DNA of 64,000 nucleotides from Heliocidaris erythrogramma. Lineage: Eukaryota > Echinodermata > Echinoidea > Camarodonta > Echinometridae. Made by a program: the position numbers and the translations under genes. Below are positions 1-64,000 of this stretch, piece after piece (position 1 is the first letter of the stretch; each line of letters begins with the position of its first letter). A model generated the notes under the pieces. The model was not told the DNA's origin. It saw only the letters and a list, made by a program, of their open reading frames with translations, and made no database searches. The stretch lies in NCBI GenBank assembly GCA_025617745.1, contig CM046859.1:25719371-25783370 (forward strand). The letters run 5' to 3'.

Positions 1-3000
1 ATCATTTAAATATTCATGAAGACGATGAAATCATAATATTGAATAATCTCTTCCCCGACGGCAGAATGGGATTACTGCATGTTTTAATTCATTAGAGACT
101 GCGAAGGGAGAGATGCGGTCCCGAGTCTGGGGGATGGCATTGTCTGCTCCATGGTCGATGTTCCGAATCAGCAGTTGCCCCCAGTAGCATGCATACATTA
201 TTCGCATCAATAATTGCTGATATCATCATCTTTCCAAGGCAACGTTTGTCTGCCCTATCAAAAATGCATTCAGCAATTTATTCACCTGCAGATTGGGCTA
301 TGAGGACGAAGGGAGGAATTCTATTGTCCTTCGGATTTCAATTATAATGACATCAAGATTGAGGAGAGGGAGGAAGAGAGATTTTAGATGAGATGAGAGG
401 GCAAGAGCGAGAGAGGATGAGGGAGTACATGAGATCGACACAAGAGTCAATGTCAAAGGTTACAGAGATTAATACTTCACAAAAAAAAATTTAAACTGAA
501 AACATCTTCCTCCTCCATCTCTTTTCAGTTGTCATTAAACAGATTTAAAATGGTGGAAGACAATAGTCCGGGTGATAACAAAGGTATAAGAACAGAAAGA
601 TAAAATGAGATAAGAATAGAAGAGGGTATTATATATTTTTTATTATTACCTTGTTATTTGCAATTTCAGAACAAAAGGATAGATCTCACGGAACAAAGAA
701 CCACTTTAGACACTATTTAAAAGAAAGGGATTGAGAGCAATGAAAAGAGGCACTTCAGGCAATCCAGATTGTTGAAGTACAACATTCTGTACTAAAATCA
801 TCTTTGTTGGTCAAATAGCAATTATCACGAAATATACCTTGAGAATGGGTAAATAATCTATAGACAATTAAAAGAGAAGATAACTTGAGATATGCTGAAG
901 GGATCGGCAGAGGACAGAATCCTCACGACTCCCTCCAGCTCTTTCCAAAATGCCTCCATCTTCCACCCATAAATCATCCAACAACAATTGGAAATATGGA
1001 ATCTAATTAAGGACGAGGCAAGTCCATCATTTGATCATTTGGGATGAAAAGCTGGCCTCTGGGGCATTTACATAAAGCAATAGCTCTGCACACATTCTGG
1101 CACTTAGAATGATTTGTCAGGCGACCATGATTTGTTGAACCACCGTTCAAAGCCATCAAGGCCAATCAAATGCTTCTTTGCATTTCGAATCCTCCTGCAT
1201 ACTGCATGAGAGGATCCACTGGGTATAATTTTCCAATTATAGTCAATGGTATGACTCTTTGAAGATACCTTCAAATAATCCAGCAGCAATAATTTAGTTG
1301 ATCTGCTGATTATTAGACCATTTCTTCATCTGACTGCAAATCTTTTTTAAAAATCTTTTATTCTTCACTTTAGGGCATGGGTTTCAGAGTTTTCTGAAGA
1401 TATGAAAGTAAGTCCACATCAAATATAGATAGCAGAATCCCATTATCTAAACTGAAGATACAAGAATGCAAAAGGGATTCCTTTAATAAAAATTTGGGTT
1501 TAGATATAAATGGATACACATAACACTTTCCATTTTTGCTGTCCAGAGATGATATAACTGAGCCAGTACCAGGAGTGCATTAATAACTGCATACAAGCGT
1601 TTATGACAGAGATGATATAACTGAGCCAGTACCAGGAGTGCATTAATAACTGCATACAAGCGTTTATGACCTTATGGCTCTTATCTGATGATTTACAACA
1701 CTTAAATTCATTTCAAAAATGATATTACACATATTGTAGCATGCACAGGGCCAAGATTGACCAAGACCAACCACTCCTTGGACATATACATCTGTACACA
1801 CATGTCTGCATCTATAGTGAATAAAATAAAATAGTGCAACCATATAATTCTAATTGTTGATTTAACATCTAAAACTGCATGAACTACATATCTATTTGTG
1901 GTTTTAACTATCAAGAACCGAAATCTGAACAATATCAAAGTACAAAGGTAATAAAACCACAGATCTTGGACCCTGGCTGTTGTAGGACTAGGCCAACATT
2001 ATATACCTTTTTTATGAGCAAAAAGCAAAAGCCAACATTTAAAGAGAAAAGGTCAGGTGCACTGTGCTTGCTTGAAAAAGAATGAAAAATAAATCTTACC
2101 GGAATATAAATCAAAATTCAAGTCACCACTAAGGTTTACAGGCCCATAATTACTTCCAAAGAGCCAAAATTGAACTAGGGATTGAGTGGCTCATAAAAAT
2201 CATTGCGAGCAATCAAAGTCTAATTATAACATCAAATTGCAAAAGAAAATTGAAAGACTTTGATGCTCTTACTGTCCACTGTGTGCATTTGAATAGAATC
2301 ATATCAGGCTAAGGTCATATGCACTTTTCTTTCTGCAGGCATGACCATCATCCACCGCCCCCGCCCCCACCCCCACCACAACTTTAGAAAACATACTATT
2401 TAGCATCACAGGTTTTCAAGTAATGATTAACTTTATCCATGGACTGCCTTATATCAGCCTGCACGGAGAACGTTGATGTGACACATTCTGTTCTCTAATT
2501 TAGGCCTTTTAACCCCCTCGCTCATCAAATAATGAGAGAAACAGTTTCTGCTGGTGGTGTAGATTTCACTTATGGTCCACTGGAGCGCATTTCGATATCA
2601 TTTAACATGAACGTCTGAAAGCTTTGAACCCTTGTAATCCAGGGGTCAGTTACTAAATGGTAAAATTATACAACAAAAATCGACATCCTTGCAGAAATTA
2701 AAGGGAGGCACCGCTCGATATTCATGTACGTTCAATTTCATTCGCTTGCCCCTATTGCAAGGCCGTGCATAACAACAATCTTGGAGCAGTGAACAAAATT
2801 GCCGTCGATGGTGGAGTAGTTTGTCAGTTGGGGTGTTCAGTTAGTCTTTCTTTGGTCGAATGGGTATCACTGCAATTGCGTGCTAGTTTACCGAAGCTGT
2901 ACGGAGATTCCTGAATATTACCCGAGCCGGACCAAGCTCCAAAACACCACGACTGGCGACTTTTCGGTCCTTTGAAAGCAGTGCAGTCAGGACCAAAATG

Positions 3001-4480
3001 TGGGCAGCTTCTATGAAAGTTTATCATGTCTACTTAAATTTGTAATTATCTTTCTGCTGGAATGGCTATAACATTTAACATCTGGAAACCAATTATTTTC
3101 TGCTATTTGAAGGGCTACAAAAAAACATGGTACCAAAAAAAGGTGATTGTCTTACTTGGTCACACATAAACACAATGCAAAAATAGAATTTGTATTTTGA
3201 ATGCTTAAATTTTGGGCAACCATATATTTTGATGTCAAGGTTTGCCCTATAATGCACAGCCTTGTACAGGCCTACATGCAGAAATAGGATGGCTTCACAT
3301 TTTTCAAGAGAGGGGAGGGGGTTGATTCTCAAGCTCAAAATCTCTTTCAATATCATCTCTATATCCCACCGTGGGACACCATCAATGAATGAGGGCCTGT
3401 CTCAAACTGTCAGTTCCATTCACCACAATGAGCCCTACATGTGAAACCAAAATGGCCGCCCAGCTGGTATCTTCATCTGGACGATCCAGGCAGGAGACAT
3501 TCGATTCAGGTTCAAGTGCTCCGAGAGGACTGGACCTAACCCAAACACAGGCCATATTGCATTACGAGGATGAAGGCATCCAAAACCTCCACACCGCAGC
3601 ATTAAAGGTCATGTTGAGTTTTGGTCGTAACAAACCTACTTTTTAAAATAAGCTGTATGAAAGTCATTGTGAATCCCTAATTTGAAACTTTGCGTCATGT
3701 GTGAAGGTTTGGGGTTTTTTGTTGACATGGCGAATGTCAAGAAAATTAATAAAAATAATGAAACGTATAAGAAATTGAGCAAATTAGCTACAACCACAAG
3801 CACTTAGGCCTACTTGTAGACTACAATCACCAACACAGATATGCACATATGGGACAAGACATCTTCATCCTGATCACCTCCTGATATATCAACGTCGTCA
3901 TCTTTCTTTGCGCAACATTCCACTTCACTTCATTCATTATCAAATTTGTTTGGCAGACATCCTTTATTAGTAGTTTCTAACATTCAGCAATCATATCAAG
4001 GCTGATATTTGGATGTTCAGTTCGTGGGATCCAGTGATAATTTTAGTTTTTGCCATTACTAGATCTCTAGATGACCTTTAAGAGGAGACCTCTGGATAGA
4101 AGACAAAGGGTATCTGTAGTGATCCATCACCACTCCTATGTTAATTCAAAACACACACAAAAAGACCAAGCAGTTGTCTGATCTTTGATCTTTGATACCT
4201 CAAGGAATATCCAGATGTGGAAGGAGGGAAATAATCTCAATTTCTTATAAACTATCATGTCATTCGGTGCTTATAAATAGTTCTACAGCAATCAGGGGTC
4301 ATCGCTTTAAACAAAAGGTTATGAAATAAAAATAACCATACATGAATGTCACATTTTCCCCATTATCATAACCGAAAAAAAATAGTATACTCTGGAGAAA
4401 ATCACATTTGTCATTAAATTTCAAGCAAGAGTCAATCATGAATATGTTGGAGTCATGCCACTAATATACCAGAAGGCCAA
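1..4480. other. AT-rich noncoding DNA
   Basis: Apart from the 63-bp duplication (1544-1669) and a C-rich patch (2350-2380), I see no gene. GC-richer islands at about 50-200, 2700-3010 and 3440-3610 could be conserved noncoding elements. The open frame at 3389-3646 looks mildly coding but lacks good splice sites and matches nothing known. Confidence 0.6.
1544..1669. repeat. Perfect tandem duplication, 63-bp unit x2
   Basis: The unit starting CAGAGATGATATAACTGAGC occurs at 1544-1606 and again at 1607-1669 with no difference I can see. This indicates a very recent duplication or an assembly artefact. Confidence 0.9.
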
Positions 4481-4625
4481 TACTGTAAAACCAGGAACTT
4501 TCGCGCGCATTTAATGTTCGCAAGTTTCACGAGTGGTACAGATTCGTAAGTTTCTTGCTGTGAAAATGGCCGTTGTTTCCAATTCACGAAAGTTTCATGT
4601 CGCAAACGTTTCTGGTTTTACAGTA
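4481..4625. mobile_element. MITE-like element with TACTGTAAAACCAG ends (copy 1)
   Basis: A 145-bp segment. The left end TACTGTAAAACCAGGAAC pairs with the right end GTTTCTGGTTTTACAGTA. The interior has recurring CGCAAGTTTC / GAAAGTTTC words. It is the same family as 18510-18713. Confidence 0.75.
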
Positions 4626-4978
4626 GTTTGAAAGCGGTTCAAGAAGCCTTTAGAAAATATGCGCTGATACAGTACATGAATGGCATTTCGCAGCAACCAA
4701 AAATACCAATGCACATCAATGACACTAGCATGCGTACTCAAGACACTACACTGATGCCATGGGAAGATCTATGTAGCGCTGTGAGAGGGGCATCATCTAC
4801 ACACCACGGCAACAGGGGAAACAAGAGAATCACACTGGAGGATGCTGGCATGCACGTGAGGGGTATTAATAAAATGGGAAAGACACTAGAGCAATGAAAT
4901 GAGGAGCAATTAAATCCTCTCAGCCATGATGGATCGACCAGCATTCACTGCCAATACCATTCATAATACATACCAGGC

Positions 4979-5405
4979 AAGGAGTGAAGAGAGGGGGGGG
5001 GGGTACATGTAAGAGGCAGGGAGGGGCATGATGAGTGAGATAAGAACTTAAAAGTGATAGAGGGGGAAGAGAGAGAGAGGGGGGAATAAGAATAGAGAGG
5101 AAGACAGAGGAAGACAGAGAAAGTGAGGAGGGGAAATGGAAGGAGAGTGAATGGAGAGGAGAGACAGGAGTCTAAGAGAGCAAGATGGATGTCAAGAGGG
5201 AATATCAAAGACAGAAAAGGGAAAGGGTGATGAAGTGAGGGAGAGAGAGAGAAAGGGGGTGGCAAAATGAAAGAAAAAGAGCCTGAGAGGGAGAGGGCAA
5301 GACAGAACTGGAGATGTCAAACAGAAGAGAGAGAGAAAGAGAATGAAGAGAGAGAAAGAGAAAGAAGGGGGAGATGAAAGAGAGAGAGAGGGGGGAGGGG
5401 GACCA
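4979..5405. repeat. Purine-rich GA low-complexity tract
   Basis: The + strand is almost entirely A and G, dominated by GAGAGA and GGGG runs. The long - strand open frames rich in Ser, Leu, Pro and Phe in this interval are by-products of this composition. Confidence 0.9.
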
Positions 5406-8400
5406 ATAGATCACAGGGAACCGAGAGAAGAGCAGATGTATCCCTTTCCTCATCCCCTGCGTCAGTTATGCCTTTTCATCTTACTCTGTAAACTGATATA
5501 GCATCGGCTTCTGGTTACTGTGAGTGCTCAGCCTATAAGTGCTCATAGACTGCCTAAAGCCTGACGACTTAAAAACCACATGGTTCTGAGGTTTAGTAAG
5601 AAGCAAGGAGACAGAGGCCAAAAGATGGGATATGACAAGATTGCGAGAGATGCTTCTCTCTGCCATGATACCACCAGTTAACTTATGCATAGATGTCAAT
5701 ACACAACATGGGAGAATGGTCGTCCCAGTGGTACTCTGAGATTTGCTGTAGTGTAGATATGAAAGATAGAGGAGCCAAAGATGGGAGATGGTCAAAAATA
5801 TATGATTTTTCTTTGTCATGATGTTGGCATTTACAGTGAAATGTTCATCTGTACAGAGAAAATCCAGAGAGAAAAAGTTCACTTGTGTTACATGATAATG
5901 AAAAACCAGAAATATATTTGCCAATTTTGCCAGAGGTTGAGATTATGCCAAGAAATATCTTATTCATAACATGGAGCTTTTGCCATTTCGTAATTTTTTT
6001 AAAACTAAAAACGGCTAGAGATAACAAAGGCAAAAGTTCATGTGGCAAAAGTTTGTAGCTTTACTGTAAAACAAAGTAGGAGACTGGATGGTACACGAAT
6101 GCAGGCATGTTTTTTTTTTTTACTATGGAGAAGCATGAAACAAGAGATGTACATGATCCTAGCCCTATTCACACTTATCTATAACTTGTGTTGCCAAAGA
6201 ACGTATTTCGAGCCAAATCACAAAGAATATACAACAAATACCGTTTATATAACTTTAGTCTGAAATTCCATTTAGAATTCTAAAACAAGAACTTAAGGAA
6301 TTTTACAATAAGTTTGATATTTCATTACAATACTTAAAATTACAACAACACTTCAAAAATAATCATAATATAATCTTCACACAGATATCATACTTTTAAG
6401 TGTGAATGGGACTGGTATTAAAGTGCACATGTTACAGAGGAAGTAAGGGCGATGGTAGGATGAGACAGGACCTAAAGAGAAGGATAACAATTAATAGCTT
6501 CCTGAATACTTGTAATATCAAACAGCTTAGCTGCCCATGTGTTGGATATCAAGAGCTTTGATGCAGAAAGTCACCATAAGGTCAAGGCGCAAAACAGCCA
6601 TTATTTTATTCACACTTCACACCTCTCTAACTCCCGAAACCAAGAACTTGAAGTTCAGGGAGAGTCTACGAATTTAATGGCATCATCATAAACTTCATTT
6701 CGCATGGAACAGACAGAGTGGAAAATTGACATCTATGTGGTGCTTGTGCGTACTTTTAATGTGAGAGAACTGATGACGAGAGGCTGTCTATCAAGCTGCT
6801 TGATTGAATTGTACCAGTTTGACTTGAATGTTCAGACGAGACTTCAGGTATTAGAATAATGCAATAAAGGAGAGGGAGAGAGCCAATATGTGAGGTAAAC
6901 ATTCCCTCTGCCTCTCACCGTCAGCCCCCCTCCCCAAGCATGAAAGGTTTACTTTTGACAAGAGGAGAATCTATGACTCACTGCCTATTAAGAGCTCTCT
7001 CTGACCCCCTGACCCCCCCCCCCCCTCCTCTTTCTCTTGTCTCTAGAATATTATTGGGTATGTTTCTGAGGAGACTTCACGTTAACAACATTTATTATTC
7101 ATACTAATTCTCTAACTTTGTTTTCTTTTGAGAATGATCTCATAGGTATCGATCAAAATCAATAAAAGGAATTAACTGAATCAATTTGAATAGCTATTGG
7201 AGATGAAAGAAGAGAGGATAGGGAGGGGGAAATGTCTAGCTTGAATTATAAGTCGGGAGGGAGATACCTTTAATGAAAGACAGTCAGTATATGAGCTCTT
7301 AGAAGTCCAGAATCTTTGGATTTCAATGAACACTTGAAAACATCTGTGCCGAATGCATCCAATATGCAGTAAGCGCACGCACACTCCTGCGCACAGGCTT
7401 TTGTGCTATTTTCGGGGAAGGGATTGGAGGGTGGGTTATGCTTTGTGATGAATATGAAAGAATGATTCACCAATAGAATATACTTTGTGGAGATGGGACA
7501 TCAATGCTGTTTCATTGTAAATCTTGTTACAGATGTTGACTCATAAAGTGTGACCACATACATGTAACTATAAAAGGAATGACATCATCTCCATCTTTAC
7601 CAAAACAAAAACAAGAAAGAAAGTGTTTGCTAAAGCCAACTTATCTTTCTCAAACAGATATTTCTCTCTTTTCTAATATTGTATGTTATACAGTATACAT
7701 TCATCCCTTCAAATGTCGATTCGCTACATTAGATTAAGGACAAAAGTACTTAAAGCAACCTCAATCTAAATAGACGATTGAGTAAATTGGGTATAAAATA
7801 TCCGCAATATAACATTCTCAGTCATAATAATCTCTGAATTCAATATAACAATGGTGGTTGATTACATAATCAATCATTCAGATTTCAATCCATCATTCAG
7901 ACTTCTTTAATTTGATTCTTGTTAATTAGAATGATTTATTCATCATATCTGAAGGTGAATCAAGCAGGGATATTTATTTAGTACAAAATAATGGATATGA
8001 GGAACACGGTAAATATTTCTACAGTGAATCATCAAACACATCTACTCTACCAATTAAGTTATTTTTGCAAATAGAACATGCAGAGCATGGTCCATTAGGC
8101 GCATCATTCACATATATATAGCTAGCGAGGAAGAGGCGATGAGAGACAGTCTGCGAAAGGTTTGGATCTTCTCTTTCTCATTCCGTGGGATTCACTCAAT
8201 GTCTTTCCCATTCCCCCCAGGCAACGGAGCTGACAAGAAACCGAATCCTGCAAATTAATAATCCAAATTCCGCTATTCACGGACAGCTGTAGATGCGTTC
8301 CCTCCATTGGGAGCGGGTTGTCCCATTATCATGACTGCCATGCCCCTTGTCTATTGAATGCACATCATCGTCTCATCTTCGCACTGAATTGGATATCAAG

Positions 8401-10784
8401 ATGAATTGACATTTTTATTTACAGATGTTCAACTATTTTGGGTTGTTTTTTAAGTTTAACAAGGCACTACTGTCAGTACTTCTACTCAAGTTTTGTTATG
8501 GAGTGTGTAATGAATTGTTTGCAAGATATATTGATAATGATAAGATTTGCTTTGATTCTGCTTTTGCATTTACAACTGGTTTGCACATAAACAAATTTTC
8601 AGTACAAAGCCTTTGAAATCTATCTTTACTGATTATCCCACAAATTTCACATTTGGTATAATAGATTCAAATTACTCTGATAATGAAAATCATCTGGCTC
8701 TGGATGAATAGGTGGTGCATGTATAATGTGAACTAATACAATTCTGTAGTATCAAAGCTTACATGAAGGTTACATACAAACAATCAGCATTCCTAAGACT
8801 ACAAACATAAATCTGTATAAGTGGGACTACATGGTTTCTCCTTGGCTACCAATCCTCAAGCAATATATTGTGACCTCTCAAGTAAAATAACATTGTAAAT
8901 TGGTCATCACAGTTCAAAGACACTCCTCCCCAAAGGTCTGGTCCTTCATTAAGCCTTCTTGGGTCCCGAACAACTGTTTTCTGAGGTCACTTGGAGCTGA
9001 CCAAAGAACCCAAACGTCCTTCAATTCATGGCTGGCTAGACTTCCTTGGCTGGACCACCAATTGTTGACTGGTCAATGAAAACTTTAATGGCTACTAATC
9101 AAGAACATTTAAAAGTCAGTTCTAAATAAACAACACCTAGAATTTGATAGTAACTAAGATATATTGATGAATTCAATTTATTTTGGGGGATTCGTGTAGG
9201 CCTACCTGATGTAGTTGTATAGTCCTATATATATACATGTAAATACAGATATACCATTTTTGTCTATCACTGAAATAATTCCTTTGGTTAAACTTTATGT
9301 CCAGTCTTATACCCCCACACAAATCCAACTATTTTTTTTTTTTTGCATTTATTTGGCCTTTTTATTGTCAACGAAATAGTTAATGTGATGATTGAAAAGC
9401 AAATCACCTGTAATAATCTTCCAGATTGAAGGACACAGGACTACCACAAAAAGAATCAAAGAAAGATATTAACATTAAGAATGACTCAATAGTGCACTGC
9501 GTGACTCACATACTATAAATCTCTATACTGTACACTTGATGGGGATATCCTTGTCAATTCAAATATGTACATAAGATCTACAAAGAAAGATTTACAAGTA
9601 AAAAATAGGATTATTGTGACAACAAAAAGTTGTGTGATATATAATAAAATCTTATAAGAATCTTACATTTTTGCCTTTACCAGTTTCATTTAAATGGCCA
9701 TAACACACTTTTTCATCATATTACACCCTTCTGGCTCTATTAAAGCAGATGATATGACCCAAGGAACTCAAACAAATCACCAACATTCGGTCAGAGAGTC
9801 TCCCAGAGACCAAGCTCCTTTGGACATTAAATGGTGATTAACCTTATGTTGAATATTAGGAGCCACTGGAATTAATTTTTGCTCTCTGGCTCCAATACAT
9901 CACCACCACTCAAACAATCTTTTGAGGTGGAGGCTAGAAGTCTGCCTGCTTTGTTGAATTTAACGATCAGACGTTGTTAAGCAAAGATATTCAAATTCAA
10001 GGGCAGATTGGGTCTGATCTTTTCAACCAATAAAAGTGAAGGTTGTACCCATTTTTCTGTCAAGTTCAATTCAAAGACCCCTTGTTTTTCTTTCTTTTAC
10101 TATGCATACAAGTTATAAGATATTTAAAAAGCATTCCTGAAAATTTCAAACAATCACCTAACAATATCAACACATTTGCCCCAAAATAGAGCCTAAATGT
10201 AAGTTTTCTCAACTGCTACAAATATTTTTCTCAGGTTTCAACCCCCTCCCAACATTTCCTCTTGTTTTTATTAAGGATGATTTTCTTTTTACATACTTTA
10301 GGCCTACTGATCTATTTCTAGGTGTATCTTTATGGACAATGATAGCATTATTTCTTGAATCACCAAATTTTCAAAGATTCTGTCTAAACCCTGACAGGAG
10401 TAGGGTTCATGTAGATGTTTAGTTGTTGCAGCTGGGTTTCTCAGCATTAAACTTGGCCCATTAATCATAACAATAATCATCCAAAATAAAAAATATCAAA
10501 CAACTCCATTTTATGCTCTGCTTGTCCACAACAGAGGTCATTCTCGCTTGTCCACAACAGAGGCCATTCTCGCAAGTCTATCCCATTTCCAAAACACGTC
10601 AGTGTGGCCTTCCCAGACCAAAAGCCTAACAGCCATTGTGATAAAAGCTTTATCTGACCAAGAAGGTCAAAGGCCACATACAAAGGCTAGATACATTGAG
10701 GCATATGGATGTAGCCTTTGGATCGTTCCTATCCCTTCCTACATTATATTGCATGCTACATTGAGATTTTATTAGTTGGTCTGT
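5406..10784. other. AT-rich noncoding DNA
   Basis: No recognisable gene. It holds poly(T) and poly(C) runs (about 6110, 7012), a GC-richer island at about 8110-8340, and the 26-bp duplication near 10520. The open frames present are scattered and lack coding character. Confidence 0.6.
10520..10571. repeat. 26-bp tandem duplication
   Basis: GCTTGTCCACAACAGAGG with its following CATTCTC is present at 10520 and 10546, differing at one base. Confidence 0.85.
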
Positions 10785-10848
10785 TGAGAGCCAGAAAGGC
10801 ATTAACTCTACTGTCAAAATATATGAGTAAATGCCCTTCCAGCTCTCA
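10785..10848. repeat. Short hairpin repeat, TGAGAGCCAGAA family, copy A
   Basis: Two 24-base arms (10785-10808 and 10825-10848) pair with four mismatches around a 16-base loop. The arm core is GAGAGCCAGAAAGGCATTAA. Related hairpins occur at 12398-12460 and 21406-21462. Confidence 0.7.
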
Positions 10849-11327
10849 TTACATTTGTCCTAATGACATTTTCAACATCTGGAGGCACTTGAGACCTTTC
10901 TTCTGCTTTATCAAAGGCACCTTGGACAAGGAGGGTCTTCTTGATTGAATTCTGAGAAGGGAAGTAGGAAAAGTGAAAGCATTGCAAAATATTTTTCATT
11001 TGCAGACAGGTGACTCTCTTGATATCATTACCACAAATGTCATTGAATTAATTACATATTATGCTTATTTAACTTTTAATGCTGACATCCTGGGAGTAAA
11101 AAAATCTTAGCTTTGGTTGCTCCCAACGATCCCAAGACTGGAATTTCTCACAGAATAAAAATTCATCTCAACTTTTAAGACAATAAAATCATTCAGTGAC
11201 TTGCCTAATGATTACAAAAGCACAAGATCTTGGGAGAAGTTTATGCACATGTCCATGAGGTTTCTTTTCACACATATTTCCCACATGTTTACTATTCATT
11301 AGATTATGGAACCACACTTTTAGAGAT

Positions 11328-11556
11328 TAATACTCAAATTACTAAGCTCTTTAAAAATGATGTACATGTAATTCATTTTTTATGTGTGCATTTGGCGTTC
11401 TTTATAGAATGTGTCTCTCTCTTTTTTCCATAACGTAAAGAGAGTAATACTCAAATTACTAAGCTCTTTAAAAATGATGTACATGTAATTCATTTTTTAT
11501 GTGTGCATTTGGCGTTCTTTATAGAATGTGTCTCTCTTTTTTCAATAACAACGTAA
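11328..11556. repeat. Tandem duplication, ~117-bp unit x2
   Basis: The unit beginning TAATACTCAAATTACTAAGC is repeated at 11328 and 11445, nearly identical until the end near 11550, where a few bases differ. Confidence 0.88.
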
Positions 11557-12397
11557 TAATAAATGATAATGTGAAGCAGGGAGAAGTGCAACACTTTCCA
11601 GAAAGTTCGGAAATGCGAATAGGGTGTTCGCTCATTCCGGACATCTTCTGTTTGATCACTCTCTCAAAGCAAATGAGCAAAGGGTCAGTTCTGGGTAAGA
11701 AACTGGACAATCGAGAACTGGACGGCACTTTGTCCATCAACCAAACCACCGGCCAGCCAAGGCGCAGGACTGGTATGGATGGGTGATACCATCCGGGCAA
11801 ATATTGGTTGGTAAATAGGGCCTGGAGGCTCTTCCTCTTACACCCATCTCCTTGGCCAGTATTCTATGAATGAATGCATGATCACAGAAAGGGTTAAAGG
11901 TAGAGTCATTCATTAACTGGCATAGCTTTGGAGATATTGCCTTTAAATATCAGTTATGTATCTTGGAGAAAGAAAAAAAAATCCTTAAAATTGGGATGGA
12001 CACATTGATAACCCACTCATTTCCTGTATGACAAAGAATTTGTTTTAAAAACCCACAAAAATTGTGTGGGATTGGTTATAATTTTTTTTCTTCAAATCCA
12101 TCCAATTCATCATTATAGCGTGGATTTGGTAAAAAAGTTTAAATCAAATCCATTTTCTCTCACAAACAAACACTTTATACACTTTCAACAATACAAAAAA
12201 AAGATATTTCTTTACCTCCATCACATTTCTTTGAATCTGTTTTCCCTATTGCTTCTTCAATACTGCATTAAAGCGCTACAATGAATAAATGTAATAGGAG
12301 TAGCCAGGGGCATTTTCCTTTTCTTTCTTACAATGAAGATGTTGATGAAACATCCGGTATGCAAACACAGTGGTAAGCTAAAGTGTACATCATCTAC

Positions 12398-12460
12398 TGA
12401 GAGCCAAAAAGGCATGGACACATACACTTTTATAGAGTTAAAATGTCCTTCTGGCTCTCA
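12398..12460. repeat. Short hairpin repeat, TGAGAGCCAGAA family, copy B
   Basis: The left arm TGAGAGCCAAAAAGGCAT pairs with the right arm ATGTCCTTCTGGCTCTCA. More diverged than the other copies, but the same size and termini. Confidence 0.6.
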
Positions 12461-13290
12461 GCAAACGATAAGGTTCTGTCTTCTTCCACACAGGTTCAAC
12501 CACATGATGAGTAGTCTTCATACAGAGACAGCTTTTGGAAAAATTGAAGGAAAAAATTAAACTGTGTACTCGGGATTCAGTGCACACTTACATGTAGTCT
12601 CACTGACTTGATCATTCCATTTCAAAAGTTCCAGTACTAGACTTACATGGTCTGAATCTTAGAAAAGTAATTTACAAGTTATTATTCTTGTTCTAAATGT
12701 TTTCAAAAACATAATTCTTGTTTCTGAATGATACTCTTACACACAGATATGAGCTGTAAAATCGGGAAGGATACTGGATATCTTTGAAAAGTTTCACGCA
12801 TTTATTTTTCTTGTAATTGATAGCTCAGGCATACTGTCCAAACATTAATTTTGTTTCACAAACTATAGAGCTGACATTATTCTGGCCGTTCTGAAAAAGC
12901 ACCACATCTAAGAATGTGGCTGTGACTTTCACCTCAACCAAAATGTCTGGTTTGTGTAGACTACTATTTAAATGCCGATGCATAGCCAACACCTGAAATC
13001 TTATACCCATCTAAGTGGATGGAGTTTGCCCAAAGCGAACTCAATTCCTTCATGTTGACGAAGCTTTGTGCCCGTTTGCTCACCGATACATCACACGCAT
13101 TCCATAAATGGTATGACAGATTCAACACCCCTTACACCCCACAAAAGCGTGATGAAACTTATTCATCAAGGCTGTCACAGAACTGTTCGGCAAGGTCTGG
13201 AAACGAAATCCATCAAAATGAAAATTACCTTTGTAATTCTTCTTGTAAGCTAACAAATATAAGGGAGGAAGACAAATTTACTTTTCCATT

Positions 13291-13650
13291 TTCAAAATGC
13301 AAAGAAATTACCGATTTCATTCACTTTGCTTGTGAAACTAAATTGTCAGTCAGCTGGAAAGAAAAGTTCTACATTTTTTGACAAAAGCATTTGTCAAATC
13401 GGTTTCCATAGTTGCAACATTATCAAAAACAAAAAAAAACAGGCTGAAATACACATATCTTCTTTTCATTTTAATTCACAGAGAACCTGATTTATCTATG
13501 CATTTCTGAAATGCAGAGAAATTACACATTTCATTCAATTTGCTTGTGAAATGAATTTGTCAGTCAGCCAGGATGAAAAAGTTCCACATCGTTTGATAAA
13601 CACATTTGGCGAAATGGTTTCCATGGTTGCAACATTATCAAATACAAAAA
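13291..13650. repeat. Diverged direct duplication (about 140 bp, 210-bp spacing)
   Basis: The segments 13291-13432 and 13504-13650 share AAATGCA(A/G)AGAAATTAC, GCTTGTGAAA, TTGTCAGTCAGC and GTTGCAACATTATCAAA in the same order with scattered changes. Confidence 0.75.
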
Positions 13651-15341
13651 ACATTGCTCAGCATGCTGAAATACATGCATCTTTTGACAAAATTCACATA
13701 AAACCTGATTTCAGTATCATAGATCAGTGCACATCTAAAGTAAGTGTTCTTCTGAGTAACTAAATATTTAATTGCCGTTTTCAGTCATAAAAATATCATT
13801 AAAATTGATGGAGAGTGTGTATGATATGCACCATAAAATTTGATGAGTAAAAAGGGGCATGTACACAGGACTGTTTAGGAAATGGCTTAAGATATATATC
13901 CTGATATACACACCAATTAAACTTTTCTTTAAATGAAATACATGTAGAGCATTTTCTCTTCCACAGCTCCAAAATATTAGCATGGGATTTGCTACTGTAA
14001 TGATTTTTTTAAAAAATCTAAGAAATTCAGAATATCAAGAATAGCATACCATAACTGTTTCCAAGAAAGAGTCAAGATACATTTCAAGCTAAGCTGAAAA
14101 TGTGGAAAAAAAAAGAACCAGTAAGAAAAAGCTTACAAAAATGTTGAAATGTTGACCCCATGACATCCACCAAACTCCCACAATGTGACAACTATGCAAA
14201 TCCAACAAAGTTAACATTCTTTTTTTTTTCTTTCAAGTTCAAGAACAGTTCTACATCTTCTACTGATATGGGTGACTGGAAATCATATTCATTAATATCA
14301 GGAAACATATTACATCATTTCATGGAATGTGGTATTTATGAATACCATTGCCAAAGGTATGTGACAGAACTCTTACATCTCTCATGGCCAATTTACCAGA
14401 ATGTGATTTGGTTCACTGTATACCACTCACCACAAAAATAAAGTTTAGAATATCTTTTGAACTAATAATTTTGTTTGTTCTAATCTTTAAAAGAACATAT
14501 CTCAAATTATACATGTACATATACATGTAGTTAAATGTAGTCAGGTAACAAAACCTGAATATTTGACGGATTGCATCATCCTGATGAAAAGTGAGTGGTA
14601 ATAAAAGGAATCAGCAAGAATATACTTCTATAGATCTTCATTATTTTTGTGTTTGCGTCTAATCTGACCCTAATTTCTGAAATCTGGGGTTGAAAACCCA
14701 AACTTTCATTGCCAATTGCATGGAAATTAAACTGAAGTTGATGTTTAAACAATGGTAAATTCTTCCACACGATATGTTTATTCTGATAGCAGATATATGT
14801 ACATGTAGGCTAGCCAATGATTCTAAAGGAACAAAGGATTTTAACGCCTCTCTTTTTTTTCAAACGATGTCCTTCCGCGTAGCGCATTCACCCACCAGTC
14901 TACCTGTTTGGCTGCTCATGCGTTCAAGCTCAACATTGTCTCTCCATGCAAAAAGCAATTAAGTTCATCAGGGCCATATCAGCCTGAGTAACCGTTATTT
15001 ACAGACTCGCTTGGTTTTCTAACCCACTCTTCCCTATCACTCCTTATCTATCTTTTCTTCCTCTGGCTGAAGCCCAGAAACAGACATGTATGCAGAATGA
15101 CTCAAAAAAATTTGAACAATATACATTAGTTCTCTGTCCAGCCGTGGTTGGATGCTTCACTCTTGCTACGTCTCTAATAACCAAGACGTCTCACACAGTT
15201 TGAGCGCAAAATTGAAGCTTAAAGTGGTACACAAACAAGTGCTGCGTCTGAACACACTTGATGTCACTCCTCTCCAGAAGAACTTTTTTTTCTTCTTTAC
15301 AATATCTGTTGCTCTTCCTTTTCTCCCCTCCAAAATTTCTT

Positions 15342-15390
15342 TGGTATCCCCCCCCCCCCCCATCTCTCTTTCTCTCTCTCTCTCTCTGCC
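15342..15390. repeat. C run followed by (TC)n microsatellite
   Basis: A run of about 15 C is followed by repeated TCTCTCTC. Confidence 0.9.
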
Positions 15391-18300
15391 GGAAGAACTT
15401 TTCTTAACCCATCCCTCGCTCTCTATGACCTCTCCAGGAGAACCCATCTGCAGCCGCACAGAACCAAACACCCACTCTACAGATACTTGTGGGTAACCAG
15501 ACCTTGCACGCCATGCTGTTACAGGGATCTACTGTACCTTCTATACTATGTACAACTGTATGTATGCAATGATTCACCATGCAAACTCTCCCTATTGTTT
15601 ATGTGCATCCAGATCATCCTCATTAGAATGATACAGTGCAGCTCAAAAACACCTACACTTATATACCTCTAATTGTAGCAGGTTTTAGTCATTTCACAAG
15701 GCCTTCTTTAAGACCATCATAAATTACTAAAACATTTGTGTTTACTACATTAATTACCTTTTTTTAGATCTATCAAAATAGAAGAGGAACACTTGAACCA
15801 CAAAACCTATGAGAAACAATTCCTTGTGGTCATACTGAAGTCCTATTGATCAGTAAGTGAATTCTGATTAAGGATAACCATCATGGCACTGATTAACAGA
15901 AAATTGTTATATTCTTTTGTAGGGCAATGAAAGAAAACAAAAAATGAAGAAACTACATCCTTACCTGGTGGCTATGCTAACTTCCAATTTAACAGCTAGC
16001 TCTCTGATCGTATTGCTAATTCCAGTCACTACTCAAGATCCTGTGAACATATGGAAAAGGAAAAACATATCTAATTATAATAATCAGTTGTTCAGGTTAC
16101 ATACACATATTCAAACAATGCGATATCTACATACATACATGTTCATGTACATGTACACATCACTAGAGTGGCCTTCGGGACTCGTAAACAAAAGTGAGAA
16201 TATTCTAAATAATTTTACACATCATAAATGAGAGGAATAAGAACAAATGAATAATACACTGTGTATTACAGGTTTATACCGAAAAGTGCAGGGTGGTGAG
16301 TACATCGATATATCAAATAAATAATGAAGAAACACATTTTAGCAGTTCTCTCTCCCCTCTAGTGATTTTCTCCCACCCTCCCCCACAGCCATGAGCGCCA
16401 AACGAGCGACAAATGGGAGTTTGATTGCGCATGGAGCGGAAAAGCCATCAGCTTGGGCTGCTAATGACTTCAAGATCAGAATATGAATCTAAATTGAATT
16501 GCAAGGGGCTACGAAGCTTGATATTGGTGTAGAGGTTACAACAGAGTGTGATGCTGTTCAATACCATGGATCATGGATGTGCTATTGATATATTGGAATG
16601 TTTGAAGAAATATGGTGATGTGGAAAATACAATATCCTTTAATACCAAAATTAAATGAGAAACAGGATATAAAAGAACAAATATATAAAGAGTAAGGTTC
16701 AGAGAAAACATAGAAGAGCAATAACGCAAAGCACAGGGAAAAAAAGAGATTTTTTTTTCTTTTCAATTTCCAAGTACAATAGAAACCAATGTTTTACATA
16801 TTTATGGAGAAAATCCTTGAAATGCAAACAGGCTATGAATTTCCAATCTAATCCAAATTCCTCTATTCACACAAGCTATTCACCATGATAATCATGTTTG
16901 AAAACATTATCAAAAATTCATCCAGATCAGCAAGGTAATCAGTCTCTATGGATAATACAAGCAATTACTCTAAGTTGAAGCGAGTGGAGCGTCTATCGAG
17001 AGAAGCGCAATTCACCAAGGTCATGGACGATTTCGATAGAATACTAAGCGATGAGGCAAAGTGATAGATGATATCACATCAATACATGTACTTTGTGTAC
17101 ACAACCTACAGCCATATCTAATCCAAGGCATTATAGTAATAGGCTGCATTCACAACAAACCGGTAACTTCATTATTTGTCGATCTGCGAGGGGATTCTGT
17201 GTCAAAACGATGGGCGATGCATTGTGTCTCACTACAATAATTGACTAGTGTTGCCGAGAAGGCACAGCTGGTTTAGAGTGTGAGAAAATGAGAAGCGTGA
17301 GTGTTTTATGTCAGTTCAGTAAATCTGGAGACTTCTCAAATTCTTTCCATTTGCAGTATCAAACACTTCGGATATTTCCTCTTGCACTGCCTGACATGAA
17401 AATAAAGTAATGATGAAATAAAATGTGGGCTATTAGCTACATGTAGCTACAGACAAACATTTTCATGATGACTGAGTGTATGTTCACGTTAAAATGACAC
17501 TAACACTGTAGAATCATCACCTAAAGAAAGTACAAAATGTATATGAACATGTACAAAGTTGCCTACATGTACATGTATTGTACATGTACTTTTCCGTTTG
17601 TGTCTGTTGAAGAAATTGAATTTATTGAAATTAATTTCTTTTGTTGTAGACTTTTAAGTATGTACAATCCAATAAATCCATTGTTACTGTTACATACTTC
17701 ACAGATCTATTCCACTTGGTCAAGCATTCCTGATATGAATTTTTTTAATGTTTAGACACTTATTTTATTGAAATTAATTTCTTTTGTACAAATGTAAATA
17801 GACCTGCATTTTGTCCGATAATTCTGACAAACTGCAGCTCACATTTCACTTTTTTTTTTCTAGTACAGTACTTCAGTGATCTGTTCCACTTAGTCAAATA
17901 TTCCTGTCTTTTCCTGTGAAGTGCATCAAATCAATCATGTCCAAGGCTCAATTCACCTGACACTGTTCACCCAGTCTTAACAAATTGCCTTCTCCCTTCC
18001 ACTGAATCATCTTCTCAATATTCATGAGAAAGGCACTCAAAATCAATACCAAATTCTAGAGCTCTTCTTGTCAGTAACCCACAGCCTGGCAAGTAAACCA
18101 CACAGATCCCCAGTCCCCTTCTGTAGGTGCGACCCTATTAGACGAACAAGCTCGAACTCAAGAAATAAAGTAAGAGTTTAAAGTTCCCCATCCCCATCTT
18201 GCTATTAAAAGGTGCTATATACTTGTCATGCACATCCTGCTCGGTCAAGGAATTAGCTCCAGATTCAGAAGATATCATAATCTGATTGTACTTGTATCTT

Positions 18301-18509
18301 CAGTTCTTCACTGCCAAATTAGCCTGGTAATTGGCCACACAGTGGGCTAAATATATTTCACAAACTCCATTTATCTCTAGTTTGTTTGGGACAATATACC
18401 AAGATAATATCCCAATTCAAGCACAAGGGTGACATATTTCCATCTTCACTGTGAATTAGCCGAGGCTACGTGTGATCAAGCTACTTTCCCCAGATCAGAA
18501 TTAGCGGGT

Positions 18510-18713
18510 TACTGTCAAACCAGACATTTTCATGTGCATGAAACTTTCACAGACTTCACAAGCGGTCGAGATTCGCGGAAGTTCCATGCTGCAAAATAAT
18601 CAAATCACAATTGAGACAACACAAAATTATTGCGAAAGTTTCTTGCAGCAAAATTGGCTGCCATTAACCATTTGCGAATGTTTTATGCTGCGAAAGTTTC
18701 TGATGTTACAGTA
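18510..18713. mobile_element. MITE-like element with TACTGTCAAACCAG ends (copy 2, diverged)
   Basis: A 204-bp segment. The ends TACTGTCAAACCAGAC and the reverse complement of TCTGATGTTACAGTA match the element at 4481-4625, as do the internal GCGAAAGTTTCTTGC words. It is longer and more diverged. Confidence 0.65.
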
Positions 18714-18770
18714 TTTTGAAAACTCTGACTAATGAAGACAGGCAAGAAGATCCCCGACAGCTTCTTTTGC

Positions 18771-18802
18771 AGGCAGTGCCGCAGTGCCGCAGTGCCGCAG
18801 TG
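18771..18802. repeat. 8-bp tandem repeat (GCAGTGCC)n
   Basis: Three full units and a partial one lie in a row. Confidence 0.8.
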
Positions 18803-19308
18803 GCATATATACTTCTTTACAGCTGCAGTACTGACTCCAGGTTTTTCATTTCTAGGGGATTTGGAAGCGACTCAACTTCAGACAGTGGGAATCATACAAT
18901 CTGCATTAGATGAGATATATCTCCCCATGACTCAGGCTTACCGATCAAAGTTCTTGTCGACGACGATATATATAACCCCAAACTCTCCCCATATATTTCA
19001 ATCTGAGAAATTCAGTGGGGTCTGATCTGAATATGTACATTAATAACGCTTACATTGTACAATTTCAAGTTTCCAAGAAAATCAAAATTGATTACAGTAC
19101 ATGTAGCCCCTAGCAAATGCGATATGCATTACACATCTTAAATTCAGATGAACAGTTCAGGTCTAAGGCCACTTCCCCAAAAATTATAGAAGGTATTCAA
19201 TATATATGTTCAGCTACTGTACATGCAGCAGGAAAATGTACTTTGTTTGCTCAAATAGGCATTGAAAATATATTTTGGAACAGTTTTGACATCTTAAAAA
19301 ATGTAACA

Positions 19309-19344
19309 AACTGACTCTGATGGGACCCAGGTTCGAATCTCTGA
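19309..19344 (+). repeat. Fragment of the same SINE (B-box part)
   Basis: 36 bases around GATGGGACCCAGGTTCGAAT match the SINE at 19929-20110 almost exactly, without the A box or the tail. Confidence 0.6.
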
Positions 19345-19928
19345 AGCTTCGCTCAAACTGCAAGAATTTTCACTCATCAAGTTTGTAAAATTCATTGATT
19401 TTTCTACAAAATTTGCATTCAACCTACATATACATGTATCTCTGTGAAGGTATTCAGTTAAAGCATTTCCAAAGGGCTCGATTTAAAATATCTTCTTTAT
19501 GCTCAGGAATCGCAGGGTTAATGTTCTGTAGTGATGAATTGTCAATGCTCAACCAAACTTTTAAATGCCATGACTTCACATCTTTCTACCTCATCCTCCA
19601 GAACAATATTCCAGTCGCCATGCCGACCGTGGCATGCCAGCACCTTGCTTTCCGCAGGAAGCTCTTTGAGATTCGTACGACTCTACCGGTTAGAGGACTG
19701 GAAGGGAAGCGTGAGGTTGCAGCGAAACAGGCGGAAATGAAGTGACATGAGACATGGCATTGAAGCCATTCATACAATGAACTGTTTCAGCTGGCAGCCT
19801 TCATAATTCATAACCTTTACATCATCATCAATGTTTCAGGCAGCACTTTTCATTTCAATTAAACATTGATATTATAAGCTTGCAGGCAAATGGTTCAAGT
19901 CAGTCTGGGACAAAGACTATAGGGATCA

Positions 19929-20110
19929 GGAGTTGGTCTAGCGGTAATGTCTACGGGTAGCTCTTCGTATTCACCTACAAACCGACTCTGATGGGACCCA
20001 GGTTCGAATCTCAGTCACGTCTTTTGGATGGTGACGTTAAAGCCTACAGGTCGGTCCCAGACGTATATAATCATATTTGATTGATACACGTCTGTGAAAA
20101 CTCAATTAGA
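19929..20110 (+). repeat. tRNA-derived SINE
   Basis: An A-box-like TGGTCTAGCGG (19934-19944) and a B-box-like GGTTCGAATCT (20001-20011) form an RNA polymerase III promoter. They are followed by a GGATGGTGACGTTAAAGCC tail of the kind seen in metazoan SINEs, and a CA repeat. The spacing between boxes is longer than in a functional tRNA and no cloverleaf can be drawn, so this is a SINE rather than a tRNA gene. Confidence 0.7.
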
Positions 20111-21405
20111 CACACACACACATTAGATATTTGCAAACATATTGTTAAAACTAAGCTACAAATGTAACAACAAGCTGAAGGATCAATATATTGTGCTCCT
20201 GGTTCATCTTGAATGCCGTAGGTTATGAAGACGAGCAATTCCCTGAACAGTACAGGTACAGGTACCTTCTCTTGTCAATGCATTAACATATTTTTTTCAT
20301 GTTTGTGTCATTTCCATGCCATATGCCATGATTCTATGAATATATTCATGCACTGCAAATACCAACAACAAAATTACTAGATTGCTAGATGGTTTGCAGT
20401 ACTTCTGTTGATAGAGATCACTGTACGTGATTTTACCCAACTTGTTTCATTTGCAAATTGAGTCGAGCCAGTCTATTCCTCATTTTTATCATATTGGGAG
20501 TACCAGAGTACAGAAGAGAAGAAAATTTCTTTCCAAATATACCAGTTATAATACAAAGCAAAAAATGGAAAGTCAAATATTCTACTTCACCTAATTTCTG
20601 GAAAAGCTGATTGAGAGTTTGAGATATGGTTCTCCCGTTCTCAGCAAAGCCTAATTCACAAAAATTGTGGCTGTAGCATACTAAATTTAGATCATCTATA
20701 AAACTGTAGGTAATACCTTTAGTATACATGTACGTGTACAAATGTAGGCCAGCATGTATGCACTTTAAATGCATGCCATTGTTTTTAAGGAGGGTGTATA
20801 CCTGACATGTGATAATCATCATGTTGAACATGAGTGTATCATCTTGATGCAGCTAAAGCTTTCACCTACATGTACCGGTACATACATCTCATCCATAGGG
20901 TGCTAAATGTACAACGTGACCTACCTTTACAGTGACCACTTTGGGCCTGCTAGTCAAATTAGAATAAACTCTCTGTCCTACAAGCATTTAAATACAGCAA
21001 GCTGGATATTGAACATTATTGATTAACAGTGATGATTGATTAACTGATTCTACTGTAAAAATAAAGAAGTTAATTGTCTTATCAAGCAAACAGTCATGAA
21101 TTTCTCCCAGGCGTCGGTGTTGATCATGAAGTCAGATATCACTGTATGTCTTCCACTGTATGTTTACATGTACAATGTACATGTGATCTTTCATGGAATG
21201 GGGTTTTTATATCATTACTCTGCATCAAATTCAGGATTATGAAGATATGCAGGTAATCTAACAATCATATCAATGAAAATTTTGAACGATGTATACTCTT
21301 CAATTGTAATGTTCATGGCAGATTTCTGCAGTGTTATGAAATAAATTCATTCATTCATTCATTGGTACAGTTCGTGTACATTCCTTCCATGCCATTTCTT
21401 GAATT

Positions 21406-21462
21406 ACAGAAGGGCATTAACTCTGTGTTAAATTAATCAAGTTAATGCCCTTCTGGCTCTCA
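21406..21462. repeat. Short hairpin repeat, TGAGAGCCAGAA family, copy C
   Basis: CAGAAGGGCATTAAC pairs perfectly with GTTAATGCCCTTCTG, and the right arm extends to GGCTCTCA as in copies A and B. A lone right-arm-like fragment (CCCTTCTGGCTCT) is also present near 9725. Confidence 0.65.
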
Positions 21463-21572
21463 ACACACGACATAAACCTACAATTTACATTGTATGTATG
21501 GAGATGTAATTTAAAATGATGCAAGACCCGCAAGCACAGGTCGGTGGATATATTCCCTTATCCCATCTCCAG

Positions 21573-21635
21573 CCTAACTTTCAACATCGATCAAGTGTCA
21601 GCAATGAACCTCCTGCATGGCAGAGAAAAGACAGG
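21573..21635 (+). CDS. Candidate 63-nt internal exon, low confidence
   Basis: A pyrimidine-rich acceptor (CCCTTATCCCATCTCCAG) precedes 63 in-frame open bases ending at AGG|GTAAAA. The 21 codons read PNFQHRSSVSNEPPAWQRKD and R. The surrounding block (21510-21790) is GC-richer than its neighbourhood. No linked exons can be shown, so it may equally be a conserved noncoding element. Confidence 0.15.
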
Positions 21636-24600
21636 GTAAAACCCGCAGCGCAGAAAGTAGCCTTTCAAATAACCTCGAACCCGAAATCAATTGTTAATCA
21701 GACGCTTTATTTTCGGCAGCCGTTACTTCTGAATGGAGTCTCCAGAAATGTATTGGATGTCACATCCCACCGAGCCACTTTCAAATGAGCTCCATCAGCC
21801 CATTTCAGGTTCAAAAGATCATCAACAAGTAACATGCACGACATCAAGTGAATATATAAGGTATTGCATCAAAGATGGATGAAAAAATGAAACTATTTTC
21901 AACAAATTACATACATGTACATGAAGGTCACATGCTAGAAGCAAGAGCTCCACTTGATCATACCATAATGCCGATGAGAAATGTAATATCTTTTTAATTC
22001 CAGCTTTTGCTCATCCACACTAACTATGCATAAGGTAAGTTCAAACATATTTTTATCATGTCTCTTGGCACTTCATACATGTTTCTTGAATTCAGTCATA
22101 CATGTAGTCTCAATCAAGGCTGGAGTATCTAACATTATTTCATAAACATGCAGTGCAATGTAGGTGATTTATGCAGTGACTGTAGGCACATCCGCAAGAA
22201 CAGCAATGTAAAAGTAGCAAGCTACATAGACACATAGACACGTTTGTATGTGCTTTTGAAATGCAGAGGCTCATCCATGTACATGTATCCTCAAGATTCA
22301 TAACTCCAGACAATCTTCATATTTTTTTAGGATCATCCCACTCAAACATGCATAAAAAGTATCCCAATTTTCCTTCCAATTTTCTTTCTTTCTTTTTGTT
22401 TTACCTCCTTGATTTGTTTGTTCCTTTATGAAAAGTGTATTAAAATATTCCAGGATAGTGTCTTGAAGCTAGCAGCCTCAACCGACAAGACGGCTGCAAA
22501 AGGCTAAAGGTGACTCAAATCTTGGAACTGAAAGTGTGCCTGTTGACTGATCATGTTCCCTTCCAAACAAGCTCCAGAAAAGCCAGTGGAAATTGAACAT
22601 TCAATTCCCCCGTTTGTAACTTGAATCTCTCTGCTATAACCCTTTTCCTTTCTTCAAACTCCTTCCCTCGTCTGTCTCCCAGGCATGGGTGAAATTGAAA
22701 AACCCCATCCAAACACTTCTCGCAAAGTTGTGAAAGGGAGAATCAAAACCGGCGGGAGGGCTTTCGTCTCTTTCGCGCCGAGTTCACACAATGAACAACT
22801 CCTAAAAGAAGTACTGTGAACAGAGCGTTTTTTGCTAAAATTAACATTAAAATACACCATGCAAATTTCTAAGTCAGATATGAAATTTATAAACTTCAAG
22901 TGAATATTTAAAAAATAGATTTAATACATGTACTGTATCTGCAGAGCTGTACTGTGGAATAACTTCAGTATGCTTTTATTTTTAAAAAAGACATTCATTA
23001 GGATTAATTCAATATCTTGTAATACCTGTGTGGTTAGTGAATAACGTACAATTTTTTTTCTCTCTTTTTTATTTTTCTTGGTGGACTTATGGAGTAAACA
23101 ATGCATGAATTTTTCTGTCTATTATCTGAAGAAAAAAAAAGAATTTCTTCAAAATGGGGTACCTGTAAAGTGAACACAGCTTGTCTTCTTCTCTTCCAAC
23201 CCCTCCCCTTTTCTATCCATTCTTCTCTTTCTCAGTCAATACCATATGCCATGTGGAGTTCCATTTCAACAGCAAAGGAATGTTCACAAGGTCCACAATG
23301 GGTCCCCATTTGAATTCGTCACCCCCAAACTATTAACTTCTACTCCAAATCGTTTTCTAGTATTCCTTTGCCCTTTATTATCCTCCATAAACACACTTAA
23401 TCCTTTCCTTCAATTTGGCAACCACCCTCTAGGTATTCTATTCGGATATGCCTTCCAGTTTCTGTCACCTTTCTCACACTCTTCAACCTTGCGGAATACG
23501 AGAATACATAGCCTCCTTTACCATTCTCTACAAATCACCATTTTCTAGAAATCGCAATTTACAATACAATTCGCTTTGAAATGCCTTGTCCTTCAACATG
23601 CGATGGCATCACGTACTGTGACCAAACTATCCTGGAACCATTTTGATTTTTTTTTTCTTTCATATAAACAGTTTGACTACAATAAATAATTCATTTAAGT
23701 CTTCGGGCAGATACTGCAGTCAGATCTGTTTTCATTGGAAGACTTTCACCTCTCTCTAGAATTTGATGGAAGCTGTAAATTAAAATGAGACCTAGATGAC
23801 TGTACACCAAGACATCAATAGAACATTATTCCCCTCTGTAGGAGGTCTTGAGGTTTTACTCAGAACAGAGCACAGAACATCAATGGTAATACATTCAAGT
23901 GGGACTATGAAAACAGTCAAACCACAACTCCCATAATATCATAATAACCAATCCCCCTCCGCATTCAATCAACTTCTCTCTCATCTCCCCACCAAACAAT
24001 GCCCTTTTTCCACTCACTCGCATACCTCCAATGCATAAAGATGTTCTCTATGTAATTTCAATTTCAACTTTCACTCTCCACTACCCAACCACTACATTCT
24101 TCACTTGATCTCTCTCCTACAATAGGCCCATGCAGTATCAACAGTGTTTCCCCTCCTCAATGTTTCAGCACTCGAGATTTTCTCTTTTCTTCTTGGCCAA
24201 ACTGCAACAAAAGATGTTCCATCAATCCACTGCATACAGACAATGAGAAGAGCATCTTTGAGATAAGAATAGAGGGAGTGGAAAGAAAAAACCACAGAGG
24301 CCATTCATCAATGCACTCACTAAACTACAGGTCACCATTCAATAAACATTAACTACACAGTACTTATGGTTCAACAATGTAGCCAGATGTGGACCACATA
24401 TACATAATGTACACTATGATGAAGGATATTACGTAACTGCAAGGATAACATACAGTATATACCCAGGCTGCTCTTTGTTTTCTCTGCTCATTATCAGTAC
24501 AAGTAGATGGGAAGGGAATATTTCATGTTTCTTTGTCCCCTATCTTATGCTGAAAATACAATGGAATTATGTACATGTACAGAGTATTCTTTTTCTTCTT

Positions 24601-26628
24601 GCAGCATTTCATACTCAAAGGTTTCTCCTTTCTGTTTCTTTAATCAGCCCAAACTCTAAAATCTCTCTCGACAGGCTTAACATGTATCTATAGAAGTTAT
24701 TTTTTGCCACATAAAGTACAAATATATGTAGTTATTTCTTCCTACATGTATATGTAGGAGGATAATTCAGTAATACATATAAATGCTGCTTTGCATTTGT
24801 TTTTCAATCTTTTTTGTTGTGTACCAATCACTGTTGATGACATGTAAATATTTTGATTTTTGTCTTTTGATTTAATAAAACATACATGTACAATTAAAAA
24901 AAAACTTTATGTAAAACTCTAGAACCTTTGTCACAAAAACTGCCAATATTCTCATACTGATTCGTAGAAGGATTCTGAAAAGTGCATTTTTTTCTATCTG
25001 AAGGACATGCTTTAAAAGGTGACACAAAGATTTATGATATTCGGTTCCATCGAAACCTGATGCCCTGGCATTACAACATGGGCAACAGACTCCCCGAGCA
25101 GCAAGTATATCCATAAAACATGACAATGCGATGACACATGTGACACTCCAAAATCACTATAATTTCAACTTCTCAACCATTTTTTTTTCCCTCCGCAATC
25201 CCATCCAGTGTCCCTATCGACACAGCGTATCAAATGACTGAAATCCAATTCCATATTTGGAGCAAATAATTGGGTTAAATCTTTACTGTTCGCTCAGGAG
25301 AGCTTGGATGATAATTAGAGCAGGTTGAAACTCTGGCAAATCCACTTGTTACATGAGACTGCGCTTAGGAACCTGTCAGCGGAATGAAATACGCAGCGAA
25401 GGTGAACTGGGGTGAAGAAGTAAGGAATCTTGATGGCAGCAGGGTAGGGACGTGATGCAAGATGAAGACGGTGATGACACATTTGGGAGAAAGGAAAAAT
25501 TCAAAAAATCAGATTGGCAAGATTCTTCAGAAACTGGAAATGGGAGAAATATTTGTTTCAGTTCAAAAAGTGACTATTCTACTTTTACTAGAGTTTCAGC
25601 AAGTCCGAACACCACATGTACATAAATACATGTACATCTACAATGAAATGCATACATGTAGAATCACAGAGCTGTATAACCCTACATGTACATGGTATTT
25701 TCCTCAGACAATCAAATAGAAGAAATGGAAATTGCTGTAAATTGATATCATTTTGGATAGTTTGCCAACCAAACAATAATGTTACTTTGCAGACCTTTTG
25801 TACAGGTTTGTTTAAAATGCCAAAATCCCAATTACTTGAAGAAAGCAACAACATATTCATAATAAAATTCAATCAAAGAATGTTAGCATAATGCAAGTAT
25901 AAATAAGTAAGTAATAAGTATATTATTGAATAGTATATTATAGATATAGACAAGTAAAAATGGCAGAAGAAGAAAGAGAAGAGTAAAATAAAACACAAAA
26001 GAAACAAAAATATAAGATTTATAAAATAAGTATGTGTACAAAGCATAACAGAAAATAAAGAACTCAGGAAGACAGAAGAAACTGACAGATAAATTTCACA
26101 CAGAATAGAGATGCATCACCAATGCAAACTGAGGATAAGACCCAGAAAATTGGAAAATTGAAATTTTGACAGATCCATCCTTCAACCATTTAGCAGACAG
26201 CGTGCATCTACCAAAGAATTTCATTGAAATGCGGATAAGAATAGAAAATGAAGATAAATTTGCATTTACTACAAAGGATAGAAATATGACTAAAGTGAAA
26301 AATACCTTCCTGACGAGAATGGACCTTTTTCTTTTTCTTTTTTCTTTTTTGCAGTGGAGAAAATCAATGAAACACATATGTAAGCTGGGGGCAGTGTTAA
26401 ATATAAGAGGATTATGGGACAGATGGATTAATGTTCATTTCTATATGTAGGTCAAAGATTCCAACAGCAAAAATATGGAACCCTGAAGGTATAAGGGAAA
26501 GCTGATAAAATATTCATAAATCGTGATCTTTTGTCCCCTCTTTATTCTTGAGAATGGAACAGATATATGTGCACTCTAGAAATATGGGGCAATTAGGAAG
26601 ATTGCAAAGCAATGACAAAGTGAGAAAA

Positions 26629-26674
26629 GGGGGAAAGAAAAGGGGGAAAGAAAAGGGGGAAAGAAAAGGTGGAA
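26629..26674. repeat. 14-bp minisatellite (GGGGGAAAGAAAAG)n
   Basis: Three successive near-perfect units occur within a purine-rich stretch. Confidence 0.85.
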
Positions 26675-27075
26675 AAGCAGAGAGTGGAAGAGGCGTGGTA
26701 ACTGGATATAAAGACATTTGAATGATAAGAGACAAATTAATTTAAATGAAACTGTAATCAATATTTAGCCATTCAAGGAATTTGTATAAAGTGGAGAGAG
26801 GGAGGAAAGATGAATGGGGTAGCAGTTTTTCAATAAGAAAATGATGAAAATAATTCAAAGAGGAAAGAAAGGGTAGAAAAACAAAATAAAAGAGCAGAAG
26901 AGGGACTATATGTATACTGTAGATGAAAATATCATTAAAACAAGTACATTTATAAGAAGGACAAAGATAGATGTACATAGAAAATGACAAAGGGAAATTA
27001 AAGGGAAATTAAAGTTGGTATTGATCATTAATCAAGGCAGTCTTTCATCATTGATGTAAATTCTATAGCTAAAGT

Positions 27076-27153
27076 ACTACACTCTTCAGCCCAGAACAAT
27101 AGATTTAATCCCCTAATCCCATTGTTCTGGCGTCAATAGTGTAAGAGTGTAGT
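27076..27153. repeat. Hairpin-forming inverted repeat
   Basis: The outer arms ACTACACTCTT / AAGAGTGTAGT and the inner arms CCAGAACAAT / ATTGTTCTGG are both complementary, giving a 78-base stem-loop with internal loops. It could be a small MITE or an RNA hairpin. Confidence 0.55.
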
Positions 27154-27967
27154 CAGTGAATGCTGACTGGTACTGTACATGTATTTACATTATATTACAT
27201 GTGCATGACTTAAATGACAAACTTATCAACATTCTTAATTTGTAAACAAATCTTTCTGCATATACTGGACACGGCGCCATTTGGAGAGCATTATCTGGGC
27301 CATGTACCACTATCAGGTAATATTCACCACTTGAATATGTCTAGCAACCCCCTGTGGTGTTTGATGTTAGCAGACCAAATTATCAGGGTTAATTTGTGTG
27401 AAAACAATGAAACATCCTTCGGTATTTAGTTTCAGGACAGAGATATGATCTATTAACTAAAGTTTAAGTGTCTACAGTTCCACATCGGAACCCATGCCAT
27501 GCCTACAAGTCTGTCATAAATTTTGCATGGAAATAAAATGATACAATGGCACATGTCACTGTAAGCATTCAGATCTTTATGCGTCACATACAAATACATT
27601 ACATATTGGCAAATGTATATTGAACAATAAACTATATTATGTGTCTATAGAATCCCACAGAGACCTTTTAACCCATTTGCTATAGATTATTTAATCCATT
27701 TAAAATTTATTGTCAACATTTCCGTTTGGTATAATGCATCCACTCTATGCTGTTTAGATAATTAAATTTTAGATGGTCCAGACAGAAATTTAGAACATCC
27801 AGTAGTACAAAAGTTACACATAAAGTCGTATATAGGCCCTACATATTTACCTGTTTTCCAGAACATTGAGATCTTCCATAATATAAATATATACATGTAC
27901 ATGTGTATTATCTCATCATGCATTTCTGCCACAAGAAGAATACATACATGAACATGAATATGATGAT

Positions 27968-28010
27968 GATGATGCAATAGCAATCAACCTGATGATGCAA
28001 TAGCAATCAA
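27968..28010. repeat. Short direct duplication
   Basis: GATGATGCAATAGCAATCAA occurs at about 27968 and 27991, next to a GAT trinucleotide repeat. Confidence 0.75.
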
Positions 28011-29522
28011 TATTTGTTAGCTATCACCCTCCCCCCCCCACCCCCCTCCCCCCTCCAGTCTGTAACAACAATTTCCCACCAAGGCTGAATAAATGAATGG
28101 AGTAACCAGTCATTTCCAACACCATTATGGCATGGCTATATATTTTACAAGGATATTATTTCCATTTATACACAGGCTCTATTGTACAGCAAATACCATT
28201 GAAAAAGGGACCATTGAAAGATGACCAAACAAGAGCTGGCTGGACACACAAAAATCAATGCCACAATACTGTAGTCTCAGAATAAGCACTGTACACCCAA
28301 TAACAATATACATGTACATGTAGACCTACGTGTACATACACATGTACATGTACATGCGCATGGTATGCAAAAGCAGTAATGTGAGCTACCTACATGTATA
28401 CATTTTGTTAGTAATTTGTACAGTATTGTAAAGTTCATGAGCATCAATGTACATGTACATGTTTTTAAATCACTTATTAATCATGTGATTTTTTTTAAAG
28501 TGATTTCTTTTACCTTAAAATTGTGATTTAAATAGCATTTAAAATTGTCCCTTTTTTAATGCATACCCTACTTGTACTGTAGATGTACATGTATTACTTA
28601 AATTTAATGTCCAAGAACTTGAAAATAGCATTGGTAGGGCCTGTAGATATTTACACAAATGTGCTTGTTTGTTCCCTGAAATTTTTCCTTTTAGCCCGAC
28701 TGTGAAAGAAAGCTGTAATCCCATAAACCAAGGTCTGCTTTATAAAGACTAAATGTTGACCTGTACCTTGAACAAATGAACCCCATAGGCAGTCAACGTC
28801 CATACCATCCACACCATGTTAATTCCATCCCTCCTCCATTAGTCATTTATTCAAACAATGATACCACAAACTGTGTTTAGCAATGAAAGATCTTACAAAA
28901 ACTCTTATACATACACATGTATGTATGTGTCTTCTGATTGTGACCAAACACATATATATCATGTAGACTTATACATGTATTGCTGCTACTTTTGCAGGAC
29001 AGACTACATGTATGCATTTGATAAGTTTAACATTAAGTCATAATCTTTGTTTGTACCAGTAGTAATTTGAGGATCACTTGATTATAAGCAATCAAATTGT
29101 GATTGTGTTTTTAATGTACATGTATTACTTTTCAATAATTCGCAATAGACACTGATTTACAATGTACATATAGACCCCTTTATCCATTTGTCTTTGATAT
29201 AAGCAAAAGATATTTCATTTGTGATAATAAACACTTAACAATGGTCCCACTCCTATTCATGTGAAGAAATAATCAAGTTGTGTTTTGGGGGTTTTTTGGG
29301 GGGGGGGGGGGGGTTCAATAAGAATCTGTACATTACATGTATGCAAACTAACATTTTATTAAATTCTGGCATCACAATATATTTATCATCATAAGTTCGG
29401 GTTATCATCTGCATTGATTTACTTGCAGACGAAACGCAAGATTCTGCCACATAATGTACCGCACATGTCAAGCATACAAATGCCTGCCTCCACCAGCTTT
29501 GTAATGGGACGGTGTATAGTGC

Positions 29523-29565
29523 ATGCCAGACAAGGCTCTCTCTATGCCAGACAAGGCTCTCTCTA
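29523..29565. repeat. 21-bp tandem duplication
   Basis: ATGCCAGACAAGGCTCTCTC is present twice in succession at 29523 and 29544. Confidence 0.85.
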
Positions 29566-29857
29566 TAATGCATAATGTGTGTGCACAATGCAGGGTATTT
29601 GAGTACCCATGCTTTACACACCACCAAGCCGGCTATCTAAACACTGGCATGGGACAGCACAGTGTAAGAACACTTCAAACAGAGAGAGAGAAAGAGAAAA
29701 ATAAAGACTTATCTTCTTTCTATTTAAGCATGGTTTTAAAGAATGACTAATATGGTGTATAGCTTCCAAATTCTCAGAAAAGGCAAAGTAAAGAGGCATT
29801 ATTAAGACATGGCATTTATCCAAGTCAAATTTAATCATTCACGTCAAACAAAATCTG

Positions 29858-30023
29858 GGGGGGTGTTTCATAAAGCTGTTCGCAAGTTACACACGACTTT
29901 ACACACGACTGGTGATCAGTTCTTGTGCTAAATGATTGATAATCTGATTAGCACCCAAGAACATGTTCCAGTCGTTCGTAAAGTAATTCGTAACTTTATG
30001 AACAGCTTTATGAAACACCCCCC
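29858..30023. mobile_element. MITE-like element with GGGGGGTGTTTCATAAAGCTG ends
   Basis: A 166-bp segment with terminal inverted repeats GGGTGTTTCATAAAGCTGTT and further internal complementarity around CGACT and AAGTTAC. It shares the GTTTCATAAA core with the element at 44607-44754, suggesting related families. Confidence 0.8.
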
Positions 30024-30054
30024 TGGATGCATTGGAATTTAGATTGGAGTTTAG

Positions 30055-30330
30055 TGGAATGGAAGGAGAAAGAAAGAGAGACAGACAGAGGAGACAGAGA
30101 GACAGATGAGGAAAAAAAAAAGGAGAGAGGAGGAAAAAAAGGAGAGAGGAAGGGGAAAATTCAAACAAGGAGTAAAGGGAAAAGATGAAGAAGAAAAGTA
30201 TCCTATAAACGAATGAAAGATACATGAGTGAGAGTAACTTGAAAAAGATACTAAAAAGGGAACCCACACTTGTACCAAAAGAGAAATTCAAGCAAGAGGA
30301 TATGAAAGAGAAGGTGAGAGAAAGAGATAC
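30055..30330. repeat. Purine-rich low-complexity tract
   Basis: GA-rich DNA (AGAGAGACAGACAGAGG and similar) directly follows the MITE at 29858-30023. The - strand Ser/Phe/Leu open frame is a composition artefact. Confidence 0.85.
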
Positions 30331-32312
30331 ATGTACACATGTACATGTAGTCAGATACACATGTTCTCATACACACCTTTTCATTATGGTTGCTTTAATT
30401 TCTTTAAAATTAAACTTGGAATGTGCAGGACCTCAGCCAATTAAAACAAGGTCTGGAATAACAGATTCAGCCTCCATCGTTATTCTCTAGGCCGACAAAG
30501 ACAATTATATCAATGAGTTATCACTGATGCTTCAATGATAACTCCTTGGTTATACAAGTACACTGTATGTTGTAGACTTCCATGTAGGCCTACATGTTAC
30601 AAGTACATAAACCTCAACCTAAATTAATGTACATGTATATATTGTGTAAAAATCTGAATACAGAAAGAAATTATATTTCTGCAAAGCAAACCACAAGATA
30701 TTCATTCTAGCTGACAATTATTTCATTTTCGAAAATAAAAAATCTTGTTCCATTAACCCGTTTTTTCATCAGCAGAATTTTTCCATCCCAATAAGCAAGC
30801 AGTAATAAACATATTTCTCCCCACAAAGCCCAGAATAAATGTCTCGCTCGCGGGACGCTTTCCAATTGTACCTGGCTGTCTATCTGAAACAAATTCACCG
30901 GAAAATCTCCCATCGCCCATGAACAGCGATAAATCTCGTTTTCCCTCTCCCCTATTCTTTTTCTGAGGGAGCATTTAGTGAAATGGGAAGGGATAGAATG
31001 GTAGGGAGGCTTATTGGGGTCGAGTGCAGGGAACCAGAAGCGGAATGAAAGGTCTTTGGGATAATCTATTCAGACTGAGTGGAAGCAGATCGGGCAAGGA
31101 GAGGAGAGTGGAGACGGAGCTTTTCTATGGAGCCCTTTATTAAATTCTCTGTGGTTTATCCCATGTACATGTACATATAGGCGATGGCAGACTAAAGCAT
31201 ACATCAAGTCGATATGTACATGTAGGCCTACATAAGAAGTACGCACATGTCCCATCGTACAACGTATGTAGGCTTAAATGTACATACATGTACATGTGGC
31301 TTACAGACATCACTAACCAGTACTTTAAATCTACCAGTATTTGGTCCAGTTCTCTTTCATTTAAAATATCAAATATATTAATGAACTACATGTACAATGT
31401 AGGATGAACCATACATGTATAGTACATGTAAATGTATTTGCATTCATGCCAATTTCTATTTCATATCTCTTTTCTCTTTCAATCAATAAAAATTGATTCT
31501 ACACTTTTCACATATTTGTAACTCATAATATGAAAAGAGAGAGAGAGAGAGAGAAGACATTTTGCAATATCATGCTGTATACACACGTAAGGCAATATTC
31601 ACAAAAGAAGATAAAATCTTATCTACTGCACGTTCCTGAATTCCTACAGGGTGTATTCTTGTACTGGTTAATTTATCAGTCATACATGTTTTAGATCAAA
31701 ACCCACTTGAACCAAGGAGTTACCACAGACACAGAACTCCTTGCTTGTACATGTGTATGAATGATATCAGGATATCAGCAAACAGATTACTGAAATGTCA
31801 TTTGAGGACAAACAAAATAATTCAAAACAACAAAAAAAAGTTCATGGATGGAGAATTGTTGATATTTAAGTGTATACCCTACAGTCGTACCCGGCACGGC
31901 TTTCGTTCACAATAACAGCAATCATTCTTATCAGGACGTGTCATCTCAATATTATTCACAAACAATCGCATCATCACTCACAATACTCTATTTTCATGCT
32001 TGCCACAAATAATTGTTAATCTAAGAAATAAAACTCTTTCAAATTTGTGTATGCTATAAAGATAACAATCAGTGTAGGGCATATTTACTATTTAACCTTG
32101 CTCTTCCATACAAAAAAACAAATGCAAACTGCAAACTCCCAGAATAAATACATATTCTTATCATAAACATGAAAATATATGTCACATAAACAATTTACCA
32201 GTACTGACTAAATTCAAATTCCCAAGTCTACATGTACAGGGATACATTTACATGTATGATGTACATAGTTTAATAGTAATATTTAAAAATCAAAACAGCT
32301 ATTAGAACACAA

Positions 32313-32554
32313 CAATAGACCTGTTTACTATTAAAGTGATTCAAATTTTATGCATACTTTTGAAACAAAGGTTGTTCTTGACAACCTGAAAGCTTGCCAG
32401 AGGCTTGTCAGACACAGCAACAAGTAATGTATGCAAACTGGATTCCAAGTATTGTAGTTCATTCATTAATAACTGTTTAATGGAATACCTCGTTACTAGG
32501 TCCCCAGGAAAGAAACATCCATAAATTTGAATCACTTAGTAAACAGGTCTATTG
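32313..32554. mobile_element. MITE-like element with CAATAGACCTGTTTACTA ends
   Basis: A 242-bp segment. CAATAGACCTGTTTACT at the left is mirrored by its reverse complement at the right, and a second paired block AGTGATTCAAATTT follows on both sides. The interior has no coding signature. Confidence 0.75.
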
Positions 32555-35500
32555 AAAACTGGAAGAAGTAGAAATACAAAGAAGCTGATTATTATTTATT
32601 ATTAGGCTGTCAAATGAAGTTTAGCACATCCACAAAGTTCAGTTTGAGTGTAGTTTGATTCCAATACAGGAAGTCATTCATTCATCCTCAATTTCCGGAC
32701 AAGTTTAAAGAGCAGTCAACGATGTACATAACAGAGATCGTGAATCGGATGTTATAAAATACATGTATAAATCTACATGTACTTGTGGGACAAAAGTAAA
32801 CAAAATTACCTTTAATCAGTTTACTTTATATAGAAAATGTGAACATCTGCCATCTTTGGCCTATGGATACAAACTCTCAGTGTTTGTTCCACTTCCATTT
32901 TAAGATAAGACAGGGGGAAGACTATCATCATGTGTTGAGGTTTAATCAAAATGAATTGTATTTTTCTGAGAAAACCATTTCTGACTTAAGCATAGGGATC
33001 AACAAAACTGGCAGGTGTAGTGGGTGAGTGGGTGTACATCGTTCCATTTACAAATATATGCTAACCAAATCAGTAAGAGCAGGCTAAATGATCTGCTAAA
33101 ATGAAGTCCAGTGCTTATACTCTGAATTGGGTTGAGGGTAATGTTTACTGTACTTGCCTCCCATGATCCAGTAAAAGAAAATAGAGGAGAGAGAAAGAAA
33201 GAAAGATCTCTTGAAACAAATGAAAGAGTAAGAAAGAGGGCAAACACTCTACTTCGAAAACACTAACAATTATTATGCATTTTACAAACAGTTGTCTATT
33301 CTTGGAGCAGTGAACAAAGGTTAGCAACCTCCAGTGCAAGGATATATGCTAGCCTGTTTTCAAGGAGAAGGTCGTATTCCATGAAAATGAATGTTGGTTT
33401 GGAAGAATGAATGTTGGTTTGGAAGTATGAACAAGTTGATATACACTATCTTCAACTACATGAATCTCAATCTCTCACCATGAGTAGTTTGTACAGTACC
33501 AAGTATGCACATTGACAGAGAGGACTTGTCTTCAGACTCCAGACCCAGTCCAATACATTTAAACTTTAAGAAGAAAAACCACCTATGTCTGAAAGGGAGG
33601 CAAGTGGCGCGTTAGAGCTACACTGCTGCACCTGAGTGAATCAAGAGTATACTACTTCATGCAAGATATATATGACTCACACTTTGGTGTCAATCAAAAT
33701 CTCTGACTATGCTGCCAATTTGCATAAGGGCCTATGCATCATCCAACTGGACAACTGGACTGGGTGACCACTTGGAGAAAACTCCACTCTTGTAGTATTT
33801 TATTTAAAACAGATGGGGCAATTTGGTAAACATATACATGTACAACTTCTATTAGGCATGAGATGAGTCATTGTACAATTCAATTTTTGTTCTCTTCTTC
33901 TTCTTTGGTTGTAAGAGTCACTTACAAAAAATGAATTCCCATGATTACGCATTATCTTCTATTCCAAAGACCTACACTTTATCTGGGCAAGGTCCAACTG
34001 ACATGTACATGTAATTCTGTCTTACAACACACGCCCGTACACCACCTGGGTTTACGTGCTGTTTGTAACGTTTATTGTACATTCCAGAATGTCAACATAC
34101 TTCAAACTACTACAGTTGACAAAACTGAGTGCATAGCTTTATCAAAATATAAATAACATCAAAGATAAGTTTAATAGCAATGGCAATGAGGGATTACAAA
34201 GTTTCTTTGAGCATGGTGAAACTGCACGTTCTCCCAAAGATTATTTTGGTTTGAAATTCACAGTTGGCCTTCTTGTAATTAATACACTGTATGTGATCAT
34301 TTTTCTGTCATTAAAAATACATTTTATAAATTTATGACCGCCAATAATGTGCATAATGTATCTGGGACTAAGATAACAATTTATATTTCAAGTGGACAAA
34401 TCAACTCAAAATGTATTCACAAAATGTGATTAATTACCACTTTCCAAGTCACAACTGAAACATACCGTACATGTGAACGCCAATTGGCAAAGAGAACCAT
34501 ATTAGATGTAGGCTCCAATAAATTTCCACACATCTTTTTTTCCCCCTATTTCTTTGAAGATCTGCTTCTGTGTACACCATAAAGTAATTTCTCCCTCATC
34601 CTCCCTTTGCCCCAATCCCCACGAAAGGAAAATTTCTTTTTTTTTTAATCACATGAATGCTTTTGTATTTTCTATAGAAAAATGTGAGATTTCCACATAA
34701 CAATTCTTTGTTTCATTTTTCTCCAGACCTAAATCGCCCAGCACTCCCACCGTCCCATGCATTTAATTCAACACCCCCCCCCCCCCCCCCACCCACCCCC
34801 TCCCCATAGCCAAACCCAAACTCAATCGAAAACAGTACATGACAAATGTACTTGAACAAGATTGGGTACTTACAGCCTGTGATACACTAGTATAAAGTAA
34901 AAGGGTAAACTCACACCTGTGTAAATCAACCTTTGTTGATTGAACCATGGAGAGGGATAGAGATGAAAAGCAAACTGAGTTGCACTGAGGGTCAATTCTG
35001 TCCTCAATGGCCTACCAATTCATAACAACAGACCAACAAAAATTAATATCTTTTCTGTCTCAGGGTCATAAATTTTGAGAGACAGGAATGGCCTTGGTTT
35101 GGGGTTGTGTTTCAGGAGCTCAAGCGACATATATCATCTTAACTGACTTTTGATTGTGTGCTTTATGGAGTTGGTCAAATTTACATCCTCTGGTCCAATT
35201 TATATCCCTTCATCTTTTTTCTCCCCGTTATTCCATTTTTTTCTTCAAAAATTTGAGAAAAAAAATCACATGTGGTCACTGATCAGTATGCTGTCACTCA
35301 AGCTCTGTATACTTGCAGGTTTGCTTTCAAATTTGGCCGCTATTACCCATCAATAACATGGATGTCAATCAAAAACTGAAATATTTAAATGAATATTAAT
35401 ACACTGTAAAGCACTTTAATCAGTTACTAACTGGAAAGGTGCCATATAAATGGAGGTACAGTGTATTATTATTGATTATTAATGAAGACTTTGTTTGCAA

Positions 35501-35833
35501 ATTATTGTTACTTGATAACATTAAGTATACAAGAATTAATCGTTCCTCTTCACAGAGCCTTCACTCAGTCACTTTTTTTTCTTTTGCCTGGAGAATACAT
35601 GTACATGTACATGGTAACAGAATGCATACCAAACAAGTTGTACAGTACATGTATGTATGCAAAGGTGCAAACTAAATGTGCAGAACGTATTCATGGCATG
35701 TTGCCATTCTTAAAGCACATAAAAAGTTACAATAAATCACAGATCGCTAAAAAAATACATCATCCCTCCCAATTAACCCAACTGTTCTTTCAATTTCTGA
35801 TTTAAAAAGCAGTTGAACTTTTAAGGGTTAACT

Positions 35834-36122
35834 GAGATATCACATTGCCAACATGAATGCATGTACATCAACACACCAGACAAGGTGACATCTTTATAAC
35901 ACCTGAAAGACATTACACCTGCAAACAAGGTGTAAAAAATTACATGTATGTGTAAGCCCAAATCAATGCTAGCCAATGGATGAATTGAGATATCACATTG
36001 CCAACATAGTAAATCATGACACCAGACAAGGTGACACCTTTACATGTACAACACCTGAGTGACATTACACCTGCAAACAGGTGTATCAACTCATGTGTAA
36101 TCAATCCTAGCCAATGGATAAT
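35834..36122. repeat. Tandem duplication, ~153-bp unit x2
   Basis: GAGATATCACATTGCCAACA begins copies at 35834 and 35987. Both continue with CACCAGACAAGGTGACA, ACATTACACCTGCAAACA and (A/G)CTAGCCAATGGAT in the same order. Confidence 0.85.
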
Positions 36123-37959
36123 GCAGGATGAGAGCCTAAGAGAAAGGGTAGTGAGGTGAAAGATGCGTGCATGTCTGGCTCTGAGACAACTGCTGCAATA
36201 TTTGATGGCATGGCACGATAGAAAGGGTATCGAGATTAGATTACAGCTATAATGTGCAAGGTAGAATAACTGAATTTGACTTTCAAATGCAAAGGGACTT
36301 ACTTCCTGAGCAACTAAAATAGAGGATGGCAAGCATTTTATTATTAAACATCTTAGTGTGAAAAATGCATAAGGGCAAAGTTGAACTTTTAAAAAAAGAA
36401 GATACATTAAAAATGCATAAGAGGATTGCATCGCTGCATCATATGAAATGATGTGCATCTCAGATAAATCTTTAATTTCAAGAGATGAACTTCCAGAAAA
36501 AAAATGGCTGAATGTCTAGTGCAGTACAAGCTTCAGGGCATTTTTGTTGTTGGGTTGCATTTTAAGGTGCTCTTTCCCATTGTTAGTTTCTAGATTCTTC
36601 CAAACTTTATTTTAAACAAACATTTAATTTGTACTATACAGGATACACTTTTTTATTTCCATACTCTTTGCTTTTGATGCAAACAAGCAAAAATTAAAGA
36701 GTATCTGAGAACTTTATTGGATTTTACTTGCCTTTAAAAAATGTGATTTTTATGACAACAAAAGGTGTTAACTTTTAAAGAGTGACGCTCTCCCACTATT
36801 CCAATGATTTATTTACTGATTAACATCAAAGACAATCTTGAGATCAAGTCAGCTGTCTCAAACACTGTATCAAATGCGATTGTCACAACACTGACTACCT
36901 TTTACAAAGCAGTAATCAAACAGGACAAAAGGCCTTTGGAAGATTTCTCAGACATGCAAATAAGGATCTCCTTGTGAGGGGGCGACTTTCAAGAAGATTT
37001 AAGGGGGTGGTTACTTTTGAAAAGGCTCATTATTAGATGGCTCCCAAGGCTTTTGTTAATGTGGAATTTTGTCTGCTTTAAAGAGATGAAGGTCTTTGCT
37101 GGAGCTTAAGGGGAAAAAAGATTGGTTCAGTGTGTCTCTATACTATAGGTTGGATATTTGACGTCACCATGGAAATGTTACTACATGTCATGCATGTACA
37201 GTACACTAGCACAGAGTACAACTACAAAGTCTGTATCATGCTGTACATCAGTTTAGAAAATTTGCATGGTAAAGAGTTTAATATCTATGACCAACTTCTC
37301 CAGTCGATTACCGAAATATAGTAATAATAATATAAGTAATTTCTTATATAGTGCTATACCTAGTTACAAACTTACTCAGAGAGAGAAAGAGGTTACTTTT
37401 GAAAAGGCTCATCACTGAGCCTCAAAGCAAAACTTTGTATTGATATAACTAAAAAGTGGTTTACAAATCTAAATACAGATGTGTGACTAAATGCAAATTC
37501 TAAAATTTGGCTCTTGTTTCAAAGACAGCACTGTATTTAAGGATTAATAAATAAAGTTCTTCATTCCACATGATTTTGATTCAATAAGAATAACACAACA
37601 AATGTAAATGTAGTCAGTATTTAAACAACCTCTGAACATGCTGAACATCTGACAAGAATAGCAAGATCCAATTCAATTGGATGTTTGAAGAGTGTCTTCA
37701 TTCTGTCACAAATCATTAATCTCATCATCCATGATAACTACACATGTTCAGATATAGACATGATAGATGTAACTGTAAGGACTAGGCCTAAGTATAAACT
37801 TGTTCTTCTTCAAAGTTCAATCCCATTCCCATCCACCATTCATCATTGCTCATCCCAGGACCATCACACACAAATCTCATTCACATTTTCAGTTCTTACC
37901 GATAATGAATGTTATTCCAATTAAAACGATGTATCCAGACGATGGTCCACAGTAATTTT

Positions 37960-38720
37960 AAACGCCGGCTTCACTGAATTCGTTCATACACCAAACGCTA
38001 ATGGCCTCAGTTTCAAAGTTCAATCTCGTGTACAATCGCATCGGCGCGGCGCCGGAGATAAAAATCACTGCTTTACCATTGGTAAACACACGGGTGAACG
38101 GGTCCCGAAATTTCGCACGCGGTGGATGGACACACCAAGGCAATGGCCCCGGTATAATGTTGTGGTTCCTATGACTCCCCTATAGATCTGCCGGCGTTCA
38201 GTTCAGCGTTCGGCGTGGGTCTGTCCCGTGTCCAAAATACCAAAAACAAAATGATTAACTCCCGGAGAGAACTTATCGCCTGTTCTGATTCCGTCGTTGT
38301 ATATTTTCCGTCAGAGGATAAATTACAAGCTCTTAGTCTTGCCCACGGTAGTTATTGATTGCCGTTCAAAGTATGATGTTATTGCTAACTTTCGTGTCTT
38401 CTGCTAGCTCAGCTAGCTGGATCACATGGAGTATACACATCATGCACATGCAGTAAGCATATGAAATACGGCGACACGCACGATCGTCATCGCGTCCGCC
38501 GCGCTCGTAAAACGTCGAATAATAATAGCAGCGCGGAAATTAACGCCGTGTGTTTTTGTGTAATATTGCGCGCGGATTCTGCATGATATACGGCGCGCCC
38601 GGAGTTTACGAAAAAGTTGAGATCATAGAGTATACGCACTTGAGTCGAGATACTATAAACAACGAACGCGTCCGATCGATAGACCCGGCCCGACCGCGGC
38701 CAACATTCCTGCATAACGCA
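37960..38720. promoter_or_regulatory. CpG-rich island, possible promoter
   Basis: CpG dinucleotides and GC-rich words (GCGCGGCGCCGG at about 38043, GTCCGCCGCGCTCG at about 38496, CGGCGCGCCCGG at about 38590) are concentrated here, in contrast to AT-rich DNA on both sides. Short open frames exist on both strands, but none resembles a known protein. The block may mark the 5' end of a gene with long introns extending either way. Confidence 0.35.
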
Positions 38721-38899
38721 TGTGTCACTGAGTGCGCATGCACTGTACACAATAGTCATTGGCCTTGTCCTTTGGAATCGCATTCTGAGAAATATGAAAT
38801 ACTAGTATTCAATAACAAGTCCTTTCACCATCATGTTTAATCCGTTTATAGTTTTATACGAATTGGATTGATATTGAATTTCAAATTAATATGGGTGGG

Positions 38900-39930
38900 T
38901 CTGAGCCAAAAGTCCTGTCAACGCGACACAAGAAAATAATAAACGCTACCTGCTGCATACCTACTTATATAATAAGTTTACATGAACCAATTCCACTACA
39001 AATTTTTTTTTAAATATTGTCCAACTTTTTTCTTTAAACTATGGTAGAAATAAAATGTTAAGGCACAGGGAAGTGGCAAGCTTTATTGTTAATTCAAATT
39101 AAAAGATAAAAATCACTGGAGAGGGTGGACACTTTTGCACCATGTACAAAACAAATGGGGATTTTGAAAAGGAATTTTTGATATCATCAAATAGTGGCAG
39201 AACTAAATTGTTCAGGTAAGAAAACTGTCAATCTCTATTGTTTAAATTAATAAAAACTTACTCGGGTTAAAAAAAAGTATACTTACATCAAATGCCATAC
39301 ATGGGACTGTACTTTTCATGCAAAATTCCGTCCCGTCGTGCCTAAAATCCCTTAAATACCCACTAAATACGACGGGACGGGAAAAAAAGGAACGCATCAC
39401 AATTCTTCTTGAAATATAAGGGAATCACTTTTAATGGTACAAACATGATGGTACGATAGTTCATTGATATTTTATAAGACCTCAGTCTATAAACTCCACT
39501 TTATCCTACAAAAAAATAAAAAGGGGGTGTCGAAGTGCCCCAAAATACAATTTTGCACCCAAAAGTTCAAATTTAACCCAATTATAACATAATATTGCCA
39601 GAACTGGCATTATGGGCATTGAACAATATTGCATAGTATTCCAACTCCAAACTTTATTTTTCAAATGCCCTTTGCACTTTTTACTTAATTGCTTTTTCTA
39701 GTAATTCCGTCCCGTCGCGCTCTGAGGGCACTTTTTCAATTTCAAAGGTTATTTTTTAAATAACGGAACGCAATCATGAAGAAACATGTATATTTTCATA
39801 AACTACAGCTTCGAATAAACAGTCCTGCCTCTTAAAAACCCACATGTAGCATATCTTAAAATACCAGATAAACAAAATAATTATGTCCCTCTATTGTGTA
39901 TGCCAGGACGGGGGGAGGGTACTCGTTTTT
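38900..39930. other. Probable transposon-derived noncoding DNA with CCGTCCCGTCG motifs
   Basis: TTCCGTCCCGTCGTG at about 39326 is mirrored by ACGACGGGACGGGAA at about 39369, forming a short hairpin, and TTCCGTCCCGTCGCG recurs near 39706. No ORF with coding character is present. It is likely the remnant of an element, but I cannot assign a family. Confidence 0.4.
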
Positions 39931-40482
39931 CCGAAGGTTCGTAATTCCGAAAGGCAAATTTCCCATAGCAAGGGGATTATAATTCCGAAAATGAAATAGG
40001 GTTCGTAGTTCCGAACATTAATGCATTACTCCGAAGGTTAGTTCCGAAAATGATTTATAGGGTTCGTAATTCTGAAACGCAAATTTCCCATAGCAAGGGG
40101 TTCATAATTCCGAACATTTGATGCATTACTCCGAAGGTTATTGTGTTATTGTGAAGGTTCGTAATTCCGAAAATGAAGAAGGGTTCTTAATTCCAAAATG
40201 ACATAGGGTTCATAATTCAGAAAATGAAAAAGGGTTCATAAATCCGAAGGATTGTAAGTCTGAAAAAAAATAGAGCCCTACATGGCCTTCGGAATTATGA
40301 ACCTTTTTTCATTTTCGGAATTGTGAACCCTATACTTAATTTTCGGAATTACGATCCCTATTTCATTTTCGGAGTTATAGGAACCCTTTTTCACTTTTGG
40401 AATTATGAACCTTCGAAATTACGAACGGTCGGAGTATTACGAACGTTCCGAAAAACGAACCTTCTGAATTATGAAGGCTTCG
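39930..40482. repeat. Inverted array of 'TTCGTAATTCCGAAAATGAA' units
   Basis: Units of roughly 25-35 bp (GGTTCGTAATTCCGAAAATG and variants, with AATTTCCCATAGCAAGGGG inserts) repeat from 39930 to about 40265. Their reverse complements (CATTTTCGGAATTATGAACC) repeat from about 40280 to 40480. The whole is a large imperfect palindrome of minisatellite-like sequence. Confidence 0.8.
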
Positions 40483-40511
40483 GAAAACGATATGTAACCA
40501 TTGTACCGACC

Positions 40512-40739
40512 CTCAAACCTTTCGACAAATTTGGACCCTTAAACATGTTAAAGATATGATAGCACTTGTTAATGTTGTTTTCGAATTTTTCGAAATTGGG
40601 CCCTTTAGAAGAAGAAAAAATACCCCTCAAACTTTTCGACACAAGTGGACCCTTAAACATGTTAAAGATATGATAGCATTTGTTAATGTTGTTTTCGAAT
40701 TTTTCAAAATTAAGATCTGCCTCAGTTATAGTACATGCG
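40512..40739. repeat. 114-bp tandem duplication
   Basis: CTCAAACCTTTCGACAAATT and the following sequence recur 114 bases later, with high identity through GTTAATGTTGTTTTCGAATT. 114 is divisible by three, so both strands show a repeated peptide (38 residues). No protein family is recognisable. Confidence 0.85.
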
Positions 40740-41219
40740 TGTTCCATACATTCAAGAATTGCAAAGTAATAACTGCTTGAAGCTGCATGGTGCATTGCAA
40801 GGTTTTAGGCCCGTTTCTGAGAATGCAAATCGATCATGTGCAATGAGTAACCCCCTCCCAAGCAAATGACAAAAAGGGGAGGGTTAAAAAGTGTCAGAAA
40901 GAAACTGGGGAAAATGAACGTGAAAAGACTACGACCCCATCCCACACGCCCCCCCCCAACTCTCCTGGATCTAGCATGAGGCAAAGCTGGCCGCCCCCCC
41001 CCCCCCTCCTTCCGGTGGGGTCAAACAAGAAAATCAATACAACTTGCAATAATTATTGGTCTATAGACAATGACAGACCGTACAGCAAGCATGCAGGTCG
41101 GCTGCCCTATTTCGCAATTTTGTCTGGGGAAAATTCCACCCCTACCTCGCTAATTTGTTGTTTTTTTTAAATTTTTATTCATTCTATTTTATTTCATTTC
41201 CATGAATTTCTGGGATATA

Positions 41220-42911
41220 CACTGTTGGTCATAATGGTAGCATAATGTTTTTTCTACCTTTCGTACACTATTGACAACAATGCGAGTCATTTTTTTTTGC
41301 AAAATAAAGCTTATATCTTCACGGATTTTTATTGATAAATCTGTTCTCAACATATGAAATAAAAAATATAAGACAAAAATTAATTCATACAAACTTTATA
41401 CACTGGTTTAAACCACTTTTGACAAACACAATCATCCAGACCTTGGATTCCTTGATAAAATGTATCGTTTTTGGTAAATGTTTAACCATGATAAGTTTAT
41501 CGTGAAAAATAAAATCTTGGGATCTTTTGATGATTGAAGGGAAGTGTTCCTCTTTTTAATCTTGTTGGGTCACTTAGTACCTTGTATGGCCACCTCTGGC
41601 ACGCACCAGTGCCTCCCCACGCTGTGGCATACTGTCCACAAGATTGCTGATGGTGTTCAAGGGCAGTGCATCCCACTCTTCGGTCAGTGTCTGGGTTAAC
41701 TCCTGCACATTTTGAGGATGATTGTTTCTCTCATTGATGGCACGGCCCAATGCATCCCAGGCGTACTCAATGGGGGTTCATGTCGGGGGAACTGGCAGGC
41801 CAAGGCATCTGCTGCACGTCCTCTGCGTCAAGGAATTTCCTCACCAGGCGTGCCCTATGTGATCGAGCGTTGTCGTCTTGGAGCTGAAAGTTATTGCCAT
41901 ATACTCTTCTCGCGTATGGAAGACAATGGCGTTCCAGGATATTGCGGTACACGACGGCGTTGACGTTTCCTTCAGGTGCAGCCAATGGCGTTTTTCCGCC
42001 ATAATGTATTCCGGCCCATACCATCACCGAGCCTCCACCTGCTTGATTGGTTTCCTGGAAACAGTCATTACGGAGGTTCTCGCCCCGCAATCGTCGAACC
42101 CTCTGCCTCCCATCGGTGCGGTCAAGGATGTACCGGCTTTCATCAGTGAAGATTACATGGCGCCAGTGACCAAGCTGCCATCTCCTGTGCCTCCTAGCCC
42201 ACAGGAGTCGAGCAACCCGGTGGCGAACAGTGAGACGTGGAACCTTGGTCATTCGCCGAGCTCTGTAGCCATGTTGGACAAGTCTCCTGTTTACGGTTTT
42301 CCGTGAAACGTTCACTCCGAAGTGCCTCCTCCACAAGTGGCAAAGACGACTCGCTGGCATTCTCCGGTTCCTAAGGCACATGTTCAGCAGTTGACGGTCA
42401 TCCCGTGCGGAGGTTCTTCGTGGTCGACCTGTAGATCTCTCTGTACTCAAAGTACCCGCCTCTCGATGTCTTCTGAGGATGCGGCACACACAACTATGCG
42501 ATAGTCCAAGAATATCTGCAATCTGGGCCTGTGTCCGTCCATTCCGTCGGAGTGCAAGGACCCTCTGACGAATTGCAAGTGCCGTTTGGCGAGGCATAGT
42601 GTAAGGAATCAGTGTACCAAATTTTGTAGGAATTCATCAAGCTAACTCTGAAAACGGGCTGTTAACACACTTCGGCTTTCTGCACGAAATGGACGGCAAA
42701 ACAACAGCAGAAAGGAGGCTCTGCCCAGCACCAAACAATAAAATAGGCCACGTTATGGAATGTTTCACTTGACCGATTTTTACCTCGACAATACAAAATC
42801 ATTATGTAATCAATGAACCTGGTCAATATTATCTATTTAGGCTTTTAAATATGATTAATTCAACGGATGACTATGAAAATACAAATTATGCTAACATTAT
42901 GACCAACAGTG
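41220..42911 (-). mobile_element. Tc1/mariner-superfamily DNA transposon (DD34E), near full length
   Basis: The element is 1,692 bp. Its imperfect terminal inverted repeats of about 27 bp begin CACTGTTGGTCATAATG at both ends, with one mismatch at the next base (G on the left, T on the right). It is flanked by TA on each side (41218-41219 and 42912-42913), the target duplication expected for Tc1 elements. It carries one transposase gene on the - strand. The intact ends and single coding lesion suggest a fairly recent insertion. Confidence 0.92.
41574..42597 (-). pseudogene. Tc1-family transposase with a single frameshift
   Basis: The open frame from ATG (42597) runs 276 residues and stops at TGA just after the SPDMNP motif. 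The next frame continues the family's typical C-terminus without interruption to TAA at 41574-41576, so one extra C in a run of five (about 41776-41780, + strand G run) explains the break. The whole reading is 1,024 bases, one more than a 340-residue protein needs. Visible parts are an N-terminal helix-turn-helix (residues about 5-45), the GRPR hook-like motif (57-60), a second HTH (about 70-110), catalytic D152 in FTDES, D242 in QDDNARSH, the GGGSVMVWAGI core motif, and a Glu 35 positions after D242 in the shifted frame (DD34E). The protein would cut and paste the element at TA sites. As read, the copy lacks its catalytic Glu and is presumably inactive unless the extra C is a sequencing error. 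Confidence 0.9.
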
Positions 42912-42913
42912 TA

Positions 42914-44606
42914 GTTATACATTGAGAATGTACCCGCTCCACCTCCACACATATGACGAGGGAAAGGGAAAATAAAGTTTGGGGAGAGAAGGGCAGAAGA
43001 ACAGGAACACACAAAAAAGATAACGCTATACTCCTCGCATCCCTCCTCGACTCATTGCTGTTGTTTTTTATGGGCTATTAGTGGCGTCTCACACACACAC
43101 GTCTATGTTTTCTATTGTTCAACCGATGACTCCACTATTGAATTGCGTCACAAAATTCATTGACGGAATAAACCTCACCAATTGTTGACAACCAATGACC
43201 TAGTGAATTACTACCGATGACCCATTGTTCTCTTTGTTCAATGTCATCGGTTTGAATGTGTAAACATGTACACACACGCACACACACATACACACCCACA
43301 CATATATATACTTTCGATTGATTGAGGTCTTCGAATTATTTCACCACCGCACGGTTGAATGAAATTATATGGTCATATAAAATGCACAAATTTTCGTCTA
43401 TGGATCTCTTTCGACTCGGGTTTAATAAATGGGTGCCTGCGACCTATTTAAAAAATACTTTCCTTTCAGACTAAATGCTTCGAGCGCTAAATTATTAGTG
43501 ATCCATTTAAGCCGAGCTACAAAGTTATGCAGTAATAGTTTCCAGCGCATTATGTCGATTATGTGCGCCATCATCATTCTGAAAACATTTCGCTGTTTAA
43601 GAGAATTGCACTCTAGGTAATTGTAATTCCCCTTTGATTACATTATCTCTAGAAATTGTGATCGAATGATGGAAGAGGTTATTGTAAAACGTTTTAGGAA
43701 AACCCATTAATATATAGGTCTAATCTTAATCATTAACTTTTGATGTTCACTTTTTCTCCGACCACTTCTCTTTTGCTGCATTCAGTGATGTCCAGAATAC
43801 TCCTTTTCGTTTTGGTCTCATCCCCCTTTCTTTTTCTAAACTGTCATATCCTCCCTTCGTTATACCATCACATTTTGCACTATAATTATCTAATATTTTT
43901 TGCTCGTTCGTTTCAGTCATAGAGATAAATGGTTTCAGCACGGAGGCCCTTGGTTTCAGTCTTCTACAAAAGAGTATGTTGTACCTTAACATAGAGGGCG
44001 CCAAGAGTCTCCTTTTTCTTCCTCTCGCGGACAAACAATGAACATATACTGTGGGCGCGAAATTACAAGATCGTATACCAAAATGACTAAGAGGGAGTAA
44101 GCATAGCGACGAAGCTTCAGAAAATTTTTCGCATTTTAAACCCTCAAACACTGTATGCATTTACCCATAGGTTTGGAAGCGCATAATCCTTAAGGATTAT
44201 GATTTTCTTCATTTTCCCCATATGTTTCTTTCTCGTCTGTTACTTTTTTGTGCCCCTTCCAAGTGCCGCCCGGGCACGTGCCCCCTGCCCCCTAGATACG
44301 CCAGTGTGGGCAATTACACATGAGGAAATTACACGAATTTCTTTGATCATTCAAGCTTACTAAAATTAAACAAATCATCATTACATGCAATGATTTGCAT
44401 CTATATACGTCCCATCTATTCAAATATACTCAAAAATCACACAATGATACAGATGTCAATGAAAATTTATTTCTTTGAATGAAAAGATAAGAAAAGTTAA
44501 ACAAGGTCCTAATATCTTTTATCCAATTTTTATCGATGGCCATCATCATAATATCGTTGATGAAATACTTTCTATGAAATACATAATATACAACAATAAT
44601 ATACCA
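42914..44606. other. Intergenic DNA
   Basis: AT-rich sequence with short CA/AC microsatellites (43090-43105, 43271-43295) and a fragment CGGGCACGTGCCCCCTGCCC near 44270 that resembles transposon-derived DNA. No gene is supported; the 137-codon - strand frame at 43747-44160 has no recognisable domain. Confidence 0.5.
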
Positions 44607-44754
44607 GGGCCCCGTTTCATAAAACTTGTTATCAGTAACAAGTTATGATAGTTGTTATAAGCTAATGAAATCCTTGTATCTGATTGGCTGGGAGCAACTT
44701 TGTTATAGAAATGTGGCAGTTGTTACTGATAACAAGTTTTATGAAACGGGACCC
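44607..44754. mobile_element. MITE-like element with CCCGTTTCATAAAACTTGTT ends
   Basis: A 148-bp segment with terminal inverted repeats of about 33 bp differing at one base. The subterminal sequence repeats GTAACAAGTTAT / GTTGTTACTGATAAC motifs. It could fold into a long hairpin. It is non-coding. Confidence 0.8.
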
Positions 44755-45322
44755 AGACCCTTGATGACAATTAAAACTTTGTTATTGAATAAGAATTTAT
44801 TTTCAAAACAAGTTATGACATTACTCTATTCATTTACCAACAATAGAACAGCGTTGACGGAAGGATGAAAAAAATATATACAACAAAAGTTAAAAATTAG
44901 ACTCTTAATTACAACGAAGTTTGATTTGATAAGGAGGTAAACAAAGTTATCATTATTCAAAGATATCAATATTCTTTTCTTCATTGTTTTATTTCCAACA
45001 TAACAGCGTTGCTGAAAGAGTCTCTTAAAAAAGCGATTAAAAAAAAATCATCGCCCAACAACCCTCGGCAACTGAGATTTCATTCATTTAGTAAAAAGAT
45101 ACACAATTTATTAATATTTCTCTGTTCGTTATTAAAAATTGATGGTGAGCATCATAAAAGCGTTATCTGAAGAAAAAAAATATATACAGCCACGACGCGC
45201 ATGAATGAATTCGAATTTTAACCAAATTGTCTTCCAAAATGCATGGAAGCATAATTTGTTGACATTGTGTTATTCATGAAAATTATGAGTCACCGCTTTG
45301 ACGCGTGCTAAACTCCTGTCTC

Positions 45323-45351
45323 GGGGGGGGGGGGGGGGGGGGGGGGGGGGG
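45323..45351 (+). repeat. Poly(G) run of 29
   Basis: An uninterrupted run of G that is prone to sequencing-length error and able to form G-quadruplex. Similar shorter runs occur at about 29299-29312, 47490-47505, 50447-50462 and 54502-54520, and C runs at about 34773-34790 and 47278-47290. Confidence 0.95.
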
Positions 45352-45454
45352 TGATGGATTTAATATTTCTATACGTTCGCGTCAAAGTGTTATCGACTGG
45401 TATCGATTTCCCGATTAAACTTTGGGCTGGCCAGTCGTCTGCCGGAAGAGATAG

Positions 45455-46210
45455 AAAAAGGTGATCCTCCATTGACCATCTTCAGGCACGGTGGCGAAAT
45501 GTCGCTTTCAGTTATAAAGATAGTTGTAAAAATAAAGTTGCACTGATAGCATGATGTTTATCCCATACTACTATTCGGAACCGTACAACCAATCAGCGCA
45601 CGCAGCCCGTCCGTGCCTGCACTGCAAATAGGAAATGCACGCTAACAGACCAAAGATAGCCAAATGCGATTCAGCGGTCGGTCTCCATTATTTTGCTGAA
45701 CAATCCAGCTTGCGCACAAAGCTATGCCGACGATCAATTCTCAACTGTACGCCGCCCGCCCAGAAGCATAGCGCATTTACGCTCTGGAAGCCGCCTACAT
45801 GTACATTCAATCGCATTAACCCCTTTTGTGTAGACAAAAGGAGTTCGTCCAAGCTTTGCGATTGTTCTGAAATTACAGCTTCCGGGTTCATCGAGTATAA
45901 TATACATTTAGTTGATTTCGAGTAATTTGTTACATACCTGCGTGATAACCTGATGAGTGCAGGTCGAAAAGCTTCTTTTCGTGCCATATTGAAATTTTGT
46001 AGTACCAGGAAATTATTTGTATAAAGAACTAGTTTATATTCATCCCATGAATACGGTATAATTTCAAGTTAGAAAAATGGGATAAACATCATGCTATCAC
46101 TCAGTGCAACTTTATTTTCACAACAATCTTAACTGTTGGAGAAAAAAGGTGATCCTTTATTGACCTCAGGCGCAGTGGCAAAAAGCCAGTTTAAAGAAAT
46201 ATAGCGAATA
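45455..46210. repeat. Composite repeat: inverted 45-55-bp arms inside flanking direct repeats
   Basis: The arm 45524-45566 (AAATAAAGTTGCACTG and GATAGCATGATGTTTATCCC) is inverted at 46077-46131. Outside it, AAAAAGGTGATCC(TC/TT)(C/T)ATTGACC occurs in direct orientation at 45455 and 46142. The interior is CpG-richer and contains the candidate exon at 45938-45987. Confidence 0.7.
45938..45987 (-). CDS. Candidate isolated first exon (Arg-rich N-terminus), low confidence
   Basis: On the - strand an ATG (45987) opens a 16-codon reading (MARKEAFRPALIRLSR) that ends at a CGCAG|GTATGT donor. The peptide is basic and amphipathic, like a mitochondrial targeting sequence. No downstream exon that would continue it can be found at lower coordinates, and it lies between inverted repeats, so it may be chance or part of a mobile element. 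Confidence 0.2.
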
Positions 46211-47164
46211 TATTGTAATGATTACATTTTAGTCATTAGTAAGTAAAGCGATTAACATCATGCCTTTTCAAACGATGTTTGTAACGGTTCGTTCGATTTT
46301 GTACGAATCTCTGTGAGGTTGTAGAGCGACGCCCTCAGTCGCAGACAGAAATGGCGAATAACTTGTCTCGATTTTGAGTTCCTTTCAGATATTTACACTA
46401 TAAGTTTCATCGAAAAGCATTTTACGAAACATCAAAATATCTACTTGAAGTATTTTAATCTAAGTGGAAGAATATGATGAAAAACTAAACAAGTAAATGG
46501 CTGGTTTCGCCTGCGCCTGGGAGATTCAATCGGACCTATAAAATCTCACAGTGATGATATTTACTTTAATTCCTTTTTTGCGACCAGAAATTACTGAAAT
46601 TAAAATTCCCCTTGAGCTGAATGACAATAAAGTTTATTTCTTATATTTTTTAACAGATCATTGTGCCACATAGGTATATTGACGAGAGTTAAAGTATTTT
46701 TATGTCATTATCGTGACTAAATCCCCCAAACTTAATTAATTTCTAAATAATTATCTTCTCATAGCCAAAAGGAGCATGACTATGTCGGCTGTCATAAAAT
46801 GATTTTTAAAATCAATAATTCAATATTTCGATGCCTATAACTATTGAAGCAATTATTTTTTATAATCCAAATCTCATGATATTGTGAGTCATAATGAAAA
46901 ATAATTTACTTCTCTTTGTTTATTGAATCATTTACTCATGTTTTATTACATTTCGTGACTGGCAGCCAGTGGCTAAACTATTCACAAATTACAAATCCAT
47001 TTGGAAATGGGTGAATAATAAGAACATTAAACTAAAAATAAGTTTAAGGCAAACGAATTAAGGACTTCCTATATATAATATTGATACATTGTGTTCCCTA
47101 TGCGTTGTTTTTCTTAAATCATCTATTTATCTATAATATTGATGATTATCTCATAATTATATTT
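46211..47164. other. AT-rich intergenic DNA
   Basis: I see no gene, no clear repeat and no strong regulatory signal in this stretch. Confidence 0.5.
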
Positions 47165-47236
47165 ACGACTGATCATATACGACTGATCATGACTTGTATA
47201 CGACTCATCATGTATATACGACAGATCATGTATATA

Positions 47237-48402
47237 CAGGCCCGTAGCCAGAGGGAGGTCGGAGGGGTCGGACGACCCCCCCCCCCCCCCTTCTTGGGCT
47301 GAGGTCCGCTTTTTCATGAAAAAAAAAACACACACACACACCTTTAATCTTTGTTACCAGAATTACCCACACGCTGTCAGTTGTACAGCATCAAAGCTGG
47401 TGTAGTGAGTTGCACAGTTGCCAACATTTTGGAAAAAGTAATAAGTAGCCCCGGAGCGGCGGAGCGGCAGCGCGGGGAGAACACGAGAGGGGGGGGGGGG
47501 GGGGGTGATCCCCGTCGTCACGGGGTTCTGGGGTCCTCCCCCAGGAAAATTTTGAAATTTTGATGCTATTTGGTGCGTTTTAATAGGGCCATTTTTGAAG
47601 AAAAAATTGCCAACACAATAACACCTCTTGGAAATACGTAGAAGTAACCCATTATTGCTTAATATACGTAGAACGTAGTTGACCCTCAAAATACGTATTC
47701 TACGTATAAATACGTAGAGTTGGCAACACTGGAGTTGTATCTAATCCGTCCAAAAGTCCAGGCTTCCTGACACTGTTAACCTGTTGGTCTAACGGTGACG
47801 GCTCGATGCATTAAATATTTTGTTTCTGCGACTTCAAAAATGTGTGTTCAAAATCATCATTCACAACCCCTAAATTTCCCCTCGGGATTCCTTAAATTGC
47901 AGCAGAAAGCATCTAGATTTTAAAATTTTCCGGGGGAGCATGCCCCGGACCCCCTAGCAAGGACCTGCACACTTAGAAAATAAAGGTACAATTTTGCACC
48001 TTTCAAATGCAACACTGGCAGCACCTTTTTTAAGAAGCCTTTTGCACCTTTAAGGGTGCAGTTAGCTACAATTTGCACCTTTAAAGGGTGCAGAGTTGTA
48101 CCCTTTAGAAAAGGTACAAATTTGCACCCTTTTGGATGCAAATGTTTCTGCACCCTTAAAGGTGCAAAGTTGCATCTTTTAGGGTGCACTTGCAAACAAG
48201 AACAAATAGGTGCATTTTTGCACCTTTTTCATATAGGGTGCAAGATTGCACCCAAAAAGGTGCTGCCAGTGTTGCATTTGGGGTGCAAACCTGAACTTTT
48301 TTTCTAAGTGTGTGCCTTCGGCAGGTCCGTATTGATTATGACAAAAAGGTCCACTTTTGCCAAAAACGACCCACCCCTTCAGAAACCCTGGCTACGGGCC
48401 TG
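47237..48402. mobile_element. Inserted element with GGCCCGTAGCCAG ends
   Basis: The left end AGGCCCGTAGCCAGAGG is mirrored at the right by CCCTGGCTACGGGCCT. The element sits inside the 17-bp array, so its boundaries are clear. It contains poly(C)/(G) runs, no transposase ORF, and a second nested element at 47969-48311. Confidence 0.75.
47969..48311. mobile_element. MITE-like element with ACACTTAGAAA ends, nested
   Basis: A 343-bp segment. The left ACACTTAGAAA and right TTTCTAAGTGT are complementary, and the paired region extends through ATGCAACACTGGCAGCACCT. The interior is packed with GGTGCA / TGCACC motifs in both orientations, giving extensive secondary structure. Confidence 0.8.
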
Positions 48403-49399
48403 ATATACGACTGATCATGTATATACGACTGGTCATGTACGACTGATCAAATATATACGACTGATCATGTATATACGACGTATCATGTAGGCCTATATAC
48501 GATAGAACATGACATATACGACTTATCATGTATATACGACAGATCATGCACTTAGTCATGATATACGACTGATCATGTATATACGATTTTTAATTTTTGA
48601 TTTGATTTATTTTTCTTCTGCATTCATATAAGTACAACAGTTTTCGGTTACATATATAAAATAAAATACAAAAGTATTTTTTGACAATGAATCATAAATA
48701 AACATTTGTCAAAACCAAACACGAAATGATAAATTGTCAAATTATTGTAATTCATCAAATATAAAATCATTAGCGGAAGGACTGTCATTATATATGAGTA
48801 ATTTGCTTGAGAATATGGCAGCCCAAGACAAATAATGAAATAGCTAAAACATGTTTAAATGAGCAGAATGGATAAATAATTGAAATCCTAAGTTAAAAGC
48901 ATATTGATGATGATGATGACTGATCACGCATGTGTACGACAGATCATAAATTATACGACAGATCATGTATATACGACTGATGATGTATACGACTGATCAG
49001 TAAATAAAGACAAATCGGAGTCGTCGAGCGCATGGTAGGATCCAGGATTGTTCGGGGCGGGGGGTTCCAACAGTATATAAGGCACACACAAGTAATTCGG
49101 GCCCCCTGCATAGAAACGCGTGTTAAATTGAAGCATATCATATTCATATTCAAATAACCTCTCGACAAGAAACGTTTTAATTCGCAGAGTAGCTACATCA
49201 CTGATGATACTACAAAATTAGGTACTTTATTTGGGCACTTAATCGGCTACATTAAATGATGTGAAGGCTGAAAAGAGGCTGTGAACAGTGGAAATGCACT
49301 GCAGATCAAATCATTCCTCTAAAATACACCAAAGCGTCCAAGCTTCCACACTGGGGTGAAATATGAAAGAATGTGCCTTTCAAACACCATTTCTTTTGA

Positions 49400-49860
49400 A
49401 ACGATTCACAGTCAACAAGTATTCAAATTTATATGAATATTTTTGATCAGCTAACATTACGTCATCTTACTTACGCTAGATCCCAAATTCATCGGCAGCG
49501 ATGGTTCATCCATTCTGCTGTCTTTGCGTTTGCAGGTAAGGAGGTATATAAAAACGCCCCTTGTGACAGTATATTTTTATGCATCTAGTTCATGGTGCAC
49601 GTTATATGCTGCTAAGCGGTATGTTGTTTTGGGATTAGCTTTTCATGTAACTAAGAATCGCGTTTAGACAGATTATTATTGATGAATGGGACCAAAGGTG
49701 GAAAAGGTACAGAAAAACTGCAGCCCCCCTTCCGTTAAAACAAAGAAAATTGAAAAGATTCACAGCCGACAGTATTCAATTTTATATGAATATATTTTTG
49801 ATCAGCTACCATTACGTCATGTTCCTTACGCTAGTCCCAAATTCATCGGCATCGGATGAA
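49400..49860. repeat. Direct repeat of ~100 bp, ~355-bp spacing
   Basis: GATTCACAG, TATATGAATAT, TTTTTGATCAGCTA(A/C)CATTACG and CCCAAATTCATCGGCA occur in the same order at 49403-49505 and 49757-49857. Such spacing suggests a duplicated end (LTR-like) or a segmental duplication. No coding sequence lies between the copies. Confidence 0.7.
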
Positions 49861-49997
49861 TTACTCATGTGTGCCCTATATAGGCCCCTAATTTTTCTCA
49901 GGAAATAATTTCTGGAATGTCGCCGGCCCTCTCTAAGCCCTCTCAACAGGAGGGGTAGGGGGATGTAGAAAAATACAATTTCCAAATTACTTGGAAT

Positions 49998-50460
49998 CAG
50001 TGGCGGATCCAGGACTTTATTACTGGGAGGGGGCACATGTCTTTCAGAGTACGAAGAAAAACAAGTCTTATTTTCAGAAGCACCTGTTTGCTCCCCACGA
50101 ACATAAAATATTTCATATTGCTCAATACCGGTTATACCAGGAAAAAATACCCACAGCAAAAAAAAACAAAACAAAAAAAAACACACAAAAAAACAACAAC
50201 AAACAAACAACCAAACAACCAACCAATCAAACAATCATACAAAGAAAAAAAAGGAAAAGAAAATGAACAAAATGGGTTTTTCTCAGTCCCCCAAAAGGCC
50301 AAATCCTCTTAGCCCTCTAAAAGCTTCACCTTTTATTTATATTTTGTTGCTTTAAAAAAATCTAAATATCACCTTTTAAAAAAAAGTTCCCTTTCCCCTG
50401 TCTCTTTCCTTTTCTTTTTCCTTCCTTTCTTTGGCCATTCGATAGGGGGTGGGGGGGGGG
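49998..50460. other. Transposon-like fragment and low-complexity DNA
   Basis: CAGTGGCGGATCCAGGA at 49998 resembles the terminus of common invertebrate DNA elements, and a related GGATCCAGGATTGTTCGGGG lies near 49040. It is followed by A-rich (50160-50250) and G-rich low-complexity sequence. Confidence 0.45.
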
Positions 50461-50504
50461 GGTGCTCCCTTCAGTGAAGTTATCCGACCTCCCTATCTCT
50501 TCTT

Positions 50505-50645
50505 ATCTCTCTCTCTCTCTATCTATATATCTAATTCTCTCTCTCCCCCTATCTACCCAATTTATCTATCTATCTATCTATCTACCTATCTATCTATCTA
50601 TCTATCCATCTAATCTAATCCTGGAATCTAATCTAATCTAATCTA
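50505..50645. repeat. Microsatellites (CT)n, (TATC)n and (CTAAT)n
   Basis: Successive runs of CTCTCT, then CTATCTATCTAT with small interruptions, then TCTAATCTAATC end about 110 bases before the start codon of the thioredoxin-like gene. Confidence 0.95.
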
Positions 50646-50758
50646 TTTTTTCCTCGTCTGCATACTGGTTTCTGCAAGCTATGACGAGCTCGAGATCTGC
50701 AAACATGATCGATATCTAAGTAAATTGAAGAGCGCCATCTCAAGGAATATCAACAACG
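50641..50758 (+). promoter_or_regulatory. Presumed 5' UTR / proximal promoter of the thioredoxin-like gene
   Basis: This short unique stretch separates the TCTA/CTAAT microsatellites from the start codon. It contains a four-codon upstream ORF (ATG at 50705, then I, D, I and stop). No TATA box is recognisable, and the transcription start cannot be placed from sequence alone. Confidence 0.3.
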
Positions 50759-53700
50759 ATGGCGTCTGTTGCTAGCTGCCTTGGATTCACATCCGTGTTC
50801 CTGTTTATTGCGCTGACAGTGGTTTCTGTTCACCAAAGTAAGTATTAAGGAACTTAAATTGTAAATATATTAACTCTTCTTGCATGGGTTCATTTATTAC
50901 AGACGTGTTTGTTCTGATATTACTAAGAATTAACGCCCAAATTGTATAACTTTACTACAGTCCCATATCATTTGTAATTTGTATTGCAAGTACTTTAGCT
51001 CTATCAGTATCACTTTTAAATTGTATCAGTATCATCTTCTACTAGGCCTACTACTAGTACTACTTTCTACTAGAGGAAGGAGGGGAATAAGATGATGAAG
51101 GAGAAGAAGGATAAAAAAAAAAGAAGAAGACTAAGAGTAAAGAGGAAGTAGAACTACATGTAGAAGGGGGGAAAAAGAAGGAAGAGGTCACACCACGAAT
51201 AGTGGTCATATTCACTCATAGCTACATTCCTATACTTCGTGTGTATAATGTAGGCAGTCATACACCTCATCTTTTTAAAACACCACTGCACAAAAGTCAC
51301 CAATATTCACTCAAAATCGGCATTTAATTTTCAAAAACCGACCCCAAAATATCCAAGAAATACAATAAATTCAACTCACCAATGTTGGAAAAGATATTTT
51401 CAAAAATCAAATCCGTAATTTACTGTTGATTCTCGCGAAACGAGCTATCGGAGTCATTGTGTACATTTCCTGGTCGCCGCGGGCGCCGACATCTCCCCCA
51501 AAGAGTTTTGTCCTCAAAAATTCGGTCTCTATGGCGTACACGGAAAAGTTCCGATTTTCTGTGTGCGCGATCGTAAAGATCGATGTGCGCTTGCGATCCC
51601 GAGTTTCTTCGTGGACAAAAATTGTATTGGCCGATTTTAGTCTAAGACATCGGCAGTTTGTAAACAACACGCGATCGCGAAACAAATCGGCGGGGATTTC
51701 TCCGGTTTTGGACAAGATTTTGACTTTGGATTTTGCTGAAAATATAAAAAGTTCTTCCTAACGGCCATTTGAGGTAGGAGTGAGATTTTTAAGGGCTGAA
51801 TTTGAAAGCAAGTATTTAAAATATTTATCTTATTTTTTCCCCCATACCTTTAGTACATGCGACAGAAAATACCAACTATTTTACAGAAATGTACCCGGGA
51901 GTGGTCATATTGACCACTACGAATACAAAATGCAAAAATAGTTGGTATTTTCTGTCGCGTGTAGTAAAGGTATGGGGGGAAAATAAGATAAATATTTTAA
52001 ATACTTGCTTTCAAATTCAGCCCTTAAAAATCTCACTCCTACCTCAAATGGCCGTTAGAAAGAACTTTTGATATTTTCAGCAAAATCCAAAGTCAAAATC
52101 TTGTCCAAAACCGGAGAAATCCCCGCCGATTTGTTTCGCGATCGCGTGTTGTTTACATACTGCCGATGTCTTAGACTAAAATCGGCCAATAAAATTTTTG
52201 TCCACGAAGAAACTCGGGATCGCAAGCGCACATCGATCTTTACGATCGCGCACACAGAAAATCGAGACTTTCCGTGTATGCCACATAGGGACCGAATTTT
52301 TAAGGACAAAACTCTTTTGGGGAGATGTCAGCGCCCGCGGCGACCAGGAAATGTACACAATGACTCCGATAGCTCGTTTCGCGAGAATCAACAGTAAATT
52401 ACGGATTTGATTTTTGGAAATATCTTTTCCAACATCAGTGAGTTGAATTTATTGTATTTCTTGGATATTTAGTGGTCGGTTTTTGTAAATTAAATGCCGA
52501 TTTTGAGTGAATGTTTGTGACTTTTGTGCAGTGGTGTTTTAAAAAGTTGAGGTGTATGACTGCCTACATTATACACACGAAGTATAGGAATGTAGCTATG
52601 AGTGGAAGAGGTGGCAGAAGGGAAGCATCACACCACGAATAGTGGTCATATTGACCACTACGAATACAAAATGCAAAAATAGTTCGTATTTTCTGTCGCG
52701 TGTAGTAAAGGTATGGGGGGAAAATAAGATAAATATTTTAAATACCTTACTTTCAAATTCCGCCCTTAAAAATCTCACTCCTACCGTTAGGAAGAACTTT
52801 TGATATTTTCAGCAAAATCCAAAGTCAAAATCTTGTCCAAAACCGGAGAAATCCCCGCCGATTTGTTTCGCGATCGCGTGTTGTTTACATATTGCCGATG
52901 TCTTAGACTAAAATCGGCCAATAAAATTTTTGTCCACGAAGAAACTCGGGATCGCAAGCGCACATCGATCTTTACGATCGCGCACACAGAAAATCGGGAC
53001 TTTCCGTGTATGCCACATAGGGACCGAATTTTTAAGGACAAAACTCTTTTGGGGAGATGTCAGCGCCCGCGGCGACCAGGAAATGTACACAATGACTCCG
53101 ATAGCTCGTTTCGCGAGAATCAACAGTAAATTACGGATTTGATTTTTGGAAATATCTTTTCCAACATCGGTGAGTTGAATTTATTGTATTTCTTGGATAT
53201 TTTGTGGTTGGTTTTTGAAAATTAAATGCCGATTTTGAGTGAATGTTTGTGACTTTTGTGCAGTGGTGTTTTAAAAAGTTGAGGTGTATGACTGCCTAAA
53301 TTATACACACGAAGTATAGGAATGTAGCTACGAGTGGGAAGAATAAGATTAAGAAAAGGAAGAGGATGAGGAGAAGATGGAAGAAGAAGTGGAAAAAAAG
53401 CTTAAGATATCAGTGATCTGATAGATATATCATCAGCATTATCGTGGAATAGGTCACCAGTCCATTCACTGCCGTTCATTTCATCAATGCGGGAGACAGC
53501 ATTCCACTCCCATAGACATAACACGTAAGTGTGTGCGTACACACTGAATGAGCAGAGACCTATTCCACGATATAAACCATATCATCTATGAGTATGAGCA
53601 CTTGAGTTTTTATCCTTCAAATGCAATTACACATATTGTTACAAAATGGTTGATTAAGTAAGAATGTATCTTGTTTCTCTTTTATCAAATCTTTAATTAA

Positions 53701-56700
53701 GTTCTTATTCTAAATTTCCCTTGTCTTTAATTTGTAGCTGGAGCTGTGAGTGAAGAAACACTAGACTCGGACTCCCACACTTTAAATGTTGCTTCAGAAA
53801 GCAAAGAAGAACTTGTTTCTCCAACATCACCTGTATCTACTCAAGATGATGATGATGGATCAAACAGCACAGAAAACTTGGGAGTGAAAGAGACTGAGCA
53901 CCAATCATCACTTCCGAGATACAGGCAAACATTGTTGCTCTATCATCTGAAGAGAAGTACACATTCACCAGTCTGCATTCTCTTTTCAGAGAATGGTAAG
54001 TAGCATACATATTTCAAATCCAATTATAAAGGAAAAATATGCCTATATACAAAAAGTGTTTATTACATGAAAATGTTCCGGATATAATGTCATCATAATC
54101 TGAAATCTATTTCATTCAATTATTAAAATTCTTGAGATCTGAATGTAGAAGATATTTGTTATTCATTTGCTTATGTATATTAGGTATGTTATTTTTCACC
54201 ATGAGTTTTGAGTTTTGACTGGATGTCATTTTCTTCAAGTATGTTTGAATAGCAAACATTACTTAATTTGATGAGATTGGAAATGAACAAACTTCTTTGT
54301 AACTTGCGTAATGACTTGAAACCTCACTTTATTTGGTCAAAAGTATATTTTTATGTGTTTCTTTGATTCTCTCAGATTCAGAATTTGAACTTGAGGAAAA
54401 GTTGTCAAAGCTATGGACCAAGATTTCAACCTATTCCTTATTTCAGACATGGAAAATGGGAGTGTATGATGTGGTGTTTGGGGTAAGTTATTCATAGGAG
54501 AGGGGGGGGGGGGGGGGGGGTGGACCAGCCATTTGCACTGTTAAGCATCTTTCTGTACAACCTTGTAGTTCCTGTGTAATGAGTTGAATGCTTATCACAA
54601 ATTACTTGACGAATGATATTTGATATTTTGTTAATAAATCTAATACTAAGACAATTTGTTGATCACACATGAGCGTGTAGCACAAACATCTATAGGAGTT
54701 CAAGAGATGCATATGTAACAAAAAAAATTTTTTCCATTTGTGTCGCCAACAAGTAGATATTTCTGTATGATCCCTTAATACTGGTGTCTAGTTTTCAGTT
54801 TTCAACATCTTCAGGGCCCCAGAGTTTGATTCTTTGTGACACTTTGAGAAAGCCTTGATAAATTTTCTCATCAAGCAACAAGGTTCTCAGATCTTCCTGT
54901 GATGTACGGTGAGATTTTTTAACATCCATGAATGAAATATACCAAACTGTTATGCAATGCTCTTGGAATAGGAATACAATAATCTACCCTGGATTAACTT
55001 TACCTTCTCAGACATGACGGTGATCATAATGTTTGTATTCTTTCCTCATCTTTTTGCTTCAGCCGTTGAGAGGTTTCTCTATACCAGACATTAAACCTTT
55101 CTTGAGATGCTATGTAGGAACAGCTGAACCAGAAGACTACTCCGGTAGACCAAGTCTTCAAAGGCTTCTCCAGTGGTTCAAAATGCTGGTGAGAGATATT
55201 CACCTGTATATTAGCACCCTTTCCATTAAAGATTACATGGGGACCAATCATTGTTTTGCTCTGTATATATGGAGTTTATGCTGGTATACATATACTGTAT
55301 TAAATTATCATCTATAAAGTTTACTTTTAAGATATCTGACAGGAAAAACGAAAAAAGTTTTTTTTTAAATCATACAGGGGAGCAAACACTTGCATCAATG
55401 TAAAAAAAAAGGGATGCAAGTTTAAACATATCTTATTTTTAGAAAATATGCAGGGATGCCACTTTTCAGACAAAAGTAGGAATTCCTACTTTTTCAACAT
55501 ATTTTTAGCCATAGAAAACCACTTTTTATGTACACAAGGGCCCATTCTAGATGATTTTTCCTACTATTTTATCAATTCTAAGTGGCATCCCTGAATATGT
55601 AACCTGCAAAATTCATAGATGGATAAATAGAATTGATAGAATAATTGCATTTCACTCAATTGAACATGGCCTTGACCTGGCATTGGTGTGAAAATTCAAA
55701 CACTCTATACATCGACTTGAAAATTCCGACAAACTTTCTTTATTAATCCAATCTCAGGGTCACAGGTATCGTAATCGAATAGCAGAGGCTGATTTGGATT
55801 CTTTGAGGAAGGCTGTCTCTGATGACAGTAAACTGACTGTCCTTGCTTTTCCTGGAGTAGAACAACACTTTGAGATTGAATGGATGCTGCTAGAGGTAAG
55901 GGTACTGTGAGATATGTTATTACTAATAGGAGTTTCTGATTGTCTTCAAATTCATTGATCACATAAATAAAACATGCTACAATCCTGAATCTATAGAAGT
56001 AAAATATGACTTATAAAGATACACAGTAGAAGCGGTATATGCCCACAGACAGGGTCTAAGACTGTTTTCCACAGCATACCTTAGGTGGAGTCGGCTACAA
56101 AGAAGTTTTTGAAACAGAAAGCCTCAGTTTGTTATGTTGAAAAAGAAATCATAGACATTAATTTTTTTTTTAACTGTAGTTTCAGTGTATATATTCGGTA
56201 TAAAAGTTTATCTGCCATGGAAATAAAGAGTTTCATCACTCAACAAACTATTAAGTGACATCTTTGTGATTTTTCTTTGTGTTGCAGTTCAAGTCGTCTC
56301 AACAAGATGATCTCCAACTCTTTGTGGTTCACCCAGGCTCGGTGAATGAGAGCTCACTGCAACACAAGTTTAACATCAAAGTAGAACCAACTATACTAGC
56401 TCTCAAGAAAGGAGGTTAGGACTTGTCAGTAGTCCAGCTTGCTGGCCCACCTTTTCAGAGTGTATTATCACAAAGACTTCAGCTGAAATGGATATGAGGC
56501 AGATATTTGGGCATATCCATCTCAGGTCCATATGTCACATATATATTACATGTGAGATTGACCACTTTTTTTCTTGAATAGGTTTTTAAAGACTTTACAA
56601 GTTCTGTTTTTATTTCAAGAGATATTTCTTTTGATATAAAACACAAAATGTCCATGTAGTTTGAGCACCAACACTCTCTTCCTGATGTCTTTGAACCTGT

Positions 56701-59700
56701 ACAGACCGACGTCTTCGAGTTCTGCAGAGGTTTGAGGAGCCCTTTGTGACCAGACAGTTTGTGGAGCCCTTCATCATGTCTCAGACTTCACCAGCTGTCT
56801 CCCTAACCGTGGTAAGTGATTGGGTGCTGCACTCATGGTCAGCAGGTGAGGGTTAAGATCCTTCATGTAGTGCCATCATACATTAACGAGGAGTTTTTCC
56901 AGGAGCATGATGACAGACAATTGTTGCGTACAGTGATTAAGGTATTGGGGTAAATGTCTTAAGCCATTGAAAACTATGCCCAAGATAAGCAAAGGGTAAA
57001 GTTGCAATAAGCCATTTTAATTACAATTCGCGCATGTGCAGATAAACGTCATTTGTACCGAGTACAAATGAGACCTTTATACGCTGCAATTTTGTACGCA
57101 CGACGATGCGCGCATCATTATGATATTACATGTTAAACAAGTAGGTCATCCGCTAAAACAAATGGGCGTGCGCGTTACAAATTGGGGTCATTTCAGAGTC
57201 ATTTTTACCATGTACTAATTACCAACTGGCTTACTGGTAACCTTCCGAGAATGTGCTCATATGATTCATCTATATCATAACTTTCAGCAGGAGGTGTTGA
57301 AACCTATGCTGCTATTGTTGTTGATTACGTTTTGATGATGCTCTTCAGTTTGTTGGGATGATATCCTGTGGATTATTTAAGCCACACCATATATTGCTAT
57401 TACTGTTGACTATAATATAATGATCAAATTCGTTATTCCCCCAGTCCCTAACTTGTAAACCTGTTCTCTAATGCCTTTCTCCAGGATGGTTCGCAACCTC
57501 AAATTCAGAAGGAGTATGAACTGGCAGGGGTCCAGGGAACTTGAGTGGGCCATGGAAGCTCTAGGATTCTTAGATGCTCTCTGGCCATATAGAAGCATTT
57601 TCAAACAAATTTAATGACTAATATTCCCTAAATAATTTAGCTTAAAAATAATTCTTCTCAGAACTAAGAGAACTTTTAAGCCATCACTGATTTTCAAACC
57701 TGTCTTTTCAAAATCAAACCCTGTCACTGTTACATGTTAAACCCCTCTGTGGACCACCCTGCTTTCTCGTTAATTCTGTAAATTTCTTTAATATTTTTTA
57801 CAGAATAACTTTCAGCAAGAGGTCTTCAGTGGGAGTGCCACGCCCATCCTGGTATGTTTCTACACCCACTGGGCTGAGGGTGTGGTCCCATATCTCCAAA
57901 CCTTCTTGGAGACTGTCAAGGTTTTCAGAGAGCATGGGGCGAAACTGAGATTTGGCATAGTAGATGTAGAGGTACAGCAAGATAGTAAGTATTCTTCTGT
58001 TGCTCTATTGGGGTGTTGCAAGAAAGTTGCAATCAATTGCAAATTGTAAAGCAAATTAGAACAACCATTCTGATTGGTTCAGGGTCTGCCCATGGTCAGT
58101 ACCGATCAGTTGCAACTTGCAATCAATCGCAACTTTCTTGCAACTTTCTTGCAACACCCCAGTTTGCTAGGAACAGTTTTTTTTTTCTTCATTATGTATA
58201 GTGTGTGCTTTTTGAATGTTCAGGCTATAAATACGACCTCCTTCTTCAAGTGATAATAGTAGTAATAGAGAATACTTATTAAGTGCATAATAACTCGGAT
58301 AGTTCTCTATGTGCTTTACAATCATTTTTGAAAATACATGTATACATACACATAATAACATTTCAAATGGGAACATAGGAATGAGACTATTCAAAATAAT
58401 CATCGTGATAAAATAACACCCCAAAACCAAAAACAAATAGCAAACAAACAAAAACAAACACTAAGCCATATATTCAGCCCCCATCAAAAAATGTTTAAAA
58501 TTATAAATTGTAGATAAATGTAATTCGTGTCTACCATTTTTGGACCCAGTGTATTATTATAAATCGTAGCATTATTAGGGGCATTTGATGAAATGTTGAT
58601 TGTGGTAACTTGCTGTTGGTTTTGAGACAGACTTTGAAAGTATAGTTTTGGTGGTGCATGAGTACCTGTATTTTGATATATATCATATATTACATGATAT
58701 TATTTCATAGCATGTTCTTTTTTATTGTACAGTTTCACTTTCATTCTTCATTGGCAGATTCTCTCAAATCAAAGAAATTATTGATATGAACGCCTTACAG
58801 GTGTAAAAGTATGCATGGACATGTTCCTATGTGCAGTTCTTGTTACAGTGTATTATTGCATTTATTTCTGGTAATGTATCAGGTTTTTGTAATTTTCTTC
58901 TTCATTTATTTTTTGTTGTTGTAGTTGTCCCACGCTGGTTGAATGCACCCGGTATAGAAGGAATGCCTTTCAGTATTTTGTTCTGGAGGAAGCTTGGTTT
59001 AGACAAAGGTGAACTTCTACACAAGTATTCAAATAATCAGATATTGGTGTATTACTAGAAATTAATAAAATTAATAATAATAATATTACGTGTAATTTAT
59101 AACGCGCCTTTCCCAAAGTGGCCCAAAGCGCTAGATATATATTATTACCCCGGTCATTGGATTCTGGCACACCCGCACACAATGTATGCACATTCTCCAC
59201 CCCCTGGGGAGCATTCCAGCAATGTGGAATAGTCTCAAATAATGTATGTAACACCAAGTGTGGTATATCCTTCTAATGCACAGTCTCTGTGTTCAAATTC
59301 TAATATCAAGGAGGTTCAAACAGATGGCGTCTCAACAAACAATAATTAATGCAAACACCTGGCAGATTATAAAGGATGTACAATTGAATTAATAAACCGC
59401 CTTGATGTCGGTATCTGCTACCGCCAAAGTAAACGGGAAAGATTTAGAGATGTTTTGACATTTGAATGTTTACGATGCACAGTTAAATTCATAAATCGAC
59501 AAACACAGAATGTGAATGTGCAGTTTTAATGTAAATAATTTCAATTTCATTCTGAAATTCCCCTGCCTCAGGATGAACAATTTTTTGAAATATAGCCTTA
59601 AAAGTGTCACAAATGTATGCCTCTTTTAAGGGCAATTTTAACACCTTTCCGCTTAATTCCGATTATTAAATTTCATATATTACTATCGTGAAAGATGGCT

Positions 59701-61173
59701 CTAGGAAATATAGCCAACCAAAGTAGTGGGCACATGCGGCCAGTCAAGAAATTGTCATCGCAGTTCTAGTATTTTTTGCACTAAATATGTTCGTTTGAAC
59801 CTTGTTATATCATTCATGCACACTTTTTTCAAGTTGCATGTGGGTCCGCGAAAACTAATTATCATTCTAACAGAATATCCTCCATTGTATGTATCCATGG
59901 TTATGCAATAAAACAGAATTTGATTTGTTTCCTCCTTTGGAAGATTGTTTTCGGAGAGCGCATATTGTCATGTTTTTTGTGGCGGCCTCGAAGCTCGCTT
60001 CAGAGGGAAGCTGTCTGTTGTGACTCCATCTGTTTGAACCTTCTTGCTAATATCCTTGGTTTTAATCTATTGTCTAGTTTTTAACAGAATGCAATAATTT
60101 ATGAAGGATAAATTAAGTGAGAGGAGAAAGTAACAAAAATTTGTGTTATTTTTGTACACTTCTGTTTCATACCTATATTTGTGTGTGTGATATACAGGTA
60201 AAAGTTTGCATCAGATTGCTCTACCAGAGGGAGCCAACACCCCCATGGCTATTGGAAGTTTCCTGAAGGAGCAGAATGTAACATTAGGAAGCACTGATGG
60301 AGGACTATTCCATTATCCAACATGGGTATCATCGTATGATATGGAGGTATGTTTATGAAGATGTTCTGTTGTTGAGCAATCATTTTGCGATAAGCATCAC
60401 ATTATCAAAGACAAACTGTGACAATGTTAAAAAGAAAAAAAGCTGAGAAAAAAATGCAAATGTATTGGGGAAAAATAAGATCATTACTAGATGTACAGTA
60501 GCAACTTGTAGAAAGGACATGTTTGTGTGTTGCCTTCACCATTATTATTTATCACAAAGTTATACAAAGTGAGTTACCGTACATGTAGGATGAAGAAAAA
60601 TGAAACATCTTGTTTGGCATGGTATTATAATGAGAGGGAAAAACAGAAGAACACATTTTTATCTATTCCTAACATTCCATCTCAGTTATCTAATCTCTTT
60701 TGTTTTTATCACAATTATCTTCATGAACTTGATTCACAGTTTACATATACATATGACAAACAGCCCCCCACCCCCCCCCAAAAAAAAAAGAAGAACACAC
60801 ACATTTTTATCTATTCCTTACATTCCATCTCATTTATCTAAGCTCTGTTGTTTTTATCCTAATTATCTTCATCAACTTGAGTCACAGTTTACATATACAT
60901 GTGGCCTGTAGCAGTGAATGTGGGTGAGCACCCACAGTCAGTGGATGCCGATGTCCATTTTCTCCTCAACCACATTGAAATACACAACCCTGCCTCTCCC
61001 TCCAGGTATCAATGGGAGAGTCCAGCCTCATTGCTCCAACATGCATCACGGCAGTCAACACTTCATTGGAGGGAGTGGAAGTTATATGGAGTGAGGGACC
61101 TCCTTCCATAGAGATATATGTTGACAGAACAGAACCTAACTCCATTACAGCAGCTAACGACATGCGCAGTCAA
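50759..61173 (+). CDS. Secreted/ER protein with redox-dead thioredoxin-like (PDI-type) domains, 11 exons, 3' end uncertain
   Basis: Exons joined by eye: 50759-50837, 53738-53995, 54376-54482, 55063-55188, 55758-55895, 56288-56414, 56705-56811, 57804-57984, 58925-59008, 60198-60346, 61006-61173. All junctions are GT-AG and every phase matches, giving 508 codons. The start ATG has A at -3 and G at +4 and begins a hydrophobic signal peptide (residues 1 to about 24). Residues 27-90 are acidic and Ser/Thr-rich. Residues about 205-278 look like a PDI b-type thioredoxin fold with a cis-Pro motif (VEPTILALKKG, Pro270). Residues 315 to about 445 form a clearer thioredoxin domain: the usual WCGxC is WAEGV at 337-341, so both cysteines are missing, but the cis-Pro loop IEGMPFSILFW (Pro389) is kept. 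NxS/T sites (for example NVT in exon 10) fit an ER lumen or secreted location. A chaperone or adaptor role rather than disulfide exchange is inferred. TXNDC16- or TXNDC11-like identity is only a guess. Exon 11 either continues to a stop at 61252-61254 (534 aa) or splices at GTATGT (61174). Confidence 0.72.
51189..53340. mobile_element. Cluster of three copies of a ~0.7-kb element in intron 1: one inverted pair plus one direct copy
   Basis: Copy 1 (about 51189-51885) is inverted relative to copy 2 (about 51900-52604). Copy 3 (about 52629-53337) repeats copy 2 in the same orientation. Copies 2 and 3 are nearly identical over most of their length, with a small deletion near 52785. The outer ends contain CACACCACGAATAGTGGTCA, and the joins suggest that a complete unit has this as a terminal inverted repeat. 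The short ORFs inside (about 70-110 aa, on both strands) match no family I know and contain no transposase motif, so a non-autonomous DNA transposon is the best guess. The cluster sits inside purine-rich microsatellite DNA. Confidence 0.7.
53440..53572. mobile_element. MITE-like inverted repeat in intron 1
   Basis: A 133-bp segment whose ends TATCGTGGAATAGGTC and GACCTATTCCACGATA are exact reverse complements. It has no coding capacity. Confidence 0.7.
55451..55593. mobile_element. MITE-like element with CAGGGATGCCACTT ends, intron 4
   Basis: A 143-bp segment with terminal inverted repeats CAGGGATGCCACTT, plus a subterminal AAGTAGG / AATAGTAGG match. AATATG directly flanks both sides, consistent with a target duplication. 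CAGGG ends suggest a hAT-like origin, which is inference. Confidence 0.75.
58010..58160. mobile_element. MITE-like element with GGGGTGTTGCAAGAAAGTTGC ends, intron 8
   Basis: A 151-bp segment whose first ~20 bases are the exact reverse complement of its last ~20. The right end carries an internal duplication of GCAACTTTCTT. No clear target duplication is visible. Confidence 0.75.
59075..59225. repeat. Dispersed-repeat remnant ending in (TAA)n, intron 9
   Basis: TAATAATAATATTACGTG is followed by AACGCGCCTTTCCCAAAGTGG and CCCAAAGCGCT. This resembles the 3' tail of SINE- or LINE-type elements frequent in marine invertebrates. Similar tails (GTGCTTTACAATCA near 58310; AAAGCACTTTAATCAG near 35408) occur elsewhere in the window. 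Confidence 0.5.
60647..60903. repeat. Diverged direct duplication in intron 10
   Basis: The segments 60647-60758 and 60790-60903 share GAAGAACACA, TTTTTATCTATTCC, ACATTCCATCTCA, AATTATCTTCAT and CACAGTTTACATATACAT in order, separated by C- and A-runs. Confidence 0.8.
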
Positions 61174-61353
61174 GTATGTATTGACATGGGTGTTCCACAG
61201 AATCATCTGTTTATACACATATCGAATTTTCACCTCCATTTTCCCATTCTTTAAATATTTAGGTACATATTGGAAAAAGGAAAGAATGTATTTTCAGTCA
61301 TTAATGGTTTGTTAATTTTCATTAAATTAATACCCATATGATTATACTCTGGT

Positions 61354-61359
61354 AATAAA
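61354..61359 (+). terminator. Candidate polyadenylation signal after exon 11 of the thioredoxin-like gene
   Basis: AATAAA lies 100 bases after the in-frame TAA (61252-61254) reached if exon 11 is not spliced at 61174. It would support this gene ending here, convergent with the sulfotransferase, whose own 3' end is about 160 bases away. Confidence 0.3.
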
Positions 61360-61504
61360 TTCTCATACCCCTTTTGAAGCGAATCGGTATGATTAAAGCT
61401 ATTATGGTATAGTTAGGCATGAAAGCATGATTGGGTAATTGATATGAGAAATATTATTGTTTTGATGGTCATCACTTTTTTTTTTCTATTAAAAATGCAC
61501 AATG

Positions 61505-61510
61505 TTTATT
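61505..61510 (-). terminator. Candidate polyadenylation signal of the sulfotransferase gene
   Basis: The + strand TTTATT reads AATAAA on the - strand, about 10 bases past the sulfotransferase stop codon. It is unusually close to the stop, so a more distal site may be used instead. Confidence 0.4.
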
Positions 61511-61519
61511 TCATTATTT

Positions 61520-63563
61520 TTAAGTAGATGCTTGCTTCTGTTTAAGTATTTCTAGGTATTGTCCTGCCGACCATGTCATCCTTAAGCATTGAGCATTTTG
61601 CTTCATGTTTTCTTTTAAAATATACCGACTAACCAGTGTCGATACTTTCTCTACTTCTTTAGTTCCGCGTAAGCATTTCTGTGCTAAAGCTGTGTTCATT
61701 TTCTCAAGAGTCCTAACATCATACGCCATTCTTTGACGTCCATACACTTCAACTTTTGCCCACAGTGTCCGATTAAAGTGCTCATAGAGCAGGGCATCTC
61801 CGTGATTCCACTCGTAAAGTTCTTTGAAAGTTGTCTCGGACATCTTGTTAACTTGTGACTCTGTCCGGGCATTAGAGGAGAAATAAGTCACATCGTTAAA
61901 GTCCCAGCACATTAAATCTTTCAAGAGCACTAATGATTCCTGCAGATGTTCCAATATTAAAACTAAATCAAAGTCTGCGTCTAATTCTGCAATTTTATGT
62001 TTTATAGCATATTCATTGCTGAAGAGTTGTTTAGCCAAACCAAGGTCATAGAGGGTTGGATTGAGGGCACTGTTTACATCGATAGGTTCTTGCATAGGGT
62101 AATACTGAGGAGGATTGTTGGCAAAGTCCGCTAAGTCAACCTTGAAAATGTCCTCAAAACCGTAGAAGGAATATTGACTCTCAAACTGTGTTGATGGGTG
62201 ACGAATGATTGTGATGTAAGCTGCATCGTCATACATGATACCGGCCATTTCTGATAAGAAAATGAGAAACCAAAATATATTTTGATAATAATTACGATTC
62301 CAGTAAGAATACAGTATAATGTACATATATCTGCCACAGTATATATCAAAATACTTTTACGATTAAGGATGTATGAATAAATCATATGATTAAGGGAACA
62401 ACTTAGTGTTCCATGTGCATAATTTTTGTCCTGAATATAGAAGAAAATAAATGTTTTCAATTTTAAATCAGGATGGATTATCATTACAGTGATTGTGTTA
62501 GGAGTATTTAGCCATATTGAAACTTGTCTTGATTGCTTGTAGCATATTTTTGGATTGGTTATCTTCCTGCATGCTTTACGTTCCTAGTACAACAAAATTT
62601 TTGAAGAAATGCTGTGAGATTTTCCTGATTGAGGTAACAAAATAGCCCTGTGCATTTTGAAATGAAAAATTTGTGGGGTATTTTATGCCATCTATTGCAA
62701 TACTGAAAAGGCCAAATCAGGCACAGGTTGTGAACAGTCACAAGAATAGTCTGATTATGTTCTGACTTGTAGCAGATGTAGTGTTCTTTCTGCAAGTGCC
62801 TTGCTACTGATTGTAATTCATTTTGAACATCGACTTGGAATTTTATGACAATTTTAAATTATTTTAATAATTTTCAAAGACTCAATTTCCCTTTTTTTTC
62901 TTCAGTTTCTGCATGTAGTATTTTTATTGTATAGTATGTGAATGGGTGGAAACCTATCTGTAAGTCAAAGTCCATGTAACATATAAATACAACTCACTTG
63001 GTCGATAATATCTTGCATGGTTTGCAAGCATGTTGTATTTTCCAGTAGGAGATTGAATGATTGATGTCTCTTGAAATAAGGAGGGTGCTCCAAAGTGTAC
63101 ACCCTCTTTGGGGAGAGCAAAAGTTAGCCCATTTGTGTCACCATACCGATACACAATGCTCTGAACAGTTGAACCCCCGGTCTTGTGTGTTTTCAGAAAG
63201 AGGAGGTTTTTTCTTGGTGCGCATGTCGAATCCTCACTGTTGAGACGTTCACTGGAGTTATAAAGAGATGCAGTCTTTACTGTCTTGTGCTTATTGAGAG
63301 CAGACTGTACATTATTCAAGTATGAATCTCTCGTTACATTAACATATACAGGGTACCCTTTTATTAGATTGTGAGGTGCTTGTGCAGAGGACTTCAGCTT
63401 TGAAGTTCTTTCAACAGATACCCCACTGATGAGGCTTTCCACATTGGCACCAATTTTTCCATGGCGATTCTTTAAAGTAGCTGATGTTTTCCCCTTTTCA
63501 CTTGATTGCTGTGCTGTCTTTGTGACATCAGGAGTCATGTGACCTTCTTTTGGCCTGATATGC
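61520..63563 (-). CDS. Galactose-3-O-sulfotransferase family protein (GAL3ST), two visible exons, 5' partial
   Basis: Exon A is 63563-62998 and exon B 62250-61520, joined at a GTGAGT donor and a TTATCAG acceptor with a split Lys codon. They give about 431 residues ending in TAA. Counting from the Met at 63538, the 5'-phosphosulfate (PAPS) loop LKTHKTGGST lies at 115-124 and the 3'-phosphate site IIRHPSTQFES at about 195-205, followed by the family-typical FYGFEDIF region. NHARYYRP just before the junction is also family-like. Members transfer sulfate from PAPS to C3 of galactose on glycolipids or glycans in the Golgi lumen. Residues 1-110 are a hydrophilic stem with possible N-glycosylation sites (NVT, NSS) and no membrane anchor. 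An acceptor-like TGCAG just upstream of 63563 implies that the anchor exon lies beyond the window. The length fits the family's catalytic portion. An AATAAA lies about 10 bases after the stop (61510-61505, - strand). I cannot say which paralogue it is or what its acceptor sugar is. Confidence 0.88.
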
Positions 63564-64000
63564 CTGCATGTAGAATGTAAATGAAGGCAAAGATTTGAGA
63601 AAAAATGGAGGGATGAATCAGAGAATATATAATAAAATTGGGTTTCATATTATGCTGGTGTAGTGGTCCTAACTCTTTATGCTTTCATCATACCGAAAAT
63701 TTCCTTTTTTATTAATGCTTTACAGACCACCCTACAGCATTTCGGGTGTGGTCCATGTATGTTTTAGGCCCCCCCCCCCCCCGAAACCTAATCACTGTAA
63801 AGGTCACGTGTGCCTTATATTCTTACTCTAAGGGCAAAGTAGTTCCTCGGTTTATTTTTCTTAAATTGTTTTAGAGATTATATTAAATGTATATATGAAG
63901 TTAATAGTATATTCTCATGGAAATTATACATGCGTTTTTTATATATTCACCAATAAGTAACAATAACGTGAATGCTTTTAACGAGGAAGGATAATAAAAC
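63564..64000. other. Probable intron of the sulfotransferase gene
   Basis: AT-rich sequence with a C run near 63772. It contains no exon I can recognise on the - strand, so the preceding exon of the sulfotransferase should lie beyond the window. Confidence 0.45.

Follow-up and report, generated by a model that had tools for sequence, protein, structure and literature searches.

The P-element-derived MITEs of Anopheles gambiae are non-coding, occur in high copy number, leave 8-bp target duplications, are fed by the P transposase and match an identified P element in their 5' and 3' sequence (PMC1562414). In Atlantic cod, hAT-derived MITEs at inversion breakpoints are likewise non-coding elements with terminal inverted repeats and lie in tandem and inverted arrays with repeat units of 167-169 bp (PMC12368964). 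The target duplications of the P element and of hobo are both 8 bp long (PMC3276498), palindromic targets and self-insertion have been described (PMC3276498, PMC4744444), and self-insertion or nesting of P elements and MITEs is already known (PMC4744444, PMC12368964). Galileo, a member of the P superfamily in Drosophila, comprises diverse non-autonomous copies including chimeric copies with unlike ends (PMC3573991).

Here we describe a group of three ~0.7-kb copies in the sea urchin Heliocidaris erythrogramma, located in a 64,000-bp stretch of DNA (the window) and compared with the whole genome of 1.064 Gb in 26 contigs, which was searched for all genome-wide counts. The copies resemble the systems above in their non-coding body, 8-bp duplications, high copy number and nested arrangement, but they also differ from them. 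The connection to P is a candidate one here, whereas the Anopheles elements share sequence with a P element; the passages compared on the cod arrays mention no palindrome hotspot; Galileo stands apart by its long terminal inverted repeats and a duplication length of 7 bp; and in contrast to P and hobo, the preferred palindrome sits in the ends of the elements themselves and of a sister family. An element's own subterminal palindrome as preferred target was not met in the accessible text of the five reports compared (PMC3573991, PMC1562414, PMC12368964, PMC3276498, PMC4744444). Among the papers listed, titles and opening lines of abstracts gave no description of the T1/T2 family introduced below; subscription papers and repeat databases lay outside this search. 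The kind of element is already known, and it is the family and its hotspot that are worth recording.

The three copies in the host intron

In the host gene model exon 2 begins at 53738 and the reading frame stays open through this exon; no Pfam family was matched by the parts of the gene that were compared. A first, sequence-only reading of the window had placed the copies in an intron, which agrees with this predicted structure (ATG at 50759, donor GTAAGT at 50838). Elsewhere in the window, Pfam revealed a 288-codon open frame with Tc1/mariner-type transposase domains (41770-42633, minus strand; PF01498, PF13358) and the exons of a galactose-3-O-sulfotransferase-like gene (61523-62356 and 62957-63649, minus strand; PF06990). 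Just past copy C and still within this intron, inspection by eye showed a short inverted repeat at 53447-53575 (CGTGGAATAGGTC ... GACCTATTCCACG), perhaps another small element.

The sequence-only reading had also reported three copies of ~0.7 kb, and these are indeed present within 51189-53336, copy A on the minus strand and copies B and C on the plus strand (Table 1). It had taken them for a single palindromic triple unit with CACACCACGAATAGTGG as common outer repeat, and neither part of this description held. Scripted pairing of left and right ends via the 8-bp target duplication resolved three separate insertions of two subtypes, each with its own duplication; the two duplicates agree fully around A and around B and differ by one mismatch around C. 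The sequence CACACCACGAATAGTGG, found at 51189 and 52629, forms the left end of B and of C but not that of A, which differs, and the "short spacer" between the facing copies turned out to be copy B's own end. The proposal of a mobile unit with terminal repeats, many genomic copies and target duplications is supported, the terminal repeats being more evident in T1 than in T2, though not as one element bounded by CACACCACGAATAGTGG. The target duplications sought around the copies are 8 bp long and are present at all three copies in the window as well as at genomic loci.

Table 1. Positions of the host intron, the three copies and their target duplications in the window.
Feature	Position	Strand	Basis or remark
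Host intron	50838..53737	+	Gene model: ATG 50759, donor GTAAGT, acceptor TTGTAG; no transcript evidence
Copy B, left target duplication GAAGAGGT	51181..51188	.	Left/right-end pairing
Copy B (T2), left terminal piece CACACCACGAATAGTGGTCATATT	51189..51212	+	Left part of palindrome at 51201-51212
Copy A, target duplication GTCATATT, first copy, within B	51205..51212	.	Left/right-end pairing
Copy A (T1), 691 bp, nested within copy B	51213..51903	-	Pairing, alignment, empty-site test
Copy A, target duplication GTCATATT, second copy	51904..51911	.	Left/right-end pairing
Copy B (T2), remainder, GACCACTACG to ...CTATGAGTG	51912..52604	+	Self-alignment, end pairing
Copy B, right target duplication GAAGAGGT	52605..52612	.	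Left/right-end pairing
Copy C, left target duplication GGAAGCAT	52621..52628	.	Left/right-end pairing
Copy C (T2), 708 bp, inserted separately	52629..53336	+	Self-alignment, pairing, multiple alignment
Copy C, intact subterminal palindrome AGTGGTCATATTGACCACT, hotspot unoccupied	52641..52659	+	Pattern search
Copy C, right target duplication GGAAGAAT, one mismatch	53337..53344	.	Left/right-end pairing

Copy B spans 51189-52604 in total and is interrupted by copy A, whose duplication GTCATATT (reading AATATGAC on A's own strand) sits within the palindrome AGTGGTCATATTGACCACT near the end of B. When copy A was removed in an empty-site test, the T2 end was rebuilt. As the duplication of A lies inside B, A inserted after B was already in place, and its reversed position in the end of B accounts for the facing arrangement and for the hairpin discussed below. 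The inverted repeat of A and B aligned over 51213-52604 at 94.3% identity in the self-alignment, and multiple alignment with gap columns excluded gave 94.2% for A and B, 93.8% for A and C and 98.3% for B and C. The insertion sites of B and C are 24 bp apart in a purine-rich stretch.

We are confident that the locus is a nest of three separate insertions from one high-copy, non-coding, MITE-like DNA transposon family, presumably mobilised by a cut-and-paste transposase supplied in trans that makes an 8-bp stagger. The T2 copies B and C inserted separately into the host intron, and the T1 copy A jumped in reverse into the subterminal palindrome of B. That the three copies adjoin and that two of them face each other might instead be expected of a composite or foldback element, or of a local duplication, that arose or moved as a whole triple unit, or of an assembly artefact. 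Against this, each copy has its own 8-bp duplication, that of A lying inside B. Copy A agrees with the T1 consensus at 99.7% but with B at only 94.2%, so that its nearer relatives are T1 copies in other parts of the genome, and the genome search with the full query from the window returned T1 copies standing singly at many places. An assembly artefact and a single-copy status had both been considered in the sequence-only reading; duplications on all three copies are unexpected from assembly error, and the unit is multi-copy in the genome search, which rules out the latter. An origin as a whole triple unit or by misassembly is thus very unlikely.

Helitrons, Penelope-like elements and retrozymes are not known to have a fixed 8-bp duplication, and retrozymes carry a hammerhead ribozyme. 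Units of these kinds form tandem and inverted groups, and the copies studied here are also clustered in both orientations, but their constant 8-bp duplications and fixed ends, together with an Rfam scan of 51000-53600 that gave no ribozyme even with E allowed up to 1, leave such an origin of the duplication-bounded copies with a negligible probability.

The long RNA duplex proposed from the sequence is borne out by the predicted fold of 51189-52604, a single long hairpin of ~1.4 kb with -1177 kcal/mol (a value given with no shuffled comparison), and this hairpin could yield double-stranded RNA. Such a hairpin in a modelled intron would be in line with a functional hairpin-RNA locus that feeds small interfering RNAs and is kept by selection. 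We consider this improbable, as nesting at the hotspot accounts for the arrangement and similar facing nests exist elsewhere. Furthermore, the search with Rfam over 51000-53600 gave just three matches, all to microRNA families and far below the gathering scores, as is possible for any long inverted repeat. In the preferred reading, the long intronic hairpin would be a by-product of nesting.

The T1/T2 family and its sister family D

The left end of T1 is CACTCCCGGGTACATT and that of T2 is CACACCACGAATAG (longer form CACACCACGAATAGTGGTCATATTGACC), so that the ends begin with CACTC or CACAC, and both subtypes have the right end ...GTAGCTATGAGTG in common. Among 62 left ends in 20 genomic loci and the window, 39 could be paired with a right end through their 8-bp duplication, the three window copies included (38 exact, one with a mismatch; one of the 39 paired rows reuses a right end). 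No duplication partner was found within the stretch searched for the other 23 of the 62, nor for 13 of 32 left ends in a consecutive run on contig 1; these unpaired ends are older, truncated or cut-off copies. Exact left ends number 2,508 for T1 and 1,851 for T2 genome-wide, with 0 hits for the reversed-pattern control in each case, and T1 copies by themselves make up no less than 0.16% of the genome.

Paired T1 copies are mostly 690-692 bp long within a unit of ~0.7 kb, and 12 of 27 duplication-bounded T1 copies are identical to the majority consensus, a share not to be read as a genome average, since most of the copies were chosen among the best matches. The family is both large and young. 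T1 ends also lie in clusters: of the first 100 on contig 1, 57 are within 3 kb of another, against an expectation of 1.9. When the two ends of T1 were compared by eye in the alignment, 16 of the outermost 22 positions agreed; the ends of T2 have little in common beyond CAC, which makes T2 on its own a poor inverted-repeat element. The 130-codon open frame of the unit matched 0 Pfam families, and the view that the unit has no recognised transposase of its own is thereby confirmed. With a constant 8-bp duplication, a transposase-less body and a high copy number of uniform length, the family resembles a MITE in these respects.

Two further loci deserve mention. At 7590-7790 of locus L012, a stretch with a TATA-box-like sequence, a start codon and a splice donor contains 44-46 bp that resemble the right part of the unit; it is possible that this is a promoter relic or a source gene. 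Two T1 copies at C1:5930366 and C1:5989935 (loci L058 and L059) have identical flanks and the same duplication TCGGGAAG. At ~13 kb from each copy lies a long open frame with a hAT-domain match, and the two are apparently one locus duplicated as a segment ~59 kb apart.

A sister family, D, was found in loci L011, L012, L016, L019 and L020. Its core is ~806-811 bp where not enlarged, its ends are CACATCAGCAAGCAATGGTCATATTGACCATT on the left and ...CTATGAGTG on the right with 8-bp duplications, and 2,166 exact left ends are present genome-wide (0 for the reversed-pattern control). The first 36 bases of D align with the first 35 of T2 at 81%, both starting with CACA followed by the palindrome around TGGTCATATTGACCA, and T2 looks like a T1 body joined to a D-type left end. 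The palindrome arms change in step, with AGTGGTC/GACCACT in T2 and AATGGTC/GACCATT in D. These matched changes hint at maintenance of the palindrome as such, perhaps as a site to which the transposase itself binds.

Locus L020 contains a 3.6-kb element bounded by D ends and an 8-bp duplication (6057-9660, minus), the interior of which consists mostly of tandem repeats; it was rejected as an autonomous candidate, no long open frame being seen. An exon-like open stretch in its right part ends in a GTAAGT donor and is possibly captured coding sequence; Pfam gave no match for this stretch.

Candidate transposases

A full-length autonomous relative was not found, and the P-type and hAT candidates are known from domain matches in the genome. 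The P-type transposase domain PF21787 has 29 genome matches, nine of which score equally, and eight of these nine lie in an 869-codon open frame, apparently a young and intact P-element family in this genome. In the 1.5 kb upstream of one P-type exon, an apparent half THAP domain on its own exon was recognised by eye; the same 1.5 kb resembles T1, T2 and D no more than expected by chance, but it stops short of the element end and so does not bear on shared ends.

The target sites are of limited help in the choice between both enzymes, as the 8-bp duplication fits P and hAT alike. The 27 distinct targets show no clear P or hAT motif: compared with the P motif GTCCGGAC they reach a mean of 4.85 of 14 matches, versus 4.14 at random positions and 4.96 at another offset. 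We assume, at roughly even chances, that the mobilising enzyme belongs to the P superfamily, which we hold to be more likely than hAT because of the set of equal-scoring, apparently intact P-type genes.

The terminal consensus of hAT elements is YARNG, and the ends CACTC/CACAC do not fit it. A hAT transposase acting on the same nest would nevertheless be consistent with the 76 genome matches of the hAT dimerisation domain PF05699, some of them in long open frames, with the mild enrichment of T at position 2 and A at position 7 of the target, and with the duplication of hobo, which is also 8 bp (PMC3276498). In view of the misfit of the ends and of the P-type gene set described above, we regard hAT as a possible rather than a probable source of the enzyme.

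Nesting and the subterminal palindrome

Nested insertions that reuse the same inner sites also occur elsewhere, for example in loci L009, L016, L019 and L022. A first count of self-nesting (18/39) was set aside, as the loci had been picked by a query starting inside the hotspot and neighbouring copies had been counted too. An exact duplication flanks 32 of the 40 top-scoring T1 copies, and 8 of the 32 are located in T1/T2, 4 in D and 20 elsewhere; the query for this set began inside the hotspot and favoured copies like A, and after these were dropped 5 of 22 were in T1/T2 and 3 in D. The least biased sample is the run of 32 consecutive T1 left ends on contig 1, in which 19 have a duplication partner, with 3 in D, 0 in T1/T2 and 16 elsewhere (two rows were assigned to D over the own family, the D alignment being longer). 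If D is assumed to make up 0.2 to 1% of the genome, 3 of 19 in D corresponds to a binomial tail of 8e-6 to 9e-4. Nesting in related elements is above chance, but the least biased set concerns D and not the T family itself, and strict self-nesting is weaker than the first count suggested.

Genome-wide, 135 of the 2,508 T1 left ends are preceded by RWYATRWY. Among 100 of these 135 that were listed, 41 have GTCATATT and 38 AATATGAC, with no bias in orientation; extrapolated from these first 100 places, ~107 of the 2,508 T1 insertions target one of the two sequences. The intact palindrome ARTGGTCATATTGACCAYT occurs 4,163 times, a number near the combined 4,017 left ends of T2 and D. This corresponds to ~2.6 insertions per 100 sites or ~10,900 times the genome average per base, provided that every GTCATATT/AATATGAC target lies in a palindrome and bearing in mind that copies in shared arrays are non-independent events.

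On contig 1 up to 15.68 Mb the palindrome is kept in 34 of 44 T2 and 50 of 56 D left ends. Of the 16 ends without it, three have a T1 and two a D left end placed precisely at the hotspot, while two T2 ends have a reversed T1 left end within 760 bp, like in the window; the remaining nine are without explanation. Insertions seem to favour the palindrome in other parts of the genome as well, and the hotspot seems to be common to T1/T2 and D. Locus L010 contains a tandem of T2 and T1 (4512-5927) in which the 8 bp AATATGAC recur on either side of the pair and at the junction of its members, the result of two insertions at one target. A similarly repeated 8 bp was found in the part examined of loci L056 and L060, and L067 is without such a pattern.

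Taken together, we tentatively suggest that the subterminal palindrome may be a maintained landing pad that steers T1 (and D) into the ends of T2 and D at ~10,000 times the rate of average DNA per site, giving nests in both orientations with long-hairpin loci as a by-product. The palindrome might attract the transposition complex either through an enzyme that binds the element ends or by suiting a two-fold-symmetric target step. Repeated jumps into a short palindrome carried by the elements would be one route to long, near-perfect hairpins in animal introns. With many identical copies and apparently intact P-type genes at hand, the target choice of a possibly active animal DNA transposon becomes directly testable. 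Furthermore, if it is true that the palindrome is the transposase's own binding site, this would provide a concrete mechanism for self-nesting.
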